Positions 1 through 64,000 of a stretch of 64,000 nucleotides of DNA are shown one piece after another. How positions within the stretch are numbered: position 1 is the first letter of the stretch; each line of letters opens with the position of its first letter. Both the position numbers and the translations under genes were made by a program. The notes under the pieces are model-generated. The model did not search any database. It was not told the DNA's origin and saw only the letters and a list, made by a program, of their open reading frames with translations. Source of the DNA: Thermoplasmata archaeon (GTDB lineage: Archaea; Thermoplasmatota; Thermoplasmata; Lutacidiplasmatales; UBA184); contig JAKIVS010000002.1 of assembly GCA_022750435.1 (NCBI GenBank), forward strand, positions 124,001 through 188,000, in the 5' to 3' direction.

Positions 1-1
1 C

Positions 2-1111
2 GTGGAGACGAACGTCCGGGAGGTCGCGAAGGGACTCTGCGCGGCCGGCGACGACGTGCGCGTGTTCACGAGCGATCTTTACGATGAGGGCCGCTGGGAG
101 CGGCGGACCGGCTTCGCCCCTACGGTGGACGGCGTCCCCGTACGACGATTTCCGGTGCGCAAACGCGTGATCCCGTTCCTGACGATGCCGATGATGGGCG
201 GCGTGATCGACGCCCTGGCGGCCGAGCCGTGGGACGTGATCCACGCGCATTCCCACCGGTACGGCCACGTCCTCCAGGCGGCCGCGGTCGCTCGTCGACG
301 GCGGATCCCGTTCGTCGTGTCGACCCATTACCACCCCGCGGACCGGGGGGAGCGGGCGCTCAAGCGGGGCCTGCTCCGCTGCCAGGATGTCGCGTTCGGG
401 ATGAGCGCGTACCGGATCGCGGATGCCCTCGTGGTGGAAACCGGGCGGGAGGCGTCCCTCGTCCGGGAGTTCGCCCCCTCGAAGGGGATCCACGTGATCC
501 CGCCGGGGATCGATCTGGAGGCGTGGAGCCATCCCGAGGGCGAGCACGCCGCGGTCGCCCTGCCGGACCGGTTTCTCCTCTACGCCGGTCGCATTGCTCC
601 GAACAAGGGGCTCCCGGTCCTCTTGCGGGCGTTCGCCATGCTCCCGAAGTCCGGGCGCCCTGCGCTCGTGCTCATGGGCCGCGACTGGGGCGAGCGGCCG
701 GCCTTGGAGCAGCTCGCCCACGATCTCGGCATTTCCTCCGAAATCGTCTGGCTCGGCCACGTGGACTCGCTCGCGGAGTACCGAGCCGTGTTCCGGAGGG
801 CGAGCATCTTCGTCCTTCCCTCGGAGTGGGAAGCGTTTGGGCTCGTGCTCCTCGAGGCGATGGCCGCCCGGGTCCCCATCGTCGCCTCCGCTGTCGGTGG
901 AGTTCCGGAAGTCCTGGAGGGGGGCCGGTCCGGCCGGCTCATTCCCTACGGGGCGGTCGACCCGCTCGCGAGCGCCATCGGCACCCTTCTGGGAGACGAC
1001 GGCGAACGATCGCGACTCGTCCAGGCCGGCGCCGAACGGGTCGCGGGACTCACGTGGGCGCGCGCCGTCGAGCGCCACCGGGCGCTGTACCGGGAGCTCG
1101 CTCGACCGTAG
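2..1111 (+). CDS. GT4-family glycosyltransferase, 5' partial
   Basis: Glycosyltransferase of the GT-B fold, family 4, which transfers a sugar from an activated donor to a glycan or lipid acceptor, probably at the cytoplasmic face during envelope or glycoprotein glycan synthesis. The N-terminal acceptor domain is followed by the C-terminal donor domain, with GRIAPNKG near residue 195 and EAFGLVLLEAMA near residue 275; the latter carries the donor-binding Glu of the EX7E signature. The first visible residues (ETNVREVAKGL) correspond to the stretch just after the usual N-terminal Gly-rich loop, so the true start lies upstream of the window and the codon at 2 is only the first in-frame start-like codon. 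A convergent gene follows. The substrate cannot be read from the sequence. Confidence 0.9.
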   Translation: METNVREVAKGLCAAGDDVRVFTSDLYDEGRWERRTGFAPTVDGVPVRRFPVRKRVIPFLTMPMMGGVIDALAAEPWDVIHAHSHRYGHVLQAAAVARRRRIPFVVSTHYHPADRGERALKRGLLRCQDVAFGMSAYRIADALVVETGREASLVREFAPSKGIHVIPPGIDLEAWSHPEGEHAAVALPDRFLLYAGRIAPNKGLPVLLRAFAMLPKSGRPALVLMGRDWGERPALEQLAHDLGISSEIVWLGHVDSLAEYRAVFRRASIFVLPSEWEAFGLVLLEAMAARVPIVASAVGGVPEVLEGGRSGRLIPYGAVDPLASAIGTLLGDDGERSRLVQAGAERVAGLTWARAVERHRALYRELARP

Positions 1112-1226
1112 TCGGGCCGGGCAGTCGCTCGAGCTCGTCGGCCAGTTGGCGCGTCGCGGACCGCTCCGGCTCCTCCTCAAGGAGGGAGCCGGCGCGCAGC
1201 AGGACGACGCTCAGGGAGAGGATCAT
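1050..1226 (-). CDS. Possible 58-aa protein translationally coupled to the aminotransferase
   Basis: An open frame starts with an ATG that overlaps the TGA stop of the upstream aminotransferase as ATGA. That is the arrangement seen at several convincing gene pairs in this window. It begins MILSLSVVLLRAG, continues through an acidic stretch, and ends inside the 3' end of the convergent glycosyltransferase. Third positions are mostly G or C in the first 38 codons. I recognise no family, and the C-terminal third (Pro/Arg/Ala-rich) looks like antisense of the glycosyltransferase. It could equally be chance. Confidence 0.22.
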   Translation of the reverse strand: MILSLSVVLLRAGSLLEEEPERSATRQLADELERLPGPTTVERAPGTAPGGARRRAPT

Positions 1227-2356
1227 GCCGCCTGCAACTCCGCTCCGACCGAGCGCAGGATGCTAAGTCCCTTGCGGAGATTTTCACGCGACGCGGCGAA
1301 CGAGAGCCGAAGGTGGTTCGCGCCGAGCGAACCGAAGGCGTCTCCCGGCGTGGTGATCAGTCCGCGCTGGAGGAGCGTGCCGGCGATCTCCTGCGCGGTG
1401 CCGGGCCAGTCGATCTTCGGGAAGGCGTAGAAGGCGCCGGCCGGCGGTACGACGGTCACGCCCGGAATCTTGGCGAGGCCCTTCGCGATCAGGGCCCGCC
1501 GGGCCCGGAACTCGGCCACCATCGCCCGGGTCGCCGCGCCGCCGTCCTCGAGCCCCACGAGCACCGCCGCCTGGGCCGGCGTGGACGGGCAGGCCATCAT
1601 GTGGTAGTGCATCTTGTTGATCTCGACGGCGAGGGCGCGCGGCGCGACGAGGAACCCAATCCGCCAGCCCGTCATGGCGAGCGTTTTCGAGAAGGAGTTC
1701 ACGATGACCGCCCGGTCGGTGCGCCCCCAGAACGACTGGAACTTCCCCTCGTAGACCATCTCCTCGTACACCTCATCGGAGACGATGGTGAGGTCGTGCT
1801 CTTCGGCGAAGGAGATCATCCGGTCCACGGTCGCCTTCGAGAAGACGCTCCCCGTCGGGTTCGACGGGCTGTTGACCACGATGACCCGGGTCCGGGCCGT
1901 GACGAGCCGCTCGAGCTGGTCGAAGTCCGGTTGGTACCCCTTGTCCTCCAGGAGGTCGTACGCGACGGGTCGGGCGCCCATCAGCTTCGCGTGCGGAGGG
2001 TAGAGGACGAATCCCGGGTTCGGCACGAGGATCTCGTCCCCGGGGTCGTACAGGGTGAGGGCGAGGGCCATGAGCCCCTCGGAGCCGGAGCCCGTGACGA
2101 TGATGTTGTCCCGACCGGTGTCGGGGTCCCGCTCGCGGTACCGCTCCGCGATCTTCTCGCGGAGGGGCAAGAGGCCCGCGGAGGGGCCGTAGTGGTTCAT
2201 TCCGTGGCGGACGGCGTCGCAGAGGGCGTCGAGCACGGCCTTCGGCGGCTCGAAGTCCGGCTCCCCGAGCCCGAGGTTGATCGAGTTGGGCGGGGCCGCC
2301 TCGAACATCTTGCGGATGCCCGAGATTTCCACCTGGCGGACCCGCTCGGCCACCAC
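1223..2356 (-). CDS. Class I/II pyridoxal-phosphate aminotransferase
   Basis: Fold-type I aminotransferase of the aspartate/aromatic aminotransferase group, moving an amino group between an amino acid and a 2-oxo acid in the cytoplasm. Visible marks are NLGLGEPDFEPP near the N-terminus, NSPSNPTGSVF in the substrate and PLP region, SDEVYEEMVYEG, and SFSKTLAMTGWRIGF with the PLP-binding Lys at about residue 220. An in-frame extension to 2497 exists but is Arg/Pro-rich and unlike the family. I place the start at the first of two GTG codons (2356), giving 377 aa, a normal length. A weak TATA-like CTAAGAA sits about 28 bases upstream, consistent with a leaderless transcript. It is divergent from purA. 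Substrate preference is unknown. Confidence 0.92.
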   Translation of the reverse strand: MVAERVRQVEISGIRKMFEAAPPNSINLGLGEPDFEPPKAVLDALCDAVRHGMNHYGPSAGLLPLREKIAERYRERDPDTGRDNIIVTGSGSEGLMALALTLYDPGDEILVPNPGFVLYPPHAKLMGARPVAYDLLEDKGYQPDFDQLERLVTARTRVIVVNSPSNPTGSVFSKATVDRMISFAEEHDLTIVSDEVYEEMVYEGKFQSFWGRTDRAVIVNSFSKTLAMTGWRIGFLVAPRALAVEINKMHYHMMACPSTPAQAAVLVGLEDGGAATRAMVAEFRARRALIAKGLAKIPGVTVVPPAGAFYAFPKIDWPGTAQEIAGTLLQRGLITTPGDAFGSLGANHLRLSFAASRENLRKGLSILRSVGAELQAA

Positions 2357-2504
2357 GGGGCCGCGCGACGGGACCCCCCTTCTTAGCGTTGGTGGGGTCG
2401 CGAACTCCCGTCGAGCAGCGCGACCCCGTTCGTCGACGGAGTAGCACGGTCGCGGCGCCCGCGCGGCCGCACCGGAGCGGAAGCCACCGGGCGACACAAG
2501 CGCC

Positions 2505-2510
2505 TTTTAC
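2505..2510 (+). promoter_or_regulatory. TATA-like box of purA
   Basis: CCTTTTACC stands out in a GC-rich divergent gap. It lies about 40 bases upstream of the purA GTG, and GGAGG at 2533-2537 serves as a ribosome-binding site. This is one of few genes here with a visible Shine-Dalgarno sequence. Confidence 0.5.
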
Positions 2511-2546
2511 CCGCTCCGCTCCGTTCGCCCCCGGAGGGAAGTTCGC

Positions 2547-3887
2547 GTGCCCGTCATCGTCGTGGTCGGCGCCCAGTTTGGGGACGAGGCGAAGGGGAAG
2601 GTCACCGACTACCTCGCCGCGAACGCAACGTTCGTCGTCCGAACCGGCGGGGGCCCGAACGCGGGCCACACCATCGAGATCCCGGAGGGCAAGGTCGTCC
2701 TCCACCAGCTCCCGTGCGGGGTCCTTCGCTACGGGGTCACGGCGGTGTGCGGGCCGGGGATGGTGCTCGACCCGACCGCCCTCGATGAGGAGATCCGGAC
2801 CCTCCAGGAACGTCGGATGTTCAAGGGCTCGCTCGTCGTCAGCGAGCGTGCGCATGCCATCCTCCCCACCCACATCGCCGAGGATGCGTGGGAGGAGAAG
2901 GTCCGCACCGCCACCCACCCGGGCGCGGAGCTCGGAACGACGATGCGCGGGATCGGACCGGCGTACGCCGACCGGTACGGGCGGTGGGGGATCCGGTTCG
3001 GCGAACTGATCCATCCGGCCAAGCTGCAGCAACGTCTCGAGCTCCTCGTGGCCTCGAAGCCCCACTTGAAGGAGCTCGTGGACCTGCCGGCGATGCAGGC
3101 GAAGTTGGCCGAAGTCGCGAGCCGACTCGCGCCGTACGTCCAACCGACGGAGCCCACCCTCTGGTCGGCCCTCGCCCGCCAGGAAACCGTCCTGCTCGAA
3201 GGAGCCCAGAGCGCGCTCCTCGACGTCGATTTCGGGACCTATCCCTACGTCACGAGCCACCACCCCACTTCGGCGGGGGCCCTGGTCGGGAGCGGGATCC
3301 CTCCGTTCGAGGTCTCGGAGGTCGTCGGCGTCACGAAGGCGTACGCGACCCGGGTCGGCGCCGGTCCGTTCCCCACGGAGGTCGAGGGAGATCTGGGCGC
3401 CTACCTCCAGCGGGAGGGCGGCGAGCGGGGAGCGACGACCGGTCGCGTCCGCCAGGTCGGCTGGCTCGACCTCGTCCTCCTCCGGTACGTCACCAAGCTC
3501 AACGGGTTCACCTCGCTCGCGCTCACCAAGGTCGATGTGCTGGGGGGTCTCGACGACGTTCCCGTCGCCGTCCAGTATGTCACCCCCGACGGACGGACGC
3601 TCACCGACTATCCGCCGTCCGACGCCGAGGAACTTGCCCACGTGACTCCGGTGTACGAGAAGCTCCCGGCCTGGCCGAAGTTCAACGAGCGACTCACCGC
3701 GCGGCTTCGGGAGGAGGGAGCCTCGGCCCTTCCGAGCCCTCTGAAACGGTTCGTCGAGTACCTCGGTCGAGAGACGGGCGTTCCCGTCGAGTGGGTCAGC
3801 TACGGACCCCGGCGCGAGGAGACCGTCTGGCTCGGCAAATCGCACGGGGGACCGTCGGCGGGGGCGGTGACTGCGTGGGCGCAGTGA
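2547..3887 (+). CDS. purA: Adenylosuccinate synthetase
   Basis: Catalyses IMP + aspartate + GTP to adenylosuccinate, GDP and phosphate, the committed step toward AMP. The N-terminus VGAQFGDEAKGK is the phosphate-binding loop (normally GDEGKGK; here Ala replaces the second Gly). NAGHTI follows near residue 38, with RGIGPAYADRYGRWGIRF near 140 and the guanine-binding region LTKVDVLGG near 325. The 446-aa length is normal. The start is a GTG 10 bases after GGAGG. Purine synthesis is cytoplasmic. The next gene follows after 10 bases and is probably co-transcribed, though it is a transporter of unrelated function. Confidence 0.97.
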   Translation: MPVIVVVGAQFGDEAKGKVTDYLAANATFVVRTGGGPNAGHTIEIPEGKVVLHQLPCGVLRYGVTAVCGPGMVLDPTALDEEIRTLQERRMFKGSLVVSERAHAILPTHIAEDAWEEKVRTATHPGAELGTTMRGIGPAYADRYGRWGIRFGELIHPAKLQQRLELLVASKPHLKELVDLPAMQAKLAEVASRLAPYVQPTEPTLWSALARQETVLLEGAQSALLDVDFGTYPYVTSHHPTSAGALVGSGIPPFEVSEVVGVTKAYATRVGAGPFPTEVEGDLGAYLQREGGERGATTGRVRQVGWLDLVLLRYVTKLNGFTSLALTKVDVLGGLDDVPVAVQYVTPDGRTLTDYPPSDAEELAHVTPVYEKLPAWPKFNERLTARLREEGASALPSPLKRFVEYLGRETGVPVEWVSYGPRREETVWLGKSHGGPSAGAVTAWAQ

Positions 3888-3897
3888 CCCCGTTCCC

Positions 3898-4764
3898 GTG
3901 AGCTTCGACCCGTTCCTCTACGTCGCCCTCGTGGCGGGGTTCGCCGTCGGTCGAGCGACGACCTGGCGATCTCCCGTGGTCGGTCAAGCCGCGCTCCTCA
4001 CGGTCGCGATCCTGCTGTTCCTTCTGGGAGACAGCCTCGGCCGGCTGCCCGGGGCCACGCTGCTCGCGCAGATCCCGTTGGCCGTCGTGTTCGCGGGGGC
4101 GACGCTCGCGGTCACGCTTCTGGCGGTTCGACTCCTGGCCCGACCGGCCACCGGTCCGCCCGCCCCACCCAACTCCGTGCCCCTGCGAACGACCCTGATC
4201 ACCCCAGCCGGATTCCTCGCGGCCCTCCTCGCGGGAGTCGTCGTCGGGAAGCTCCTCGGGGGCGGACCCGGGCAGGGAACCGAGTACGCGCTCTACGCCC
4301 TGTTGGTCCTGGTCGGGTTCGACCTCCAGCTGGACCTCGCCCGGCTCCGCTCGGCCTGGGTGCCGATCCTCGCGGCCGTGACCGGGGCCCTAGTCGTCGC
4401 GGTGGCGTTTGGGGCGACCCGCCTGGTGCCGTGGTCCGCGGCGTTCTCGACCTCCTTCGCCTTCGGATGGTACTCGCTGGCCGGCCCGCTCACCGCCGTC
4501 CGGGTCGGTCCGGCCCTCGGCCTGTTCGCCTTCCTCGCCAACTTCCTGCGGGAGAATCTGACCATGCTCTCGGCGCCCGTCCTCGGGAGGAAGGTCCGGG
4601 GCGACGGCCTCGCGGCGATGGGGGGCGCCACGTCGATGGACACGACCCTCTACTTCGTGACCCGCTACGGGGACCCGAGGGCCGCCACGGTCGCCCTCGC
4701 GACCGGCGTCGTGCTGACGACGGCGGCCGGTCTGCTCCTTCCGGTCCTCCTGAGCGTCGCCTAA
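3898..4764 (+). CDS. LysO-type (DUF340) lysine exporter-like membrane protein
   Basis: Polytopic inner-membrane protein of the LysO/YbjE family, whose characterised bacterial member exports lysine. About eight hydrophobic segments are visible. The family-typical C-terminal half is clear: GFDLQLDL, FAFGWYSLAGPLT near residue 195, FLANFLREN, and GGATSMDTTLYFVTRYG near residue 240. The 288-aa length matches the full-length bacterial form. The start is GTG 10 bases after the purA stop. Export of basic amino acids is inferred from the family only. Confidence 0.85.
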   Translation: MSFDPFLYVALVAGFAVGRATTWRSPVVGQAALLTVAILLFLLGDSLGRLPGATLLAQIPLAVVFAGATLAVTLLAVRLLARPATGPPAPPNSVPLRTTLITPAGFLAALLAGVVVGKLLGGGPGQGTEYALYALLVLVGFDLQLDLARLRSAWVPILAAVTGALVVAVAFGATRLVPWSAAFSTSFAFGWYSLAGPLTAVRVGPALGLFAFLANFLRENLTMLSAPVLGRKVRGDGLAAMGGATSMDTTLYFVTRYGDPRAATVALATGVVLTTAAGLLLPVLLSVA

Positions 4765-4772
4765 GCGTGAAG

Positions 4773-4778
4773 TTTATC
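4773..4778 (+). promoter_or_regulatory. TATA box of tRNA-Val
   Basis: AAGTTTATCGG lies directly after the upstream stop codon. Its centre is about 29 bases before the first tRNA base, as expected for an archaeal tRNA promoter. Confidence 0.65.
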
Positions 4779-4804
4779 GGAGCGAGCGACTCGGCACCGT
4801 CGGT

Positions 4805-4877
4805 GGGCTCGTAGTCCAGCGGTTAAGACGTCGCTCTCACACAGCGAAGACCGCCGGTTCGAATCCGGCCGAGCCCA
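4805..4877 (+). tRNA. tRNA-Val (CAC)
   Basis: A 73-base cloverleaf with acceptor stem GGGCTCG/CGAGCCC, anticodon stem TCGCT/AGCGA closing the loop CTCACAC (anticodon CAC, reading GUG), and T-arm GCCGG-TTCGAAT-CCGGC. The discriminator is A; no CCA is encoded and there is no intron. A TATA box at 4773 precedes it. Confidence 0.97.
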
Positions 4878-4968
4878 TCCACGCCGATCGCCCGCGGGGT
4901 ACACGACCGGGGCGGTCGCGGACCCCCCGCAGGGGAGAGTTCATTTCCGCCAGCCGGTCCCGCTGGGC

Positions 4969-7140
4969 GTGTCCGCTCGGACCTCCCGGGTCGTGCGTTC
5001 GTCGCTCGTCGTGGCGGTCGGCCTCGTCGCCCTCCTGCTTCTGCCGGCCTCGGCGATCCCGGCTTCTGGGCACGGGGCGCTCCCTCCACGGGCGAGCGCG
5101 CCCATTGTGATCTCCTCCGAGAGAGAACCGAGCACTTCGGGCCCCCCGGAGCCCTCCGCCCGCGTCGGCCATTCAACCGCGACGTCCCCGGACGCGTCGG
5201 GGGAGAGTCAGACCGTCACCGGACAGCCGCCCCTCCCACCGCAAACCTCGATCGTGAATCCTCTCCAGTACTACTCCCGGGAACCGGCCCCAATGGGGAT
5301 CGCCGATTTCGGGGTGACGGGGGCGTCGCCCGGCGCGAGCGGATACGAGTACTCCTCGCCGAGCTTCCAGGGACAAGCGGTCGTGCGCTCCCTCGCGGTT
5401 ACCATCAGCGGCACGTCGTCGAAGGTCACGGCGTTTGAGCTGAACGCCGTTGTCGTGCTGCAACGGAATGGGACCGATTACTCCTACTGGGTCCAGAACG
5501 GACTCCACCTCGACGCCGGTTCCGATGAGTTCACGATCGGCGGCGCGTACGTCTGGAACTTCTCCTCCCCGGGCGCCACGCTGAGCGCCGGCGAGTTGAA
5601 CGGCAGCGCGGGCTCGATGCTCGCGTCCGACACCTACTACTACATCCCCGGGTGTGGCGTGAATTACTCCGGCCAGTGCACAACGCTCGGCCTCCCCGCG
5701 ACCATCACCGGTCGAATCCTCACGTCGACGAGCGCCGGGGTCCCGTTCGTGGCGTACCAGTACGACCTCGGCTCGGGCTGGGTGACCTACGACAACGTGT
5801 CGTTCCCGCGGATGACCGCCGCCAGCGATTCTGGATTCCGGGTGGACGGCTTCGCACCGACGCCGTACGCGGCGAGACTCTACTACGATGCGGAGTGGGT
5901 GTGGGTCGGGGCCGGGGGTGGTTCCGCGAGCACCGACCAGGGATCCGACCTCAACATGACCCTCTCCTGGTGGAACGGACACAACTACCAGGCGGTGCCA
6001 ACGGCCTGGAACTTCGGGGGCGACACGGGCGAGACATCCTCGAACGTGACGGACGTCGCCGCGAACCCTCTCGGAGCGCACCTCGCGAGTGGCGCCGGAA
6101 CCCTCGGCGTCCTGTACAATCTGAGCGGGGTGGGGTTCCTGAACTTGTCCGTGCCCACGCGCGCTCCCGCCTCGGTCCTCGTCGACGGGCATGCGACCCC
6201 GTTCCAGGAAGGCTCGGCGAACCTCACGCTTCCCATCGGAACCCACTCCCTTGACCTCCAGAATTTCTCGAACGCGTCGGAACCGTTCTCCCTCCGCGCG
6301 GGGGAGACGACGTACGTGAATCTCTCCGGCGCGGGCGAGGTGACGGTGAACGAATCCGGGCTGCCCCCGGGCACGCCGTGGGGGGTCACCCTCAACGGCA
6401 CACCAGAAGCCACCTCGGCCATGGTCCTCGTCCTGAATGTCGCGAACGGGACCTACCCCCTCGCCTACCCACCGGTGTCCGGCTACCACCTCGTCGGTTC
6501 GGGCCCAGCGACCCTGACCGTTCCCCGGACGGGACGAATCTCCCTCCAATTCGCCCGATTCACGTACGACGTCACCTTCACGCAGTCGGGCCTGCCGCCC
6601 TCGACTCCCTGGTGGGTCGATGCGAACGGGAGCGACGTCCAGGGGACGGGGCCCTCCCTACTCGTAACGGCCCCGAACGGGTCGACGCCGTACTCGGTCG
6701 GCTCCCTCTACGAATTCCTCGCGGACCCCAGCGAGGGGCAGATCCTCGTCTCGGTCGGCATCCCGACCCCCCAAGCGGTGGCGTTCTCGTATCGTGCGAC
6801 GTTCGTCGCCGGAACGGTGCATCCGGCGAGTGCCGAGGTCTCGATCGACGGCGTGGATCTGGCCCTGGCCGACGGCGCCTTCAACGCCTCGGTGATCCCG
6901 GGGTCGTACGACCTCATCGCGCGCGCGCCCGGGTACGCCCTCGACCAGGTCAATGTGACGGCGACGCCGGGGAACGTCACCTGGGAGAACCTCTCTCTCG
7001 TGGCGAACCGGACCACCGGTAACGGCCCCGGAACCCCCACCGCAGGCGGAATCTCCCTGGCCACGGCCGCTTTGGTGGTGGCCGCGGTCGCTGGCGTCGC
7101 AGCGGCCACGGTCATCGTGCTCGTCCGTCGACGGCGCTAG
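4969..7140 (+). CDS. Thermopsin-family (A5) secreted protease-like protein with ESGLP modules
   Basis: Predicted extracellular, membrane-tethered acid protease. After a signal peptide (residues 5-33), the segment from about 85 to 395 has thermopsin hallmarks: YYSREPAPMGIADFGV, YSYWVQNGLHLD, and WNGHNYQAVPTAWNFGGDT. Two ESGLPPGTPW-type modules follow near residues 462 and 539, then a carboxypeptidase-regulatory-like segment, and a C-terminal helix (about 692-719) ends in RRRR, anchoring the protein with its bulk outside. Many NxS/T sequons suggest glycosylation. Thermopsins are pepstatin-insensitive acid proteases of Sulfolobales and Thermoplasmatales, and the catalytic residues are not firmly assigned, so activity is inferred. 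The GTG start lies about 27 bases after a weak TTCATTT box. Confidence 0.85.
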   Translation: MSARTSRVVRSSLVVAVGLVALLLLPASAIPASGHGALPPRASAPIVISSEREPSTSGPPEPSARVGHSTATSPDASGESQTVTGQPPLPPQTSIVNPLQYYSREPAPMGIADFGVTGASPGASGYEYSSPSFQGQAVVRSLAVTISGTSSKVTAFELNAVVVLQRNGTDYSYWVQNGLHLDAGSDEFTIGGAYVWNFSSPGATLSAGELNGSAGSMLASDTYYYIPGCGVNYSGQCTTLGLPATITGRILTSTSAGVPFVAYQYDLGSGWVTYDNVSFPRMTAASDSGFRVDGFAPTPYAARLYYDAEWVWVGAGGGSASTDQGSDLNMTLSWWNGHNYQAVPTAWNFGGDTGETSSNVTDVAANPLGAHLASGAGTLGVLYNLSGVGFLNLSVPTRAPASVLVDGHATPFQEGSANLTLPIGTHSLDLQNFSNASEPFSLRAGETTYVNLSGAGEVTVNESGLPPGTPWGVTLNGTPEATSAMVLVLNVANGTYPLAYPPVSGYHLVGSGPATLTVPRTGRISLQFARFTYDVTFTQSGLPPSTPWWVDANGSDVQGTGPSLLVTAPNGSTPYSVGSLYEFLADPSEGQILVSVGIPTPQAVAFSYRATFVAGTVHPASAEVSIDGVDLALADGAFNASVIPGSYDLIARAPGYALDQVNVTATPGNVTWENLSLVANRTTGNGPGTPTAGGISLATAALVVAAVAGVAAATVIVLVRRRR

Positions 7141-7301
7141 ATTCCGGAGTCGTCGACCCCGATCCCATCCGAGGCTGCTATCGTTCGACGAGCTCCCCGG
7201 CCGGGGGAGGTCGGTCTCGGAGGCGGCCCTTCCGTCTCACGGCGGGATCCCCCGATCGCCCTCACCGGAGGAGGCCGATACGGCTCCCGACGGTCCAGCC
7301 C

Positions 7302-8075
7302 CTACATGGAGGGCGGCGGGGGAGCCGCCATCGGGGGCCCCATCGGAACGGACATCGCGGCCTGGGCCCTGCGGAGCCGCTTCTGAACTTGGTGCGCGCC
7401 GATGAAGACGAGAATCGGTGCGAGGATGGCCAGCACGGGGATGATGTAGAAGATGGCCCCGACCTTGGCGACCGTGCTCTGATAGCGCGAACCGAATCGC
7501 CAGAGTCCCAGGATCGCCCCGATGAGCCCGAGGAACGCCAAGAACCCTCCCCCGTAGAGCAGGGAAACCGAGCCGCCCGGGAGGGATGTGGCATTGTTCT
7601 GACAGGTCGTGTCGGTGGAGCCACAGCCGAGTGCCGTGTGGATCGAGGCGGCGTACAGGCCGGCGAATCCGACCAGGAGCAGAAGTCCGATGAGCCCGAT
7701 GACGCAGAGCACCATGGGCACGGTGAATCGGCCGTCCGCCTTCCGGAGGCTTGCGAAGCCGAGCGTGTACAGGACGAACGACAGGAGCCCAAGCGCCACC
7801 CCGGCGAGGATCGCACCAATCGCGAGGAAAATCGTGTTGAGGATGGTCTGGAAGTTCGCCCTGGAAGAGATTCCACCGCCGACCGCGAAGCCCACGTCGA
7901 GGAGGACGATGAACACGCCGGCGATTGCCAGGCCCAAGCCCAGGATGCCGAGGAGGGCTCCCCACTTGATGCGAGAGGCCCCGGCCATTTCGGCCTCCGT
8001 CGGGGGCATCCCCCCATTCGTTCCTGGCCCTACCGGCATCGGCGCAGCTGGCGGTGGGTTCCACGGGGTCGCCAC
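7302..8075 (-). CDS. DUF973-like multi-spanning membrane protein
   Basis: Integral membrane protein with five or six hydrophobic segments after a Pro/Gly-rich cytoplasmic N-terminus (residues 1-33). It ends in a Pro/Met-rich tail (MGPPMAAPPPPSM). The pattern of TM pairs, LGFASLRKADGRFTV, and LWRFGSRYQSTVAKVGAIFY near residue 195 resembles archaeal DUF973 proteins, which have no known function. The start is GTG at 8075. It is convergent with the thermopsin-like gene, with 161 bases between the stops in which I see nothing. Confidence 0.7.
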   Translation of the reverse strand: MATPWNPPPAAPMPVGPGTNGGMPPTEAEMAGASRIKWGALLGILGLGLAIAGVFIVLLDVGFAVGGGISSRANFQTILNTIFLAIGAILAGVALGLLSFVLYTLGFASLRKADGRFTVPMVLCVIGLIGLLLLVGFAGLYAASIHTALGCGSTDTTCQNNATSLPGGSVSLLYGGGFLAFLGLIGAILGLWRFGSRYQSTVAKVGAIFYIIPVLAILAPILVFIGAHQVQKRLRRAQAAMSVPMGPPMAAPPPPSM

Positions 8076-8223
8076 GCAGAACCTTGGTGGGCTCGTGGGT
8101 TATCGATCCTGCGTCGGACTGCGGACGGGTCCGGCGCGGATAGGTCCGACCTCGGAGTCGGTCGAGATCGGGGCTGGAGCTCGCCGCGATCACGGGCGGT
8201 CAAGGTCCTCGATTCGGGCGTCG

Positions 8224-8325
8224 ATGAAGGCGCAAACCAACCTGAAGCTCGTCTCGGTGACCCGCATGAAGTACGGGGAACTCGTCCTGCACTACGAGGT
8301 CATTCGGGGCTCCAAGGCCAAGTAG
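8224..8325 (+). CDS. Possible 33-aa small basic protein
   Basis: A short open frame lies in the otherwise empty 363-base gap between two minus-strand genes. The peptide begins MKAQTNLKLVSVTRMKYG and ends VIRGSKAK. Thirty of 33 third positions are G or C while first and second positions are much less GC-rich, which is the codon signature of real genes here and not of random GC-rich DNA. Upstream sequence in the same frame lacks this signature. I see no clear TATA box at leaderless distance and no ribosome-binding site, and I do not recognise the protein. The flanks 8076-8223 and 8326-8438 hold nothing else I can support. Confidence 0.4.
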   Translation: MKAQTNLKLVSVTRMKYGELVLHYEVIRGSKAK

Positions 8326-8438
8326 GTCGAACCGAGCGGCGCCCGCTCCCCGGAGCTCCGCGGGCGATGGGGGACCCCCGGGGACGCCAGCGCTCTCCCC
8401 GATTCGAGCGCCGCAAACGCATGGCGAATCGGAGACCC

Positions 8439-9446
8439 TTACGGAAGCGTGGCGCTGGCGGGCGGCTCTGGACCCTCCGAAGCAACCTCACCACTGGCCA
8501 ATCGCCGTGGCCCGGACCCTGGGGACACCCCGGGGGCGGTCCCCGGCGGGGACCCGCCGGCGGCCGGGGGAAGCGAATCGACGAGCTTCTTCGAGCCAGG
8601 GAGCTTGTAGAGCGAGTACGCGGCCAGCGCCACGATGACGGCCGCGAGCGCGGCGAAGAGGAGGTCACCGACGGTCGATCCGACCCACTTCAGCTTGATG
8701 ACGACCTGGGAGAGGCCGAACGAGACCACAAGCCCGTCCATGGCCATCACAAACCGGGTGAACACGTCCCGCGACACGCGGCGCATCACCCAGGTCCCCA
8801 GCGGGACCCCGATGATGACCGGGATCAGCAGGAACGGAATGAGCATCAACGAGGGGGCGGAGACGAGGTTGGCGCCCAGGAATTCGGTAAACACGAGGTA
8901 GGTGGCGAGCGTCAGGCTCGACTCCGCGACCCGGACCTGGGCCATGGTGCATCGGAACTCGTTCTTGGTGAGCCCCTGGTTCCGGAAGAACACGGCGAGC
9001 GGGGGACCGGAGATCGTGGTCAGCGCGTACAGGAAGCCAATCCCGGGCCCGAGGGCGGTTCCCCCGCGACGCTCGTTCGTGAAGGGACGGCGGAGACCGA
9101 GGAGCTGGACGACCACGAGGGGAAGGAGGACGAGATAGACGACGACCTTGACGTCGTTCACGGCGAGGTACGTCAAACCCACGGTCCCAAGGATCACCCC
9201 GGGCAGCAGCGTCCGGACGACCGGCATCGCCCGTGCCTTCGTCGCCGAGATGAACGCACGTTCCCGGTACAGGAGCGTGATGTTGACCACGAGCTCGACG
9301 CTCACCAGCGCCGGGTTGAGGAGCTTGTTCGAGAACCAGAGGACCGCGATCGGGGTGACGATCGACGAGAACCCGTACCCGATCGCGCCGTTGATCGTCG
9401 CGGCGAACAGCGCGACTAGGGCGAGCCAGATCGTCGACCAGTCCAT
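8439..9446 (-). CDS. TauE/SafE-family anion (sulfite/organosulfonate) exporter
   Basis: Polytopic membrane permease of the TauE/SafE (TSUP, COG0730) family, which exports sulfite, sulfonates or related organic anions. The first repeat shows FAATINGAIGYGFSS near residue 15 and the second shows ALTTISGPPLAVFFRNQG near residue 150, the duplicated glycine-rich entry motif. The 335-aa length includes a longer hydrophilic C-terminus rich in Pro/Gly/Ser. The substrate cannot be told from sequence. On the minus strand a TAAGTATGG string lies about 45 bases upstream and may be its TATA box. Confidence 0.85.
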   Translation of the reverse strand: MDWSTIWLALVALFAATINGAIGYGFSSIVTPIAVLWFSNKLLNPALVSVELVVNITLLYRERAFISATKARAMPVVRTLLPGVILGTVGLTYLAVNDVKVVVYLVLLPLVVVQLLGLRRPFTNERRGGTALGPGIGFLYALTTISGPPLAVFFRNQGLTKNEFRCTMAQVRVAESSLTLATYLVFTEFLGANLVSAPSLMLIPFLLIPVIIGVPLGTWVMRRVSRDVFTRFVMAMDGLVVSFGLSQVVIKLKWVGSTVGDLLFAALAAVIVALAAYSLYKLPGSKKLVDSLPPAAGGSPPGTAPGVSPGSGPRRLASGEVASEGPEPPASATLP

Positions 9447-9705
9447 GCGAGGGCCCCCGGATGGCTAGGGGCTCACGCGCATCCATACTTACTGGTATCG
9501 GGACTCACAGAACGCCCGTGGGAATGCGAGACGGCGGTTCCGGTCGACGGCGGAGTTCCGACCGGGGACGGTCGTGGCGAGAGGGCCGGCCCGCGAACGA
9601 ACGCTCGCTGGTATCCAGAACGCCCCTTCGAGAACCTAGATATCCCTCTCGAACCTCGCGCCGCGCGGCACCGCCGACCGGCGGTCCGCAACCGAGGGAA
9701 GAACA

Positions 9706-10110
9706 ATGCCGTCTGGACCGCAACTGGTGAGCCTGATCCCGATCCGCAACATGGACCGCGCCATCGGCTTCTACACGAAGAAGCTCGGCGCCAAGGTTCA
9801 GTACCGCGGGAAGGGATCGATGAAGAACTTCTGGGCGTCGCTCAGCGTCGCCGGCGCGAATGTCTGGTTCGTGGCCCCCGAGAAGCGGGAAGCGCGGACG
9901 CTCGCCTACCATACGTTCCTCGTGAAGGACATCAAGAAGTTCGTCGCCAAGCTCCAGAAGGCCGGCGTCACGTTCGAGAAGGCCGTGAAGGTGAGCAAGG
10001 AGACGAAGATCGAGGGCGTCATCGCCCGGGAGGACTTCGGCGCCTCGGCCTTTTTCAAGGACACGGAGGGGAACACGCTGATGGTCTGGCAGAACTTCCC
10101 CCCGATGTAA
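9706..10110 (+). CDS. VOC-superfamily (glyoxalase/bleomycin-resistance fold) protein
   Basis: A single vicinal-oxygen-chelate protein of 134 aa with two beta-alpha-beta-beta-beta units: SLIPIRNMDRAIGFYTKKLGA at the N-terminus and YHTFLVKDIKKFVAKLQKAGV from about residue 68, ending DTEGNTLMVWQNF. It could be a lyase, isomerase or ligand-binding protein. Only one His sits where a metal ligand is usual, so metal binding is uncertain. GAGGGA just before the ATG is a plausible ribosome-binding site, and CTAGATATCC about 65 bases upstream is a plausible TATA box. The 259-base gap to the divergent TauE gene holds only these signals. Confidence 0.8.
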   Translation: MPSGPQLVSLIPIRNMDRAIGFYTKKLGAKVQYRGKGSMKNFWASLSVAGANVWFVAPEKREARTLAYHTFLVKDIKKFVAKLQKAGVTFEKAVKVSKETKIEGVIAREDFGASAFFKDTEGNTLMVWQNFPPM

Positions 10111-10196
10111 TCGCCGACCGAACCCCTCGCCGGCGCCCGCTCGTTCGGGCGCCGGCCGCCCCCCACCGGAGGGACGGGCGCTGACCCTCGGCAGCC

Positions 10197-11303
10197 CTAG
10201 ACCAGCTTCCCTGCGCGCACGACCGGTTTCCCATCGATCGAAAGGTATGCGCCGGTCACGACCATCCAGGCCCCGAACGGCGAGGCGTTCTTTCCCCCGC
10301 GGAACTGGTTCCCGCCGAGGCTGAAGAACAGCGAGCCGGCCTCTTGGTCCTCCATCTGGGGCAGCTTGTGGATGGCGGAGTTCAGGCCCACGGAGAAGGA
10401 GGCGAGCCGGTCCCGGCCCGCCTTCGGCGCCTTGTGGTATGCCGCGAGGATCTTCTCCCCGCCCGACTCGTACGACTGGTCGGTGAGGTGCCCGTCCGCG
10501 AAGCTCCACCGGATCCCGGTGACGGGCCCGCTGTCGGGGTAGGTGGTGTGATTGCCGACCAGCGTGCCGGAGGCGGACGTGTGGTCGATCGGGGTCCCGA
10601 CCACGCCGCCCGGGACCGTCGCCATGTTGTTGCCTGCCTTCAGGTCGGCCTCGTCGACGAGCCCGTCGTCCAAGAGGATGGGGAACTTGCCGAGGCGGAA
10701 CGTCAGCTCCGTACCGTTGGGGTGGCTCACCGTCGCGACCGTTCCCTTCCGGATCCGGTCGGCGACCCTCGACCCCAGCTGGTGGAGCGTCTTCGGCGGC
10801 ACCAGGCTGGCCCGGACCAGCTCCTCCTGCCATTCGGCGAGGTCGAGACCCCACCGGTCGGCCGCCAACTGGCTGACTCGGCCGAGGTAGAGCCGGGCGC
10901 CCCGGATCTTCGCCTTCGCCGCCCGCTTGTACCATTCCTGGTTGTAGCCGGCGACGCCGTTCAGCTTCTTGGGCGGAAGGCCCTCCGCCCGGGGCCACTG
11001 CGAGGGCCCGAAGAAGAACACGTAGGCGGAGGTCCTGGCGAGCGCCGCCCACTCGTGAGTCCCAACGCGACCGGTGTGGTGGCCGTTTCCGTTCTGGATG
11101 GCTTCCCAGAACGCCGGCTCGTCCTCGTACAGCAACATCGGATTCGCCCCGAGCTTTCGGGCCTCGGTGACGAACGGCTTCGCCCAGGGGAGCGATTCTG
11201 ACCAGCTTTCGATCACGACGTTCTCGCCTTTCTTGACGTGGAGCGTCTGGGTGAGGACCATCTTCGCGAGTCGGGCCGCGGCTTCGGGGGACGCGTCGGG
11301 CAT
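10197..11303 (-). CDS. M29-like aminopeptidase-family protein with missing metal ligands
   Basis: A 368-aa protein resembling peptidase family M29 (AmpS/thermophilic aminopeptidases): an N-terminal open alpha/beta domain with LHVKKGENVVIES and a C-terminal domain with GTELTFRLGK, YESGGEKILAAYH and LASFSVGLNSAIHKL. Expected metal-site motifs are altered. The EVFTAP-type Glu is GVVGTP, the GTIHIALG-type His is GSLFFSLGG, and the HWD pair is FGAWMVV. On this alignment by eye, four of the five usual ligands are gone. It may therefore be a non-catalytic paralogue or use other chemistry, as other M29-related enzymes such as NicX do. ATG start; no TATA box is obvious. Confidence 0.75.
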   Translation of the reverse strand: MPDASPEAAARLAKMVLTQTLHVKKGENVVIESWSESLPWAKPFVTEARKLGANPMLLYEDEPAFWEAIQNGNGHHTGRVGTHEWAALARTSAYVFFFGPSQWPRAEGLPPKKLNGVAGYNQEWYKRAAKAKIRGARLYLGRVSQLAADRWGLDLAEWQEELVRASLVPPKTLHQLGSRVADRIRKGTVATVSHPNGTELTFRLGKFPILLDDGLVDEADLKAGNNMATVPGGVVGTPIDHTSASGTLVGNHTTYPDSGPVTGIRWSFADGHLTDQSYESGGEKILAAYHKAPKAGRDRLASFSVGLNSAIHKLPQMEDQEAGSLFFSLGGNQFRGGKNASPFGAWMVVTGAYLSIDGKPVVRAGKLV

Positions 11304-11497
11304 GGCGGGCCAAACTGGGCACTCCTACATGAAGGCCGACTCGGCGAGACCCCGTGGAACTCCCCGACGGCCCCCGTTTCCGGCCCGAGCCCGTCGGGCG
11401 GCGAGGGCGGTCGGTCCTCGGATCGTCGCGGGGAGCGCCGGTGCGAGCGGGCTAAGGCGACGGGCGGCGTGTCGACCCTGCGGGGTGTTCCATCGCC

Positions 11498-12079
11498 GTG
11501 CTCGCGTTCCCACCCCTGCCGAACGCGCCGGGGTCTCTCCCCGTGGAGGACCCGTTCCGGACCGAGAGTACCCTGCTCTTCACGCGGCAACCCGACATCG
11601 GGCGCACCGTCGCGATCGCCGACGCGAACGGACGCGTCCTCGCCACGGCCTCCACGACCTTGCGGGGATGGAAGGGCTTTCTCGAGCTCGACCTTACGGA
11701 CAACACCGACCGGTTGCTGCTCACCTATCGACTCGCGCCGCCCCGCCCGGGGCGAGTCCTCTCGATCCGTCCGCTCGCCCTCGCCGATGGGGTCGGCCGA
11801 CCGTTGGGAACCCTCCAAGCACGGTTCGACGGATGGCGCGGGCGGCGGTTCGCGCTCCTCCGGCCGGACGGGGAGTACCTCGTCGTGCCGCACGTCTCCC
11901 GATTCCGGGACGACCCGCTGATGCTCGGCCGACACGTCGTGGGTTCGGTGCGCGAGAGGGGCGCTCTCCTCAGTACGTACACTCTCCGATTCACGCAACC
12001 GTGCGACCATCTCCATGCCGCAGGACTCCTCGTCTTCGTCGCTCTTCGCGCCGGACGGACCATGGCCGTCGGAAACTGA
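11498..12079 (+). CDS. Tubby-like/LURP-one-type beta-barrel protein (tentative)
   Basis: A 193-aa protein with no catalytic motif visible. Alternating strands such as VAIADANGRVLATAST, LLTYRLAPPRPGRVLSIRP and GRPLGTLQARFDGWRGRRFALL followed by RPDGEYLV recall the closed-barrel LURP-one/phospholipid-scramblase-like fold found in many short prokaryotic proteins of unknown role. The start is a GTG. It lies 77 bases before the next gene on the same strand and may share its transcript. The fold call is inference. Confidence 0.55.
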   Translation: MLAFPPLPNAPGSLPVEDPFRTESTLLFTRQPDIGRTVAIADANGRVLATASTTLRGWKGFLELDLTDNTDRLLLTYRLAPPRPGRVLSIRPLALADGVGRPLGTLQARFDGWRGRRFALLRPDGEYLVVPHVSRFRDDPLMLGRHVVGSVRERGALLSTYTLRFTQPCDHLHAAGLLVFVALRAGRTMAVGN

Positions 12080-12156
12080 GGATTCTGTCTCCCCGCGGGA
12101 GCGGAGCGGGACGTGCCACCGATGGCCTCTTCTGAGGAGGTCCGTGTCGACGGACC

Positions 12157-12840
12157 GTGAAGGTACTGCTCTTCGGCGGCTCGGGGATGGTCGGTCAGGG
12201 CGTCCTGCGCGAATGCCTGCTCGATCCGACCGTCGAGACGGTCCTCTCCGTGGGACGCAGCCCGGTGGGCAACGTCGCCCCGAAACTGACGGAACTCCTG
12301 CGGCCGAACCTGAAGGAGCTGGGCGATGCCGAGGCGCAGCTCACCGGCTACGACGCGTGCTTCTTCTGCCTCGGCATCTCCTCGGTCGGACTCTCGGAGG
12401 GCGACTTCCGCCGCGTGACGTACGACCTGACGGTCTCGGTCGCCGAGCGCCTCGCCCGCCTCAACCCGGCCATGACGTTCGTCTACGTCTCCGGCGCCGG
12501 GACGGACAGCACCGAGCACGGTCGCGCCATGTGGGCGCGGGTGAAGGGCGCGACCGAGAACGCGATCCTTCGGCTTCCGTTCCGCCGGGCGTACATGTTC
12601 CGTCCCGGGGCCATCCAGCCGAAGCACGGAATCCGGTCGAAGACCGCCGTGTACCGGTTCCTCTACGTTGCGCTCTTCCCGTTCCTCTGCGTAGTGAAGT
12701 CGGTCTCGCCGGATTCACTCACCACCACCGAGGCCGTCGGCCGCGCGATGATCCGCGTCGCCGCCGACGGCGCGCCGACCCCGCTCGTCAGCACGCGCGA
12801 GATCAACCGGTTGGCCCGGATGGCGCCGACCGGCGCCTAA
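12157..12840 (+). CDS. NAD(P)-binding Rossmann protein (atypical SDR/epimerase-like)
   Basis: A 227-aa atypical short-chain dehydrogenase. The N-terminal LLFGGSGMVGQGVLRE is the GxxGxxG dinucleotide loop, DACFFCLGIS closes strand 4, and FVYVSGAGTDSTEHGR with AMWARVKGATENAI supplies the region where Ser and Lys of the active site are expected. The catalytic Tyr is not in the classical YxxxK context. Such proteins act as epimerases or NADPH-binding redox sensors. GAGGAGGT about 14 bases before the GTG could serve as a ribosome-binding site. Its last 38 bases overlap the 3' end of the convergent PQQ-like gene. Confidence 0.8.
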   Translation: MKVLLFGGSGMVGQGVLRECLLDPTVETVLSVGRSPVGNVAPKLTELLRPNLKELGDAEAQLTGYDACFFCLGISSVGLSEGDFRRVTYDLTVSVAERLARLNPAMTFVYVSGAGTDSTEHGRAMWARVKGATENAILRLPFRRAYMFRPGAIQPKHGIRSKTAVYRFLYVALFPFLCVVKSVSPDSLTTTEAVGRAMIRVAADGAPTPLVSTREINRLARMAPTGA

Positions 12841-14320
12841 CGACCGACGGGGTCGACGCCCCCGGGAGGGTCCCCACGGGCCCGACGGCCCGGTGGCCGC
12901 CGCCGGGGAGGCAGGTTCCCAGGTCGAATGCGTAGATCCGGCCGTCGCTCGCCCCCACCACGATCTCTCCGTGGGCGATCGCCGCCGGGCCCTGGAAGTT
13001 CCCGGTGGTCGTCGTGAAGTGGTAGACGAGCGTCCCGCTGCTCGCGTTAAGGACCTGGAACTCCTGGCCGGCACCGACGGCGAGGACGCCGTCCGCGTAA
13101 GCGGCCGCGCCGAGGACCGCCCCACTGGTCTCTCCAACCTGCCAGAGGAGCTTTCCGGTGGACGCCGCGAGGGCGTCGACGGAGCCGGTGAAGTTCTGCG
13201 ACCCGATGCGGGTCGCGGAGGTCCCGACGTACACCCGCCCGGAGTTCCACGAGACCGGGCCAAGGTTGGGGGATCCGTTGAGCGGGGAGGGGAACGCGAG
13301 GCTCCGCTCCCACACTGGGCCCTTCGAGAGGTTCGCCTGGTCCCATGCGTAGACGTAGCCGTTCTTGTCGGAGGCCGCCACGAGGGCAGGACCCGTCGCC
13401 GGGGCGTAAAGGACCGGCGTGGCCCCGAAGTCCCCGTCCGCGATCGTCTGGTTCGCGGGGATGGTCCAATTGCCGGTGAGGCCGAGCGTCGTGGCGTTGA
13501 ACGCGAGGGCGGAGTCGCCGAAGGTCGAGCCGTTCGGGCCGGAGTCGCCGGTGGTCACGAACACGGTGTTCGAGCCCGCCGCGAACGCTGGCGTGGTCCA
13601 GATGCTCGCCCCCAGCGTACCGCTCGCCGTCGTGTAGAATGTGTGGACGATCGCGTGCGTCTTGAGGGAGAGCTGGAGGAGACCGCCCCGGACCGCCTGA
13701 GAGCTCCCCTTCGCCGCGAGTCCGACGTACGCGGACCCGTCCGCGAGGAGCGGGCTCGCCCAGTTGAAGTAGCCGGCCGAGGTGCTGCCGACGATGACGC
13801 TCCACCGGATCGCGCCGGTGGACGCGTTCAGCGCGTACCAGGACGAGTTGCCTCCTCCGACGTAGACCGTGTTTCCGCTGACGGTTGCCGACGAGGCAAT
13901 CCCCCGAGGGTGACTCCCGAAGCTGTCGAGGCCGAGGAACGTCTTCCAGAGGAGCGCCCCCGTCGACGCGTTGAGCGCGTACTCGTCGCCGTTCCACGAC
14001 CCGATGTAGACGACGCCGTTGACGATCGACGGGGAGGCGCTGACGTCCTTCCCAGTGGCGTACGACCACGCCTTCGTGAGATGCGGCGCGGTCGCGGTCG
14101 AGATGGACGTCTCGCCGTGTGCGTTCCCGTCCCGCGAGGGGCTGCCGAGGTACGTGGGCCAATTGCTCCCTCCGCAGGCGGACAAGGGGGTCGCGGTGGG
14201 CTCCGGATGAGAGAGCGTCGCATCGAGGAAGGCCGCCGACGCGGGGCCGGTCCCGCCGCCCACCATCGCGAGCGTGGCGAGCGCGACGAAGCCGAGCACC
14301 CAAAATTTGGAGGTCGACAC
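12803..14320 (-). CDS. Secreted PQQ-like beta-propeller repeat protein
   Basis: A 505-aa exported protein. A signal peptide (residues 5-30) is followed by quinoprotein-type propeller blades recognisable by the xVYVGxxxxxxYALNASTGxxxW pattern: VVYIGSWNGDEYALNASTG, TVYVGGGNSSWYALNASTG, GRVYVGTSATRIG and GSVDALAASTGKLLW, then GEIVVGASDGRIYAFDLG. No dehydrogenase PQQ or calcium motifs are obvious, so it may bind ligands or surface partners instead of catalysing a reaction. It lacks the C-terminal membrane anchor of its neighbours. GTG start; CCTTAACTC about 37 bases upstream is the probable TATA box. The 3' end overlaps the convergent gene by 38 bases. Confidence 0.85.
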   Translation of the reverse strand: MSTSKFWVLGFVALATLAMVGGGTGPASAAFLDATLSHPEPTATPLSACGGSNWPTYLGSPSRDGNAHGETSISTATAPHLTKAWSYATGKDVSASPSIVNGVVYIGSWNGDEYALNASTGALLWKTFLGLDSFGSHPRGIASSATVSGNTVYVGGGNSSWYALNASTGAIRWSVIVGSTSAGYFNWASPLLADGSAYVGLAAKGSSQAVRGGLLQLSLKTHAIVHTFYTTASGTLGASIWTTPAFAAGSNTVFVTTGDSGPNGSTFGDSALAFNATTLGLTGNWTIPANQTIADGDFGATPVLYAPATGPALVAASDKNGYVYAWDQANLSKGPVWERSLAFPSPLNGSPNLGPVSWNSGRVYVGTSATRIGSQNFTGSVDALAASTGKLLWQVGETSGAVLGAAAYADGVLAVGAGQEFQVLNASSGTLVYHFTTTTGNFQGPAAIAHGEIVVGASDGRIYAFDLGTCLPGGGHRAVGPVGTLPGASTPSVVRRRSAPSGPTG

Positions 14321-14579
14321 GGCCGCCCTAGTTCCGGGGCACGCCCGGACCGAGTTAAGGGACCCGGACGACCCAACTTCGCCGGAACGAACTCCGGTCG
14401 GCGAGTCGGCCCGCCCGATGCGACGAGACGGACATTGGAGCGACCGCCTGGGTCACCCCGCTCCGGCCCGTCGCGAGGGCGCGATCTCGCCGGTCGCCCC
14501 CGGGGTCGGCGGTGGGATGGACGGCCTGCGCTCCGGGAGCGGGGGTCGTCGCGCTGGGGAATCGAACTTCCGCGAGGGG

Positions 14580-17500
14580 CTACGTGGTTCCGTCGGACGG
14601 TTCGGGGTCCGCGCCGCCCGACCGACCGTCGGAAGCCTGCCCGTTCGACGAGAAGGTCCCGCCGCCGCGGCGGCCGAAGATGGCCCCGACCACGAGCCCG
14701 ACGATCAGGAGGACCGCCAGGAGGCCGAGTGCGATCTCTTCGCCGGTCGACGCGCTGGTCGTCGACGTGTGCGACGCGGGCGCCGGGCCGAACGTCGCCG
14801 TCTCGTTGGTCGGCCCGTTCACGACGACGTTCGACGTGCCGCTCGCTCCCGTGTACGGTGTCGCACCGGCCGTGCCGGAACCGGTCCAGCCGAGGAACTG
14901 ATCGCCCGCACTAGCGGTCGCGTTGATCGTCGTGGTGGTGCCGGGAGCGACCCAGCTCGTTCCCTCGCCGCTCACGGTCCCGCCGGGGCCCGCTCGAACG
15001 GTGAGGGCGAATTGTTCGGAGAAGGAGACGGTCGCCGACCGGTTCGCGAGCACGATGACCGAGATCGGAGCGGAATCGTTCGCGACGTACCGGGTCCCGA
15101 GACCCGCGTAGACCGCAGGGACGAGCAGGGCGTACGTCCCGTTCAGCCCGGAGAGGTTCAGCGTCGGGTGGGCGCCCGAGGCGCTCGTGCTGGCCGTCCC
15201 GACGGTGACGTTCCACGACCATCCCGATGGGAGCCCCGACTCCGTGACCGTAAGGGAGAACACCGCGGGCGGCGGGAATGCCCGGTACGAGAACGTGGCC
15301 GTCTCCCCGCTCGGCCCGAGGACGGTGACGGCGGTCGTCTCGGTCGTCGCGGAGGCGATCCCCGGACCGCTCGCGTTCCAGCCCGTGAACTCGAAGTGGT
15401 ACGACGGCGTCGCGGTGAGCTCCACGGTCGTCCCGGCGTCCTGCCAGGTCCCCCCGACGAACTCCGAGGGGGAGACAGAGCCACCGGGTCCGCTCGCCAC
15501 GTTCAGCAGGAACTGGGTGGAGTAGGTGACCGTGATCGTCCCGTCGGAGTCGATGGGGAACGCTCCGCTCATCAAGGCCCCGAACGACGACGCGACGGAC
15601 GTCGGGACCCACCGGGTCCCGTTCGACGACGCCCCGTAGACGGTCGGCGTCGAAAACGCGTACGACCCATTCGAGAGTTCCCCGACGGTGACGCTCCCGT
15701 CGGTCCCGGTGTACGAGGTCCCGCCGAGGGTGAAGGCGAGCCCCACGCCGTTCGGGAGCCCCTGGGCGCTCACCGTCACGTTCCACGTCGGGAGGGGGAT
15801 GGGGCGGAAGGTCGCGAGCTCCGTCACGGGCGCGGTCGGGTTGATCGTCGTCGGGTTGTCGTGCGTCTGGAGCGCCGTGGACGAGCCCGCACCGGCACCG
15901 GTCCAATCCAGGAAGTGGAACCCGGGCCGGGCGGTGGCGTTGAGAACCACCGCGGCACCGGTCTCGACCCACCGGCTCGCCGGGGAGACGGTCCCGCCGG
16001 TGCTCGCGGAGACCGAGAGCCAGAACATCGGCTGGTAGCCGATCACGACGTCGGCCGAGCCGTTGAACCAGTACGCTGTGGTCAGGTTCGTCGAGTTCTC
16101 CCAGGTCGTGTTCTCGACGAACGGGAACACCGAGATCGAGGCCGCGTAGAACGCGACGCCGTCCTGGGTGTAGACGTCGGAGCCGTTCAACGCGAACGCC
16201 GTCCCGCCCGCGACGGGGAGCGCGAGGGATCCGTCGGTCACGGCGTACGACGCGCCGCCGACGTCGGCCGACCACGCCGTTCCGTTCGGGAGACCCGAGG
16301 CGGAGAAGTTCGCGACGAAGGTCTGAGAGGTGATGGTCTGCAGGTTGTAGCTGACGGTCACGAGACTCTGCACCGGCTCCTTCACCGGCGACGCGGGGGT
16401 CGCGGTCGGGACCCAGTACGACCCGCTCGCGGCGCCCGGGACCGTCCAGAGGGTGTACTGGACGGCGGTCTGGTTGATGGTGACGTTCAGCCACGGGACC
16501 GTCGCGCCCGCGTTCTCGGTCCCTTCGGGAGTACTGTTCTGGGTGACGGTCACCCCCCACGGAGTGCCGGTCGGTAGCCCGCTTTCGACGAACGAGAGCG
16601 GGTAGCCGTACGGGCCGACGCACGCGAGGAGGCCCCCGATGCCGTTGCAGTTGCCGTGGTCGAGGAAGTTCGCCGTCTCGTTGACGGGCGACGTTCCGAC
16701 GTGGAGGGTCGTCGCGGAGACGTTGGTGCTGAGGGAGCCGTTCCCGGTCCCCGTCCAGGCGAGCCAGGTCAGGTTGTCGTACTGGCAGCTCACGACGCAG
16801 GAGATCGGCTGGGCGACCACGTCGAGCGCGAACGAGGTCCCGACGCCGACCCAGAACGTGCCGGGGAGCGGCGTCATCGAGTACGTCGCCGCGTTGAGCC
16901 CGGCGGTGAGGTTCGCCGGGGTGATCGGGGGGTTGAGGACGACAACGACCTGCACGAACTCCTGGAACGTGAAGTCGAGCGTGGTGCTCGCCGAGAACGT
17001 CGCCGGGGAGACCGGGTTCGATGCGGCCGCCACGGGTTGCCAAGCGACCCCGTAGGAGAGGTTCAGCCAGGCGACGGCCCAGCCGATCGCCTCGCCGGTC
17101 GGAACCCCCGAGACGATCAGGTCGGTGCCGGCGGGCGCCGACCGCTCGTTGCCGAGCACGTCGGCCGACCACGTGGACCCCACGGTCAGGTTCGTCTCGT
17201 GGAACGTGAGGGAGATGCCGGTGCCCGCGAATCGCCAGGAGACCACGACGGTCGTGTTCGGTTCGACGGAGTTCGGGCGGCCGAAGGTGCAGACCGGGCC
17301 CCCGGACGCGACCGGGCACGCCGAGTTCGTCCAGGCGAAGTACGTCGCTCCGGACGGCGCGGTCGTGGCCGTCTCATACTCGCCCGTGTCCGCCGCGTTC
17401 AGCGAGTTCCAAGTGAACGTGGACAGTGCCGCGGGGGCGCTCCAGGAGGCGCCGTTCGTCGTTGTGTTCACTTCGAGCAGCTGGTACTGGCCGCAGTAGG

Positions 17501-19181
17501 CGAAGCCCGCCACGACGCCGCAGACCGAGTCGTTGAAGAATTGGACCGAGACGTCGACGGTGCCGTTGTGGTCGACGGCGATCGTCGGGTAGTACTCGGC
17601 GCCGAGGCCCCCGCCGTTCGGGTCGAGGAGGGTGCCGACCTGGACCGGCGTCGACCAGTTCGCGCCGCCGTTCGAGGAGTTCTGGAACACGGCCGAGTCG
17701 ACGGCGAGTCCGGACGGGCACGTGGGCGGGCCTCCGGCGTTCGGGGTGCAGAAGGTGCCGATCAGCTCGGAGTTGTACACGAGGTCGAGCTGGCCCGCGC
17801 TCCCGTCGTACGCCAGCTGGGGGTGGATCCCGTCGAACGGGCTGTCCCCGTAGCTCCCCGAACCGGCCGAGGCGTCGAACGGTTCGTTGGTCGCCGCGTA
17901 GGTGACCGTCCAGGACCCGGACCCTCCCGTCGCGTTCGCCACGACGACGTCCTGGGTCTCCGTTCCCCCGGCGACGCAGCCCGACGCCTGGCAGAACGTC
18001 GAAGGACCCTCGAGGCCGGTGGCGTACGCGACGTACACCTGGCCGTTCGGGGCGGCGAGGACGTACGGGTTCACCGAGAAGTTCGTCGGGGTGCCGAAGA
18101 CGGCGACGCCGCCGTCGCCCACCGTCGGGAAGTCCACGGGCGCGCTCCAGGTGCTCCCTCCGTTCGTCGATTCGATCAGGTGGACCGCCGCGGAGTAGGG
18201 ACTGGTCGGGGAGCAGTCGTTCGCATCGGTGAGGTTCTCGTAGACGAGGTAGACTGAGGACCCCAGCGCCGAGATCCACGGATGGTAGAGCGGCGACCCC
18301 GTCGAGGCGCCGCACGCGTCCTGCTCGGCCGTGGCGTTGAACGTCTGGTTCAGAACCTGCGGGCCGGTCCACGTGACGCCCCCGTCGTAGCTCTCCTGCA
18401 CGACGAGAGCCGAATTGGGCATCTGGTAGGGGAAGATCTCCGGGACGACCGGCTGCTCGCAGAAGAAGAACAGCGTGGAGCACTGGGAGATGTTGAACTC
18501 GGTGTAGGTCAGCACGAAGGTGCCGTTCGAGAGGCTCGTGAGGGACGGCTGCCAGGCGTCGGCGAGGCTCATCGCCTCGGTGCAGTTCTCGTTGCCGAGG
18601 TAGACGGCGCTCGACCAGCTCGCCCCCCCGTTCGTGGAACGCTGGAACGCGACGTCGACGACGGTGTTGTTCGACACGTTGAACACGCTCGCGCAGTGCG
18701 TGTAGTTCGTGAAGGCCGTGAAGGCCACTCCGATCGTCCCGTTCGAGGTGACGTTGATCGACGGGTCGAACGTGGTGTTCGGACACGTCCCGGCGGCGAC
18801 GAACGTGAGCCAGGTGAAACACGACCGGTTCGTCGGGGCCGGTTGCGCCAGGTTCACACTGTCGTAGAACGTCCCGCGCCCGCTGGAGGGCGGAGAACCC
18901 GAGGGTGTTGGGGGGAGCCGCACCCCGCTCGACCCCGTCGCGGCCGGCAGCGACCCACCGGAGGTAGTCGCATGGGCCGACTGCGCGGTCTCGTGGGCCG
19001 AGGCGCCGGCGGGCGATGTGCTCGAGGTCGGCGCGAGCGGCGACCCGTAGAGAACGACGGCCGAGGCGAGCAGGACGGCGACGATCGCCAGGGCGGCCAA
19101 CGGCGACCCGGCGCGGAGGGCCCGCCGGAACGCGGGCCGGCGCCCCGGCGCCGTCGGGTGGGCGGACGATGTGGGCCTCAT
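14580..19181 (-). CDS. Giant sialidase-like (BNR) surface protein with ESGLP and InlB-like modules, 1533 aa
   Basis: Predicted surface protein. The N-terminal hydrophobic segment (about 28-52) is a signal peptide. A sialidase/BNR-type beta-propeller follows (about 110-650), with Asp-box-like motifs such as STNGGASWSSAVYLG near residue 180, ESTNGGSTWSAPVD and NSSNGGANWSTPVQ. From about 658 come alternating ESGLP-type modules (SFVESGLPTGTPWGV, SASGLPNGTAWSADV, VTESGLPSGWSWNV) and GGTVSP-to-GWTGSG repeats like divergent InlB B-repeats. A final helix (about 1478-1500) precedes GRRGGG. NxS/T sequons are dense. Glycan binding or hydrolysis is inferred, as I cannot identify catalytic Arg/Tyr residues. 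The ATG overlaps the upstream paralogue's stop as ATGA, so I reject the in-frame extension to 19982. Confidence 0.85.
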   Translation of the reverse strand: MRPTSSAHPTAPGRRPAFRRALRAGSPLAALAIVAVLLASAVVLYGSPLAPTSSTSPAGASAHETAQSAHATTSGGSLPAATGSSGVRLPPTPSGSPPSSGRGTFYDSVNLAQPAPTNRSCFTWLTFVAAGTCPNTTFDPSINVTSNGTIGVAFTAFTNYTHCASVFNVSNNTVVDVAFQRSTNGGASWSSAVYLGNENCTEAMSLADAWQPSLTSLSNGTFVLTYTEFNISQCSTLFFFCEQPVVPEIFPYQMPNSALVVQESYDGGVTWTGPQVLNQTFNATAEQDACGASTGSPLYHPWISALGSSVYLVYENLTDANDCSPTSPYSAAVHLIESTNGGSTWSAPVDFPTVGDGGVAVFGTPTNFSVNPYVLAAPNGQVYVAYATGLEGPSTFCQASGCVAGGTETQDVVVANATGGSGSWTVTYAATNEPFDASAGSGSYGDSPFDGIHPQLAYDGSAGQLDLVYNSELIGTFCTPNAGGPPTCPSGLAVDSAVFQNSSNGGANWSTPVQVGTLLDPNGGGLGAEYYPTIAVDHNGTVDVSVQFFNDSVCGVVAGFAYCGQYQLLEVNTTTNGASWSAPAALSTFTWNSLNAADTGEYETATTAPSGATYFAWTNSACPVASGGPVCTFGRPNSVEPNTTVVVSWRFAGTGISLTFHETNLTVGSTWSADVLGNERSAPAGTDLIVSGVPTGEAIGWAVAWLNLSYGVAWQPVAAASNPVSPATFSASTTLDFTFQEFVQVVVVLNPPITPANLTAGLNAATYSMTPLPGTFWVGVGTSFALDVVAQPISCVVSCQYDNLTWLAWTGTGNGSLSTNVSATTLHVGTSPVNETANFLDHGNCNGIGGLLACVGPYGYPLSFVESGLPTGTPWGVTVTQNSTPEGTENAGATVPWLNVTINQTAVQYTLWTVPGAASGSYWVPTATPASPVKEPVQSLVTVSYNLQTITSQTFVANFSASGLPNGTAWSADVGGASYAVTDGSLALPVAGGTAFALNGSDVYTQDGVAFYAASISVFPFVENTTWENSTNLTTAYWFNGSADVVIGYQPMFWLSVSASTGGTVSPASRWVETGAAVVLNATARPGFHFLDWTGAGAGSSTALQTHDNPTTINPTAPVTELATFRPIPLPTWNVTVSAQGLPNGVGLAFTLGGTSYTGTDGSVTVGELSNGSYAFSTPTVYGASSNGTRWVPTSVASSFGALMSGAFPIDSDGTITVTYSTQFLLNVASGPGGSVSPSEFVGGTWQDAGTTVELTATPSYHFEFTGWNASGPGIASATTETTAVTVLGPSGETATFSYRAFPPPAVFSLTVTESGLPSGWSWNVTVGTASTSASGAHPTLNLSGLNGTYALLVPAVYAGLGTRYVANDSAPISVIVLANRSATVSFSEQFALTVRAGPGGTVSGEGTSWVAPGTTTTINATASAGDQFLGWTGSGTAGATPYTGASGTSNVVVNGPTNETATFGPAPASHTSTTSASTGEEIALGLLAVLLIVGLVVGAIFGRRGGGTFSSNGQASDGRSGGADPEPSDGTT

Positions 19182-22100
19182 TGGCCCCCTCCCGAGGAGC
19201 CGGGTTCCGAGTTCCCGGTCGGGGCGCCCGCCTGGGGCGTCGCGTCCGGCGAGCCGCCGGAGCCGCCGCGCGAGCGGCGGATCGCGAAGCCGACCACGAG
19301 GCCGGCCAAGAGTCCGACCGCGCCGAGGAGCGCCCAGATCGACGCATTCGACCAGATACTGCTCGTAGTCGTCGTCGTCCCCGTCGACCCCGTGGCACGG
19401 AACGTGGCGAACTCCGTCAACGGGGAGCCGACGGTGGCGTTCGGGGTCGACGCGTTGCCCGAGTAGCTTCCGGTGCCGGTGCCGGTCCATCCCACGAACG
19501 TCTCCCCGAGGTCCGGGGTGGCGCTCAACGCGAGGGCCGCCCCGCTCTCGAACCAGCCGCTCGAAGGCGACTCGGTGCCGCCCGTTGAGCCGGCGATGGA
19601 CACCCAGTACGACGGGGGCGCGAAGGGGACCGTCTTCGTTCCGTTCTGGGTCACGAGGAGCGGGAACGTCGCAAGCGCTGGAATCCAGCGAATGGTGTCG
19701 TTGACCGAGGTGGCGACCCCGACGACGACCGTGTAGGTGGTGGCGCTGAGACCGGAGACATTGATGTTCGGGGTCACGCCCGCGTAGGCGGTGGTGCCGA
19801 CCCGGAGGTCCCAGGTGGCCCCCGCGACGTACCCGACGGCCCAGGAGAACTCGACCGTGTACGTCGGCGCCACCGGCGGCACGACCGGGGCGAAGGTGGC
19901 GACCTCGGCGACCGGGCCCCCGGGAACGATCGTCGGGTCGAGCTCGGGGCCGGTGTAGCTTCCGGGCCCGCTTCCGGTCCATCCCGCAAACGTGTCGACG
20001 CCCGTGGCCGGGGAGGCGCTCAGCTGCACCGTGTCGGTCGAGTTCGCCCAGAGCGAGCTCGTCGAGAATTCACTCCCGTCGGCGACGTACGCCGTTCCGC
20101 CGAGCGTCGCGGAGAGGGTCACCTGGTACTGGGTGGCGAACGTGAGCGGCTGGATCGTGCCGCCGTTCGTGCAGAATTGCGAGGGCGGGTTGACCGGAAC
20201 GTACCGCGTCGCACCGACGTTGGTGTTGTAGGCGATCGGGACCGACTCGAGGTACTGACCCGCGGTGCCAGCGGCGCACGACAACAGGTTCGAGACCGTC
20301 AAGGAGGAGCCGTTCGAGGCGTAGCCGAAGCCGTCGAGGTCCACGGTCCACCAGGCGCCCGACGGGATCCCCGATTCGTCGAACGTCACGTTGAATCGGC
20401 TCGAAGGGAGCGGGAAGAAGCTCGCCGTCTCGGTGATCGGCCCGCCGGCGGTGACGACCGCGGTGGCGTTGGGGCCGGAGTAGGCGCCGACGCCGGTCCC
20501 CGTCCATCCGCCGAAGGCGTCCGCGCTGACCGGCGTGGCGGTGAAGTTCGCGGTGGCGTTCGCCGCGAGCCACTCGCTCCCTTCGAGGGTCGTCGAGCCG
20601 CCGAGGCCGGAGACGACGGAGACCCGGTAGGCGGCGGTGTAGCTGAGGTTCACGGTCTCGCCCGTCGTGACCGAGAGAGTGGCGCCGGCGCCGACCGGCG
20701 TATAGCCGGCGGATCCGTTCGCGGAGACCGCTGCCCCCGGCGTCCATGCGAACGTCCCCGGCCGCGTGGAGACGTTCAGCCAGGGTGTCGCGCTGCTGTA
20801 GTCGGTGCCGTTGAAGCCGACGGACCAGACCGTCCCGGCTCCGAGACCGCCGGCGTGGAAGGTCACCGTCCCGACGGGCACGGCCAGGTCGACGAGCGAG
20901 AACCCGAGGTCGACGGTCGGCTGGGCGGGCACGACGACCGTGCTCGACCCGTTCACGACGGAGCCGAAGTACTCCCATCCGGGCGCCGAGGCGTTCGCCG
21001 TGATGTCCGACACCGTGTAGCCGCCGGTGGCGACGTTGGCCACGTACGTCCAGTTCGATGCGGGCGAGGTATGGTTGCTCCCGGCGAACAGGAACGTGTA
21101 CCGGGACGTCGACGGCAACCCGGTGGCGTAGAATCCCTCCGTGGAGACGCCGTAGGTCCCGGCCCAGCCGGTCTCGTTGACCGGACCTCCCATCGTGATG
21201 TTGATCTCGGTTCCCCCACCCGTGTAGCTGCCGATCCCAGTCCCGTTCCAATAGGTGATCGGGGGGTCGGAACCGCCCTGGAACGTCTCGGTGACGCCGG
21301 CCGGGAAGTACCACGGGAACGCCGGCCCGGCGTAGGTGTAGCCGTCGAAGCACTCGACGTAGTAGAACGTCCCGCCGATGTACGCGCGAATCTGCTCGAC
21401 GTTGGTGGTCGTGGTCGGTAGGACCCAGAACTGGAGGCCGTACTCGATCGTGAAGTTCGCGTAGACGACCGTCGGACCCGGGAATTCGTACGTCGACGGG
21501 ACCGACAACGCCTCCGTGAACTCGCTCCGGTAGCCGCTGACCGAGTGGGTGAGGATCGCGAGCGGGATCGAGAGCCCGATCGGCACGCCCGCGACCACGA
21601 TCGAGCTCAGGTTGGTCGTCAGGGCGAACCCCTCGAAGGCGATCCCCCAGACGGTTCCGGCGGAGAGGTTGTTCTCGTCGAACGTCACGGTCGTCGTGGG
21701 ACCGGTGTCAACGTACCCGATCGAGACGTTCGTCCAGAAGTCTTGGACGTAGTAGTACGGCGGTCCGGTCGAGGAGAACGACGAACTCGACGCACCGGGG
21801 AGGGTGGTCGCCGTGACCGGCGTGCCGTTCGAGGAGATCGTGACGGACGACTCCCAGCCCATGAAATCGCCCCCGGTGAACGACGGGGTCCGGTACGACG
21901 AGGCTGCGGTCATGTTCGAGCTCCAGGTGAGCCCGTTCGGGGAACTGGCGACCCAGGAGCTGACGAGGCCGTCGAACCCGGGGCACCCGGTCGAGCCGTA
22001 GCAGTAGGTCTCGTTCCAGACCACGTAGGCGACGTACGCGGTGCTCCCCGACACGGTGATGGCGGGGTTGTAGTAGTTGTCGTAGTTCGACTGCGAGAAG

Positions 22101-23509
22101 TTCGCCGCGACCGTGGCGTTGCTCCACGTGCCCCCGGAGTTCGCCGAGTACGCCGCGAAGACGCCCGTGGCGACCCAGTCCAAGTAGGCATACGGCCCGG
22201 ATTTGACGAATGTTCCGGAGTACGCGACGTAGATCGAGCTCGGCGAGGAGCCGTAGGCGATCGACGTCTGCGGCGACGTCATCCACGGGAACGCGTAGCT
22301 GTTGTAGTACGCGTCGGCGTACTCGGTCTCGGTGTACAGCTCCCCCGTCCAATTTCCCGCGACCCTCGGGGCGCTCCAGGAACTCCCATTCGCGGAGGAA
22401 CTGGCGACCACGATCTGGTCGCCGTACGTCGGGGGCGGGTAGTAGGAGTGGCACGACGCGAGACAGGTCCGATTCGTCGCGTACGCCACGGAGACCGCGC
22501 CGAGGATGTTCACCGCGATGCTGGGCGAGCTCGACCAGTTCCCCATCGCCGCGTTCTCACCGGGAAGGACCCGCGGCGCGCTCCAGCTCGTGCCCGAGTT
22601 CGTCGAGACCACGAGGTCGACGGCCAAGGCGGGGAAGGGACCGAAGCCGCCGCCTCCCGGGTACGTCGCCGTGCTGTTGTTGGTGTTGATGTAGACGATG
22701 TAGACCGTGTCGCCGAAGACGGCGATCTGGGGTCGGACCGCCGCCGTGACGTTCGGGACGACCGAGACGTTGCTCCAGGTCGTGCCGTTGTTCGCGGAGT
22801 GGACGAAGGCGATCGCGTCCCCGGACGGCGCGCTCCAGTCCGGCGGGAACAGCGGTTGCGAGCCGTAGGGGCCGGAGGAGTTGATCGACTGGTTCGACAC
22901 GATGTACGCTCCGTCGACGACCCCGCCCGAGCCGGTGGCGAACGTCGGCTCTGCGGCGGACGGCCAGCGGCAGGACGGCGTCCCGAGCACGGTCGCCGGG
23001 CTCCAGGCGGAGGCGTTCGAGAGCGAGTGGGCCCAGGCGACGTTCGACGAGGTCCACGACGTCAGGTTCGTGCTGTTCGCGGTCGCGTTGCAGAGCGGCC
23101 CGACGGTCGTGTAGACGGAGTATCCGACGCCGAACTCGCCGTTCGCCAACGTGACGAGGGACGGGCTCTGGGTCTCCGGGTAGCAGCTTTGCTGGATGAA
23201 GAACCCGTAGTTGTCGGTGAGGCAGGGCGCGTCGGTCGCGTTCGGCGGCGCGAGGTCCGTCGACTCATAGCTCTGGCCCAAGGAGAAATTCGTCGCGCCC
23301 GCCGGCCGAGGTCCCACCGGCGGGGACGGCGCCTGGGGGGCGAGGGCCGGGGCGCGAAGGGCCGCCTCGCCCGAGGGCGGCACGGAGGCGCCGGCGAAAC
23401 CGGACACCGGTAGGGTCGTGGCGATCAACGTTGCCAGGACCGCCAGGATCAGCCAGCGCGGCGTTCGGGTAGGGCGTCCACCGGCGGGTCGGGTGGCCAT
23501 GGACCGCAT
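19178..23509 (-). CDS. Giant sialidase-like (BNR) surface protein with ESGLP and InlB-like modules, 1443 aa
   Basis: First gene of a two-gene operon with its paralogue. A signal peptide (about 18-42) precedes a BNR-type propeller (about 80-600), with SANNGTTWSNVSVV, STNSGTSWSAPRVL, SSANGSSWSAPRVA and SANSGGTWSNATVA as Asp-box-like turns. ESGLP-type modules follow (FDENNLSAGTVWGI near 607, FHAGGLGAGTVWSV, FDESGIPSGAWWTV), interleaved with InlB-like GWTGTG repeats. A C-terminal helix (about 1388-1412) and basic/Gly/Ser tail anchor it. The catalytic state is unknown. A TATA box (23525-23532) places the transcript start near the ATG at 23509; an in-frame ATG at 23500 is an alternative. Confidence 0.87.
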   Translation of the reverse strand: MRSMATRPAGGRPTRTPRWLILAVLATLIATTLPVSGFAGASVPPSGEAALRAPALAPQAPSPPVGPRPAGATNFSLGQSYESTDLAPPNATDAPCLTDNYGFFIQQSCYPETQSPSLVTLANGEFGVGYSVYTTVGPLCNATANSTNLTSWTSSNVAWAHSLSNASAWSPATVLGTPSCRWPSAAEPTFATGSGGVVDGAYIVSNQSINSSGPYGSQPLFPPDWSAPSGDAIAFVHSANNGTTWSNVSVVPNVTAAVRPQIAVFGDTVYIVYINTNNSTATYPGGGGFGPFPALAVDLVVSTNSGTSWSAPRVLPGENAAMGNWSSSPSIAVNILGAVSVAYATNRTCLASCHSYYPPPTYGDQIVVASSSANGSSWSAPRVAGNWTGELYTETEYADAYYNSYAFPWMTSPQTSIAYGSSPSSIYVAYSGTFVKSGPYAYLDWVATGVFAAYSANSGGTWSNATVAANFSQSNYDNYYNPAITVSGSTAYVAYVVWNETYCYGSTGCPGFDGLVSSWVASSPNGLTWSSNMTAASSYRTPSFTGGDFMGWESSVTISSNGTPVTATTLPGASSSSFSSTGPPYYYVQDFWTNVSIGYVDTGPTTTVTFDENNLSAGTVWGIAFEGFALTTNLSSIVVAGVPIGLSIPLAILTHSVSGYRSEFTEALSVPSTYEFPGPTVVYANFTIEYGLQFWVLPTTTTNVEQIRAYIGGTFYYVECFDGYTYAGPAFPWYFPAGVTETFQGGSDPPITYWNGTGIGSYTGGGTEINITMGGPVNETGWAGTYGVSTEGFYATGLPSTSRYTFLFAGSNHTSPASNWTYVANVATGGYTVSDITANASAPGWEYFGSVVNGSSTVVVPAQPTVDLGFSLVDLAVPVGTVTFHAGGLGAGTVWSVGFNGTDYSSATPWLNVSTRPGTFAWTPGAAVSANGSAGYTPVGAGATLSVTTGETVNLSYTAAYRVSVVSGLGGSTTLEGSEWLAANATANFTATPVSADAFGGWTGTGVGAYSGPNATAVVTAGGPITETASFFPLPSSRFNVTFDESGIPSGAWWTVDLDGFGYASNGSSLTVSNLLSCAAGTAGQYLESVPIAYNTNVGATRYVPVNPPSQFCTNGGTIQPLTFATQYQVTLSATLGGTAYVADGSEFSTSSLWANSTDTVQLSASPATGVDTFAGWTGSGPGSYTGPELDPTIVPGGPVAEVATFAPVVPPVAPTYTVEFSWAVGYVAGATWDLRVGTTAYAGVTPNINVSGLSATTYTVVVGVATSVNDTIRWIPALATFPLLVTQNGTKTVPFAPPSYWVSIAGSTGGTESPSSGWFESGAALALSATPDLGETFVGWTGTGTGSYSGNASTPNATVGSPLTEFATFRATGSTGTTTTTSSIWSNASIWALLGAVGLLAGLVVGFAIRRSRGGSGGSPDATPQAGAPTGNSEPGSSGGGQ

Positions 23510-23511
23510 TA

Positions 23512-23526
23512 AACAGACCGGCTGTT
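23512..23526. promoter_or_regulatory. Inverted repeat AACAG-N5-CTGTT at the start of the BNR operon
   Basis: AACAGACCGGCTGTT is a perfect 5-bp inverted repeat lying between the TATA box and the start codon of the 1443-aa gene. A bound protein there would cover the transcription start. Its role as an operator is inference. Confidence 0.35.
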
Positions 23527-23532
23527 AAATTC
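23525..23532 (-). promoter_or_regulatory. TATA box of the BNR-protein operon
   Basis: Read on the minus strand this is GAATTTAA. It stands about 20 bases before the ATG at 23509, implying a leaderless transcript for the two giant paralogues. Confidence 0.55.
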
Positions 23533-23690
23533 AGCGTACGACCCTCCGGCCCCTGGGCCGGCTGCCGGCGGAGCGGGCGGGGCAGTCGCGGGCTCGACCG
23601 TCACTTCGTTTCCGACGATAGGTTCAAGCGCGCTCCTCGGCAGAGACGGCATCCGATGGCGGGCCAACGCCCGTCCTTGGGAAACCATCC

Positions 23691-24431
23691 ATGCACCACC
23701 ACCGGAACTCGCGCTCCGCCGCTCTCGTCCTCGCCACGGTCCTGCTCTTCGTCGCCGTGACCACAATCGGGGGGGGCGCTCTCGGCCCGCCGAGCCACGC
23801 GACCGGTTCAACGTCGGCGGGTTCCGTCGCCGGGGTCGTCGTTCTGACCAGCTCTCCCTTGAGCGCCACGCTCACGGTCAACCCGAGCCAGGTCCAGGAG
23901 GGGCAGCAGTTCAACGTCCAGGTGACCGCGAGCGGCGGCGCGCCGCCGTACAGCTACAGCTACACTGGCCTCCCGTCGGGATGCGGGGGCCAGAGCGGGG
24001 CCTCCTTCTCGTGCAATCCCTCCGGCACCGGGACCTTCTCGATCGACGCCACCGTCACCGACTCGGGATCGAACCACACGCAGACCAGCTCGGTCGGCGT
24101 TACCGTCACCTCGAGCTCGAACGGGAATGGCAACGGGAACGGGAACGGCGGGGGGAACAATTCGAGCGGCGGGCTTTCCAGCCTGTTCTCCGGATTCTCC
24201 GGGATTCTCTCCCTCTTCCTGATCTTCGGGATCATCGGGTTCGCCACCTGGGTCCTGCTGATCATCGGCGTTTGGATCATCGCCATCACGCTCCTGCGCC
24301 GGCTGCCCAAGCGAGGCGCGACCGACCCCGCTGCCGTGGGGGGGAAGTGCGCGGCCTGCGCCGCGGCCATCCCGGCCGGAGCCCGGTTCTGTCCCGCCTG
24401 CGGCGCCGGCACCGCCCCGAAGGCGGCGTAG
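23691..24431 (+). CDS. Exported Ig-like domain protein with TM segment and C-terminal zinc ribbon
   Basis: A 246-aa membrane protein. It has a signal peptide (8-30), then one Ig/PKD-like module (about 58-142) bearing YTGLPSGC and a second Cys in FSCNPSGTGTF, the same module repeated in the kelch protein at 32734. A low-complexity Asn-Gly linker (about 143-157) follows, then a 32-residue hydrophobic stretch (about 167-200), LLRRLPKRG, and finally a zinc-ribbon with CAAC and CPAC. If the hydrophobic stretch is one helix, the Ig module is outside and the zinc ribbon inside, an unusual layout that could suit a surface sensor. The function is unknown. Confidence 0.75.
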   Translation: MHHHRNSRSAALVLATVLLFVAVTTIGGGALGPPSHATGSTSAGSVAGVVVLTSSPLSATLTVNPSQVQEGQQFNVQVTASGGAPPYSYSYTGLPSGCGGQSGASFSCNPSGTGTFSIDATVTDSGSNHTQTSSVGVTVTSSSNGNGNGNGNGGGNNSSGGLSSLFSGFSGILSLFLIFGIIGFATWVLLIIGVWIIAITLLRRLPKRGATDPAAVGGKCAACAAAIPAGARFCPACGAGTAPKAA

Positions 24432-24524
24432 GCCCATCGGACGTCGGCGTCGCCCGGGCGGACGGGCGCTCCTCCCCGCCCCGTTCGGGGGGTCGCTTCC
24501 TCCGCCGGTGGGACGCGCCGCCCC

Positions 24525-25049
24525 CTAGCGGACGCCCCACGCCGGAGGATACTGCGGGGCCACCTGGGTGTACCGCTGCTGCCAGTTGGGAAGCGGAACC
24601 CCCGCCAGATGGGCCGCCAGCCGGTCGAGGAACGCATGCGTTCCGGGCGCGAACCCGAGCGCCGTCGGACGGCGCAGGTTCCGATGGGTGAGTTCGAGCC
24701 GGGTTCCGGTTCCCTCGGGATGCAGCTCCCATCGAATGGTGGCGTCCTCCCCCCCGGGCAGCTCCGACCTCGGGGCGACCTTCCACTCGTGCTCGAACAA
24801 CCGCGGGGGCTCCCAGGCGAGGATCCGTCCGGTCACGCGGAGTCGCGACGGACCCGCGACGAGCTCGATGGTGCCGCCCACTCGACCGTCGATCGTGCCC
24901 TGGGCCAAGTACCAAATCGCGAGCTCGGGGGGGTCGGTCAGGGCCTTCCACACCACCTCCGGAGGGTACGGCAGGTGCCGTCGGAACTCGAGCGTGGCGT
25001 GGTCGCCGCGGCCGACCACGGTGCCGGCGTCGTTGGCTCCTTCGACCAT
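24525..25049 (-). CDS. SRPBCC/AHSA1-type ligand-binding protein
   Basis: Third gene of the VOC-ArsR-SRPBCC operon. This 174-aa START-like protein shows LEFRRHLPYPPEVVWKALTDP and later LFEHEWKV with IRWELHPEGTGTRLELTH, the pattern of the AHSA1/Hsp90-activator-like family that binds hydrophobic ligands. ATG at 25049 lies three bases after the ArsR stop; a GTG at 25055 would overlap that stop as GTGA, and either could be used. ArsR-AHSA1 pairs are common in bacteria, and the ligand is usually unknown. Confidence 0.85.
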   Translation of the reverse strand: MVEGANDAGTVVGRGDHATLEFRRHLPYPPEVVWKALTDPPELAIWYLAQGTIDGRVGGTIELVAGPSRLRVTGRILAWEPPRLFEHEWKVAPRSELPGGEDATIRWELHPEGTGTRLELTHRNLRRPTALGFAPGTHAFLDRLAAHLAGVPLPNWQQRYTQVAPQYPPAWGVR

Positions 25050-25051
25050 CG

Positions 25052-25408
25052 TCACGTTCGGCCCCCGCGACCGCGGGCCGGCCGTGCTCGAGTGCGGTCG
25101 AGATGCTCCGCGAGCGAATCGAGGCGGGCGGGCCAGAACTCCCGGTAGAGCGAGACCCACGCGTCGAGCTCCCTCAGCCGGGTCGGGCGGAGCGAGTAGA
25201 TCCTTTGCTGCGCGTGCGGCGAGACGCGCACGAGGCCGGCGAGCCGGAGCACCTTGAGATGCCGAGAGACGGCCGGCTGAGGGAGCCCGGGGAAGGCGGC
25301 CACCAGTTCGCCGGCCGGTCGGTCGCGGGCGCGGAGCAGGTCGAGAATCCGACGGCGGGTCGGATTCGACACCGCGGCGAAGACGTCGACGCCCGGTACC
25401 GCCACCAT
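25052..25408 (-). CDS. ArsR-family winged-helix transcriptional regulator
   Basis: A 118-aa winged helix-turn-helix repressor-type protein. FAAVSNPTRRRILDLLRARDRPAGELVAAF is helices 1-3, PGLPQPAVSRHLKVLRLAGLV is the recognition helix, and RIYSLRPTRLREL is the wing and following strand. No metal-binding ELCVCDL Cys motif is present, so this is not the classical metal sensor type. It is the non-metal subgroup usually found next to AHSA1 proteins. It is the middle gene of a three-gene operon whose promoter carries a perfect palindrome (25914-25932), making autoregulation likely. Confidence 0.9.
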   Translation of the reverse strand: MVAVPGVDVFAAVSNPTRRRILDLLRARDRPAGELVAAFPGLPQPAVSRHLKVLRLAGLVRVSPHAQQRIYSLRPTRLRELDAWVSLYREFWPARLDSLAEHLDRTRARPARGRGGRT

Positions 25409-25420
25409 CGAGGGTCGGAC

Positions 25421-25834
25421 CTAGGTCTTCGCCGGCCAGGCCGGGGGTTGGACCAGCGCGAAGTTGTTCCCGTCGGGGTCGGAGAACGTGGCGATGACGC
25501 CCCAAGGGTACTCGACCGGTTGGGACTCCCGGAACTTCAGGCCCTTGGCACTCAACTCCGCGAACGCCGCTCGGCAGTCGGCGACGCGGATCTGGATCCC
25601 CCCGCTCGCCCCGGGCTTCCAGTTCTTACCGGCGTCGGGCGGGACCGTCTTCGACCCGAGCTGGAACAGGGCGAGCTCGAGGTCCTCGCCGGGCAGTCCG
25701 ACCGTCACCCAGCGGGACGCGCCGGGGGGAGTGACGTCCGTCCGCTTCTCGAAACCGGCCTTCTGCGTGTAGAACTCGAGGGACGCGGTTTGGTCGTGGA
25801 CGACGATGGTCACCTGCGCGATCTTCCCGTTCAT
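25421..25834 (-). CDS. VOC-superfamily protein, first gene of the ArsR operon
   Basis: A 137-aa glyoxalase-fold protein. Its N-terminal unit is IAQVTIVVHDQTASLEFYTQ and its C-terminal unit contains GIQIRVADCRAAFAEL, ending FSDPDGNNFALVQPP, typical of lactoylglutathione-lyase-like or antibiotic-resistance-type proteins. Twelve bases separate its stop from the ArsR start. A strong TATA box and palindrome precede it, with a leader of about 50 bases. The substrate is unknown. Together with ArsR and SRPBCC it suggests response to a small hydrophobic or electrophilic compound, which is inference. Confidence 0.85.
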   Translation of the reverse strand: MNGKIAQVTIVVHDQTASLEFYTQKAGFEKRTDVTPPGASRWVTVGLPGEDLELALFQLGSKTVPPDAGKNWKPGASGGIQIRVADCRAAFAELSAKGLKFRESQPVEYPWGVIATFSDPDGNNFALVQPPAWPAKT

Positions 25835-25907
25835 GTTCCGTGGTCCGTCCTTGCCCCGCCGGCTCCCGCAGGGGGGCCGTCGGAGGCCATCGACGATACG
25901 ATAGTTG

Positions 25908-25916
25908 GTATATAAC
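25908..25916 (-). promoter_or_regulatory. TATA box of the VOC-ArsR-SRPBCC operon
   Basis: On the minus strand this reads GTTATATAC, the strongest TATA box in the window. It would place transcription start near 25886, about 50 bases before the VOC start codon. Confidence 0.75.
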
Positions 25917-25932
25917 GAATAGGATATTCGTT
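25914..25932. promoter_or_regulatory. Perfect palindrome (7-5-7) at the TATA box, probable ArsR operator
   Basis: AACGAAT-AGGAT-ATTCGTT is a perfect 7-bp inverted repeat with a 5-base spacer. It is AT-rich in a GC-rich genome and abuts the TATA box on the BRE side. Binding here would block TBP/TFB. A winged-helix regulator encoded in the same operon makes it the likely ligand; that link is inference. Confidence 0.65.
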
Positions 25933-25991
25933 GACGGTCGAACCTTCGGCCCCGTGGTGAGGAGGGCAGCCGTTAGGCGGGCGGAGGTCGC

Positions 25992-26648
25992 CTAGGAGGG
26001 AGCCGGGTCCAGACCGCGGGCGACCCGGAAATGGGCGTCGACGAACGCGAGGAAGAATCCGAGGTAGCTGAACGCGAGGAGGGCATCGAGCATCGTGATC
26101 GGGCTCAACGTGGGGCCCAGCGACGCCGTCGACCCCGTGACGGCCCGCGCGATCGGCGCGAGCTGCGGGGCGATCGCCGCCCCGATCGCGACGGTCAGGA
26201 CCGCGGCCCAGCCGAGCGCGAGCGCCATCGCAACCGTGCCGGTCCGGCCGACGAGATGGGCCGCCACGAGGCCGTAGGTCAGGAACGTGACGCCGATCAC
26301 CAGGGCGGCCGCGATCCCGAACTCGAGGCTCAGCCATTCGGGTGGCGAGTACGAACGGTTGGTGGCGAGGTAGGCGAGGGGCGCGACGGCGAGCGCCACG
26401 GCGGCGAGGCTCGCCGCGAAGGCGAGGTTGGTGTAGCGCACGCGGGTCCGATGGAGCTCGTTCCACTCGTGACGGCCGATCCAGAGGAACAGGATGCCGC
26501 ACGCCGTGAAGGCGGGGGTGACCAGGAGGAGCAGCCCTTGGAACGGCAGCTGCGCGGCGTGCGTGACGAGGGCAACGAACCCGCTGGCGCATTCGACCGC
26601 GAAGCCGACCTGGAAGATCGCGAGGCTGAGTCGGAGATTGGTCGGCAT
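25992..26648 (-). CDS. Polytopic membrane protein of unknown function
   Basis: A 218-aa protein with about six hydrophobic helices, short loops and a single charged loop (GRHEWNELHRTRVRYTN, about residues 57-73) likely facing the cytoplasm. I recognise no family. The ATG start and codon pattern look genuine, and the gene stands alone on the minus strand between the ArsR operon and the MscS-like gene. A small integral-membrane role is all the sequence shows. Confidence 0.65.
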   Translation of the reverse strand: MPTNLRLSLAIFQVGFAVECASGFVALVTHAAQLPFQGLLLLVTPAFTACGILFLWIGRHEWNELHRTRVRYTNLAFAASLAAVALAVAPLAYLATNRSYSPPEWLSLEFGIAAALVIGVTFLTYGLVAAHLVGRTGTVAMALALGWAAVLTVAIGAAIAPQLAPIARAVTGSTASLGPTLSPITMLDALLAFSYLGFFLAFVDAHFRVARGLDPAPS

Positions 26649-26802
26649 CGTCAGTCGAACCTCATTCCCGGTCCGCGGAAGGTCGTCCCCCGAGACTCGG
26701 CCCCCGTTTCAGGTCGCTGTTCGAGTTTCGTGGACTCGCCGGCCCCGCCCGCCCTGGGCCCATCCCGGCCCCCGACACCCTGACCTCGGGGGGGAGCGGC
26801 GG

Positions 26803-27315
26803 TCAGTACTCCCCCCGGAGTCGCTCGCCCGCGCTCCGGTTGATCATCGGCCCGCTGAGGAGCGTCGAGTTGCTGACCGAGGCGAGCGCCCCGTCGTCCA
26901 TCCGGAGCCAGGTGTTGACAAGCCCAATCTTCACGACCCTTCCGTGGACGCCGCTGATGGTGAGCTCGTCGTTCAAGCGAAGCACGCGGCTGCGGAGGAG
27001 CAGGAACCCCGCGATGACCTTCCCGAGCGTGGTCTGCAACGCCAGGGTGGCGGCAAGACCGACGACCGCCGAGACCGTGAGGCTCGAGACCAACGTGAAC
27101 GGGCCAAAGCCGGCATAGACGATCGCGAGGGCCAAGAGGGCGGCCAACACCGAGATCGCGATGCGGCTCGCCCGGACGGCGTGGGGCGGGGCCCCCCGGC
27201 GGCGAGCCCGTTCGGCGGCCGTTCGGGAGAGGAGGTACCCCCCGATGACGACGGCGACCACCAGCACGATGGCGATGGTTTCGCGGAAGGAAAACGGACT
27301 GAGGATCGTGGCCAC
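26803..27315 (-). CDS. Minimal MscS-family mechanosensitive channel protein
   Basis: A 170-aa MscS-fold protein with two short N-terminal helices. The pore-helix/beta-domain core follows: VVGLAATLALQTTLGKVIAGF (Gly/Ala-rich TM3), LRLNDELTISGVHGRVVKIG, and LVNTWLRMDDGALASVSNSTLLSGPMINRS. It ends right after the beta domain, so the alpha-beta vestibule of E. coli MscS (286 aa) is absent. Similar short forms occur in archaea. The expected role is release of solutes on osmotic downshift. GTG start, with CCTTAGG about 34 bases upstream as a weak TATA box. Confidence 0.85.
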   Translation of the reverse strand: MATILSPFSFRETIAIVLVVAVVIGGYLLSRTAAERARRRGAPPHAVRASRIAISVLAALLALAIVYAGFGPFTLVSSLTVSAVVGLAATLALQTTLGKVIAGFLLLRSRVLRLNDELTISGVHGRVVKIGLVNTWLRMDDGALASVSNSTLLSGPMINRSAGERLRGEY

Positions 27316-27424
27316 GCTCCGGCGCGTCCGGGGAACAACGGGCCCTACCTAAGGCTGAAGGCACGGACCTAGGGCCCGGACCGCGCTCGCGAACCGTCGC
27401 GGACCCGGCGTTCGGGCGACCCGT

Positions 27425-28444
27425 CTACGAGGGGAACATCGGAGGCGCGCCGGGCATCACGGAGAACGGGATGTACAGGTTTCCGTTCAGGTCCCCGAGA
27501 TTTCCGCCAGGGACGACGACCTGGTGGCATCCGGCGTTCAAGGTCTGCCAGATCGGGTTCGCCGTGGCGTTGTTGAATGCCGACGCCGCGCTCGAGCAGC
27601 CGCCGGATCCCATCGCGGCCTGGAGCGCCGAGAACGAGGTGAGGCAATTTCCCGTCGGATTCGAGAGGTTGGAGTGGACGGTCGCCGTGCAGCTCGGCGA
27701 CGACTGGGCCGGGAAGATGTTGGGGTCGAAGACAAGGACGACCGTGATCCCCCAGTAGACGTTCGGGTAGGTCGTCGGCGTGTTGAGCAGGTGGTCGTGG
27801 GCCGGCGTCGGAAGGACGCCCGGCGTGAGTCCCCCGTAGCCGGAGGTGAGGCCGATGTGCTGCTCGACGGCGGTGAAGTCGGGGGAGTAGAGGTACGTCG
27901 GGTGGTCGGGGCAGGCGGTGGACGTCCCGCCGGCGCCGCACTGGGTCAGGACGGTCGAGCCGTTCACCGTCGGGAATCCGTGCGACGTCGCCTTGAGGGC
28001 CGTCTCGCCGAAGATCGAGAGCCCGGCGAAGGCGGGGACGAGGATGTACTGCGGCACCTGCTGGACGATGTTCTGGTTCGCGTTCCCGACCTCGCAGCCG
28101 GTCTTGGCGGCGGCGGCGGTGGCGTTGGCGTCACCGGGGAACATCGTGCTGAGGGACGGAGTGCAGAGCTCCGTGGTCGTGCCGTTGTAGACGAAGGTGA
28201 CGATCTGGCCGTCGGCGAACCCCCCCATCTCCAGCGAGGCGTTCAGTCCGGGGGACGACGTCGAGTTCGACGTCTTGACCACGAGGTAGTAGTAGCCGAG
28301 GCCGCCCGCGACCACCAGGATCACGACGACGACCAGGACGAGGACCATCGTGCCCATGCCCTTCTTGGGCGGAGGGCTCGACGAGGCGGCCGTGGGGCTC
28401 GTAGGAGGGGGGCTCATCGCAGGGGAGTTGGAATCCTCGGACAT
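27425..28444 (-). CDS. Membrane-anchored extracellular protein of unknown function
   Basis: A 339-aa protein with a Ser/Pro-rich cytoplasmic N-terminus (1-29), one transmembrane helix (about 32-55, GTMVLVLVVVVILVVAGGLG) and an extracellular domain rich in Asn sequons. Cysteines are spaced in likely disulfide pairs (ELCTPS...TGCEVG; LTQCGAG...TACPDH; PSCTAT...GNCLTS; GGCSSA...AGCHQV). I do not recognise the domain. It sits upstream of a SHOCT membrane protein with the same orientation but 144 bases away. Location on the outer face is inferred from the TM topology. Confidence 0.65.
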   Translation of the reverse strand: MSEDSNSPAMSPPPTSPTAASSSPPPKKGMGTMVLVLVVVVILVVAGGLGYYYLVVKTSNSTSSPGLNASLEMGGFADGQIVTFVYNGTTTELCTPSLSTMFPGDANATAAAAKTGCEVGNANQNIVQQVPQYILVPAFAGLSIFGETALKATSHGFPTVNGSTVLTQCGAGGTSTACPDHPTYLYSPDFTAVEQHIGLTSGYGGLTPGVLPTPAHDHLLNTPTTYPNVYWGITVVLVFDPNIFPAQSSPSCTATVHSNLSNPTGNCLTSFSALQAAMGSGGCSSAASAFNNATANPIWQTLNAGCHQVVVPGGNLGDLNGNLYIPFSVMPGAPPMFPS

Positions 28445-28588
28445 GATCTTCGGTAGGCTCCGGCGGCGACAACAGGACCGGAATCGCGGGATGAAGGCTT
28501 CGACGATTCTCCCGTTCGGCGGACGCTCCCCTCGACGAGAACCGGCCCGGTCGACTCCGGTCGGCGTGGCGGGCCGGTACCGAACCGG

Positions 28589-29008
28589 TCAGGGCGGGCC
28601 CGGCCCGCGGCCGAGGTCCTGCATGATCTGGTTGTACTGTTCGCGGGTGATCTCGCCCCGGGCGTAGCGCATCCGGGCCATCCGTGCCGGCCGATCCGGC
28701 CCGTACCCATCGTTCCCGCCGTACCGGCCGCCCCGGCGTCCGGCGCGGGTGCTCCAAAACACGACGCGCACGATGAAGAATCCGACGAGGAGCACGAAGA
28801 AGACGGGGAAGAGGCCGAACACCCCGTACCGGTACGGCGTCGAACTCGGGGTCACCCCGAAGAGGGCCGGGTCGACCAGGTAGGCGAGAAGCACCAGCGC
28901 GAAGCCGACGAACACGACGGCCACGACGACGACGAGCCAGAGGGAGCGACCCGGGCGTGGGGAGTCGCCCATACCGGGTGGTCGGTAGTAGGGGCTTGGG
29001 CCGCTCAT
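28589..29008 (-). CDS. SHOCT-domain membrane protein
   Basis: A 139-aa protein with a Pro-rich N-terminus, two transmembrane helices (about 20-45 and 62-82), a basic Arg/Gly linker and a C-terminal SHOCT motif (RMRYARGEITREQYNQIMQDLG). SHOCT is a short domain found at the ends of oligomeric or membrane proteins and is thought to aid assembly. I choose the ATG at 29008, preceded by GGAG, over the in-frame extension to 29242 because the extension reads like non-coding sequence. Confidence 0.75.
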   Translation of the reverse strand: MSGPSPYYRPPGMGDSPRPGRSLWLVVVVAVVFVGFALVLLAYLVDPALFGVTPSSTPYRYGVFGLFPVFFVLLVGFFIVRVVFWSTRAGRRGGRYGGNDGYGPDRPARMARMRYARGEITREQYNQIMQDLGRGPGPP

Positions 29009-29129
29009 CGCTCCGTTCCTTCGTAGCCCGGGTTCCGGAATATGAACGCTCGTCTCGAGGTCGGACGTGACCCCGGACGCCCTCCTCCCCGGGGGGACCC
29101 TTGATGGGCGACGGGGGGCTGGGGGGGCG

Positions 29130-30074
29130 ATGCGGGCCATTGCGATTCGCAAGATCGGCGACGTGCCGGAACTGATGGACCTCCCGAAACCGACGCCGGG
29201 AGAGGGCGAGGTGCTCGTCCACCTCGGCGCCGCCGGCGTCAATCCGTTCGACTGGAAGGTCGCCGACGGCGCCCTCCAGGGGAGGATGCCGTACGTCTTC
29301 CCGTTCGTCCTCGGGGTCGATGGCGCGGGGGCCGTGGAAGAGGTCGGCCCGGGCGTGAAGCGCCTGCAACTGAAGGACGGCGTCTTCGGCCAGTTCCTCC
29401 ACCCGCCGGCGGGGATCGGGACCTACGCGGAGTACGTCGTCGCGCCGGAGACGCTCGCCATCTCGGTCCGGCCGAGGGGCATGTACAACGACCAGGCGTC
29501 GGCGGTCCCCACCCCCGGGATGACCGCGCTGGACGCCCTCGACCGGCTCGCGCTGGAGAAGCGCCAGTCGCTCCTGATCCTGGGCGCGGGGGGAGGGGTC
29601 GGCTCCTTCGCCGTTCAGCTCGCATCGAACCGCGGCATCACGACGCTCGCCGCCTCGAAGGGTCCGAACCGCGACTTCCTCCACAAGCTCGGGGCCTCCC
29701 GCTTCTACGACGCCTCGGCGAAGTCGTTCCTTGACGACGTCAAGCTCGGGTACCCGAACGGCGTCGATGCGATCCTCGACCTCGCGAACCGGGGTCCGGA
29801 GTTCGAGCAGCACCTCGCCCTCCTGAAGCCTGGGGGGACCGTCGCCTCCACGATCGGGGCGGCGACGCCGGAGGTCGTCGGACCGCGGGGGTTCCAGGGC
29901 GTGAACATCAACCTGCAGCCCACGTTCGAGCTCCTCGACCGGCTCTCCAAGGAGTTCTCGTCCGGAAAGCTCCGCATCCCCATGGAAGAGAAGATCCCCC
30001 TCGCCGGCGCGGTCGAGGCGATCGAGCGGAGCCGGGCCGGGAAGATCCGCGGCAAGATCGTGCTCACGATCTAA
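29130..30074 (+). CDS. Zinc-independent MDR reductase (quinone oxidoreductase-like)
   Basis: A 314-aa medium-chain dehydrogenase/reductase of the NADPH:quinone oxidoreductase group. VNPFDWKVADGALQG and FVLGVDGAGAVEEVG form the catalytic domain, and LLILGAGGGVGSFAVQLA (about residues 149-166) is the nucleotide loop, ending GKIRGKIVLTI. It lacks the Cys/His zinc sites. Reduction of quinones or enones with NADPH is the likely activity. ATG at 29130 fits the family N-terminus (RAIAIRKIG); the frame extends further upstream without family similarity. Confidence 0.88.
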   Translation: MRAIAIRKIGDVPELMDLPKPTPGEGEVLVHLGAAGVNPFDWKVADGALQGRMPYVFPFVLGVDGAGAVEEVGPGVKRLQLKDGVFGQFLHPPAGIGTYAEYVVAPETLAISVRPRGMYNDQASAVPTPGMTALDALDRLALEKRQSLLILGAGGGVGSFAVQLASNRGITTLAASKGPNRDFLHKLGASRFYDASAKSFLDDVKLGYPNGVDAILDLANRGPEFEQHLALLKPGGTVASTIGAATPEVVGPRGFQGVNINLQPTFELLDRLSKEFSSGKLRIPMEEKIPLAGAVEAIERSRAGKIRGKIVLTI

Positions 30075-30109
30075 GGGCCGACGGGTCCGCCCATCGACCG
30101 GCGCGCGTC

Positions 30110-30883
30110 CTACGGCTCCCGCCAGCGGGCCAGGTACGCCGCCGCGAGGGCGAACAGGATCGTGGCCCCGGCCAGCCCCGCCAGGTCGAGCCAGGGGGAG
30201 TTGAGGACTCCGGGGCTGAGCGGCGAACCCACGTTGACGCCGGTGACGGCGTCGGCGAGCTGGGAGGCGTAGGTCGAAGGAGCCAGGAAGGCGACCCACT
30301 GGAACCGCGCCGGAATCAGGTAGGCGGGGTAGAAGATCGGCGGAAGGACGGCGAGGGAAGAGAACGTGAGGGTCCCGATCGGCCAGATCTCGCGGAGCTG
30401 CTTGAACAGCGTGGAGATCAGGAAGCCGAGCGACGTCGCCATCAGCCAGGTCAGGAGGACGACGCCGAGGAGTCCGACGAATCCGAGGAGCGAGACCGGC
30501 GTGACCAGGAGCAAGATGGCGAGGAACAGCACGAGCGCCGGGATGGTGAACGCGAGCTCGGAGAGGGCCATCCCCATCAGGTAGGCGAACGGGCGGACGG
30601 GGCTTGCGACGAAGATCTGCTGGAGCTGGCGCTCGAGCCTCAGGTAGGCGCAGTCGTTCAGCATCCCGTTGCCGGTGAAGATCACCGTGAACAGGACCCC
30701 GCCGACGACGGCGTGCGGGAGGAACTGCGGGTCCGTCGGTCCCGTGATGACGAACAGGAAGAACAGGAAGCTCAGCGGGGTGAGGAACACCGCCCAGATG
30801 AGGAGCGGCGAGCGCCAGAGCGGGATGATCCCGTTGAAGTAGCAGATCCGGAACGCCGCCTTCACCTGGCCGCCCGCGATCAT
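30110..30883 (-). CDS. ABC-2-type transporter permease
   Basis: A 257-aa permease with six transmembrane helices, of the ABC-2 type that forms export systems for drugs, lipids or polysaccharides. FFLFVITGPTDPQFLPHAVVG, LERQLQQIFVASPVRPFAYL and LGFLISTLFKQLREIWPIG are family-like. Its ATG overlaps the ATPase stop as ATGA, so the two are translationally coupled and one transporter is expected. The substrate is unknown. Confidence 0.9.
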   Translation of the reverse strand: MIAGGQVKAAFRICYFNGIIPLWRSPLLIWAVFLTPLSFLFFLFVITGPTDPQFLPHAVVGGVLFTVIFTGNGMLNDCAYLRLERQLQQIFVASPVRPFAYLMGMALSELAFTIPALVLFLAILLLVTPVSLLGFVGLLGVVLLTWLMATSLGFLISTLFKQLREIWPIGTLTFSSLAVLPPIFYPAYLIPARFQWVAFLAPSTYASQLADAVTGVNVGSPLSPGVLNSPWLDLAGLAGATILFALAAAYLARWREP

Positions 30884-31797
30884 GCGTCCTCCTCGATCCC
30901 GCGGCCGACGAGCTCGAGGAACGCCTCTTCGAGCGTGACCGGTCCGACGGTGATCTCGCTCCCGCGCTCGAGCGCGAGCTCAGTGAGCTCGCGGACGTCC
31001 TTCCGCATCGTCAAGAGCGTGACCGCGCCCCGCTCCTCGAACACCCGGCCGTACGGCTGCAGCTCGGGCGCGGTGAAGCCGCGGGAGAACCGGAGCCGCA
31101 CCTCGCGGCCGAGCGTCGACTTGAGCGCCTCCGCCGTCCCCCGGTAGAGGACCCTCCCGGATTCGATGACCGCGAGCTCCTCCGAGAGCTGCTCGGCCTC
31201 GTCGAGGTAGTGGGTCGTCAACAGGACCGTCGAGCCCGCCTGGGCGGCCCGGCGGATCACCTTCCAGACCTGCCGGCGGGCGAACGGGTCCATGCCGAGC
31301 GTGGGCTCATCGAGGAACAGGAACGGCGCCTGCGTCGCCAGGATCATCGCGACCATGGTGCGTTGCTGGAGCCCGCCGGAGAGCCGGTAGGAGACCTCGT
31401 CCTTGTACTCATTGAGGCCCATCGCCTCGAGCATCCCGTCGGCCCGGGACTTCGCCGTCTCCCCGGACGCTCCGCGAACGCGGAGGTATTCGACGATGTG
31501 TTCGCGGGGGGTCATGTGGTAGAACGGCTTCCCCTCCTGGGGCACGACCGCGATCAGCGGGCGCACCGCCGCGGGGTCCGCGACGACGTCGCGGCCGAAC
31601 AGCTCCACCCGGCCGCTCGTGGGGGCGAGCAACGTCGAGGCGATCTTGATGAACGTCGTCTTGCCGGCGCCGTTCCGGCCGAGGAAGGCGAACAGCCGTC
31701 CCTTGGCGATCGAAAGGTCGACCGCGTCGAGCGCGAGGGTCTCCCGGTGACGGCCCTTGTACCGCTTCGTGACCTTCTGCGCGACGAGGGCCTCCAT
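30880..31797 (-). CDS. ABC transporter ATP-binding protein (export type)
   Basis: A 305-aa ATPase. Walker A is GRNGAGKTT near residue 40, the Q-loop is VPQEGKPF, the signature is LSGGLQQR near residue 138, Walker B is FLFLDEPTLGMDP, and the switch His is in TTHYLDEAE. The C-terminal extension, as in drug and polysaccharide exporters, ends GPVTLEEAFLELVGR. The ATG at 31797 lies about 27 bases after a T-rich CGTTTTCCG box, so a leaderless transcript is likely. The upstream frame to 31986 lacks family similarity. Confidence 0.93.
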   Translation of the reverse strand: MEALVAQKVTKRYKGRHRETLALDAVDLSIAKGRLFAFLGRNGAGKTTFIKIASTLLAPTSGRVELFGRDVVADPAAVRPLIAVVPQEGKPFYHMTPREHIVEYLRVRGASGETAKSRADGMLEAMGLNEYKDEVSYRLSGGLQQRTMVAMILATQAPFLFLDEPTLGMDPFARRQVWKVIRRAAQAGSTVLLTTHYLDEAEQLSEELAVIESGRVLYRGTAEALKSTLGREVRLRFSRGFTAPELQPYGRVFEERGAVTLLTMRKDVRELTELALERGSEITVGPVTLEEAFLELVGRGIEEDA

Positions 31798-31959
31798 GGC
31801 CTCAGGCAGTTCCGCCGGCGGAAAACGGTGCGGTCCGTCGAGGGCGGCACCGTCGGGGGACCGTCGGACCCCGGACGAGCTGATCCGGCCTCGTCGGCCC
31901 CGCACCCCGGGGCCAGAATCCGGCCCCGGGACCGCCGGAGGATGGGGGAACCGGCAGCG

Positions 31960-31976
31960 TTCCGCACGGTGCGGAA
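31960..31976. promoter_or_regulatory. Perfect 17-bp palindrome between divergent ABC and membrane-protein genes
   Basis: TTCCGCAC-G-GTGCGGAA is a perfect 8-bp inverted repeat with a one-base centre. It lies 163 bases upstream of the ABC ATPase and just upstream of the weak TATA-like region of the gene at 32028. It resembles a dimeric repressor site; neither neighbour is a regulator. The rest of the 230-base gap holds nothing I recognise. Confidence 0.45.
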
Positions 31977-32027
31977 TGGCGGCCAAGTTCGGTTAGTCTA
32001 TGTACCACGATTCTCTGCCGGAGTTGG

Positions 32028-32582
32028 GTGGTCGTCCGGATGAGAATGGCTATCGTGGTAGTTGGGATCGTTCTGCTGGTGATCGGTGCCGTGCTGATGT
32101 TCGTCCCCGTCGTGGATCAGGGGAGCCAAACGGTCAGCTCGACCTCGGCGGTGCCCGGAGAAGTGGTGAGCGTCAGCGGCTTCTCCCTGACCGGCAGCAT
32201 CCCTGTCACGATCACGTGGACCGCGGACTCCTCCGTGGAGGTCGCGGCCGCGACCTGCTCCGGCAGCTGCGAGAACGCCAACGTGAGCCAGGTATCCGGC
32301 GTGACGCTCCAGACCGGAACGAGCGGGACGATCAACCTCAACCAGCCGGACGGTGGCGAGGTCGGCGTGTTCGTCGTGTCCGCTTCGGGCCACGCGGCCA
32401 ACGCGACGTTCGACATCAAGACGGCCCTGACCTCGGTCGGTTCGATCCTGATCGTGCTCGGGATCGTGCTGCTGATCGTGGGCATCGTGCTCAAGGCGAA
32501 GCCGAAGGGCGGCGCCGCTCCGATGGTCGCTCCGCCGATGGCGGACCCGGGGACGATGGACTCCCCGCCCCCGAGCGCCTAG
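32028..32582 (+). CDS. Two-TM membrane protein with extracellular beta domain
   Basis: A 184-aa protein with an N-terminal helix (about 5-27), an extracellular domain of about 90 residues with one CSGSC pair and several NxS/T sites, a second helix (about 136-158), and a Pro/Met-rich cytoplasmic tail. The N-terminal starts are GTG 32028 and ATGs at 32040 and 32046. I cannot choose firmly; the weak TTAGTCTATG box favours one of the first two. No family is recognised. The Pro/Met-rich tail echoes that of the DUF973-like protein at 7302. Confidence 0.65.
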   Translation: MVVRMRMAIVVVGIVLLVIGAVLMFVPVVDQGSQTVSSTSAVPGEVVSVSGFSLTGSIPVTITWTADSSVEVAAATCSGSCENANVSQVSGVTLQTGTSGTINLNQPDGGEVGVFVVSASGHAANATFDIKTALTSVGSILIVLGIVLLIVGIVLKAKPKGGAAPMVAPPMADPGTMDSPPPSA

Positions 32583-32696
32583 GGCGCACGAACCTGGGGG
32601 AGGGGCACCACCCCTCCCCACGCGCCGTCGGGGCCGTCGGCGTGCCGTGGCTCGGTCCTGCCCCGCCGGGGCCACTCGGGCCCGCCGAGAGGAAAA

Positions 32697-32708
32697 GCAA
32701 AGTTTGAA
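32697..32708 (+). promoter_or_regulatory. TATA-like box of the kelch/Ig giant
   Basis: GCAAAGTTTGAA is the only AT-rich stretch upstream of the gene. Its centre is about 31 bases before the GTG at 32734, which supports that start over GTG 32647. Confidence 0.5.
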
Positions 32709-32733
32709 GAGTCGCGGGCCATTTTCCCCCCGA

Positions 32734-35676
32734 GTGCGCGAGGGTATTCGCCGATTTGATCTCCGCCGAACCGGTTCTCACGTCCCGGCGTCCCTTCTCC
32801 TCCTCAGCGGGCTCGCGCTGCTCCTGATCCTTCCCACCACCCTCGTCACCCGGGCGAGTCCGATCCCCTCGGCCACCCCCATCGCCGGCGCCCTCCGCGC
32901 CGCGTCACCGGCGGCCCCGACCTCGTCGTCGTGCGGGGTCCACATTTCCCCGGTCGCCTGCGCGACCGCTCCGTTCCCCTCGCACCCGGCGACGGGCGGC
33001 AACGTCACCGGCGTCAATCCAGTCGCCTGGACCGACATCTCGAACGACGTCGGGTCGCCGCCTCCGGCCCGCTACCTGGGCTCGATGGTCTGGGACCCGG
33101 TCGACCAGTACGTCCTCCTCTTCGGTGGGTACGACGCCGGCACGAAGAGCGACACGTGGGAGTTCTCGCACAACCAGTGGTCCGAAGTGAACACCGGCAA
33201 CTCCCCCCCGGGGCGGTACGTCGGAATGATGGCGTGGGACTCCGCGGACGGCTACGCGGTCCTGTTCGGCGGCTACAACGCCGCCGCGACCTACTACAAC
33301 GACACGTGGACGTACGTCCACGGCGCGTGGAACAACATCACCGGAACGACGAACCAGACGCCGTCCGGCCGGTGGCGCGCCTCGATGACGTACGACGCCT
33401 CCGACGGGTACGTGGTGATGTTCGGGGGTACGACCTCCCTCGGAACGGCCCTCTCGGACACGTGGGAGTTCCACCAGGGCAACTGGACGAAGCTGACGGT
33501 GAACGGGACCCCCACCGGGCGCTACCGGGCGAGCATGACCTACGACCCGGTCGACAACGAGACGGTCCTGTTCGGCGGATGCACGGCGACCAACTGCCCC
33601 GACTCCACCACCTGGGCCTACCACGATTACAATTGGACGCTGCTTTCGCCGAGCAGCCACCCCAGCGCGCGCGTCTACTACGGGCTGACGTACTCGACGA
33701 TCTCTCGGACGGTGCTCCTGTTCGGAGGCACCACGTCCGCCGCGACGAACGTCCCCACCGCCGACACGTGGAACTTCACGAACGGCACGTGGACGTCCCT
33801 GACCAGCTCCGTCAAGGGTGCGCCGGCCGCGATCGCCTACACGATGATGGCGTTCGACCCGCTCGACGGGTACACCATCCTTTACGGCGGTGAGTGGGCC
33901 AACGGCACGTTCAGCAACCAGACCTGGGCCCTCGGGCCTTCGATCCTCGGGGCCGTCTCCGTCTCCCCCACGCCCATCGACCTCGGACAATCGGCGAAGG
34001 TGAACGCGACGCCGTTCTCCTTCTCCTCCTACGTCTCGTACAACTACACGGCCCTCCCGCCGGGCTGCGTCGCGGGGAACATCTCGAACTTCACCTGCAC
34101 CCCCACCTCGACGGGGACCTTCCCCGTCAACGTGACCCTCAACGATTCCGCCGGGCAGCCGGCCCAGTGGAACAGCACGCTGACCGTCGCGGCCGACCCG
34201 GACATCACGTCGGACACCTGGGACCTGTCCACCGTCACGCTCGGGACGCTCACGACCCTGCGGACCGTGGCGACCGGCGGCGCGGGAAGCCTGCGGTATT
34301 CGTACTCGAGCCTGCCGAGCGGATGCGTTTCGGCGGACGTCGCCAACCTGACGTGCACGCCGACGCAGTCGGGGACGTTCCCGGTCCACATCACCGTGAC
34401 CGATGCCGTTCACTTCACGGTCCAGCAGAACGCCACGCTGGTCGTGAACGCCTTGCCCTCGTTCGCGAGCGTGATCACCGTGCCGGGCGCCGCCGACGTG
34501 GGCCAGTCGTTCACGATCTACGCGAACCTCACGGCCGGCTCCGGGACCGCGCCGTTCACGTACGTGTACCGCAACTTGCCGCTCCCGTGCCACACCGCGG
34601 ACACCGCCGCCCTGGTGTGCACCCCGAGCGCTCCCGGCACCTCCGTCGTCACCGTCAACGTGACCGACACCTTCGGATGGTCGGCCTCTTCGGCGGTCGG
34701 CGTGACGATCAACGCCGACCCGACGTTCAGCTCCGGCGTGGCATCGCCCACGGCGTTCGACGTGGGGACGCCGGTGTCGATCTGGGCGAACGCGTCCGGC
34801 GGCAGCGGGTCGTTCCTCTACAACTACACGAACGCCCCGACCGGCTGCGTCCTCACCTCCCGCCCGGCGAACACCTGCACCCCGACCGTGGCGGGCGCCT
34901 ACAACATCACCGCGACGGCCACCGATGCCGCCGGGTTCGTGCTCACCGAGCAGATCCCGGTCGTCGTGAACCCCGCCCTTGGCGTCGGTCCGATCAACGC
35001 CACGCCGGGGACGATCGATGCCGGCCAGAGCGTGACCTTCAGCGTCCTGCCCACCGGTGGGACTACGCCGTTTGCCTTCGCCTTCACCGGGCTCCCGAGG
35101 GGCTGTCTCCAGACTCCGGGGGACGGGAACGTCACGTGCTCGCCGACCGTCACCGGCTCCTACACCGTCGGCGTCTCCGTGACCGACGCCTCGAAGGTCA
35201 CCCTCACCTCCGGCGGCACCCTGACCGTCCTTACCGACCCGGGGGTGATCTCGCTGACCGCCTCCTCCGCCTCGGTGACGGTGAACCAGCCGTTCGCCCT
35301 CGCGACCGACGCCGCGAACGGGAGCCGCCCCTACTCCTACACCTACACCGGGCTCCCCACAGGGTGCGCGTCGACGGACTCGGCGACGCTCCAATGCACG
35401 CCGACCTCGACGGGGACGTACTCCATCGTGGTCACGGTGAAGGACTCCCTCGGGTTCGCGACGATGTCGCAGCCGACGAACGTGACGGTCTCGGCCGTCG
35501 CCTCCTCCACGTTCCTCGGTCTCCCCGGAGCGGCCGGGTACGCGCTGATCGGACTCGTCGTGGTCATCGTGGCCGCCGGGGTGTACCTGGTCGTCCGGCG
35601 GCGGTCGGCGGGCCCGAAGAGCCCGCCGCCGCAACCGAAGCCCGACAAGTGGTCGGAAGACAACCCCGACACCTGA
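32734..35676 (+). CDS. Kelch-propeller surface protein with six Ig-like repeats, 980 aa
   Basis: Predicted surface adhesin or scaffold. After a signal peptide (about 14-40), six kelch-type blades (xRYxxSMTYDPVDxxxVLFGG...DTWxF) make one complete propeller, about residues 110-405. Six Ig-like repeats of about 83 residues follow (about 409-922), each with YxYxxLPxGC and a second Cys in xCTPT, suggesting one disulfide per repeat. A C-terminal helix (about 932-955) precedes RRRSAGPKS. No enzymatic motif is visible. The start GTG 32734 is chosen from the TATA spacing, and the 29 upstream in-frame residues are probably untranslated. Confidence 0.85.
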   Translation: MREGIRRFDLRRTGSHVPASLLLLSGLALLLILPTTLVTRASPIPSATPIAGALRAASPAAPTSSSCGVHISPVACATAPFPSHPATGGNVTGVNPVAWTDISNDVGSPPPARYLGSMVWDPVDQYVLLFGGYDAGTKSDTWEFSHNQWSEVNTGNSPPGRYVGMMAWDSADGYAVLFGGYNAAATYYNDTWTYVHGAWNNITGTTNQTPSGRWRASMTYDASDGYVVMFGGTTSLGTALSDTWEFHQGNWTKLTVNGTPTGRYRASMTYDPVDNETVLFGGCTATNCPDSTTWAYHDYNWTLLSPSSHPSARVYYGLTYSTISRTVLLFGGTTSAATNVPTADTWNFTNGTWTSLTSSVKGAPAAIAYTMMAFDPLDGYTILYGGEWANGTFSNQTWALGPSILGAVSVSPTPIDLGQSAKVNATPFSFSSYVSYNYTALPPGCVAGNISNFTCTPTSTGTFPVNVTLNDSAGQPAQWNSTLTVAADPDITSDTWDLSTVTLGTLTTLRTVATGGAGSLRYSYSSLPSGCVSADVANLTCTPTQSGTFPVHITVTDAVHFTVQQNATLVVNALPSFASVITVPGAADVGQSFTIYANLTAGSGTAPFTYVYRNLPLPCHTADTAALVCTPSAPGTSVVTVNVTDTFGWSASSAVGVTINADPTFSSGVASPTAFDVGTPVSIWANASGGSGSFLYNYTNAPTGCVLTSRPANTCTPTVAGAYNITATATDAAGFVLTEQIPVVVNPALGVGPINATPGTIDAGQSVTFSVLPTGGTTPFAFAFTGLPRGCLQTPGDGNVTCSPTVTGSYTVGVSVTDASKVTLTSGGTLTVLTDPGVISLTASSASVTVNQPFALATDAANGSRPYSYTYTGLPTGCASTDSATLQCTPTSTGTYSIVVTVKDSLGFATMSQPTNVTVSAVASSTFLGLPGAAGYALIGLVVVIVAAGVYLVVRRRSAGPKSPPPQPKPDKWSEDNPDT
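33061..33942 (+). repeat. Six in-frame kelch-like blades
   Basis: Six tandem protein-level repeats of about 48 residues share R-Y-x-x-S-M-x-Y-D-P, V-L-F-G-G and D-T-W at fixed spacing. Six blades are the number needed to close a kelch propeller. The copies diverge at the DNA level. Confidence 0.8.
33958..35505 (+). repeat. Six in-frame Ig-like repeats with paired cysteines
   Basis: Six copies with a period of about 250 bases, each with a GLPxGC-like Cys and a second Cys 9-15 residues later followed by xPTxxGxYxVxVTVTD. Spacing is regular, and only protein-level similarity is conserved. Confidence 0.8.
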
Positions 35677-35698
35677 ATCGGGGTGCGGGGAATCGACA

Positions 35699-35705
35699 AG
35701 TTAAC
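35699..35705 (+). promoter_or_regulatory. TATA-like box of the 193-aa membrane protein
   Basis: CAAGTTAACACG, centred about 27 bases before the GTG at 35729, fits a leaderless transcript. Confidence 0.5.
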
Positions 35706-35728
35706 ACGCGCGAACGCGTCGCGCACCC

Positions 35729-36310
35729 GTGGTCGTCCCCTCCCCGAATCCGGCGATCACGCCCCTCCCACCCGTACTGGCACCGGACGAGCGCCGTTGG
35801 CTCCACGACAAGTACGAGCGGCTCGCTTCGGAGGAGGCCCAGCTGGCGGCGGGCCGCACGGCCTACTACGCGGCGATCGGCACGGTACTGATCACCGGGC
35901 TGCTCGTGGCCGTCGCGGACCTCAGCGCGAACGCCGAGGTCCTGACGACGGCGGTCACGTTCCTCGCCCTCTTGGGGCTCCTGATCTCGATGGTGTGGGC
36001 GGTACTCCTGCACCGGACCAACGACGCGCAAAAGATGTGGCGTGAGGCGGCGCTCCAGCTCGAACTCGTCTCCCCACCGATTCCCGGTCAGATCATCGTC
36101 CCGGTATCGCTCCGATCGGGGGCCGTCCTCCCCATCGACCTCCTGCGCCCCTACGAGGCCCACCGGGAGCGGTTCTCGCCCTCGAAGCAGATCTCCTGGA
36201 TGGACCGGGTCAATCCCGATGCGTTGACCGAGATCCTTCCGATGACGTTCCTCGGACTGTGGGCCGGGACGCTCGTCGTCGTCTGGGTCTGGTTCCTCGC
36301 CCTGCGCTGA
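35729..36310 (+). CDS. Membrane protein of unknown function (three TM helices)
   Basis: A 193-aa protein with a hydrophilic N-terminal part (DERRWLHDKYERLASEEAQL), two close transmembrane helices (about 45-65 and 70-92), a soluble middle with IIVPVSLRSGAVLPIDLLRPYE, and a third C-terminal helix (about 170-192). I do not recognise a family. GTG start at 35729 matches the TATA spacing. The next gene (DUF2252) begins 12 bases after its stop, so they probably form one transcript, which is the only hint at function. Confidence 0.65.
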   Translation: MVVPSPNPAITPLPPVLAPDERRWLHDKYERLASEEAQLAAGRTAYYAAIGTVLITGLLVAVADLSANAEVLTTAVTFLALLGLLISMVWAVLLHRTNDAQKMWREAALQLELVSPPIPGQIIVPVSLRSGAVLPIDLLRPYEAHRERFSPSKQISWMDRVNPDALTEILPMTFLGLWAGTLVVVWVWFLALR

Positions 36311-36322
36311 GGTCGACCGACG

Positions 36323-37705
36323 ATGCCGAAGCGCGGACCCCCGCGGCGCGTCCCAAAGCTCCGCGGGGAGACCCGGAGCGCCCGGGCCTCGGCCGGCAAG
36401 GCCGCGCGGCGTCGCGTCCCTCGCTCGAGCCACGCGAGCTGGCTCCCTCCGAAGGACCGGCCCGACCCGGTGGAGATCCTCCAAGAGGGGGCGACCTCGC
36501 GCCGGCGCGAGCTCCTCCCGATCCGCTACGGGCGCATGTCGCTCTCGCCGTTCGCGTTCCTCCGCGGCTCCGCCGCCGTGATGGCCCACGACCTTGCCGG
36601 CACGCCCAGCACGGGATTCCGGGTCCAGCTCTGCGGGGACGCCCACGTGAGCAACTTCGGGGTGTTCGCGACCCCCGAGCGCGACCGGGTGTTCGACGTC
36701 AACGACTTCGACGAGACGCTCCCCGGCCCTTGGGAATGGGACGTCAAGCGCCTCGCCACCAGCGTCGTCCTCGTCGGCCGGCAGAACGGCCTCGGACGGC
36801 TCCCCTCGCGCCGCCTCGCGCGGGCATCGGTCCGGTCGTACCGGTCGGCGATGGCGCAGTTCGCCTCGATGCGCTACCTCGACATTTGGTACAGCCACAT
36901 CGACCTTTCCGCGATGCCGCCCACGGTCGACCGGGCAGGCCGGGAAGAGGTCGGAGGCGACGTCCGGAAGGCCCGCGGGAGGACGGGGCTCTACGCCTTC
37001 CCGAAGATCGCCGAGCGAGTCGGCCGCGGTTACCGGATCCGGGACCATCCGCCGCTCATCACCCACTTCCGGCGCTCCGCCGACGACGAGCGGTCGCGGG
37101 AGTTCTTCGACCGGTACCGGACGAGCCTCCCGAGCGACCGCCGGATGCTCCTCGACCGGTACCACGTGGAGGACGTGGCGCGGAAGGTCGTGGGGGTCGG
37201 CAGCGTCGGCACGGACTGCTCGGTGATGCTGCTGATGGCGGACTCGGACCTGCTCGACCCGCTGATCCTCCAACTGAAGGAGGCGACGACCTCGGCCCTC
37301 GCGCCGTACGCTGGGCCCAGCCGATTCTCGGACCCCGCGGAGCGGGTCGTGGTGGGCCAGCGGGCGATCCAGGAGGCGAGCGACGTCATCCTCGGGCGGA
37401 GCGCGTCCGGGGGCCGGTCGTACTACGTGCGCCAGCTCCGCGACATGAAGTTCTCCACCGACCCGGGCGGCCTCTCCGCGAAGGAGCTCGGCGGACGGGC
37501 CGAACTGTGCGGGGCGGCGCTCGGTCGGGCCCACGCACGAACCGGAGATCCCGCCCGGATCGCCGGATACCTCGGGGACGGGGAGATCTTCGACGAGGCC
37601 GTGGCGGAGTTCGCCGACGCCTACGCGGACCAGGTCGTCCGCGACCACCGCACGCTGCTCCAGGCGATCCGGCAGAAGCGCGTCCCGGCCCGGGTCGACG
37701 TCTAG
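36323..37705 (+). CDS. DUF2252 family protein (kinase-like fold)
   Basis: A 460-aa DUF2252 protein. The N-terminus is Arg/Lys-rich. YGRMSLSPFAFLRGSAAVM is the family signature near residue 70. LCGDAHVSNFG near 108 and VFDVNDFDET near 126 resemble the catalytic HGDxHxxN and D-containing metal loops of aminoglycoside/choline-kinase-like folds, suggesting a small-molecule or protein kinase activity that is not proven for this family. The ATG lies 12 bases after the preceding stop, which suggests co-transcription with that membrane protein. Confidence 0.88.
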   Translation: MPKRGPPRRVPKLRGETRSARASAGKAARRRVPRSSHASWLPPKDRPDPVEILQEGATSRRRELLPIRYGRMSLSPFAFLRGSAAVMAHDLAGTPSTGFRVQLCGDAHVSNFGVFATPERDRVFDVNDFDETLPGPWEWDVKRLATSVVLVGRQNGLGRLPSRRLARASVRSYRSAMAQFASMRYLDIWYSHIDLSAMPPTVDRAGREEVGGDVRKARGRTGLYAFPKIAERVGRGYRIRDHPPLITHFRRSADDERSREFFDRYRTSLPSDRRMLLDRYHVEDVARKVVGVGSVGTDCSVMLLMADSDLLDPLILQLKEATTSALAPYAGPSRFSDPAERVVVGQRAIQEASDVILGRSASGGRSYYVRQLRDMKFSTDPGGLSAKELGGRAELCGAALGRAHARTGDPARIAGYLGDGEIFDEAVAEFADAYADQVVRDHRTLLQAIRQKRVPARVDV

Positions 37706-37730
37706 GAAACGTGCGCGACCGGGGCCGCGG

Positions 37731-38591
37731 TCACGGCGTCCGGGGCGTGAACTCGACCACGCTCATCCCGGCGCTCCCGAAGCACCGCTCGTTGCTGACC
37801 AAGCGGGCCCGGAACCGGTTCCCGAGGGCCCCGGCGAGGACGAAGTACGGTCCGAGACCCCCCTCGGGTTGGGCTTCGCGCCACTTGGCCCGGTCGAAGC
37901 CCGCCACCCCGTCGACGTCGCCGCGGAGGATCCGGTCGAGGATCTCCGCCTCGATCGCTTCCCCGTCCGGCCATCGGCGAGCGTCCGGTCCGAAGGAGAA
38001 CTTCGAGAAGTTGTGCAAGATCTGTCCGGTCGCGACGAACGCCACCGAGCGGCCCGACGCTTCGGCGGCCCGGGCGATCGCTTCGCCCCAGCGTCGGTGT
38101 GCGGCCGGGTCGGCGAGCGAGAACGAGAGGGCCACCACGGGAATCTTGGCCGCAGGGGCCAACGGGGCCAAGGCGCTCCAGGCTCCATGGTCGAGGCCCC
38201 ACTCCTCGCTCTCCTCGGCCGGGAGGCCCGACCGGAGCCCCTCCGCCACCAACCGGCGACCGAACACCGGGTCGCCGGCCGGCTCGTACCGGTGGCCGTA
38301 GAACGCCGGCGGGAAACCGGAGAAGTCCTCGAGGAACCTCGGGTGGGCGCTCACGTCGACGAGGAACTTCTCGCGCGACATCCGGTGGGGCGAGGCGACG
38401 ACCAGGACGTCGGGGCGCACCCGTTCCTCCAGTCCAAGACCGCGGAGGGCCGCGACGGTCTCGGCCCCCCCGACGCCGAGGACCTCCGGTGCGATCAGGT
38501 TGGGCGCGTTCGGGGCGAACAACCCCCACACGACCCCGGCCCGGCCGGACGCGGGACGTGCGGGGGAAGCGGCGGCCCGCGACGTCGGCAC
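37731..38591 (-). CDS. LigB-superfamily (class III extradiol dioxygenase-like) protein
   Basis: A 286-aa protein related to class III extradiol ring-cleavage dioxygenases and MEMO-type proteins. VLVVASPHRMSREKF supplies one metal-ligand His, and GLDHGAWSALAPLAP the likely catalytic His. The position of the first metal-ligand His (APHGG or VPHPP in relatives) is FAPNAPNLI here, with Asn, so iron binding may be altered. GTG 38591 is the longest start; GTG 38531 is an alternative that begins right at the first conserved strand. It lies 45 bases downstream of ribA in the same direction. The substrate is unknown. Confidence 0.8.
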   Translation of the reverse strand: MPTSRAAASPARPASGRAGVVWGLFAPNAPNLIAPEVLGVGGAETVAALRGLGLEERVRPDVLVVASPHRMSREKFLVDVSAHPRFLEDFSGFPPAFYGHRYEPAGDPVFGRRLVAEGLRSGLPAEESEEWGLDHGAWSALAPLAPAAKIPVVALSFSLADPAAHRRWGEAIARAAEASGRSVAFVATGQILHNFSKFSFGPDARRWPDGEAIEAEILDRILRGDVDGVAGFDRAKWREAQPEGGLGPYFVLAGALGNRFRARLVSNERCFGSAGMSVVEFTPRTP

Positions 38592-38636
38592 GACCGGATC
38601 TCGGGGGTCCTCTCGGGGCGGGCCCAGGTCCGCGCC

Positions 38637-39365
38637 TCAGCCTTCGGAGGGGCCGGTTGCGGAATGGAGGCAATCGAGCTGTTCGCGGATCGGGGGCCAC
38701 GGCGGCGCCGCCAGAAGGTGGCCCGCCTTCACCCGCTTCGTCTCCAGGTACTTGGCGTTGTGCGGGTTCGGCGAGACCTCGAGCGGAATCCGACCTTCGA
38801 TCTTGACGCCGTGCACGCGGAGGTCGGCGATCTTCGCCGGATTGTTGGACATGAGCAGGATCGACCGGACGTCGAGCGCCTCCAACATCCCCGCGGCGAC
38901 GGCGTAATCGCGTTCGTCGGCCCGGAAGCCGAGCGCCTCGTTCGCCTCGATGGTGTCGAGCCCCAGCTCTTGCAGCCGGTAGGCCTTGATCTTGTTCCCG
39001 AGGCCAATCCCTCGGCCCTCCTGGCGAAGGTAGAGCAACACGCCCGCGCCGCGGGCGAGAAGTTGCTCGAGCGCGAGCTCGAGCTGCTCGCGGCAGTCGC
39101 ACCGCAGGGAACCGAACACGTCCCCCGTCAGGCACTCCGAATGGAGCCGGACCGGGACCTGTTCCTTGCCCGCGACGTCGCCGAGCACCAGCGCGGCGTG
39201 CTCTTTCCCGTCCCCGGGGCTCTGAAAGGCGACGACCTCGAAGTCGCCGAACCGGCTCGGGAGGTCGGCGACGGCGACCACTCGGACCCCATGCTGCGAT
39301 CCCCGCGGGGGCGGGCCTTCCGACGGGTGCAACATGTCTTCCAGCGACGGTTTCGGCACTCCCAT
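38637..39365 (-). CDS. ribA: GTP cyclohydrolase II
   Basis: Converts GTP to 2,5-diamino-6-ribosylamino-4-pyrimidinone 5'-phosphate, formate and pyrophosphate, the first step of riboflavin synthesis. RLHSECLTGDVFGSLRCDCREQ holds the zinc Cys triad (C-x10-C-x-C), and LRQEGRGIGLGNKIKAYRLQ the GTP and catalytic region. The 242-aa length is that of the single-domain bacterial enzyme, with no RibB fusion. Many archaea use a different first enzyme (ArfA, GTP cyclohydrolase III), so the bacterial type is notable. ATG 39365 is chosen; a GTG two codons later is possible. The upstream 204-base gap shows no FMN-riboswitch-like structure that I can recognise. Confidence 0.93.
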   Translation of the reverse strand: MGVPKPSLEDMLHPSEGPPPRGSQHGVRVVAVADLPSRFGDFEVVAFQSPGDGKEHAALVLGDVAGKEQVPVRLHSECLTGDVFGSLRCDCREQLELALEQLLARGAGVLLYLRQEGRGIGLGNKIKAYRLQELGLDTIEANEALGFRADERDYAVAAGMLEALDVRSILLMSNNPAKIADLRVHGVKIEGRIPLEVSPNPHNAKYLETKRVKAGHLLAAPPWPPIREQLDCLHSATGPSEG

Positions 39366-39569
39366 GGAAGCCCCTGCGGATGCAGGCGACCGAACGGACG
39401 ACCACAGCTCCTCTTGACGATTTGCTGACGCGGGGCCCACTACGACAACGGCCTCCCACCGTCGACCGGGCGCATGGGACCTGCGGGATGTCGACCGCGG
39501 GGCGGAGACCCCCAGTTCGGCGACTCGAACGGGGTGGCCCCGGGAGGAGCGCGGGGCGACCCGACCACT

Positions 39570-40457
39570 CTAGGCGGGGGAACCGGGCACGGCCGCGGGG
39601 CCCGGACGGCGAACCCGACGACGGCCCCCGCTCGCGGGGTCGGAGGGAAACTCGGAGCGGAGCAGGAGGTCGAGAAGTCGGTCGTGCTTCCGCTCGTCCG
39701 ACACCATGCTCTCCCACAGGATCCGCATGACTCCGCCGAACCGCTCTCCCGGGTCCCCCGCGGAGCTCTCCTCGGCGGCGTGCTCCCGGGCGATGAGGCG
39801 GCGGACGTCGGCGCGGGTGATTCCGGAGGGAACCGTCCGCGAGATCCCGCGGTCGAGGTAGGCGGCCAAGGCGGCCACGATCTCCGCGTGCCGGAGGCTG
39901 TCGGAGGCGATCTGGCGGAACACCGCCCGCGTCAGTTCGTCGCGCGAGCGTTGCGCAAGGCGCATGCATTCGGTGACGGCGGCCTGCTCCCCGGCGATCC
40001 GGTGGTGGATCCAGGCCGCATCCCCCCGTCGGGTCTGGGCGCTCGACGGCTCGGTGGGCGATCCGCCCCGGCGGCGTTTCCCGGTCGTTCCCGAGAGCTC
40101 CATCGCCGTCTCGAGCAGCGCGGCCGTCGCCGTGTGGCTCCCCTTCGCGGTGACGAGCCGCTGGGCCGCCTTGCGGACGACGCCGCGGACGCGCTCGTCG
40201 GATTCGAAGGCGGTGAGAGCACCGCGCAGGCGCTTTCCGGAGAGGTACTGCGAGACGGCGGACGGCACGAGGCCGAGGGCCTCCGCCGCCTGTCGCTCGG
40301 AGAGGCCGAACCCCTCCACGAGTTCCCGCGCGATCAGTCCCTGGGCGACCTGGACCCACTGGCCCGCGGACGGCGCACCCGACGGCACGGGGGGCGGAGC
40401 GGGGCGAGATTCATAGGGTCTGCTCCCCGAATCACGCGGGTGTTCACACTGTGACAT
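39570..40457 (-). CDS. HTH regulator fused to a ferritin-like domain
   Basis: A 295-aa two-domain protein. Residues about 33-110 resemble the COG2522-type archaeal HTH: LIARELVEGFGLSERQAAEALGL followed by PSAVSQYLSGKR as the recognition helix. Residues about 145-270 form a four-helix bundle of the ferritin/rubrerythrin class, with HHRIAGEQAAV (helix A), SDSLRHAEIVAAL (B), AREHAAEES (C) and SDERKHDRLLDLL (D). Several diiron-type Glu/His ligands are visible, but helix B has Ser where ExxH is usual. It is divergent from a ZIP transporter with 68 bases between, so iron- or metal-dependent control of that gene is the natural inference. Confidence 0.8.
   Translation of the reverse strand: MSQCEHPRDSGSRPYESRPAPPPVPSGAPSAGQWVQVAQGLIARELVEGFGLSERQAAEALGLVPSAVSQYLSGKRLRGALTAFESDERVRGVVRKAAQRLVTAKGSHTATAALLETAMELSGTTGKRRRGGSPTEPSSAQTRRGDAAWIHHRIAGEQAAVTECMRLAQRSRDELTRAVFRQIASDSLRHAEIVAALAAYLDRGISRTVPSGITRADVRRLIAREHAAEESSAGDPGERFGGVMRILWESMVSDERKHDRLLDLLLRSEFPSDPASGGRRRVRRPGPAAVPGSPA
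40444..40454. promoter_or_regulatory. Palindrome TCACA-C-TGTGA at the regulator start codon
   Basis: An 11-bp perfect inverted repeat lying in the first codons of the HTH-ferritin gene. It could be an autoregulatory operator. Confidence 0.35.
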
Positions 40458-40466
40458 TTGCGCGCA

Positions 40467-40481
40467 CCGGCATCACGCCGG
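40467..40481. promoter_or_regulatory. Palindrome CCGGC-ATCAC-GCCGG in the divergent promoter
   Basis: A perfect 5-bp inverted repeat with a 5-base spacer, placed between the regulator start and the TATA-like box of the ZIP gene. It is a candidate site for the HTH-ferritin regulator. Confidence 0.4.
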
Positions 40482-40489
40482 AGCAGAGG

Positions 40490-40496
40490 TTATGAA
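40490..40496 (+). promoter_or_regulatory. TATA-like box of the ZIP gene
   Basis: GTTATGAAC is centred about 33 bases before the ATG at 40526. The complementary strand (TTCATAACC) may serve the divergent regulator. Confidence 0.5.
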
Positions 40497-40525
40497 CCGT
40501 ACTCCGTAGGCGCCCCCGTCCTCGC

Positions 40526-41290
40526 ATGCTCGGGTTCCTCGAGTTCGTCCTCCTGTCCGCCGTGATGGGACTCTCGATCTTCCTCTCCCTGCCCATCGTC
40601 CTGCATCCCCGCTCGGGCGGTCGGATCGGCGTCGTGCTCAACGCCGCGGCGATCGGGATCCTCCTGTTCCTCCTCGCCGATATCTTCAGCGATGTGGCGC
40701 CCCTGATCGCGAGCCCGACCACGGCGTTCCTGACCGTCCCCTCGCGGGACGTGGCGTTCGCCGTGCCGTTCGTGCTCGCCTTTCTCGTCCTGGTCCTGAT
40801 CGACGACTCGCGGGGACGCACCCGCGCAGTCTCCCCCGCGTGGACCGCCTTCGTCATCGCGGTCGGGATGGGACTTCAGAACCTGTCGGAGGGCCTGGTC
40901 TTCGGGTCCGCATGGGCCGCCGGCGCGGTCGGTCTGCTCGCCGTCGTCTTCACCGGCTTCCTCCTCCAGAACATCACCGAGGGGTTCCCCATCGCCGCCC
41001 CGTACCTCGGGGCCGAGCGGAAGCCGCTCGGGCTCCTCATCACCCTGTTCCTCGTCGGAGGGCTTCCGACGATCGTCGGGGGCATTCTCGGGTACTTCTA
41101 CAACTCCGCGGTCCTCGACCTCGCCTTCGACGGCGCGGCGATGGGCGCCATCGCCTACGTGCTCCTCCCGATGCTGAAGGCGGCGTTCCGACCCGCCGAC
41201 ACGCCGGAGAAGACGGCGCAGCGCCTCCGGCTGCTCTACTTCGGCGTTCTCGCCGGGTTCTTGCTCGGGTTCCTCGTCAACGCGGTCTGA
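40526..41290 (+). CDS. ZIP-family (GufA-like) metal transporter with His-to-Gln substitutions
   Basis: A 254-aa permease of the ZIP family, normally importing zinc, iron or manganese. About eight TM helices are visible. TM4 carries GMGLQNLSEGLVFG and TM5 LLQNITEGFPIAAPY, the positions of the HNxxEG metal-site motifs. Both His are replaced by Gln while Asn and Glu are kept. A Gly/Pro-rich helix (GGLPTIVGGILGYF) follows. Loss of both His may alter metal preference. A TATA-like box 33 bases upstream suggests an almost leaderless mRNA, and the divergent HTH-ferritin protein is the obvious candidate regulator. Confidence 0.85.
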   Translation: MLGFLEFVLLSAVMGLSIFLSLPIVLHPRSGGRIGVVLNAAAIGILLFLLADIFSDVAPLIASPTTAFLTVPSRDVAFAVPFVLAFLVLVLIDDSRGRTRAVSPAWTAFVIAVGMGLQNLSEGLVFGSAWAAGAVGLLAVVFTGFLLQNITEGFPIAAPYLGAERKPLGLLITLFLVGGLPTIVGGILGYFYNSAVLDLAFDGAAMGAIAYVLLPMLKAAFRPADTPEKTAQRLRLLYFGVLAGFLLGFLVNAV

Positions 41291-41311
41291 GCGGCCCGAC
41301 GGGCGCCGTGT

Positions 41312-43150
41312 CTACCGGGAGAACGACGGTCCACTGGACCGGGCGGGGCTCGACGCCCCGGAAGCCGCCACGCGGGCCGGAGCCGCCCGCTTGGTCGCCA
41401 TCGGGAGGCGCGTGTCGACCGGCGGGTGCAGCGGGTCGGCGAAGCGTCCCCGCAGCCAGTGGCGCACGTCGGAGAGGTACATGTTGCCGTACGGGCACGC
41501 TCCGACGCAATCCCCGACGCCGCAGCACTTCGCACTCCGGAACTCTCCCTTCGCCCGGAAGTGCTGCGGCATGTCGATGAGGCCGACCGGGCACGCCTTC
41601 GCGCATTCCACGGTCGTGCACGCCTGGCAGACGGCGCGGTCCTTCACCTTGAGCTTGAAGAAACTGACCTTGGTGAACAGTTGGCTGAAGGAGCCCCAAT
41701 GGCAGAACCCCGTCGTGACGCAGTTGTAGTTCCCGACGTACGGGATCGACACGAACATCACGAACCAGAGCGCGCCGAAGTACAGCTCGAACGGGAGCAT
41801 GGCCGAGTCGAAGTCGTTGTTCTGGAACTCGACGCCCGGGAGCAGGTGCAGGTACGGGAGGAACGACGTGCCGAACAGGGAGACGAGCGCGAGGCCCGAG
41901 GCGACCGAGTAGGCGGTGGAGAAATTGCTGCCGAGGAAGATCTTGCCGATCCGGGAGGTCCGGTTGAACGACCGCATCTCGTGGATCGTCGCCGCCTGGT
42001 ACATGATGGCGGCCCCGCACATCACCGAGCAGAGCGCCCGGCGCCCGAACAGGACCGTCAGGATCCCGACGGAGAGGTACATCAGCAGGATCGCGCCGAA
42101 GAACGTCGGGGCGAACGGTCCACCGGTCCGGATCCCCATCCCCCAGCCGATCACGGGGATGTTGGCGAGCAGCGAGTTGCTCACGAGCGGGGTCTTCGTC
42201 CAGAAGCTCGGGATGTAGACGACCGCGACCGCGTAGACCCCGATCATGAGGCCCAGTCGGGCCTTCTGCTCGCGCTCGCGCGTCTCGCGGATCTTCAGGA
42301 CCACGAGGGAGCCCATCTCGGCTCCCATGAGGATGAGGAACCATGCGGACACCGTGGTGCCCGCGATGAACCAGAGGGCATCGAACAGGGCGTTCGGCAC
42401 CGCCATCGCGCCGACCCCGGTATAGGCGAGGAACGGGAACTGGGCGAGGTAGACCCGGCCGTAGATCGCGACGTCGAGCGCCGCGCCGAGGAACAGCTCC
42501 GCGAGGAAGATCGCGCAGAGCATCTGGAACGCCCAGAACGGCTTCATCAGCCAGGAGAACCGGTCGTTGTCCTCCAGGGCGGGAGGCCGCACGGCGACGG
42601 AGAGGAACACGAACGTCTCGGCGAGCGCCGCGAGGGCGACGACGAGCGGGCTCTGGAACACGACCCAGAGGAGGAGGCCGAAGCCCGCCAGGGTTCCCGC
42701 GGCCGCGAGCCGCACCATCAGGCGAGCGACCGGAACGTGGAGCTGCTTGTTCCGGTACATGAACAGCATCAGGAAGACGAACTGGGCCACGAGGACGAGG
42801 CTCGCGGCGAGCACGGCGGGAAGCGTCCAGGCCGGCGCGACGACGGCGGCGGCCGACAGGGCGACCACCGCGGGTGGGCAGAGGAGCAAGGTCCGCCACT
42901 CGCTGGCGAGGGTGCGGATCGACAGCAGCCACATCGCCCCCATGACGACGGCGAGGGGAGCGAGGAAGTACGGCGATCCCAGCGCAGCACCGGCCGCCTC
43001 GGACCCTCCGAGGGGGAGGGTGCCCGTCACGGTCCGGGCGACCCACGCGGCGAGGAAGGTCGCGCCCCCGACGAGGGCGAGGAAGAGAGGCGCCTCGAAG
43101 GTCGGACGGATCCGGGCAGCCTTCGACCGAAGGACCACCATCGTGGCCAC
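41312..43150 (-). CDS. Polyferredoxin-type membrane iron-sulfur protein
   Basis: A 612-aa membrane protein with about twelve TM helices and a C-terminal cytoplasmic ferredoxin domain. NYNCVTTGFCHWGSFSQLF with the following SFFKLKV resembles the NapH/NosR-type CxxxCP region (COG0348). CQACTTVECAKACP and CCGVGDCVGACP are two cluster-binding motifs, probably [4Fe-4S]. It may pass electrons between a quinone pool and ferredoxin-like partners. GTG 43150 is the first conventional start, but it cuts the first TM helix in half. In-frame sequence upstream to 43216 completes it (AVDAAAAATLVAGVALALVA), so the real start may be a CTG at 43216 or another non-AUG codon. Confidence 0.82.
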   Translation of the reverse strand: MATMVVLRSKAARIRPTFEAPLFLALVGGATFLAAWVARTVTGTLPLGGSEAAGAALGSPYFLAPLAVVMGAMWLLSIRTLASEWRTLLLCPPAVVALSAAAVVAPAWTLPAVLAASLVLVAQFVFLMLFMYRNKQLHVPVARLMVRLAAAGTLAGFGLLLWVVFQSPLVVALAALAETFVFLSVAVRPPALEDNDRFSWLMKPFWAFQMLCAIFLAELFLGAALDVAIYGRVYLAQFPFLAYTGVGAMAVPNALFDALWFIAGTTVSAWFLILMGAEMGSLVVLKIRETREREQKARLGLMIGVYAVAVVYIPSFWTKTPLVSNSLLANIPVIGWGMGIRTGGPFAPTFFGAILLMYLSVGILTVLFGRRALCSVMCGAAIMYQAATIHEMRSFNRTSRIGKIFLGSNFSTAYSVASGLALVSLFGTSFLPYLHLLPGVEFQNNDFDSAMLPFELYFGALWFVMFVSIPYVGNYNCVTTGFCHWGSFSQLFTKVSFFKLKVKDRAVCQACTTVECAKACPVGLIDMPQHFRAKGEFRSAKCCGVGDCVGACPYGNMYLSDVRHWLRGRFADPLHPPVDTRLPMATKRAAPARVAASGASSPARSSGPSFSR

Positions 43151-43283
43151 CAGAGCGAGCGCTACGCCGGCGACGAGGGTCGCCGCCGCCGCGGCGTCGA
43201 CCGCACTCGAGGGCAGCGTCTGGAGTCTCCCGACACGCCGGCGTGTCCGCCGGATCGATGTCGGGTAGAAATCGTCGGACGGC

Positions 43284-43293
43284 GTATAAATAC
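43284..43293 (-). promoter_or_regulatory. TATA box of the polyferredoxin gene
   Basis: GTATTTATAC on the minus strand is a near-palindromic, strong TATA box. It predicts transcription start near 43262, 45 bases before the CTG at 43216 and about 110 bases before GTG 43150. The same box read on the plus strand has no downstream gene. Confidence 0.7.
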
Positions 43294-43312
43294 GTAGTCG
43301 CCGGACCGGGGC

Positions 43313-44668
43313 TTAGGTGGGGCGGATATAGGGGCGGAGACCGCCCGCGACCGGACCCGGGTCGCCTCGGGGCCGGAGGTACGGCTCGTAGTTGCCGCCG
43401 TCCTTGTCCTTGTCGATGTCCGACGTGAGATGGATGCCGTGGTAGTTCAGCAGCTCGAGGATCTGGATGTCCGAGGTCGCCTGGGGTTGCGGCAACGGGA
43501 CGTACGCGAGGGCGGCCGTCGTGTTCGCGCCGTGCAGCGAGACCCAGAAAAAGAAGTACGCAAGCCAGTCGGCCGAGCTGTACGTGAGCGTCGGGCCGTA
43601 CGCCTCGCCGAGGTCGGCGTAGGTGATGAGGTAGGCGAACGTCGAGAGGGGATAGGCACCGGGCGCCGCAGAATCGAGGAGGGAGACCCCGGCCCAGCTC
43701 GCGTTGCCGACCGGAAGGCTGGTGTTCAAGGGCGCCGCGGCGGCCACGCTTCCAGGGTTGGGCCCGACATAACCGCCGGCTCCGTCGGGGAGCTCGGCCA
43801 TGGGAGCCGCCGCGCCCGTCGCCGCGGGCCAGGAGACGTAGCCAACCGCCCCGGACTGCGACGCCAGGGAGGCCAACAGCGCCGGCTCCGAGGACGCGGA
43901 GGATCCCACCGGCCACACCGGGTTCTGGCCCGCCGCGGTGGCGGAGTTCCACGACCCGTTCTGGCCGGCCAAGTACTCCGAGAACAGGCGCGTCGTTCCC
44001 CCGAGGTCGGTTTGGTGGAGGGGGTGAATCCCCACGCCCGCGGGTAGCGAGACCCCAGGATTGAGGGCGGCGATGGCCGGGTCGTTCCACTGGGTGACCG
44101 CGCCCAGGTAGACCGAGGCCAGCACGCCCCCGTCGAGATGGAGACCGCTCCCGACGCCGGGCACGTTGTAAACGACGGCCACCGCATCGAGGGCGACGGG
44201 CAAGGTCAGAACCGGGGCGGGCAGGGCCTTCCACTCGGTGGCGTTGAGCGGTACGTCGGTGGCGAGGTACTGGACCGTCCGATTCTCGAGCGCCCCGACG
44301 CCTCCGTGGAGGGCGGATGCGTTGAACGCGATCTGGTAGCAGCCGCTCGTGTGTCCGAGAGTCGTCGCCCAGGCGGAGACGATCGGGGTGACGGACGTCG
44401 GGCCGGTTCCCTCGAGGGTCAACGCGTTCGGGCACGGCGGTGGACCGCTTCCGGCGGCGGCCGCGAACCAGCCGGCGTACCACCCGAATCCGATGGCGGC
44501 GAGGACCAGGACGGCGATGATGGCCACCGCCTGCCAGATCTCCTTCGAGCCGGTGCGGGCGGGGAGGAGCGCCTCGAGCTCCTCGGCGGTCAGGTCGTCG
44601 TCGGCTGGCTCCGGCGACGGGACCGGGGCGGGGGAACTCTCCGAGGCCGCGGGAGTTTCGTCGGACAC
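43313..44668 (-). CDS. Membrane-anchored PstS-like substrate-binding protein
   Basis: A 451-aa protein with an acidic Pro/Ser/Glu-rich cytoplasmic N-terminus (1-45), one TM helix (about 48-70), then a periplasmic-binding fold of the phosphate type: LTLEGTGPTSVTPIVSAWA, VQYLATDVPLNATEW, YLGAVTQWNDPAIAALNPG and QTDLGGTTRLFSEYLAG. The last resembles the PstS S-GTT anion-binding loop. Phosphate or another oxyanion is the likely ligand. No PstC, PstA or PstB gene is nearby; the next gene is a membrane polyferredoxin. GTG 44668 fits a TATA box at 44698-44704; a TTG at 44677 lies too near the predicted transcript start. Confidence 0.8.
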   Translation of the reverse strand: MSDETPAASESSPAPVPSPEPADDDLTAEELEALLPARTGSKEIWQAVAIIAVLVLAAIGFGWYAGWFAAAAGSGPPPCPNALTLEGTGPTSVTPIVSAWATTLGHTSGCYQIAFNASALHGGVGALENRTVQYLATDVPLNATEWKALPAPVLTLPVALDAVAVVYNVPGVGSGLHLDGGVLASVYLGAVTQWNDPAIAALNPGVSLPAGVGIHPLHQTDLGGTTRLFSEYLAGQNGSWNSATAAGQNPVWPVGSSASSEPALLASLASQSGAVGYVSWPAATGAAAPMAELPDGAGGYVGPNPGSVAAAAPLNTSLPVGNASWAGVSLLDSAAPGAYPLSTFAYLITYADLGEAYGPTLTYSSADWLAYFFFWVSLHGANTTAALAYVPLPQPQATSDIQILELLNYHGIHLTSDIDKDKDGGNYEPYLRPRGDPGPVAGGLRPYIRPT

Positions 44669-44697
44669 GGGAGCCAAGCGTTCTAGCGAGGGGACCG

Positions 44698-44704
44698 TAC
44701 TAAA
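44698..44704 (-). promoter_or_regulatory. TATA box of the PstS-like gene
   Basis: GGTTTAGTAC on the minus strand, centred about 33 bases upstream of the GTG at 44668, supports that start. Confidence 0.55.
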
Positions 44705-44735
44705 CCCTCTCGGCGGAACGGCAGGTCCCCCGGTC

Positions 44736-45215
44736 TCAGGCCGGGAACCACTCCGCCACGTCGAACGTCCCGACCGCGCGGGCCCCGTGGGCCGTGCCGG
44801 AGGAGGCTCCCGCCTCCCCCCGTCGTCCCCGAAGGAACGCCCGGGTCTTCTCGCGGTGGCAGCGGTGGCAGAGCGTCTGCAGGTTCGCCGGGTCGAGGGG
44901 GGCCCCCCCGCGGGCGATCTCGACGATGTGGTCCACTTCGAGCTGCGGACGGCGATACCGCCGATGGCACGCCTGGCAGGTGAACCGGTCCCGGTGGAAC
45001 GCGTAGGTCCGGGCGGCGTCCCAGAAGTAGCCGCCCTGGAACCGCCATTGGCAGAGCCGGGAACAATAGGGAGTGCGGCGGGACTCGAGGGTCGCGTGGC
45101 AGGCGACGCAGCGGCGGGCGAGCCGGGCCTCGCGCTTGAGGCGGGTCCCTTCCGAGAACCACCGGGCCGAATCCCGGATCAGCCGGGACGGGCGGGTCGA
45201 CCGCAGGCTCACCAC
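44736..45215 (-). CDS. HNH-family endonuclease
   Basis: A 159-aa protein. A first zinc-binding pair CVACHATLE with YCSRLCQW lies at about residues 38-60. Next is a canonical HNH domain: CQACHRRYRRPQLEVDHIVE, GGAPLDPANLQTLCHRCHREK. It holds His, Asn and the two CxxC zinc pairs. Such solitary HNH proteins act as nicking or double-strand nucleases in defence, repair or mobile elements; the role here is unknown. GTG 45215 (or the adjacent GTG) lies about 30 bases after AAGATATTTC, a good TATA box, so the long upstream frame is rejected. Confidence 0.85.
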   Translation of the reverse strand: MVSLRSTRPSRLIRDSARWFSEGTRLKREARLARRCVACHATLESRRTPYCSRLCQWRFQGGYFWDAARTYAFHRDRFTCQACHRRYRRPQLEVDHIVEIARGGAPLDPANLQTLCHRCHREKTRAFLRGRRGEAGASSGTAHGARAVGTFDVAEWFPA

Positions 45216-45354
45216 CGCCGTGACTTCGTCCGGCGGTCGAAATATCTTGCCTTCCAGCGGACCCGGCGGGTCGCACCGACGGGAGGGGGTGGCCCGATGG
45301 GGCGGTGAGTCGGAGGCGAGGAGGTTTTCTTTCTGCCGGCCCGACGCGGGAGCG

Positions 45355-46317
45355 ATGTCGTTCCCGCTGGGGGAGTGGATCGATGCCCGGGAGCACCTCC
45401 CCCACAACCTGGGTTCGAGCGGAATGAAGGGCTCCCTCCGCTCCCTCGCCACGACGCTGCGCCATCTTCCGCCGTCCGACCCCGACCAACTTCGCCGGCG
45501 GCTGGCCCACGGCGTCGGGGTACCGGCCGACGCCCTCTTCCTGACCCACGGGGCCAGCGAAGGGAATGCCCTCGTGCTGCACCACCTCGCGCGCGAGCTC
45601 CGCGACGCGCTCGGCCGCCGGCCGCGGCTGCGCGTCGAACGGCCGGAGTATCCCCCCATCCCCGACACCGCCGTCCTCGCCGGGTTCGCCGTCGTCCCGG
45701 GGGACCGGACGGCCGACGCGGCGGCGCTCTCGGCCCCGAGGAACCCTCTCGGGACCCCCGTAGGACCCGGGGAGCTCCACGAGCTTGGCGACGGGATGCG
45801 GGCGCTGCTCGTGGACGAGACGTTCCGGGAGTTCCGGGACCGTCCCTCGGCGGCGGCTGCCCGGCGTCCCGGCCTCTGGACCACGGGAACGTTCACCAAG
45901 GCGTACGGAGCCGACGAGATCCGGGTCGGCTACGTCGTCGCCCCTCCGGAGGGGGTCGAATCGTTCGCCCGCTTCCACGGACTCGCGACGGACCGGGTGG
46001 CCGCCCACTCCGTCGCGGCCGCCCTCGCCATTCTCCGCGACCGGCGGACGATCCTCGCCGAGGTGCGCGGGATCTTTCGTGCGAACGAGCGCGCCCTCCG
46101 CGCCGCGTTCCCCGACCTCCCTCCCCTCGGTGCGCCCGTCTGGCTCGACCGTGGGGTCGACGGGGACCGTCTCGCCCGACGGGCCGAACGGGCGGGGGTG
46201 CTCGTGTCCCCGGGTTCGTTCTTCGGGGCTCCCCGGTCGGTGCGGATCACCCTCACGCGGCGGACGTTTCCCGCCGACCTCGCGGCGTACCTCGCCGTCC
46301 GGCGGACCCTGCGTTAG
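45355..46317 (+). CDS. HisC-like class I/II aminotransferase
   Basis: A 320-aa PLP enzyme of the compact HisC/CobD-like type. LPHNLGSSGMKGSLRSLA at the N-terminus, LTHGASEGNALVLHHLA, LVDETFREFRD and TTGTFTKAYGADEIRVGYVVAP with the PLP Lys near residue 186 are visible. The pattern of histidinol-phosphate or threonine-phosphate-related enzymes is present, but the N-terminus is short and the substrate unknown. ATG 45355 lies about 27 bases after a T-rich box (TTTTCTTT), so the frame to 45073 is rejected. The 3' end overlaps the next convergent gene by four bases (TTAG). Confidence 0.85.
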   Translation: MSFPLGEWIDAREHLPHNLGSSGMKGSLRSLATTLRHLPPSDPDQLRRRLAHGVGVPADALFLTHGASEGNALVLHHLARELRDALGRRPRLRVERPEYPPIPDTAVLAGFAVVPGDRTADAAALSAPRNPLGTPVGPGELHELGDGMRALLVDETFREFRDRPSAAAARRPGLWTTGTFTKAYGADEIRVGYVVAPPEGVESFARFHGLATDRVAAHSVAAALAILRDRRTILAEVRGIFRANERALRAAFPDLPPLGAPVWLDRGVDGDRLARRAERAGVLVSPGSFFGAPRSVRITLTRRTFPADLAAYLAVRRTLR

Positions 46318-46601
46318 GGCTCGAACGGGGGCGGACCGGAGTCCCGCAGGGCCGACGCGACGCCGCGACGGACGGACGCGAGTCGTTCCGCGGGGACGAC
46401 CTTCGACGGGGTCGGGGGCGCTCCCGCCCGCTCCTTCAGGAACGTCTGGGCGAACCGCAGGGCGCTCTCGCGGTCGACTTCGTGGACCATGAGGAATCCG
46501 CGGGCGAGTTCGGTGAGAACCGCGCGCGGCGGAATGACCTCGTCGAGCGGCAGCGTGGTCCACGCCTGCCGTCGACCGGGTACCGGTGGCGTTGAGGACA
46601 T
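46314..46601 (-). CDS. Small hypothetical protein, 95 aa
   Basis: A 95-aa soluble protein with a Pro-rich N-terminus, a hydrophobic/helical core (PRAVLTELARGFLMVHEVDRESALRFAQTF, seen in two parts) and a Pro-rich end. Codon use matches real genes. It shares stop-codon bases with the convergent aminotransferase. I recognise no family, and no partner is adjacent on its strand. Confidence 0.5.
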   Translation of the reverse strand: MSSTPPVPGRRQAWTTLPLDEVIPPRAVLTELARGFLMVHEVDRESALRFAQTFLKERAGAPPTPSKVVPAERLASVRRGVASALRDSGPPPFEP

Positions 46602-46711
46602 CCCGGCTCGTCGAGCGCCGGTTCCTCGCTTAAACCCGGGGGGTCCACTCGACCACGCTCCGCGTGGCGAGGGCCGCCAAGCCTTTTGGACCCGCCCGTG
46701 TTCGACCCCGC

Positions 46712-48106
46712 ATGCCGTCCACCAGCGAGAACGCAGCCTCCGCGGCGGCCGTCCCGCACGCCGGCCCGGCCCGACGCCGGGGCGTCCGGATCGTCACGCC
46801 GATCCCGGGCCCGAAGGCCCAGATGATCGTCGAGGGCGACGGCCGGTGGATCATGACGAGCACCAAGACCTCGCCCGTGGCGGCGGCGAGCGCTTCCGGG
46901 GTGTGGATCCAGGACGTCGACGGCAACCGGATCCTCGATTTCACGAGCGGCGTCGGGGTCGTGAACACCGGCCACTGCCACCCGGACGTCGTCCGCGCGA
47001 TCCAGAAGCAGGCGGGCGAACTGATGCACTTCGCCGGGACCGACTTCTACTACGAGAGCCAGGTCCGACTCGCCGAGCGCCTCGCGAAGCTGGCCCCCGG
47101 CGATCACCCGAAGAAGGTGTTCTACACCAACAGCGGGACCGAGAGCGTCGAGGCCGGTCTCAAGCTGGCCCGGTGGAACCGCGAGCGGCCGATCACGATC
47201 GGCCTGATCGGGGCGTTCCACGGCCGGTCGATGGGGGCGCTCACCATGACGGCGTCGAAAACGACGCAGCGCGCGCGCTTCCAGGCGTTCGCGGGCGGCG
47301 GCCACCACATCCCGGCCCCGAACTGCTTCCGGTGCCCGTACAAGCTCGAGTACCCGAGCTGCGACCTGTACTGCGCGAAGATCCTCAAGGAGCTCTACTT
47401 TGAGACGACGATCCCCCCCGACGACGTGGCCGCGTTCATCGCGGAGCCCGTCATGGGCGAGGGCGGCTACGTCGTCCCTCCGCCGGGATGGCACAAGGCG
47501 ATCAAGTCGATCTGCGACGAGCACGGGATTCTGTTCATCGACGACGAAGTTCAGGCCGGGATCGGACGGACAGGGAGATTCTTCGCCATCGAGCACCACG
47601 GCATCGTGCCGGACATCGTGACGGTCGCGAAGGCGCTCGGAAGCGGCCTCCCGATCGGCGCCATCATCGCCCGCAAGGACCTCGACTACCCGCACGCGGG
47701 CGCCCACTCGAACACGTTCGGGGGGAACCTCGTGGCCGTGGCCGGCGCCCTCGCCACGCTCGACGTCATCGAGCGGGAGAAGCTGATCGACAACGCCCGC
47801 GTCCAGGGCGCGCACCTGATGCAACGCCTCCGGGAACTGCAGAAGAAGCACGAGGAGATCGGCGACGTCCGCGGGCTTGGCCTGATGGTCGCGACCGAGT
47901 TCGTCGCGGGCGGCTCCGACCGCGCGCCGAACGTCGTCCTCCGGGAGCGCGTCGTCGAGGAATCGTACAAGCGCGGCCTCCTGCTCTTGCCGTGCGGCAA
48001 GTCCTCGATCCGGTACATTCCGCCCCTCGTGATCGACCGCGAGGAAATCGACGAGGGCGTCGAGATCCTCGACGAGGCGATCGCCGCCGCGCGGCGGCGG
48101 GGATGA
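46712..48106 (+). CDS. Class III aminotransferase / archaeal amino-acid racemase-like enzyme
   Basis: A 464-aa fold-type I PLP enzyme of the acetylornithine/GABA aminotransferase class. GVGVVNTGHCHPDVV, FYTNSGTESVEAGLKLAR, AFHGRSMGALTMTASK and LFIDDEVQAGIGRTG are visible, as is VAKALGSGLPIGA with the PLP Lys. The insertion CFRCPYKLEYPSCDLYC is typical of the archaeal subgroup that includes Pyrococcus omega-aminotransferases and broad-substrate amino-acid racemases, so either reaction is possible. ATG 46712 follows a CCTTTTGG box by about 27 bases. The stop overlaps the dehydrogenase start as ATGA. Confidence 0.9.
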   Translation: MPSTSENAASAAAVPHAGPARRRGVRIVTPIPGPKAQMIVEGDGRWIMTSTKTSPVAAASASGVWIQDVDGNRILDFTSGVGVVNTGHCHPDVVRAIQKQAGELMHFAGTDFYYESQVRLAERLAKLAPGDHPKKVFYTNSGTESVEAGLKLARWNRERPITIGLIGAFHGRSMGALTMTASKTTQRARFQAFAGGGHHIPAPNCFRCPYKLEYPSCDLYCAKILKELYFETTIPPDDVAAFIAEPVMGEGGYVVPPPGWHKAIKSICDEHGILFIDDEVQAGIGRTGRFFAIEHHGIVPDIVTVAKALGSGLPIGAIIARKDLDYPHAGAHSNTFGGNLVAVAGALATLDVIEREKLIDNARVQGAHLMQRLRELQKKHEEIGDVRGLGLMVATEFVAGGSDRAPNVVLRERVVEESYKRGLLLLPCGKSSIRYIPPLVIDREEIDEGVEILDEAIAAARRRG

Positions 48107-49143
48107 AGGTCGGTCGGCTCCAGGGCGGTTCGGTCGCCCTCGCCGAGGCACCCGACCCGGTCGCCTCGGCCGGAGAGGTCGTCGTCCGGCTCGCCGCGTG
48201 CGGCGTGTGCGGCACCGACCTCGAGAAGCTGCGGGGCCGCTACCAGAGCGCCGGCCGGATCGGCCACGAGCCGGTCGGCGTGGTCGACGCCGTCGGGAGC
48301 GGCGTTCCGGGCCTCCGCCCCGGCGACCGCGTGTTCGTCCACCACCACGTTCCGTGCTACACTTGCGAGGTCTGCCGGAAGGGCGACCTCACCTTCTGCC
48401 CGACCTACGCCTCGACGAACATCGACCCCGGCGGCTTCGCCGAGAAGTTCCGGGTTCCCGCCGAGAACGTCGCCCGCGGGGCGATCCTGCCGCTCGACCC
48501 GTCGGTCGGCTGGGAGGCGGGGACGCTCCTCGAACCGGCCGGCTGCGCCCTGACGGCGCTCGGTCGTGTCGGATTCCGGGCCGGCGATTCCGTGTTCGTG
48601 GTCGGCCTCGGCCCCGTCGGCATCCTGTACGGGGCGATCGCCCGCGCGCTCGGGGCCTCGTGGGTCGGCGGCGCGGAGATCGCTCCGTTGCGCCGCGCCG
48701 CCGCGATGAAGAGCGGCTTCGCCCTCGCGCTCGACCCCCGCGACGCGCCCGAGCTCGACCGGCAGGTGCAGGCCGCCACCGGCGGGCGTGGGGTCGACCT
48801 CTCGGTCGCGGCGACCGGAGCGCCGATGGCCCTCGCGCTCGCGGCCCGCCTTCCCCGCCGCGCCGGGACGATGAACGTCTTCGGACTCCCCGAGGCCGGC
48901 CGGAGCCTCGATGCGGACCTCCAGGAGCTGTACCTCCGCGGGACGAAGATCGTCCCCACGTACGCGACCACCGACCACGATATCCGGGCCGTCCACGCGA
49001 TGCTGGTCGCCGGTCGACTCGACTTCGCGGGGCTGGTGACGCACCGGGTCGCGCTCGACCGGCTCCCCGAGGCGTTCGACCTGGCCGGCCGCCCCGACAC
49101 GGCCGTCAAGGTCGCGGTCACCGGATCCGCCTTCGGCGGCTGA
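48103..49143 (+). CDS. Zinc-dependent medium-chain dehydrogenase
   Basis: A 346-aa MDR alcohol/polyol/threonine-type dehydrogenase. CGVCGTDLEKLRG and IGHEPVGVV bring the catalytic zinc ligands. HHHVPCYTCEVCRKGDLTFC gives the four structural-zinc cysteines, and VFVVGLGPVGILYGAIARA is the NAD loop. Its ATG overlaps the upstream aminotransferase stop, so both are translated from one mRNA, suggesting an amino-acid-derived alcohol or keto substrate. The exact substrate is not visible. Confidence 0.92.
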   Translation: MKVGRLQGGSVALAEAPDPVASAGEVVVRLAACGVCGTDLEKLRGRYQSAGRIGHEPVGVVDAVGSGVPGLRPGDRVFVHHHVPCYTCEVCRKGDLTFCPTYASTNIDPGGFAEKFRVPAENVARGAILPLDPSVGWEAGTLLEPAGCALTALGRVGFRAGDSVFVVGLGPVGILYGAIARALGASWVGGAEIAPLRRAAAMKSGFALALDPRDAPELDRQVQAATGGRGVDLSVAATGAPMALALAARLPRRAGTMNVFGLPEAGRSLDADLQELYLRGTKIVPTYATTDHDIRAVHAMLVAGRLDFAGLVTHRVALDRLPEAFDLAGRPDTAVKVAVTGSAFGG

Positions 49144-49147
49144 AGGC

Positions 49148-50104
49148 GTGACGGACTCCGAGACGTCTCCCGCGACGCCGCGCCGTCGTTGGACGGTGGG
49201 GGGACCGGAGGAGTCGGAGTCGATCCCGGCCGAGACCGCGACGTTCGTGCCCCGCACGGTCGTGGTCACGGGGGCGACCTCGGGGATCGGCGAGGCGACG
49301 GCGCACGCGCTCGCGCGACGGGTGGAGACGCTGGTCCTGGTCGGCCGGGACGCTGGGAAGCTCGGCGCGGTCGCCGCCGCCCTGAGCGCCGAGCACGGAG
49401 GGGCCAACGTTCGGACGCACGTGGCGGACCTCTCCCGGATGGTCGAAGTCCGTCGGCTCGCCGCCGAACTCCGGGCGAGCTATCCCAAGCTCGAGGTTCT
49501 CGTGAACAACGCCGGGACCTACTTCTCGCGGAACGAACGGACCCCGGAGGGGATTGAACGGACGTGGGCCCTGAACGTGCTCTCCCCGTTCCTCCTCACC
49601 CGGCTTCTCCGCCCGTCCCTCACCGCGGCCGCCCCCTCCCGGGTCGTCAACGTCGCCTCGGCAGCCCACAGCGGCGCCCGGCTCCGGTTCGACGACCTCG
49701 AGAACCAGCGGCGGTACTCGGGGTTCTCCACCTACGGCCGGTCCAAGCTCGCGCTGATCCTCCTGACCCACGCCTTCGCCGAACGGTGGGGCCCGGACCA
49801 CATCTCGGTCAACGCCCTCCATCCCGGCTTCGTCCGGACCCGGTTCGGCCAGGACAATCGGGGGGTGACGGCGGCGGTCATCCGGCTGGCCGTGCGATCG
49901 TTCGGGATCTCGCCCGAGCGGGGGGCCGAGACCTCGGTCTTCCTGGCCACGGCGCCACAGGTGGAGGGACGGACCGGCGAGTACTACGTCCGGTCGCGCG
50001 CCGTCCGTTCCTCGCGGGAGTCGTACGACGCCGCCTCCGGGCTCCGCCTCTGGGAACTCTGCTCCGCCCAGGTCGGGCTCCCGGCGTCCGAAGAAGGGCT
50101 TTAG
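49148..50104 (+). CDS. Short-chain dehydrogenase/reductase
   Basis: A 318-aa classical SDR of the retinol-dehydrogenase-like type. VVVTGATSGIGEATAHALA is the NAD(P) loop near residue 39, LEVLVNNAGTY the NNAG motif, RVVNVASAAHSG the catalytic Ser, and YGRSKLALILLTH the YxxxK pair. The 30-residue N-terminal extension is unusual but the frame looks coding. GTG start, four bases after the dehydrogenase stop, so it is the third gene of the aminotransferase operon. Confidence 0.9.
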   Translation: MTDSETSPATPRRRWTVGGPEESESIPAETATFVPRTVVVTGATSGIGEATAHALARRVETLVLVGRDAGKLGAVAAALSAEHGGANVRTHVADLSRMVEVRRLAAELRASYPKLEVLVNNAGTYFSRNERTPEGIERTWALNVLSPFLLTRLLRPSLTAAAPSRVVNVASAAHSGARLRFDDLENQRRYSGFSTYGRSKLALILLTHAFAERWGPDHISVNALHPGFVRTRFGQDNRGVTAAVIRLAVRSFGISPERGAETSVFLATAPQVEGRTGEYYVRSRAVRSSRESYDAASGLRLWELCSAQVGLPASEEGL

Positions 50105-50127
50105 GTCCCTCCGCCCTCGCGACACCG

Positions 50128-52851
50128 ATGCCACTCGCCCGAGCGTGGGCCGTCGGTCTGGTCGGGATGCTCGTCCTCGTCGCCCTCGTTCCCACCGGCG
50201 CGCCGTCGTCGGCTCGGCCGGCAGGGGCCCCCGGGGTGGCGGGGGACTTCGCCGCCGCCACGACGACCGTGGTCCCTCCGGCTCCCAACGTCCTCGGGGG
50301 CCTCCTCCAGCACAACCTCAGCTGGGACGGCCCGGACGCCTCCCCTCCGCCCGATTCGGCCCTCCCGGAAACACCCGCTCCGGCGCTCCCGGCGACCGAC
50401 CCGACCGTCGTCTACGTCACGAACTCCTCGCGAACCTGCTGCGGGTACGTGAACGTGACCCCACCGGGGGGACCCTGGGACGCGGTGATCCTCAACTACA
50501 CCGGGACCGCGGTCGGAGGGGTCTACGACTCGTCGTACCGGGCATACATCGGCGGCGCCCAGGTGTTCTTCGGCACGACGCCGGAGTACGGGACCTGGAC
50601 GGTCCTCGCGAACCTGACGCAGTACGAAAGCCTCCTCGAGCCCGGAGCCAACTTCACCTTCATCCTGAGCGCCGCGCTCCTCGGCGGGTACTTCGAGACG
50701 ACGCTCCGACTCTCCTTCTACCCGGTCCCGGTGGGAGCGATTCCGCCCTCCGAGCCGTCGAAGGTCGTCCCGCTCTGGTCCCACTACATCACGCCATCGG
50801 TACCGACGTTGACGGTGAACGCCTCCGTGCCCAACGACGCGAGCGCCGCGGTCCTGCAGGTGTGGACCTACGGGTTCCAGACGGACGAGTTCTGGTGGTC
50901 GCAGTCGGCCCCGGGGACGCCGGACCGCGCCCTCTCGGTCCAGGTGAACGGCTCGGAGTTCGCCGCCGTCTTCCCGTTCCCGTACATCAACACGGGCGGC
51001 GTCGACCTGTTCCTCTGGCGTCCGATCCCGGCCGCGTTCACGCTCGACGACCGGCCGTACGACACCAACGTCACCGGCGCCCTCGGTCAGCTGGAGGGAC
51101 CCCACTCGTTCACCGCGTCCATCGCCAACCGGAATTCCACGAGCGATTGGCTGGTCGGCGGGTCGCTCCTCCTGTGGACGAACCCGAACGTCACCTCGGC
51201 GTCGGCGACCGGCGGGAGCGCGACCCTCTCCGGGGTGATGAGCGCCGGCAGCACCTCGACGATGACCACCGCGTTCGCCTGGAGCTCCGTCCTGAGCACC
51301 ACCGCAGGTCCGGTCAACGCGAGCTCGACCGGAACGGGCTCGTTCTCGGAGACGAAAGCCGACGTGACGGTCGGCGCCGGCCTCAACGGCAGCCAGTGGA
51401 CCAACCTCTCGCAAACCTCCTCGCTGGTGGACCACACGACCACCTCCCAGCCGGGGAGCACGACATGGTCGAACTCGACGGAGGCGTTCCAGATTGGAAC
51501 CGACCTCGCCACCGTGTTCCAGGAGGCCTCGAGCACGGGCGGATCCTACCCGGTGACCGAGAACGTCACCACCTCGATGCTGGACCTCGAGCAGAAATGG
51601 ACCGCTCAAACGTCCGCGGACACGCGGTTCGCGGCGGCTCCGCCCACCTCGCTCCGGACGACCGTCGACAACGAGGTGACCGGCGGCAACGGCATCTGGC
51701 TCGGGGTGGAAACCATCGCCACGCCGTCCTCCGCGCCCAACCTCATCTCGATCGTCCCGGTGCAGTCCGCCACGCCGAAGTACACGGCCGAGTCGTGGAC
51801 CGGTCCCGACGGGACGTCGGCGTACTCCCACGTCGAGAGCGGTTCGGCGTTCGCGATCACGGACGCGAACGACGAGGAGACCGTGCTGGAGAACCGGTAC
51901 GACACACTCGCCGCCCCCCTGCTCGCGACCGTGACCGTCGAGCCGGACCCGGTCGACGCCGGCACGACGGTGACGATCTCCGCGAACGCCGACGGGGGCG
52001 CCGGGGTCTACGCCTTCCTCTGGTCGGGTCTCCCCACCGGCTGCGCGAGCGGCAACGCGACCACGTTCTCGTGCAACGCGACGACGGCCGGAACGTTCCG
52101 TGTCACGGTCGCCGTCTCGGACGGCGCCGGGGACGAGGTCGTCTCCAACCCCTCCGCCGTCGTCGTCAACCCCTCCCTGGTGGCCTCGATCACCTCGACC
52201 CGACCGAGCGCGGACCTCGGGGGGCCGCTCACCTTCTTCGCGAGCGTCTCGGGGGGAGCGCCGCCGTACTCCTGTTCCTGGTCGGTCTCCGGGGGCGCCC
52301 CGATCGTACAGGCGTGCCCGAAGTCGCTGGCGGTTCCGACGAGCGTCGTCGGCCCAGTCACCGCCGCCCTCCAGGTCTCCGACGGGACGGGGGCGAACGT
52401 CACGGCCCGCCCCGTTCAGGTCACGGTGAACGGCGCCCTCATCGTCACCGTCGCCGCCGCCACCCCCAACGCGACCGTCCGGGTCGGGAGCCCGGCGTCG
52501 TTCCTGGTCACCGTCCTGGGCGGATCCACGCCCTGGACCATCTTGTGGTTCGAGGGAAACCAGCCCCTCCCAGGGCTCAACGGGACAAACGCCACGATCG
52601 TGCCGACGGCCGTGGGACCCCTCTCGATCAGCGCCCAGGTGACCGACGCCGCGGGCGGGACGGCCAACAGCTCCGCGCTCTCGGTGACGGTGGCCCCCGC
52701 GCTGAGCTCCCAGAACGGCTCGTCCACGAACTCTGGTTCCTCGGGTGTCGATCCGGTCGACTGGATCGCGATCGGACTCGCCGCGGTGGCCGCCGTCGAG
52801 GCGGTACTGCTCGTCGGCCTTCGACGGCCGCCGAACCCCGCGAACCGTTGA
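50128..52851 (+). CDS. PNGase A-like secreted protein with Ig-like repeats
   Basis: A 907-aa surface protein with a signal peptide (about 3-24). A domain of about 80-600 resembles peptide-N4-(N-acetyl-beta-glucosaminyl)asparagine amidase A: WDAVILNYTGTAVGG, YRAYIGGAQVFFGTTPEYG, TWTVLANLTQYESLL and DRPYDTNVTGALGQLEGPHSF. Three Ig/PKD-like modules follow, the first with LPTGC/FSCNAT cysteines, then a C-terminal helix (about 872-897). The enzyme family cleaves N-glycans from glycoproteins; the catalytic residues are not known to me here, so activity is inferred. A CTTTAGG box at the upstream SDR stop sits 26 bases before the ATG, suggesting an own leaderless promoter. Confidence 0.78.
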   Translation: MPLARAWAVGLVGMLVLVALVPTGAPSSARPAGAPGVAGDFAAATTTVVPPAPNVLGGLLQHNLSWDGPDASPPPDSALPETPAPALPATDPTVVYVTNSSRTCCGYVNVTPPGGPWDAVILNYTGTAVGGVYDSSYRAYIGGAQVFFGTTPEYGTWTVLANLTQYESLLEPGANFTFILSAALLGGYFETTLRLSFYPVPVGAIPPSEPSKVVPLWSHYITPSVPTLTVNASVPNDASAAVLQVWTYGFQTDEFWWSQSAPGTPDRALSVQVNGSEFAAVFPFPYINTGGVDLFLWRPIPAAFTLDDRPYDTNVTGALGQLEGPHSFTASIANRNSTSDWLVGGSLLLWTNPNVTSASATGGSATLSGVMSAGSTSTMTTAFAWSSVLSTTAGPVNASSTGTGSFSETKADVTVGAGLNGSQWTNLSQTSSLVDHTTTSQPGSTTWSNSTEAFQIGTDLATVFQEASSTGGSYPVTENVTTSMLDLEQKWTAQTSADTRFAAAPPTSLRTTVDNEVTGGNGIWLGVETIATPSSAPNLISIVPVQSATPKYTAESWTGPDGTSAYSHVESGSAFAITDANDEETVLENRYDTLAAPLLATVTVEPDPVDAGTTVTISANADGGAGVYAFLWSGLPTGCASGNATTFSCNATTAGTFRVTVAVSDGAGDEVVSNPSAVVVNPSLVASITSTRPSADLGGPLTFFASVSGGAPPYSCSWSVSGGAPIVQACPKSLAVPTSVVGPVTAALQVSDGTGANVTARPVQVTVNGALIVTVAAATPNATVRVGSPASFLVTVLGGSTPWTILWFEGNQPLPGLNGTNATIVPTAVGPLSISAQVTDAAGGTANSSALSVTVAPALSSQNGSSTNSGSSGVDPVDWIAIGLAAVAAVEAVLLVGLRRPPNPANR

Positions 52852-52857
52852 GCCCGA

Positions 52858-53835
52858 CTACGGTCGGGGTTCGGCCGCGATCACGGCCCCCTCGTACCGG
52901 CCGCCCGCCGAGAGCCGGGCCTTCGGCCCGATCAACGACCCGACCACGGTGGCGCCCGCCCCGATGAACGCGCCGTCCATGACCACCGAGTTCTCGACGT
53001 GGGCGTCCCGTTCGACGACGACCCCGTCCCCGAGCGTGACGTACGGCCCGAAGCTGGCGCCCCGGGCGTCCACGCCCCGCCCGACCGCGGCGGGCCCGAG
53101 CCCCGTCGATGCGGCCGGGAGGGAACCGTCCCCACCGCGACCCGCGTCGAACAGGAGTCGCTGGGCGCGGAGCAGCCGCTCCGGCGTTCCGGCGTCCTCC
53201 CAGAACCCGGCCGACCGGAAGCCGTAGACGCCCCGCCCGAGGGTGCCGGGAACGATCTCGCGCTCGAAGCTGACCGCGCGGCCCTTCGGGATCCCCGCGA
53301 GGACCGTCTCCGACCAGACCGCGACCCCCGCGTTGATCCAGTGGGACGGGGCGTCCCGGGGCTCGGGCTTCTCGACGAACCGCTCGATCCGGTCGTTCGG
53401 GTCGAGGGCGGCCACGCCGTACGGTCGGGTGTCCTCGACCTCGTGGAGCAGCATCGTCCCGTACGCCCCTTTGGCGCGGTGGAACGCGAGCAGGCCCGCG
53501 ACGTCGGCGTCGGAGATCACGTCGGAGTTGAGGAGGACGAACGGGTCGCCGATGCCATCTCCAGCGTTGCGCATCCCCCCGCCGGTCCCGAGCGGCTCGG
53601 CCTCCGAGACCGTCGTCACCTGGAGGTGGGGGGGCGGATGGGCGCGGACGTACGCCTCGATCACGTCGGCCTTGTAGCCGGTCGCGAACACCGCGCGGTC
53701 GACCTCGCGGGGCAGCAGGTCGAGGACGTGGTAGAGCATCGGTTTGCCGGCGATCGGGATCAGCTGCTTCGGCAGCTCGTAGGTGACCGGGCGCAGCCGG
53801 GTCCCGAAGCCGCCGATGAGGACGAGCGCCTGCAT
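52858..53835 (-). CDS. Sugar-phosphate nucleotidyltransferase (GlmU/ManC-like)
   Basis: A 325-aa nucleotidyltransferase. The N-terminal LIGGFGTRLRPVTYELPKQLIP is the G-G-x-G-x-R-L activation loop with the catalytic Lys, and LLNSDVISDAD supplies the metal Asp. A C-terminal left-handed beta-helix segment (GPYVTLGDGVVVERDAHVEN) follows. It makes NDP-sugars such as GDP-mannose or UDP/dTDP-glucose for glycan synthesis; which one is not visible. TTTAACC about 33 bases upstream is the probable TATA box. Confidence 0.9.
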   Translation of the reverse strand: MQALVLIGGFGTRLRPVTYELPKQLIPIAGKPMLYHVLDLLPREVDRAVFATGYKADVIEAYVRAHPPPHLQVTTVSEAEPLGTGGGMRNAGDGIGDPFVLLNSDVISDADVAGLLAFHRAKGAYGTMLLHEVEDTRPYGVAALDPNDRIERFVEKPEPRDAPSHWINAGVAVWSETVLAGIPKGRAVSFEREIVPGTLGRGVYGFRSAGFWEDAGTPERLLRAQRLLFDAGRGGDGSLPAASTGLGPAAVGRGVDARGASFGPYVTLGDGVVVERDAHVENSVVMDGAFIGAGATVVGSLIGPKARLSAGGRYEGAVIAAEPRP

Positions 53836-53864
53836 CGTTGCTGGGGAGTGGGAAGGCTCGGCGG

Positions 53865-53870
53865 GTTAAA
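53865..53870 (-). promoter_or_regulatory. TATA box of the nucleotidyltransferase
   Basis: CGTTTAACCCG on the minus strand, about 33 bases before the ATG at 53835; the leader is only a few bases. Confidence 0.55.
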
Positions 53871-53893
53871 CGGTTCGGGCCGGCCGAGTCCGG

Positions 53894-55090
53894 TCAGAGG
53901 CCGGTCGGCGGGCGTCCCTTCTCCGTCGCCGAGGCGTACTCTCGCTGCACGAGCGACTTGAGCAACCGGGCAGGGCTCCCCCAGATCGTCACCCGGCTGA
54001 GGCGACCCGCGGCGCGTCCGACCCCAAGGGCCACGACGACGCCGCGCTCCCGGTACTGGAAGGGACGCATGGGACGGCCGGACCAGCCGGCGACGAGGTT
54101 GGCCGCGGCGACCGGAGCTTCCGCGAGCGCGGCCTGGGCCGTGCTCGGGACGACCATGTGCGTCTTCGGGTCCTCGAACTCGACCACGTCCCCCACCCCG
54201 AACACGCCGGGTCGGCCCACCAGTTCGAGGTGCTCCGTGACCTTGAGGCGCCCTCCGCGGCCGTGCGGGACGGGGAGGGCGCGAACGACCGGGGGCGCCT
54301 GGATCCCCGCCGCCCAGACCGCGAGGTCGAACGGCAGCTCGACCCCGTCCTCGAGGAAGGCTCGCCCCGCGGTGAGCTTCCGGACGTTCACTCCCTCATG
54401 GAGCACGACCCCCGCGTCGTACAGCTGGCGTCGCGCGTGGCGGACGAGGCTCTCGGGGAGCCCGGCCAGGAACGGAAGGGCGCCGCAGACCAAGAGTACC
54501 TCGGGCGGACGGGCCATCGGGTCGGCGATCGTCCGCCAGTCCGCGGTGGCGATCTCGGCCGCCACCTCCGTGCCGGTGGAACCCCCTCCGATCACGAGGA
54601 CACGCGGTCGGCGGCCGGGCGGGAGGCCGACCGAGCCGGCCTCAAGCTCTCGGAGCGCCTCGGCCAAGCGGACCGCCCCGCTGTACCGGTAGACCTGGAA
54701 CGTGAACGTCTCGGCTCCTTCGATGCCGTAGAAGGCGACCACGTTCCCGAGGCAGATCGCGAGGCTCCGGTACGGGACCCGTTCCGTCCCCAGGTCGATG
54801 GAGCGTCCGTCGAGGTCGATCCCCTCGACCGCGCCTTGCCGGAACTCGATGCCGTCCCGCCGGACGAGTTCGTCGATCGGGAGCGTGAAGCGACGTCGCG
54901 TGCGCTCCGCCTGCGCGATGGCCCCGACTTCGTACAGCTCCGTACGAAGCACGTGGACGGGACTCCGGTCGATGAGGAGCACCGGAATGGACCCGCGGCT
55001 GAGGCGGCGGATCTCGTGGGCCACGCGGAGACCGGCGTAGCCGGCCCCGAGCACGACCGCTCGGTCCGCGCGGTCGCCGTCGCTCGCCAT
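53894..55090 (-). CDS. NDH-2-like FAD-dependent oxidoreductase
   Basis: A 398-aa two-dinucleotide-binding flavoprotein. AVVLGAGYAGLRVAHEI is the FAD loop. RVLVIGGGSTGTEVAAEI near residue 170 is the NAD(P)H loop, and GVFGVGDVVEFEDP closes the FAD site. It lacks the redox-active Cys pair of disulfide reductases, matching type II NADH:quinone dehydrogenases or sulfide:quinone-reductase relatives acting at the membrane. ATG 55090 is about 33 bases after a GCAAAGATG box; the upstream ATG at 55120 would precede the predicted transcript start. It is divergent from the HAD gene. Confidence 0.88.
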   Translation of the reverse strand: MASDGDRADRAVVLGAGYAGLRVAHEIRRLSRGSIPVLLIDRSPVHVLRTELYEVGAIAQAERTRRRFTLPIDELVRRDGIEFRQGAVEGIDLDGRSIDLGTERVPYRSLAICLGNVVAFYGIEGAETFTFQVYRYSGAVRLAEALRELEAGSVGLPPGRRPRVLVIGGGSTGTEVAAEIATADWRTIADPMARPPEVLLVCGALPFLAGLPESLVRHARRQLYDAGVVLHEGVNVRKLTAGRAFLEDGVELPFDLAVWAAGIQAPPVVRALPVPHGRGGRLKVTEHLELVGRPGVFGVGDVVEFEDPKTHMVVPSTAQAALAEAPVAAANLVAGWSGRPMRPFQYRERGVVVALGVGRAAGRLSRVTIWGSPARLLKSLVQREYASATEKGRPPTGL

Positions 55091-55169
55091 CGACCGTCGA
55101 GAGGTCGGCCGCGCCTTCATCTTTGCCGCACGCTTGGACCCGAACCGTCCCGGGAGGTCGTTCGGCAGG

Positions 55170-55970
55170 ATGTGGGTCAACGCCGTCACCTTCGACCTCT
55201 GGCACACGCTGCTCGACCTTCCGCCGTACGCCGAAAGCGACTACATGCGCCGGCAGTGGGCGCTCGGCGGGGAAACGGTCTCGGAGTCCGAGGCGGGCCC
55301 GCTCGCCCCCGAGCAGACGACTCCGATGGACCCGTGGACCGCCTTCCGAACGGCCTACGACGAGGCCGTCGTCGCCGCGCGTACGGGCTCGAGCGTTTCG
55401 CCCGCCGAACAGATCCGTCGAGCGGCCTCGCTCGCGGGGCGGCGGGCGCACCCGGAAGCGTACGAACGCCGACTCCAGCACCTCGTGGAGCAGACCCCGT
55501 TCCGCGCCGTTCGCGGGGCCAAGGCCGTTCTCGAGAGCCTCCGGGTCGGCGGCTGTCGCCTGGCCATCGTCTCCAATACGATTGGTGAGCCCGGTCGGTT
55601 CTTCGCCCCTGTCCTGGAGCGCCACCGTCTCGCCCGGTCGTTCGACACCCTCGTCTGGTCGGACGAACACCCCTGGACGAAGCCGAGTCCCGCCATCTTT
55701 CGCGAGGCCCTCACGCGACTCGGGGCGGACCCAGGGGAGTCGGTCCACGTCGGCGATGGGTCGTCCGACATCCTCGGCGCGCAGGCGGCCGGGTTCAAGG
55801 CGACGATCCTGTTCGAGGGGAGCGTCGACTACGCCCCCGAGTACCGGAACCTGTTCGCTCCGGCGAGCGCCGTGCGGCTCGAGCCGACCTTCCGCATCCG
55901 GAAGCTCGAGGAGATCCCGGCGCTGGTCGAGAGCACGCTCGGCGTCGGCTGGAAGAGTCGGCCTCCCTAG
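55170..55970 (+). CDS. HAD-superfamily hydrolase
   Basis: A 266-aa haloacid-dehalogenase-fold phosphatase-like enzyme. Motif I is FDLWHTLLD, where the usual second Asp is Trp, a common variant in this subgroup (FDLWGTL). Motif II is IVSNTI, motif III the Lys in WTKPSP, and motif IV VHVGDGSSDILGAQAAG. The missing +2 Asp argues against a classical phosphatase. The substrate is unknown. ATG 55170 follows GGAGGT by 12 bases; its last four bases (CTAG) are shared with the convergent gene's stop. Confidence 0.88.
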   Translation: MWVNAVTFDLWHTLLDLPPYAESDYMRRQWALGGETVSESEAGPLAPEQTTPMDPWTAFRTAYDEAVVAARTGSSVSPAEQIRRAASLAGRRAHPEAYERRLQHLVEQTPFRAVRGAKAVLESLRVGGCRLAIVSNTIGEPGRFFAPVLERHRLARSFDTLVWSDEHPWTKPSPAIFREALTRLGADPGESVHVGDGSSDILGAQAAGFKATILFEGSVDYAPEYRNLFAPASAVRLEPTFRIRKLEEIPALVESTLGVGWKSRPP

Positions 55971-57037
55971 CCGCCGAAGCCGGACGCGCCGGCCGGAACT
56001 GGCACGGCGGTCCGGGCCGGTTCCGCGAGCCGCTGGCGGAGGCGCCAGCCGACGTAGATCACAATCCCGACGACGGGGATCGCTCCCCAGTCGCCGAAGA
56101 AACCCATCACCGTCGCCAAGACGAGGCCGAAGGTGAGCGCGCCGAGGATGAAGTCGAGTCGAATCGCGGGGCGCTGGAACGCTTCGGCGTGGCGCGCGAC
56201 GTAGAGTCCGAAGGCGACCGCCCAGACGACGAGAGCTAGGGCCACGACCACCGGAATCGGGACGAGGGGAGGCGCGACCCACGCCAGCGCGAAGAATCCC
56301 CAGACGAACAAGGCACCGGCGAGGATCGGGTGGTCGACGGTGGGACGGCCCACCGTGCTCGGTCGGAAGGTGCGGAGGCTCGCGGGCGCGCGTCGGGCCA
56401 ACGCCACCAAGATCCCGATCGCGGCGACGGCCGCGACCAGGACCAGGGCGCTCGGCGTCTCCTGCGGGTTGAACAGGATGAACATCGCCCCCACGGTCGC
56501 GAGATAGACGGTCAGTACGGCCGGGAGCGAACGCCGCGCCGGCAGGAACGGGATGCGCGCGGTCGCCGGGAACATCAGCGCGACCACGGCGATCGGGAGG
56601 GCGATGCTGAAGATGGCGTGGAAGAGGGCGAGCTCCGTGGCCCACACCCAGTTGACGCCGGCGAAGTGACCGTAGACGCCGAGATAGCCGACGCCGAGGC
56701 GCCCGAAGAACGTCTTCGTGCCAAGACCCTCCTCGGCGATCCCGTACGCCGCTCCGAGGAGAAGGATCGTCGGCCACCCCTTGTTCCAACGGATCGATGC
56801 TTCCCGGACGAGGAGGACACCGGCTCCGTAGAGGCCGATGAGGAACATCGCCGAAACCGGATCGAGGAGCGGAACGAGGACTGGGGTGGACCCGGTCAAG
56901 AACTCCGCGAAGGTGATCGAGGCGAGGATCAGGACGAGCCACGGGGCGTTGCGGCGAAGCCACGCTCGTGGTTGGAAGGGCGGGGGCCCGCCGCCGGGAG
57001 GGGCCGGTGGTGCCGGGGTCGGGGCAGGGAGCGCCAT
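55967..57037 (-). CDS. Polytopic membrane protein, unknown family
   Basis: A 356-aa protein with a Pro-rich cytoplasmic N-terminus (1-25) and about nine or ten TM helices. A conserved-looking loop, GAAYGIAEEGLGTKTFFGR near residue 95, holds the charged pair EE and resembles the first motif of CPBP/Abi-type intramembrane proteases, but I do not see the required downstream His motifs. TCTAATACCG about 29 bases upstream of the ATG is the TATA box, so the mRNA is nearly leaderless. The function is unknown. Confidence 0.7.
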   Translation of the reverse strand: MALPAPTPAPPAPPGGGPPPFQPRAWLRRNAPWLVLILASITFAEFLTGSTPVLVPLLDPVSAMFLIGLYGAGVLLVREASIRWNKGWPTILLLGAAYGIAEEGLGTKTFFGRLGVGYLGVYGHFAGVNWVWATELALFHAIFSIALPIAVVALMFPATARIPFLPARRSLPAVLTVYLATVGAMFILFNPQETPSALVLVAAVAAIGILVALARRAPASLRTFRPSTVGRPTVDHPILAGALFVWGFFALAWVAPPLVPIPVVVALALVVWAVAFGLYVARHAEAFQRPAIRLDFILGALTFGLVLATVMGFFGDWGAIPVVGIVIYVGWRLRQRLAEPARTAVPVPAGASGFGG

Positions 57038-57062
57038 CGCGAGTGTCGTTCGCGAGAATCCG

Positions 57063-57070
57063 GTATTAGA
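57063..57070 (-). promoter_or_regulatory. TATA-like box of the polytopic membrane protein
   Basis: TCTAATACCG on the minus strand, centred about 29 bases before the ATG at 57037. The rest of the gap up to the tRNA holds nothing I recognise. Confidence 0.5.
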
Positions 57071-57169
57071 ACCCCTCCGAACGAATGGTTCCGGTCGGGT
57101 CGACAGATCCCAGAGCCCTTCGCCGCTCGGATCGTTCAGCCGGGCCAGCTGCTCGTTCGCCGGTCGGAG

Positions 57170-57242
57170 AGCTGAGGGAGGGAATCGAACCCCCAGGAAT
57201 CGGATCTGCAGTCCGACGCATTAACCATTCTGCCACCTCAGC
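57170..57242 (-). tRNA. tRNA-Cys (GCA)
   Basis: A 73-base cloverleaf: acceptor GCTGAGG/CCTCAGC, anticodon stem TCGGA/TCCGA around loop CTGCAGA (anticodon GCA), and T-arm GGGGG-TTCGATT-CCCTC with one G-T wobble. The discriminator is T (U), as expected for Cys. No CCA and no intron. A TATA box lies 28 bases upstream. Confidence 0.97.
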
Positions 57243-57265
57243 GCGGCGGGCGCACAGGGCCCACG

Positions 57266-57274
57266 GATTAAAAG
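57266..57274 (-). promoter_or_regulatory. TATA box of tRNA-Cys
   Basis: GCTTTTAATCC on the minus strand, centred about 28 bases before the tRNA 5' end. Confidence 0.7.
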
Positions 57275-57293
57275 CCGTCAGGACGAGGGCCGG

Positions 57294-57974
57294 CTAGATT
57301 GGACGGAAGCCACGACGGGCACGGCGGGCGAGCGTACGCACGGCGAGCCGCGTCATTTCCGCCAATGGGAGCGACGTTCCCGCGGAGTGCGTATGGCGCT
57401 TCCGAAGTTCCTCCAGCAACTCGTCGGCCCTCTCGACCCCTTCCGGGAAGACCGTGTACGCGCGGCCGACTCCCGCCGCGTCGTGCGCGTCGCTCCCGCC
57501 CGTCTCCCCGAGGGTTCGGCGGGCCGCGATGACCGCGGCGTGCGCGTTGGCCAACTCCGAGTTGTGCCCGTTCACGGTCTCGAGGGCCGGCACCTTGAGC
57601 GATCCGGCGAGCCGGCGGCCGACCCCGTGCATCAGCCGTGCGGGATGAGCCGGGACGGCGATCCCGCCATGCCCCTCGATCCAGTCGACCGTCTCGACGG
57701 CGGGGCGGTGGAGGGGTGGGACCTCCGAGAGTCCGAGCGCGAGGAGGTGGCCGTCCGCGGTCGAGACTTCGATTCCGGGCAGGAACCGGTACTGCGGAAA
57801 CCGCTCCCCGAGAAGACGCAGGGACGCGTGCCCGGCCACTGTGTTGTGGTCGGTGAGAGCGAATCCATCGATTCCCTGGGGACCGAGCCGCTCCACCGCG
57901 GCCTCGAGCGTCAGTTGAGAGTCCGGTGAGTGCGCGCTGTGAAGGTGAAGGTCGAGCCGGAGTCCGGGATTCAT
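57294..57974 (-). CDS. PHP-domain metal-dependent phosphoesterase
   Basis: A 226-aa PHP protein. DLHLHSAHSPDSQ at the start is the HxH metal motif, ALTDHNTVAGH the second, GIEVSTADGHLLALG the third, HPARLMHG the fourth, and GSDAHDAAGVGRAYTVF the final D-x-H. All expected ligands are visible, so it should be an active two- or three-metal phosphoesterase (histidinol-phosphatase or nucleoside 3',5'-bisphosphate type). Its ATG overlaps the metG stop as ATGA, so it is the second gene of the metG operon. Confidence 0.9.
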   Translation of the reverse strand: MNPGLRLDLHLHSAHSPDSQLTLEAAVERLGPQGIDGFALTDHNTVAGHASLRLLGERFPQYRFLPGIEVSTADGHLLALGLSEVPPLHRPAVETVDWIEGHGGIAVPAHPARLMHGVGRRLAGSLKVPALETVNGHNSELANAHAAVIAARRTLGETGGSDAHDAAGVGRAYTVFPEGVERADELLEELRKRHTHSAGTSLPLAEMTRLAVRTLARRARRGFRPI

Positions 57975-60226
57975 CTCACCCTCGTGCCGGGCGCGGCGTT
58001 CGCCGGAGCCCCCAGCGGATGGCTCGCGTCGAACCCGAGGACCTCCCCCTCCGTCGCCTGCGGGGAGGCCAACCGGACGACCACCAGGGTTCCGGCCGTC
58101 GAGGCCCGGGCCGTCGCTACGGCTCTCCCCTCCAGTTCGACCTGAGGGTGGTCGGGTGTGCCGGAGGCTCGGGCGACGAACAACGGGGACGCCTCGAACT
58201 GGGCGTAGGCGATGGAGGAGGCCGGAGGACCCTCGACGGTCCGACCGGTCGCAATCCCCTCGGGAATCTCCAGCAGCGCGGCCTTTCCCCCCACGTCCGC
58301 CGCGAGGATCATCCCTTGGCTCGTGATGCGGCGGATCGTCCTCGGTTCCAGGTTGGCGAGCAGGGCGACCGAGCGGCCCGTCAGTTGCTCGGCCGTGTAG
58401 GAGTCCCGCAGCCCGGCGACAACGGTGCGGGACTTCCCCTCACCGGCGTCGACGGTGAGCACGTACAACCGGTCGGCGGAAGGGTGGTTCTCCACCGTCA
58501 GCACGCGGGCGGCGCGGATCTCCAGAGGAGCCGGCCCCGACGACGGGGCGGGCGCGCTCGCCGAGGCAGGCGCGGCGGCCGGGGCGCGGGCCCGGTCGTG
58601 CTTCGGAAACAGCGGCCGAACCTCCCCCAGAGGCTGGCCGGCCGGTACTGGGAGGAGCGCCGCATCCCAGTCGCCGGGGCCGGGCGGGTCCGAGAACCCG
58701 AGCGACTTGAACAGCTCCGCCGAGGAGAACGGGAGATACGGAGAGAGCCAAAGTGCCGCGGACTTGAGGAGCCAGAGTCCTTCGGTGACCGTCCGTCGGC
58801 GGAGCGGTTCATCGGAGGCCCAGGGCTTCGATTCGTGGAAGCGGCGATTCCCTTCGCGGACCTCGGCGAGCGCAAGCTCGAGCGCTTCCTTCAGGTGGAC
58901 CGCCTCGAGCTCCTCGGTGATCCGGGCGTGCGCCTGCCGGATCCGTGCTCCGACCTCGCTCGCCTCGGCGGTCCAACCTTCGGGGGGGTCGGGGACCTTT
59001 GCCTCGTACCGGTCCCGGACGAGGACCAGCAGGCGCTGGGCGAGGTTGCCGTACTGGTTAGCCAGGATCTCATCGTGAACCCGCTCGAACTCCTCCCAGT
59101 CGAGCTCCGTGTCGTGGTTCTGGGGGGCGAGGAGGGCCGCGTAGAACCGGATCTGGTCCGGGGGATACTTTTCGAGCAGCGTGGGCAGGAAGGCGTCCCG
59201 GGCGCCACCGCCCCGGCCCTTCGCGATCTTCTTGCCGTCGATGACGAGCCACTCGTTCGCCGGGATGTCGTATGGGAGTTGGAGCCCCTTCGCGCCGAGG
59301 AGGATCGACGGCCAAACGACGGTGTGGAAGAAGATGTTGTCCTTCCCGATGAAGTAGAACTGACGCGCCCGGTGGATTGGATCCCAGTAGTTTCTCCAGG
59401 CGTCCGGCCGGCCAGCGCGGATCGCCCATTCCTTGGACGCCGAGAGGTACCCGCAGACGGCGTCGAACCAGACGTAGAACCGCTTCGCATCGTACCCCTC
59501 GAGCGGGATCGGCACCCCCCAGTCGAGGTCGCGCGTGATCGGGGTCGCGTGCAGCCCGGTCTCGACGAAGTTCTGGGTGACCTTGGCGACGTTCGGCCGC
59601 CAGTACGACTTGTCGGCGAGCCACTCCGAGAGGGCGGGAGCCGTCTTGTCGAGCAGGAGATAGAAATGCTCGCTCGGCCGGAACTCCGCTGGGGTGGAAC
59701 AGAGCCGGCACTTCGGCTCCTTCAGCTGCTTCGGCTCGAGGACGCGGCCGCAGTTGTCGCACTCGTCCCCGCGGGCCTCGGCGAAGTCGCAGTACGGGCA
59801 CGTCCCGTAGAGGTACCGGTCGGGGAGGAACCGCTTGTGGTTCGGGCAGTAGGCGTTCTCCTCGGTCCGGCGGGCGATGCAGCCGTTCTCGAGGAGGGCG
59901 AGGAACATCTCCTGGACCGTCCGCTCGTGGACGAGCGTGTGGGTGTTCGTGTACAGGTCGAACGTGAACCCGAGCCGGGCGAACGAGAGTCGGTTGATCT
60001 CGTCGTTGCGCCGAGCGACCACCTCGGGGGTCGAGCCCTCCTTCTCGGCGGTGACAAGGGTCGGGGTGCCGTGCATGTCCGAACCCGAAACCATCAGCAC
60101 CTCGTTCCCGCGGAGGCGGTGGAACCGGGCGAAGATGTCCCCCGGGAGGTAGGCGCCGGCCATGTGGCCGAGGTGGAACGGGCCGTTGGCGTACGGCCAA
60201 GCGATGCCCACGAAGATCCGCGACAT
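57971..60226 (-). CDS. metG: Methionyl-tRNA synthetase with C-terminal tRNA-binding domain
   Basis: A class I synthetase of 751 aa, charging tRNA-Met. AWPYANGPFHLGHMAGAYLPG holds the HIGH-type motif (HLGH; split here at 20 residues by ending before DIFAR). Paired zinc knuckles are CPNH/CPYC and CDNC/CRLC. The KMSKS loop is KIAKGRGG, so Met and both Ser of KMSKS are changed. The anticodon-binding helical domain follows, then an OB-fold tRNA-binding domain (about 570-690: IRAARVLTVENHPSADRLYV). It is upstream of and overlaps the PHP gene by ATGA. A TATA box is not obvious. Confidence 0.94.
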   Translation of the reverse strand: MSRIFVGIAWPYANGPFHLGHMAGAYLPGDIFARFHRLRGNEVLMVSGSDMHGTPTLVTAEKEGSTPEVVARRNDEINRLSFARLGFTFDLYTNTHTLVHERTVQEMFLALLENGCIARRTEENAYCPNHKRFLPDRYLYGTCPYCDFAEARGDECDNCGRVLEPKQLKEPKCRLCSTPAEFRPSEHFYLLLDKTAPALSEWLADKSYWRPNVAKVTQNFVETGLHATPITRDLDWGVPIPLEGYDAKRFYVWFDAVCGYLSASKEWAIRAGRPDAWRNYWDPIHRARQFYFIGKDNIFFHTVVWPSILLGAKGLQLPYDIPANEWLVIDGKKIAKGRGGGARDAFLPTLLEKYPPDQIRFYAALLAPQNHDTELDWEEFERVHDEILANQYGNLAQRLLVLVRDRYEAKVPDPPEGWTAEASEVGARIRQAHARITEELEAVHLKEALELALAEVREGNRRFHESKPWASDEPLRRRTVTEGLWLLKSAALWLSPYLPFSSAELFKSLGFSDPPGPGDWDAALLPVPAGQPLGEVRPLFPKHDRARAPAAAPASASAPAPSSGPAPLEIRAARVLTVENHPSADRLYVLTVDAGEGKSRTVVAGLRDSYTAEQLTGRSVALLANLEPRTIRRITSQGMILAADVGGKAALLEIPEGIATGRTVEGPPASSIAYAQFEASPLFVARASGTPDHPQVELEGRAVATARASTAGTLVVVRLASPQATEGEVLGFDASHPLGAPANAAPGTRVR

Positions 60227-60302
60227 CAGGCTTTCCGGTGGTCGTTGACGAGGAGGATTGGCTTAGGGTTTGCCGCCGTCACTCTCCAAGGTCTCCCGAC
60301 CG

Positions 60303-60310
60303 CTTTTATC
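60303..60310 (+). promoter_or_regulatory. TATA box of thyX
   Basis: CGCTTTTATCCCC, centred about 29 bases before the ATG at 60335; a leaderless transcript is expected. Confidence 0.65.
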
Positions 60311-60334
60311 CCCCAGTCCCACCGTCCCTCCGGC

Positions 60335-62638
60335 ATGCCCGACGAAGCGTCGCCGATGGCGCGCGTTTCTGTCGCAGAGGCGGACCGGGAAATCGGAGTC
60401 CGGCACCCCGTTCTCGAACACGGGTTCGTCGCACTCGTCGACTACATGGGCAACGACGATGCGATTGTCCAGGCGGCGCGTGTTTCCTACGGAAGGGGAA
60501 CGAAATCCATCCGAGACGACCGGGGACTCACGCGGTATCTGATGCGCCACCGGCACACGACGCCGTTCGAGATGGTCGAGTACAAGTTCCTCGTTCGACT
60601 GCCCATCTACGTCGCACGGCAGTGGATTCGCCACCGAACCGCGTGCCTCGCGGAGGGCACCAAAGTTTACTTCGACCTCCCCGCCGGACGGTCCCGGGGC
60701 CGCGCTCGGCTGTACTCATTGCCTGTCGAGGACATTTGGCAACGTTTCCAGCCCACCAGAAACGAGGAACCGAGCAAGCAGCGCAATCCGTACTACCGAA
60801 GAGATCGCGTGCAGGCGATGGGCCTCCGTCAACTGAACGAGAACACGAGGGCGATCCAACGAGGACGGATCCTCGGGGTCCAACGGAGCGGAATCAAACC
60901 CGTGTTCAAGATGACCTTGGACGACGGCAAAACCATCGAATGCACCGCGGATCACCGGTTCCTTTTCGAGGACGGCTGGGACACGCTAGCGGGTCAAACA
61001 GGCCTTCGTGAACTGAACGGGCGCGCCGTATGGAACGAAGGCACGTACTGCGTGAGCGTGAACGGGGCGGAACTCCTGCGGCCCGCCCTGTACCAAGTTC
61101 GCACGTGGCTGGAAACCGAGTACGTTCATCGCGGGCGCGAGGTCGGGGATATCGCCGAAGCCTGCGGGGTAGACGCAGAGACGATTCGACGGTGGATTCG
61201 AATCCACGGGATCCCATATCGAATCGTTGGGCCCTCCGGATTCGCCGCCGGCAATAGGTTTGGCTCGACCCATGCGAGTCGACGTGGTATGCCCCTCGTG
61301 CGGCGCGTTCGGGGATCCGGGGCTGAACCGTACGCCTCCAAGGCTTGGCTCGAGTCCCAGTGGGTCGGCCAGGGAAGGTCCGCCTCGCAAATCGCGAAGG
61401 AGTGCGGCGCCAGTCCTAGCACCATCCGCAAGTGGCTGCGCATCCACGGACTGACGAACCACCCCCTCCACGATGCCCACCCAATTTTCCCGCCGGGCCA
61501 CACCCCAGCCAACCTGGGCAAAAGGTACCGAAACGGCCCGCATCCGTTCGACGACCATCATCTCGAGATTCTGCGAGAGGCCCGCGCAGGTCCCGCCTCC
61601 AATTTTTGGAAGGGAGGGATGTCAAAGGAGCGGGAGGGAATCGGTCGCTGGACTACCCAGATTGCCCCCTCGATTCACGAGCGGAACGGATGGACTTGCC
61701 AACTGTGCCTCGAACGGAAGCCGAAATTCCACGCGCACCACATCGTTCCGGTCTGGGCCGATTTATCGAGGGCCCGCGACCCCTCGAACTTGACTACGCT
61801 TTGCAGCGACTGCCATAAGAAGGTCCATCGGGACGAAAAGGCGTCCGCCGAACAGCTGGCCGGCGCACCCATACGAACGAATTGGGTCCGACGGCCGCGG
61901 CTAGCTTGGAACCGGCTTACCGTAGCCCGCCTCGCTCGGATTGAGCGCTTCGAATTCATCGGAAGCCGGCCCACCTACGATTTGGAGGTCGAAGGTCCCT
62001 TCCACAATTTCGTCGCCAACGGCATCATCACCCACAACTCTGTGAATGAATATTCCGCGAGGTACTCCGTCGTGCCAGACGAGTACGAAGTTCCTCCTGA
62101 CCACGACGTGCGACAACAGTCGAGCCGCAACCGACAGGGACGAGGCGACCCACTTCCCTCCGAAGTTACCGGGAACTTTCGGGGGGATCTCGAGCGCATT
62201 TCGAAGGAGGCGTACGCGGCGTACTCGCGCGCCCTCGACGCGGGGGTCGCCCGAGAGACCGCGAGGATCCTCCTGCCCGTCTCGTTCTACACCGAGTGGT
62301 ACTGGAAGATCAACCTGCACAACCTGTTTCACTTCCTCGCCCTCCGACTCGACCCGCATTCTCAGGACGAAATCCGGGTGTACGCCGCAGAGGTGTCGAG
62401 ACTCGCCAGACTCGTGGCACCTGTCGCATTCGAGGCGTTCGAGGAATTCCAACTCGGGGGCCTCGAACTGAGCCGGCGGGAGCGACGGGCGGTCCGCGCG
62501 CTCCTCGACGGGAAGACCCCGGAAGAGGCGTGTGATCTCGCCGGCCTCGCCCTGAAACGGGAGGATGGCCGGCCCTTGTCCTCCGGAGAGGGCGTGGAGT
62601 TCCTGCGAAAGCTCGAGCGAATTCGGTCGGACGACTAG
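60335..62638 (+). CDS. thyX: Flavin-dependent thymidylate synthase interrupted by an intein
   Basis: Makes dTMP from dUMP with methylene-tetrahydrofolate, NADPH and FAD. The host protein is split: residues 1-103 end at YVARQWIRHRTA, and residues 569-767 restart at SVNEYSARYSVVPDEYEVP. Joined, they rebuild the ThyX signature RHR-X7-S (RHRTASVNEYS). The spliced enzyme would be 302 aa, within the family range. C-terminal marks include ARILLPVSFYTEWYWKINL and NLFHFLALRLDPHSQDEIR. Activity needs protein splicing, because the intein cuts the signature motif. ATG 60335 agrees with the TATA box; an ATG seven codons later is possible. Confidence 0.95.
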   Translation: MPDEASPMARVSVAEADREIGVRHPVLEHGFVALVDYMGNDDAIVQAARVSYGRGTKSIRDDRGLTRYLMRHRHTTPFEMVEYKFLVRLPIYVARQWIRHRTACLAEGTKVYFDLPAGRSRGRARLYSLPVEDIWQRFQPTRNEEPSKQRNPYYRRDRVQAMGLRQLNENTRAIQRGRILGVQRSGIKPVFKMTLDDGKTIECTADHRFLFEDGWDTLAGQTGLRELNGRAVWNEGTYCVSVNGAELLRPALYQVRTWLETEYVHRGREVGDIAEACGVDAETIRRWIRIHGIPYRIVGPSGFAAGNRFGSTHASRRGMPLVRRVRGSGAEPYASKAWLESQWVGQGRSASQIAKECGASPSTIRKWLRIHGLTNHPLHDAHPIFPPGHTPANLGKRYRNGPHPFDDHHLEILREARAGPASNFWKGGMSKEREGIGRWTTQIAPSIHERNGWTCQLCLERKPKFHAHHIVPVWADLSRARDPSNLTTLCSDCHKKVHRDEKASAEQLAGAPIRTNWVRRPRLAWNRLTVARLARIERFEFIGSRPTYDLEVEGPFHNFVANGIITHNSVNEYSARYSVVPDEYEVPPDHDVRQQSSRNRQGRGDPLPSEVTGNFRGDLERISKEAYAAYSRALDAGVARETARILLPVSFYTEWYWKINLHNLFHFLALRLDPHSQDEIRVYAAEVSRLARLVAPVAFEAFEEFQLGGLELSRRERRAVRALLDGKTPEEACDLAGLALKREDGRPLSSGEGVEFLRKLERIRSDD
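60644..62038 (+). mobile_element. Intein with HNH homing endonuclease and two HTH-like repeats (465 aa) in thyX
   Basis: In-frame insertion between Ala103 and Ser569 of ThyX. It starts with Cys (CLAEGTKVYF, block A), has VFKMTLDDGKTIECTADHRFL with the block B T-x-x-H, and ends FHNFVANGIITHN followed by the extein Ser (blocks F/G). Its middle holds two homologous modules about 81 residues apart: LETEYVHRGREVGDIAEACG then VDAETIRRWIRIHGI (61088-61215), and LESQWVGQGRSASQIAKECG then ASPSTIRKWLRIHGL (61331-61455). These look like DNA-binding HTH/NUMOD-type repeats. An HNH nuclease follows (CQLCLERKPKFHAHHIVPVW, 61697 on). Third-position GC is visibly lower than in flanking genes, consistent with transfer. 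Confidence 0.93.
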
Positions 62639-62707
62639 CTCGAGATTCAATTTGGGCCACCGACTGGGGAAGCTCGCGGGTCGGAGTGGCCCCCCCGGGG
62701 GGCCGAT

Positions 62708-63904
62708 TCAAAACCGGGGGTGGCTCCCTCCTTCAAGCGTGAATCCGGCTTTCGGCGGGAACGGGTCCGCGCGGCCACCAAACCGGTCCGGACGGACCGG
62801 AACGAGGGCGGCTCGGGCACTTTCGGACGTGGGCGCGGCAATCAGGTCGGCGAGACGTCGCGCGGCGCCCCCCGCGCGCATCACGCCGAAGCCGTTGAAC
62901 CCGGTCAGCACGTAGAGGCCCGACTCCGGATCGAGCGCGCCGATGCAGGGGCGTCGGTCCGGGGTCGCGGTGCAGACCCCGGCCCAGGCCCCGACGACCT
63001 CGCTCGTCCCCCACTCGGGAACCCAGCGACCCAGGGACCCCGCGAGATGGACGAGGAACTCGGTGTCGGCGCCGGTGATGAACCGGTCGGGATCGGTCTC
63101 GAACTTCTCCGTCCCGTCGCCGGCGAGGATGCGACCGTTCGCTTCGGGTCGGGCGTAGACGTCGGTGTCGAGGTCGTGCAACGACGCGCCTCCTCCAAGA
63201 GACGTCGTGCCGGGCGGGCGGAGGACCGCGGCTTGGGTCCGGTACGGTGTCAGGGGGAGGGGACGTCCCATGTCCCGGAGCAGCCGCTTCGACCACGCGC
63301 CGGCCGCCACGACGACGGTCCGCGCTCGCCAGTGGGACGGCCCGGCCACGACCGACCACATCCCGCCCGAGCGGTGCGGCACGTCCACCGACGCGCCGAA
63401 GGCGGTCTCGACGCCGCGCTCCCGGGCACGCGCCAGGTAGAGGCTCGTGATGGTGCTCGGAGTAACGCAGGCGTCGCCGTCGGAGGCAATCGCACCGGCG
63501 AGCCTCTCGAACCGGCCCTGGGGGAACCAGCGGCGCAGTTCCTCCGCGCGGAGCTCCTCGACCGCGACCCCCCAGCCCCGGAGCCGCTCGACGGCCTCGT
63601 GGAGCGCCGTCGCCACCGAAGGTTCCGACGTGAGGCGGACGAACGGTGCCGAGAGGAACGCCTCCGGCTCCTTCGCCTCGGCGAGGGCCCGGTACTCCTC
63701 CCGGCTCTCGCGGGTCACGGCGACGTCCCAGGGGTTCCAGAGCTGCTCCGTCACGATTCCCGCGGCGCGTCCGCTCGCGCCGGCCGCGGGAGTCCGCGGG
63801 TCGACGACGGTCACCGTGAGGGACCGCTTCGCGAGGTGGTCGGCGAGCGCCGCGCCGGCGATGCCCGCGCCGAGCACGACGACGTCGCGCGGAGAGTCGG
63901 TCAC
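62708..63904 (-). CDS. DadA/glycine-oxidase-type FAD amino-acid oxidoreductase
   Basis: A 398-aa flavoprotein of the D-amino-acid dehydrogenase/sarcosine/glycine oxidase group. VVVLGAGIAGAALADHLA is the FAD loop, DPRTPAAGASGRAAGIV the second contact region, RARTVVVAAGAWSKRLL typical of DAO folds, and LDPESGLYVLTGFNGFGVM the C-terminal FAD motif. It probably deaminates or demethylates an amino acid. GTG 63904 lies about 29 bases after CAATATTAGG, a TATA box that overlaps the stop codon of the upstream recombinase gene. Confidence 0.9.
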   Translation of the reverse strand: MTDSPRDVVVLGAGIAGAALADHLAKRSLTVTVVDPRTPAAGASGRAAGIVTEQLWNPWDVAVTRESREEYRALAEAKEPEAFLSAPFVRLTSEPSVATALHEAVERLRGWGVAVEELRAEELRRWFPQGRFERLAGAIASDGDACVTPSTITSLYLARARERGVETAFGASVDVPHRSGGMWSVVAGPSHWRARTVVVAAGAWSKRLLRDMGRPLPLTPYRTQAAVLRPPGTTSLGGGASLHDLDTDVYARPEANGRILAGDGTEKFETDPDRFITGADTEFLVHLAGSLGRWVPEWGTSEVVGAWAGVCTATPDRRPCIGALDPESGLYVLTGFNGFGVMRAGGAARRLADLIAAPTSESARAALVPVRPDRFGGRADPFPPKAGFTLEGGSHPRF

Positions 63905-63926
63905 GCTCGCGCGGAGGCGTTCCCGC

Positions 63927-64000
63927 CTAATATTGGGGCTTCGCGCGGGTGTAGGCCTCGCGGAGCGCCTGCGTGTCGACGTGGGTGTAGATCTGCGTCG
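63927..64000 (-). CDS. Xer-type tyrosine recombinase, C-terminal fragment at window edge
   Basis: Only the last 23 codons lie in the window: TQIYTHVDTQALREAYTRAK, ending PQY before a TAG stop. TQIYTHV is the catalytic-Tyr segment of XerC/XerD/XerA-like recombinases, and the following helix matches the family C-terminus. It may be the archaeal XerA that resolves chromosome dimers; the rest of the gene would be beyond 64000. Too short for a firm subfamily call. Confidence 0.75.
   Translation of the reverse strand, partial: TQIYTHVDTQALREAYTRAKPQY
63928..63935 (-). promoter_or_regulatory. TATA box of the FAD oxidoreductase, inside the end of the recombinase gene
   Basis: CAATATTAGG on the minus strand is centred about 28 bases upstream of GTG 63904 and includes the recombinase stop codon. 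Confidence 0.6.

Follow-up and report, generated by a model that had tools for sequence, protein, structure and literature searches.

The window, by which we mean the whole 64,000-nucleotide stretch of Thermoplasmata archaeon DNA that was analysed (genome G000), contains a gene for a protein joining a helix-turn-helix (HTH) domain to a ferritin-like domain, referred to here as the fusion, and a divergently transcribed gene for a ZIP-family metal transporter (Table 1). The two genes lie 68 nucleotides apart as annotated, in line with the original prediction, but the gap becomes 137 nucleotides if the fusion starts at GTG 40388 and not at ATG 40457, which sequence comparison indicates is probably the case. 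Of the 59 sequences in the fusion alignment, 35 have Met at column 24 and 10 have Val. In L063, the closest relative, an ATG stands at this column with an in-frame stop codon upstream of it, and in the window a TATA-like box lies 27 nt upstream of GTG 40388; the start was therefore placed at 40388. With this start the intergenic region contains both of the repeats described below, and the copy of TTCAC-N3-GTGAA sits in the promoter, upstream of the gene. An operator within the coding sequence was rejected on the same column 24 alignment and the upstream stop in L063. Residue numbers of the fusion protein are counted from ATG 40457 throughout.

Table 1. Features of the fusion and ZIP transporter locus (positions refer to the window).
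Feature	Coordinates	Strand	Remarks
HTH-ferritin-like regulator gene	39570..40388	-	probable revised start GTG 40388, 272 aa; earlier ORF from ATG 40457
XRE-like HTH domain	40203..40367	-	residues 31-85 numbered from ATG 40457; recognition segment SAVSQYLSGKR
Ferritin-like helical domain	39657..40043	-	residues 139-267; E157, S187 (replacing Glu), H190, E225, E255, H258
TATA-like box TATGAAT	40409..40415	-	putative assignment; 27 nt upstream of GTG 40388
Operator palindrome TTCAC-ACT-GTGAC	40443..40455	+	predicted; 9 of 10 to TTCAC-N3-GTGAA; centre 40449
Third operator half-site TCAC	40473..40476	+	predicted; 24 bp from palindrome centre
CCGGC-ATCAC-GCCGG	40467..40481	.	outer arms not conserved; inner ATCAC contains third half-site
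ZIP promoter TATA-like box TTATGAA	40490..40496	+	putative assignment
ZIP-family metal transporter	40526..41290	+	QN..EG motifs where HN..EG is usual

Pfam analysis of the window fusion protein gave weak matches to HTH_3 (E 0.0015) and Rubrerythrin (E 0.0038), both under the cut-offs, and its sequence alone retrieved antitoxin HTHs as the best solved structures (E >0.1). The family identities of both the fusion and the ZIP became clear because relatives were scanned, the single-sequence Pfam matches being weak or absent. HTH_3 was matched by 36 of the 51 fusion members scanned (best 1.1e-6) and Rubrerythrin by 31 of 51 (best 1.5e-5), and the predicted structure placed an HTH ahead of four helices in the ferritin-like part (mean pLDDT 88.7, pTM 0.59), bearing out the fusion of HTH and ferritin-like domains that had been proposed from the window sequence. 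The HTH is a putative member of the COG2522 type. Foldseek searches with the model were weak (best E 0.28), returning mostly ferritin-superfamily entries among the 50 matches listed with TM-scores normalised to the fusion model of at most 0.24, so that the four helices are best regarded as a candidate single bundle at this pTM and strength of fold match. Neither the Fe_dep_repress and Fe_dep_repr_C domains nor PF01475 (Fur) appeared among the Pfam matches of the window protein and the 51 members.

A search of 150 related genomes for relatives of the fusion gave a match of some kind in 84, HTH-only ones included; ZIP relatives were matched in 82 of the same number. The nearest named relative, one of two found by contig scan, was Thermoplasmata archaeon MAG AcS13-54 (79% identity). 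Across 400 genomes of the class, the full-length matches among those listed came from family f1, with two from f11 (G112, G144) and one from f25 (G167), and most other matches listed comprised the HTH part only, in frames that were mostly some 100-160 aa long and distributed over many genomes of the class.

Mapping of the gene neighbourhoods showed that homologues of the fusion adjoined a metal transporter in 55 of 69 distinct loci and in 11 of 11 further loci from previously unused genomes, counts that are not independent as the genomes are mutually related. The 69 loci are those with a detected 5' part of the fusion (70 minus the duplicate L166; L126, L128 and L131, with this part undetected, lie outside the set), and L066, L123 and L129 were reassigned by hand from no neighbour to ZIP. 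The adjoining transporter was a ZIP in 48 loci (upstream and co-directional in 22, divergent in 25, downstream in one), NRAMP in six and NicO in one, while in six the fusion instead adjoined a PF14518 gene ('iron-containing redox enzyme' family) and the remaining eight had no recognised metal neighbour or reached a contig edge. A ZIP was the neighbour in all 11 further loci, although those of G266 and G394 look like near-copies. On a tree built from 61 fusion sequences, with poor support for 14 of its 58 inner branches, the NRAMP label required five changes and that of a second ZIP subtype (ZIP2) six, and the transporters therefore appear to have been swapped repeatedly while the regulator stayed; L099, where the NRAMP gene lies about 3 kb off with another ORF between, was tagged NRAMP by hand in this tree and carries no neighbour in the locus count.

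Several loci departed from the common arrangement. L081, L084, L085, L090, L091 and L092 form one clade with the fusion directly downstream of the PF14518 (Haem_oxygenas_2/TENA-like) gene and with no transporter, and in five genomes of this clade (G001, G002, G039, G060 and G063) an unlinked ZIP has a site scoring 8-9 of 10 to the operator described below. In G042 the fusion lies beside a NicO nickel/cobalt transporter (L077 3516-4715), and a second, split copy (L126) is divergent from a ZIP. NRAMP proteins usually carry DPGN near the N-terminus; L106, L252, L254 and other NRAMP genes have WLVMIADVDAAS at this position. The Nramp match is at 3e-38 for L106 and at 2e-34 for L252. Proteins with a 4Fe-4S dicluster domain were encoded near the fusion in L101 (4806-7010) and, with a C-terminal domain weakly matched by Pfam, convergent with the ZIP in the window (41312-43150, minus strand). 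Elsewhere in the window an HNH endonuclease ORF (44736-45899, minus strand) overlaps an aminotransferase ORF (45073-46317, plus strand); their Pfam domains do not overlap and the HNH gene is therefore probably shorter than its ORF.

The window ZIP had no Pfam match of its own, PF02535 being matched by 27 of 38 ZIP members, and all eight of its Foldseek matches with E ≤0.001 were BbZIP structures (best 4.8e-6). ZIP metal sites usually carry motifs of the HNxPEG/HExPEG type, with His. The window protein resembles BbZIP and ZupT in fold and family but has QN..EG (QNLSEG and QNITEG) where HN..EG is usual in these transporters; its description as a ZIP without His was accurate for the metal site, although one His occurs elsewhere in the protein. 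Members of the ZIP2 group carry HN..EG.

Two repeats had been singled out in the window, and only one of these proved to be conserved in relatives. A dyad scan of the regions upstream of 70 fusions was topped by TCAC-N3-GTGA, found in 30 of 70 against about 3% expected for the same loci, with TTCAC-N3-GTGAA (16 of 70) first among 5-mer dyads. The TCACA-C-TGTGA repeat of the window is a copy of this element, and its reported overlap with the fusion start is probably an annotation artefact. The other repeat, CCGGC-N5-GCCGG, was rejected as an operator as it occurred in two of 70 upstream regions (the window and L063), and, with a spacer of 3-7, CCGGC/GCCGG was present in five of 70, close to an expectation of 4% per region; present as it is in the window, it encloses the third half-site of the operator.

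Operator placement tracked the transporter promoter across changed gene orders. When the ZIP was upstream and co-directional the predicted operator was mostly at the ZIP promoter and not at that of the fusion, and it was also found at ZIPs and NRAMPs unlinked to a fusion. The promoter scoring omitted transporter rows that had an upstream stretch of <120 nt or missed the 5' part, and two NRAMP loci appear in it twice (L156/L191 and L109/L166). A score of at least 9 of 10 was reached by 43 ZIP promoters (L038 and L176 from fusion-less genomes), six ZIP2 promoters and nine listed NRAMP rows, with L109 and L166 among the nine being one locus. The 49 ZIP and ZIP2 promoters, picked without reference to a third half-site, had a third TCAC at 24 bp from the palindrome centre in 35 cases, at 23 bp in 11 and at 18 bp in one, with none in two, against at most five of 49 for each of seven other 4-mers at this position, and eight of the nine NRAMP rows had it at 22-23 bp. 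The TATA-like box began most often 15 nt after the start of TCAC (25 of 47). About 11 nt separate the end of the third half-site, beside the BRE region, from the TATA box, and the palindrome is farther upstream. In the 11 further loci the palindrome scored 9-10 of 10 in eight and 8 of 10 in three, and the third TCAC was visible in nine, missing in L204 and L211.

In 24 loci listed, the site centre lay 27-81 nt upstream of the regulator start (commonest about 40 nt), or 100 nt in one, and self-control is therefore plausible. Regions upstream of the PF14518 (HDO) and NicO genes had no operator (6-7 of 10), and the f11 loci were without TTCAC-N3-GTGAA (7 of 10). The intergenic regions of f11 loci L129 and L130, both with a divergent ZIP, contain TTAAC-N3-GTTAT-like repeats that resemble the f1 operator with A in place of C, and the f11 recognition-helix sequence differs too; the variant, seen in two loci, is no more than suggestive.

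Searching for the extended form of the site (TCAC-N3-GTGA-N17/18-TCAC) identified 78 places in 103 family genomes, distributed over 63 of these, against four for the reversed control. Separately, 78 distinct extended sites were collected in the loci examined, a set that overlaps the genome places without one-by-one matching, and 65 of these lay 30-420 bp upstream, on the same strand, of a ZIP (45), ZIP2 (7) or NRAMP (13). The other 13 were not so placed. Among these 13, the site of G309 precedes a solute-binding protein gene followed by an ABC permease gene; all ten solved-structure matches of the binding protein were iron ABC binding proteins, but the permease matched no iron model and had a sub-cut-off phosphonate permease as its best NCBIfam match, which leaves the substrate uncertain. 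The G019 site ends at a contig edge, the near-identical sites of G266 and G394 include one (G394) that precedes a PKD-domain protein, and three sites inside predicted genes look like chance. The window genome has seven exact TTCAC-N3-GTGA sites, with the extended form only at the window site.

Conservation of the ferritin-like domain was assessed in 61 aligned sequences (59 fusions and two distant f11 relatives), from which 11 fusion-match loci that were partial or lacked a usable start (L063, L068, L071, L124-L128 and L131-L133) were excluded. Residues E157, S187, H190, E225, E255 and H258 were invariant throughout, with the f11 fusions at 24-31% identity to those of f1 (24-25% to the window protein over the full alignment). 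Five of six ferritin-type ligands are thus kept, and the first ExxH reads SxxH in 61 of 61. When profiles were aligned to a designed diiron protein and to mini-bacterioferritin, S187 fell at the position of the bridging Glu in the first ExxH, and the mini-bacterioferritin alignment placed E255 and H258 on the second; the fusion profile matched mini-bacterioferritin (9qq4) at E 0.0029. In the predicted model (pTM 0.59) the ligand positions are borne by four helices, and C164, near-invariant with 56 of 59, shares a helix with E157 at a distance of seven residues. By sequence, the metal site would be ferritin-like with a bridging Glu changed to Ser; the ligand pattern expected of a metal site in the bundle is conserved and metal binding itself is predicted.

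These observations are probably best explained by the fusion acting as a one-component, metal-responsive transcription regulator of metal importers through a three-part DNA site, and our best reading is that it regulates ZIP and NRAMP importers and is new as a family. In the proposed mechanism the XRE-type HTH, in a dimer or a larger assembly, would bind TTCAC-N3-GTGAA and the third TCAC, which shortly precede the TATA box of importer genes. These genes encode both ZIP subtypes, NRAMP and, in a single genome, an ABC importer with an Fe(III)-like binding protein. The ferritin-like domain would take up a divalent metal at an altered dimetal-type site, with Ser in place of one bridging Glu, and metal occupancy would alter DNA binding. 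In divergent loci the operator is also upstream of the regulator's start, which would permit self-control.

Alternatively, the ferritin-like domain may sense oxidant or oxygen through metal-peroxo chemistry and not metal level, opening or shutting import under oxidative stress. Ferritin-like diiron sites do react with O2 and H2O2, the near-invariant C164 close to E157 would suit such chemistry, and one fusion clade is linked to a PF14518 gene, but a standard ferroxidase site is disfavoured because the bridging Glu is an invariant Ser. The recognised neighbours and operator-bearing genes were also mostly importers, no peroxidase or SOD being noticed at the extra sites inspected, and we consider oxidant sensing unlikely. 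It seems quite unlikely that the helical domain instead serves only as a scaffold for dimerisation, holding at most a structural metal, with a small molecule or partner protein as the signal. Such a role would agree with the weak similarity to solved ferritins and the altered ligand set, but not with retention of all five remaining ligands from f1 to f11 despite the low identity, nor with targets that are metal importers from unrelated families.

Whether the fusion itself recognises the operator was addressed by co-occurrence, scoring a site of at least 9 of 10 at a ZIP, ZIP2 or NRAMP gene once per f1 genome. The predicted operator was present in 51 of 60 fusion-bearing but three of 16 fusion-less genomes (Fisher p 1e-6), a contrast that persisted at completeness of at least 80% (38 of 44 against 0 of 11) and of 90% (21 of 26 against 0 of 8). 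Demanding 10 of 10 weakened it to 30 of 60 against two of 16 (p 0.009) and, for completeness of 90%, to 8 of 26 against 0 of 8 (p 0.15). The nine exceptions among fusion-bearing genomes had best sites of 7-8 of 10, and the three fusion-less genomes with a site were all at most 73% complete. Fusion-less, site-less ZIPs required eight changes on the ZIP tree, at least six of which were forced by well supported branches.

A further alternative is that some other regulator, of DtxR type or not, binds the operator, the HTH-ferritin gene being merely a co-regulated iron protein. Of the 95 f1 genomes listed, 84 do have a gene with the DtxR C-domain (PF02742), and the operator fronts the fusion gene too in many loci. 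It is improbable, however, that such a regulator is responsible, as the operator tracks the fusion and not DtxR (48 of 66 genomes with PF02742 against four of seven without, p 0.40; three genomes outside the PF02742 listing omitted), eleven fusion-less genomes with a PF02742 match are without the operator, G065, G068 and G081 have fusion and operator with no PF02742 match, Fur had no over-threshold match in the 56 f1 genomes searched, and the simplest binder is the HTH protein adjoining its operator. The idea that the fusion replaced DtxR was also discarded: weak matches to the DtxR N-terminal domain in f1 (best 1.4e-6, few above cut-off; no Fe_dep_repress match in the window genome) had suggested loss, but the 84 genomes retain the PF02742 gene. 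The DtxR-type gene of f1 has a clear metal-binding C-domain and an Fe_dep_repress N-domain that is barely matched.

Returning to the fusion as metal-responsive regulator, the metal-control module of HTH-ferritin regulator, ZIP and cis element in the original prediction is strongly supported by adjacency, operator, co-occurrence and invariant ligands. The domain type and the presence of an iron-like importer in one of the regulons would make Fe(II) the likeliest ligand, followed by Mn(II). Palindrome and half-site together, upstream of BRE/TATA, resemble archaeal activator sites in placing, and because of this position activation under metal shortage fits slightly better than repression, the regulator with an empty metal site then driving the importer genes; repression through blocking of TFB is possible. 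We lean towards the more specific view that a ferritin-type dimetal site, with Glu changed to Ser, has turned from enzyme into direct Fe(II)/Mn(II) sensor and controls unrelated importers (ZIP, NRAMP and Fe(III)-like ABC) via a three-half-site element abutting the archaeal BRE/TATA, which would constitute a new transcription factor class.

Direct metal sensors of transcription in prokaryotes use a limited number of folds (DtxR, Fur, NikR, ArsR, MerR, CsoR and a few more). DtxR, MntR and IdeR are one-component regulators that exert metal-dependent control over NRAMP/ZIP-type uptake through palindromic operators, and the fusion is alike in its proposed one-component control of such uptake and in its predicted palindromic operator but has another HTH and another sensor domain, and the DtxR C-domain sits in a separate gene in most f1 genomes listed. 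The archaeal regulator ThiR, of the COG2522 type, joins an HTH to a ThiN sensor; the fusion shares this plan of a short XRE-like HTH and a C-terminal ligand domain, although its C-terminal domain is ferritin-like and its targets would be metal importers. With the ferritin-like/rubrerythrin superfamily (mini-bacterioferritin 9qq4, EncFtn 5n5e) the fusion has the E...xxH...E...ExxH pattern in common, differing in the Ser for one bridging Glu, the attached HTH and the weak sequence and fold matches. Metal-binding helical bundles as sensory or input domains, as proposed for the fusion, also occur in FBXL5, an E3 ligase subunit with a hemerythrin-like iron sensor, and in MbfA, a ferritin-like/VIT1 fusion that is a membrane transporter, neither of which is a transcription factor. 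A full-text literature search, judged by titles and abstract starts and with subscription journals mostly outside its scope, found no HTH-ferritin or HTH-rubrerythrin regulator among the matches listed, and searches of the ThiR and archaeal DtxR/NRAMP literature listed no paper apparently on this protein type. A term search of the main text of PMC9287336, on Lutacidiplasmatales genomes, did not find 'ferritin', 'zip' or 'iron'.

If our interpretation is correct, a ferritin-like sensor would add a fold to the DNA-binding metal sensors and would show a redox enzyme site becoming a sensor, and the fusions of one Thermoplasmata family would make up a new family of gene regulators that respond to metal. 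This archaeal family thereby gains a defined, predicted operator and regulon and a directly testable protein-DNA-metal system.
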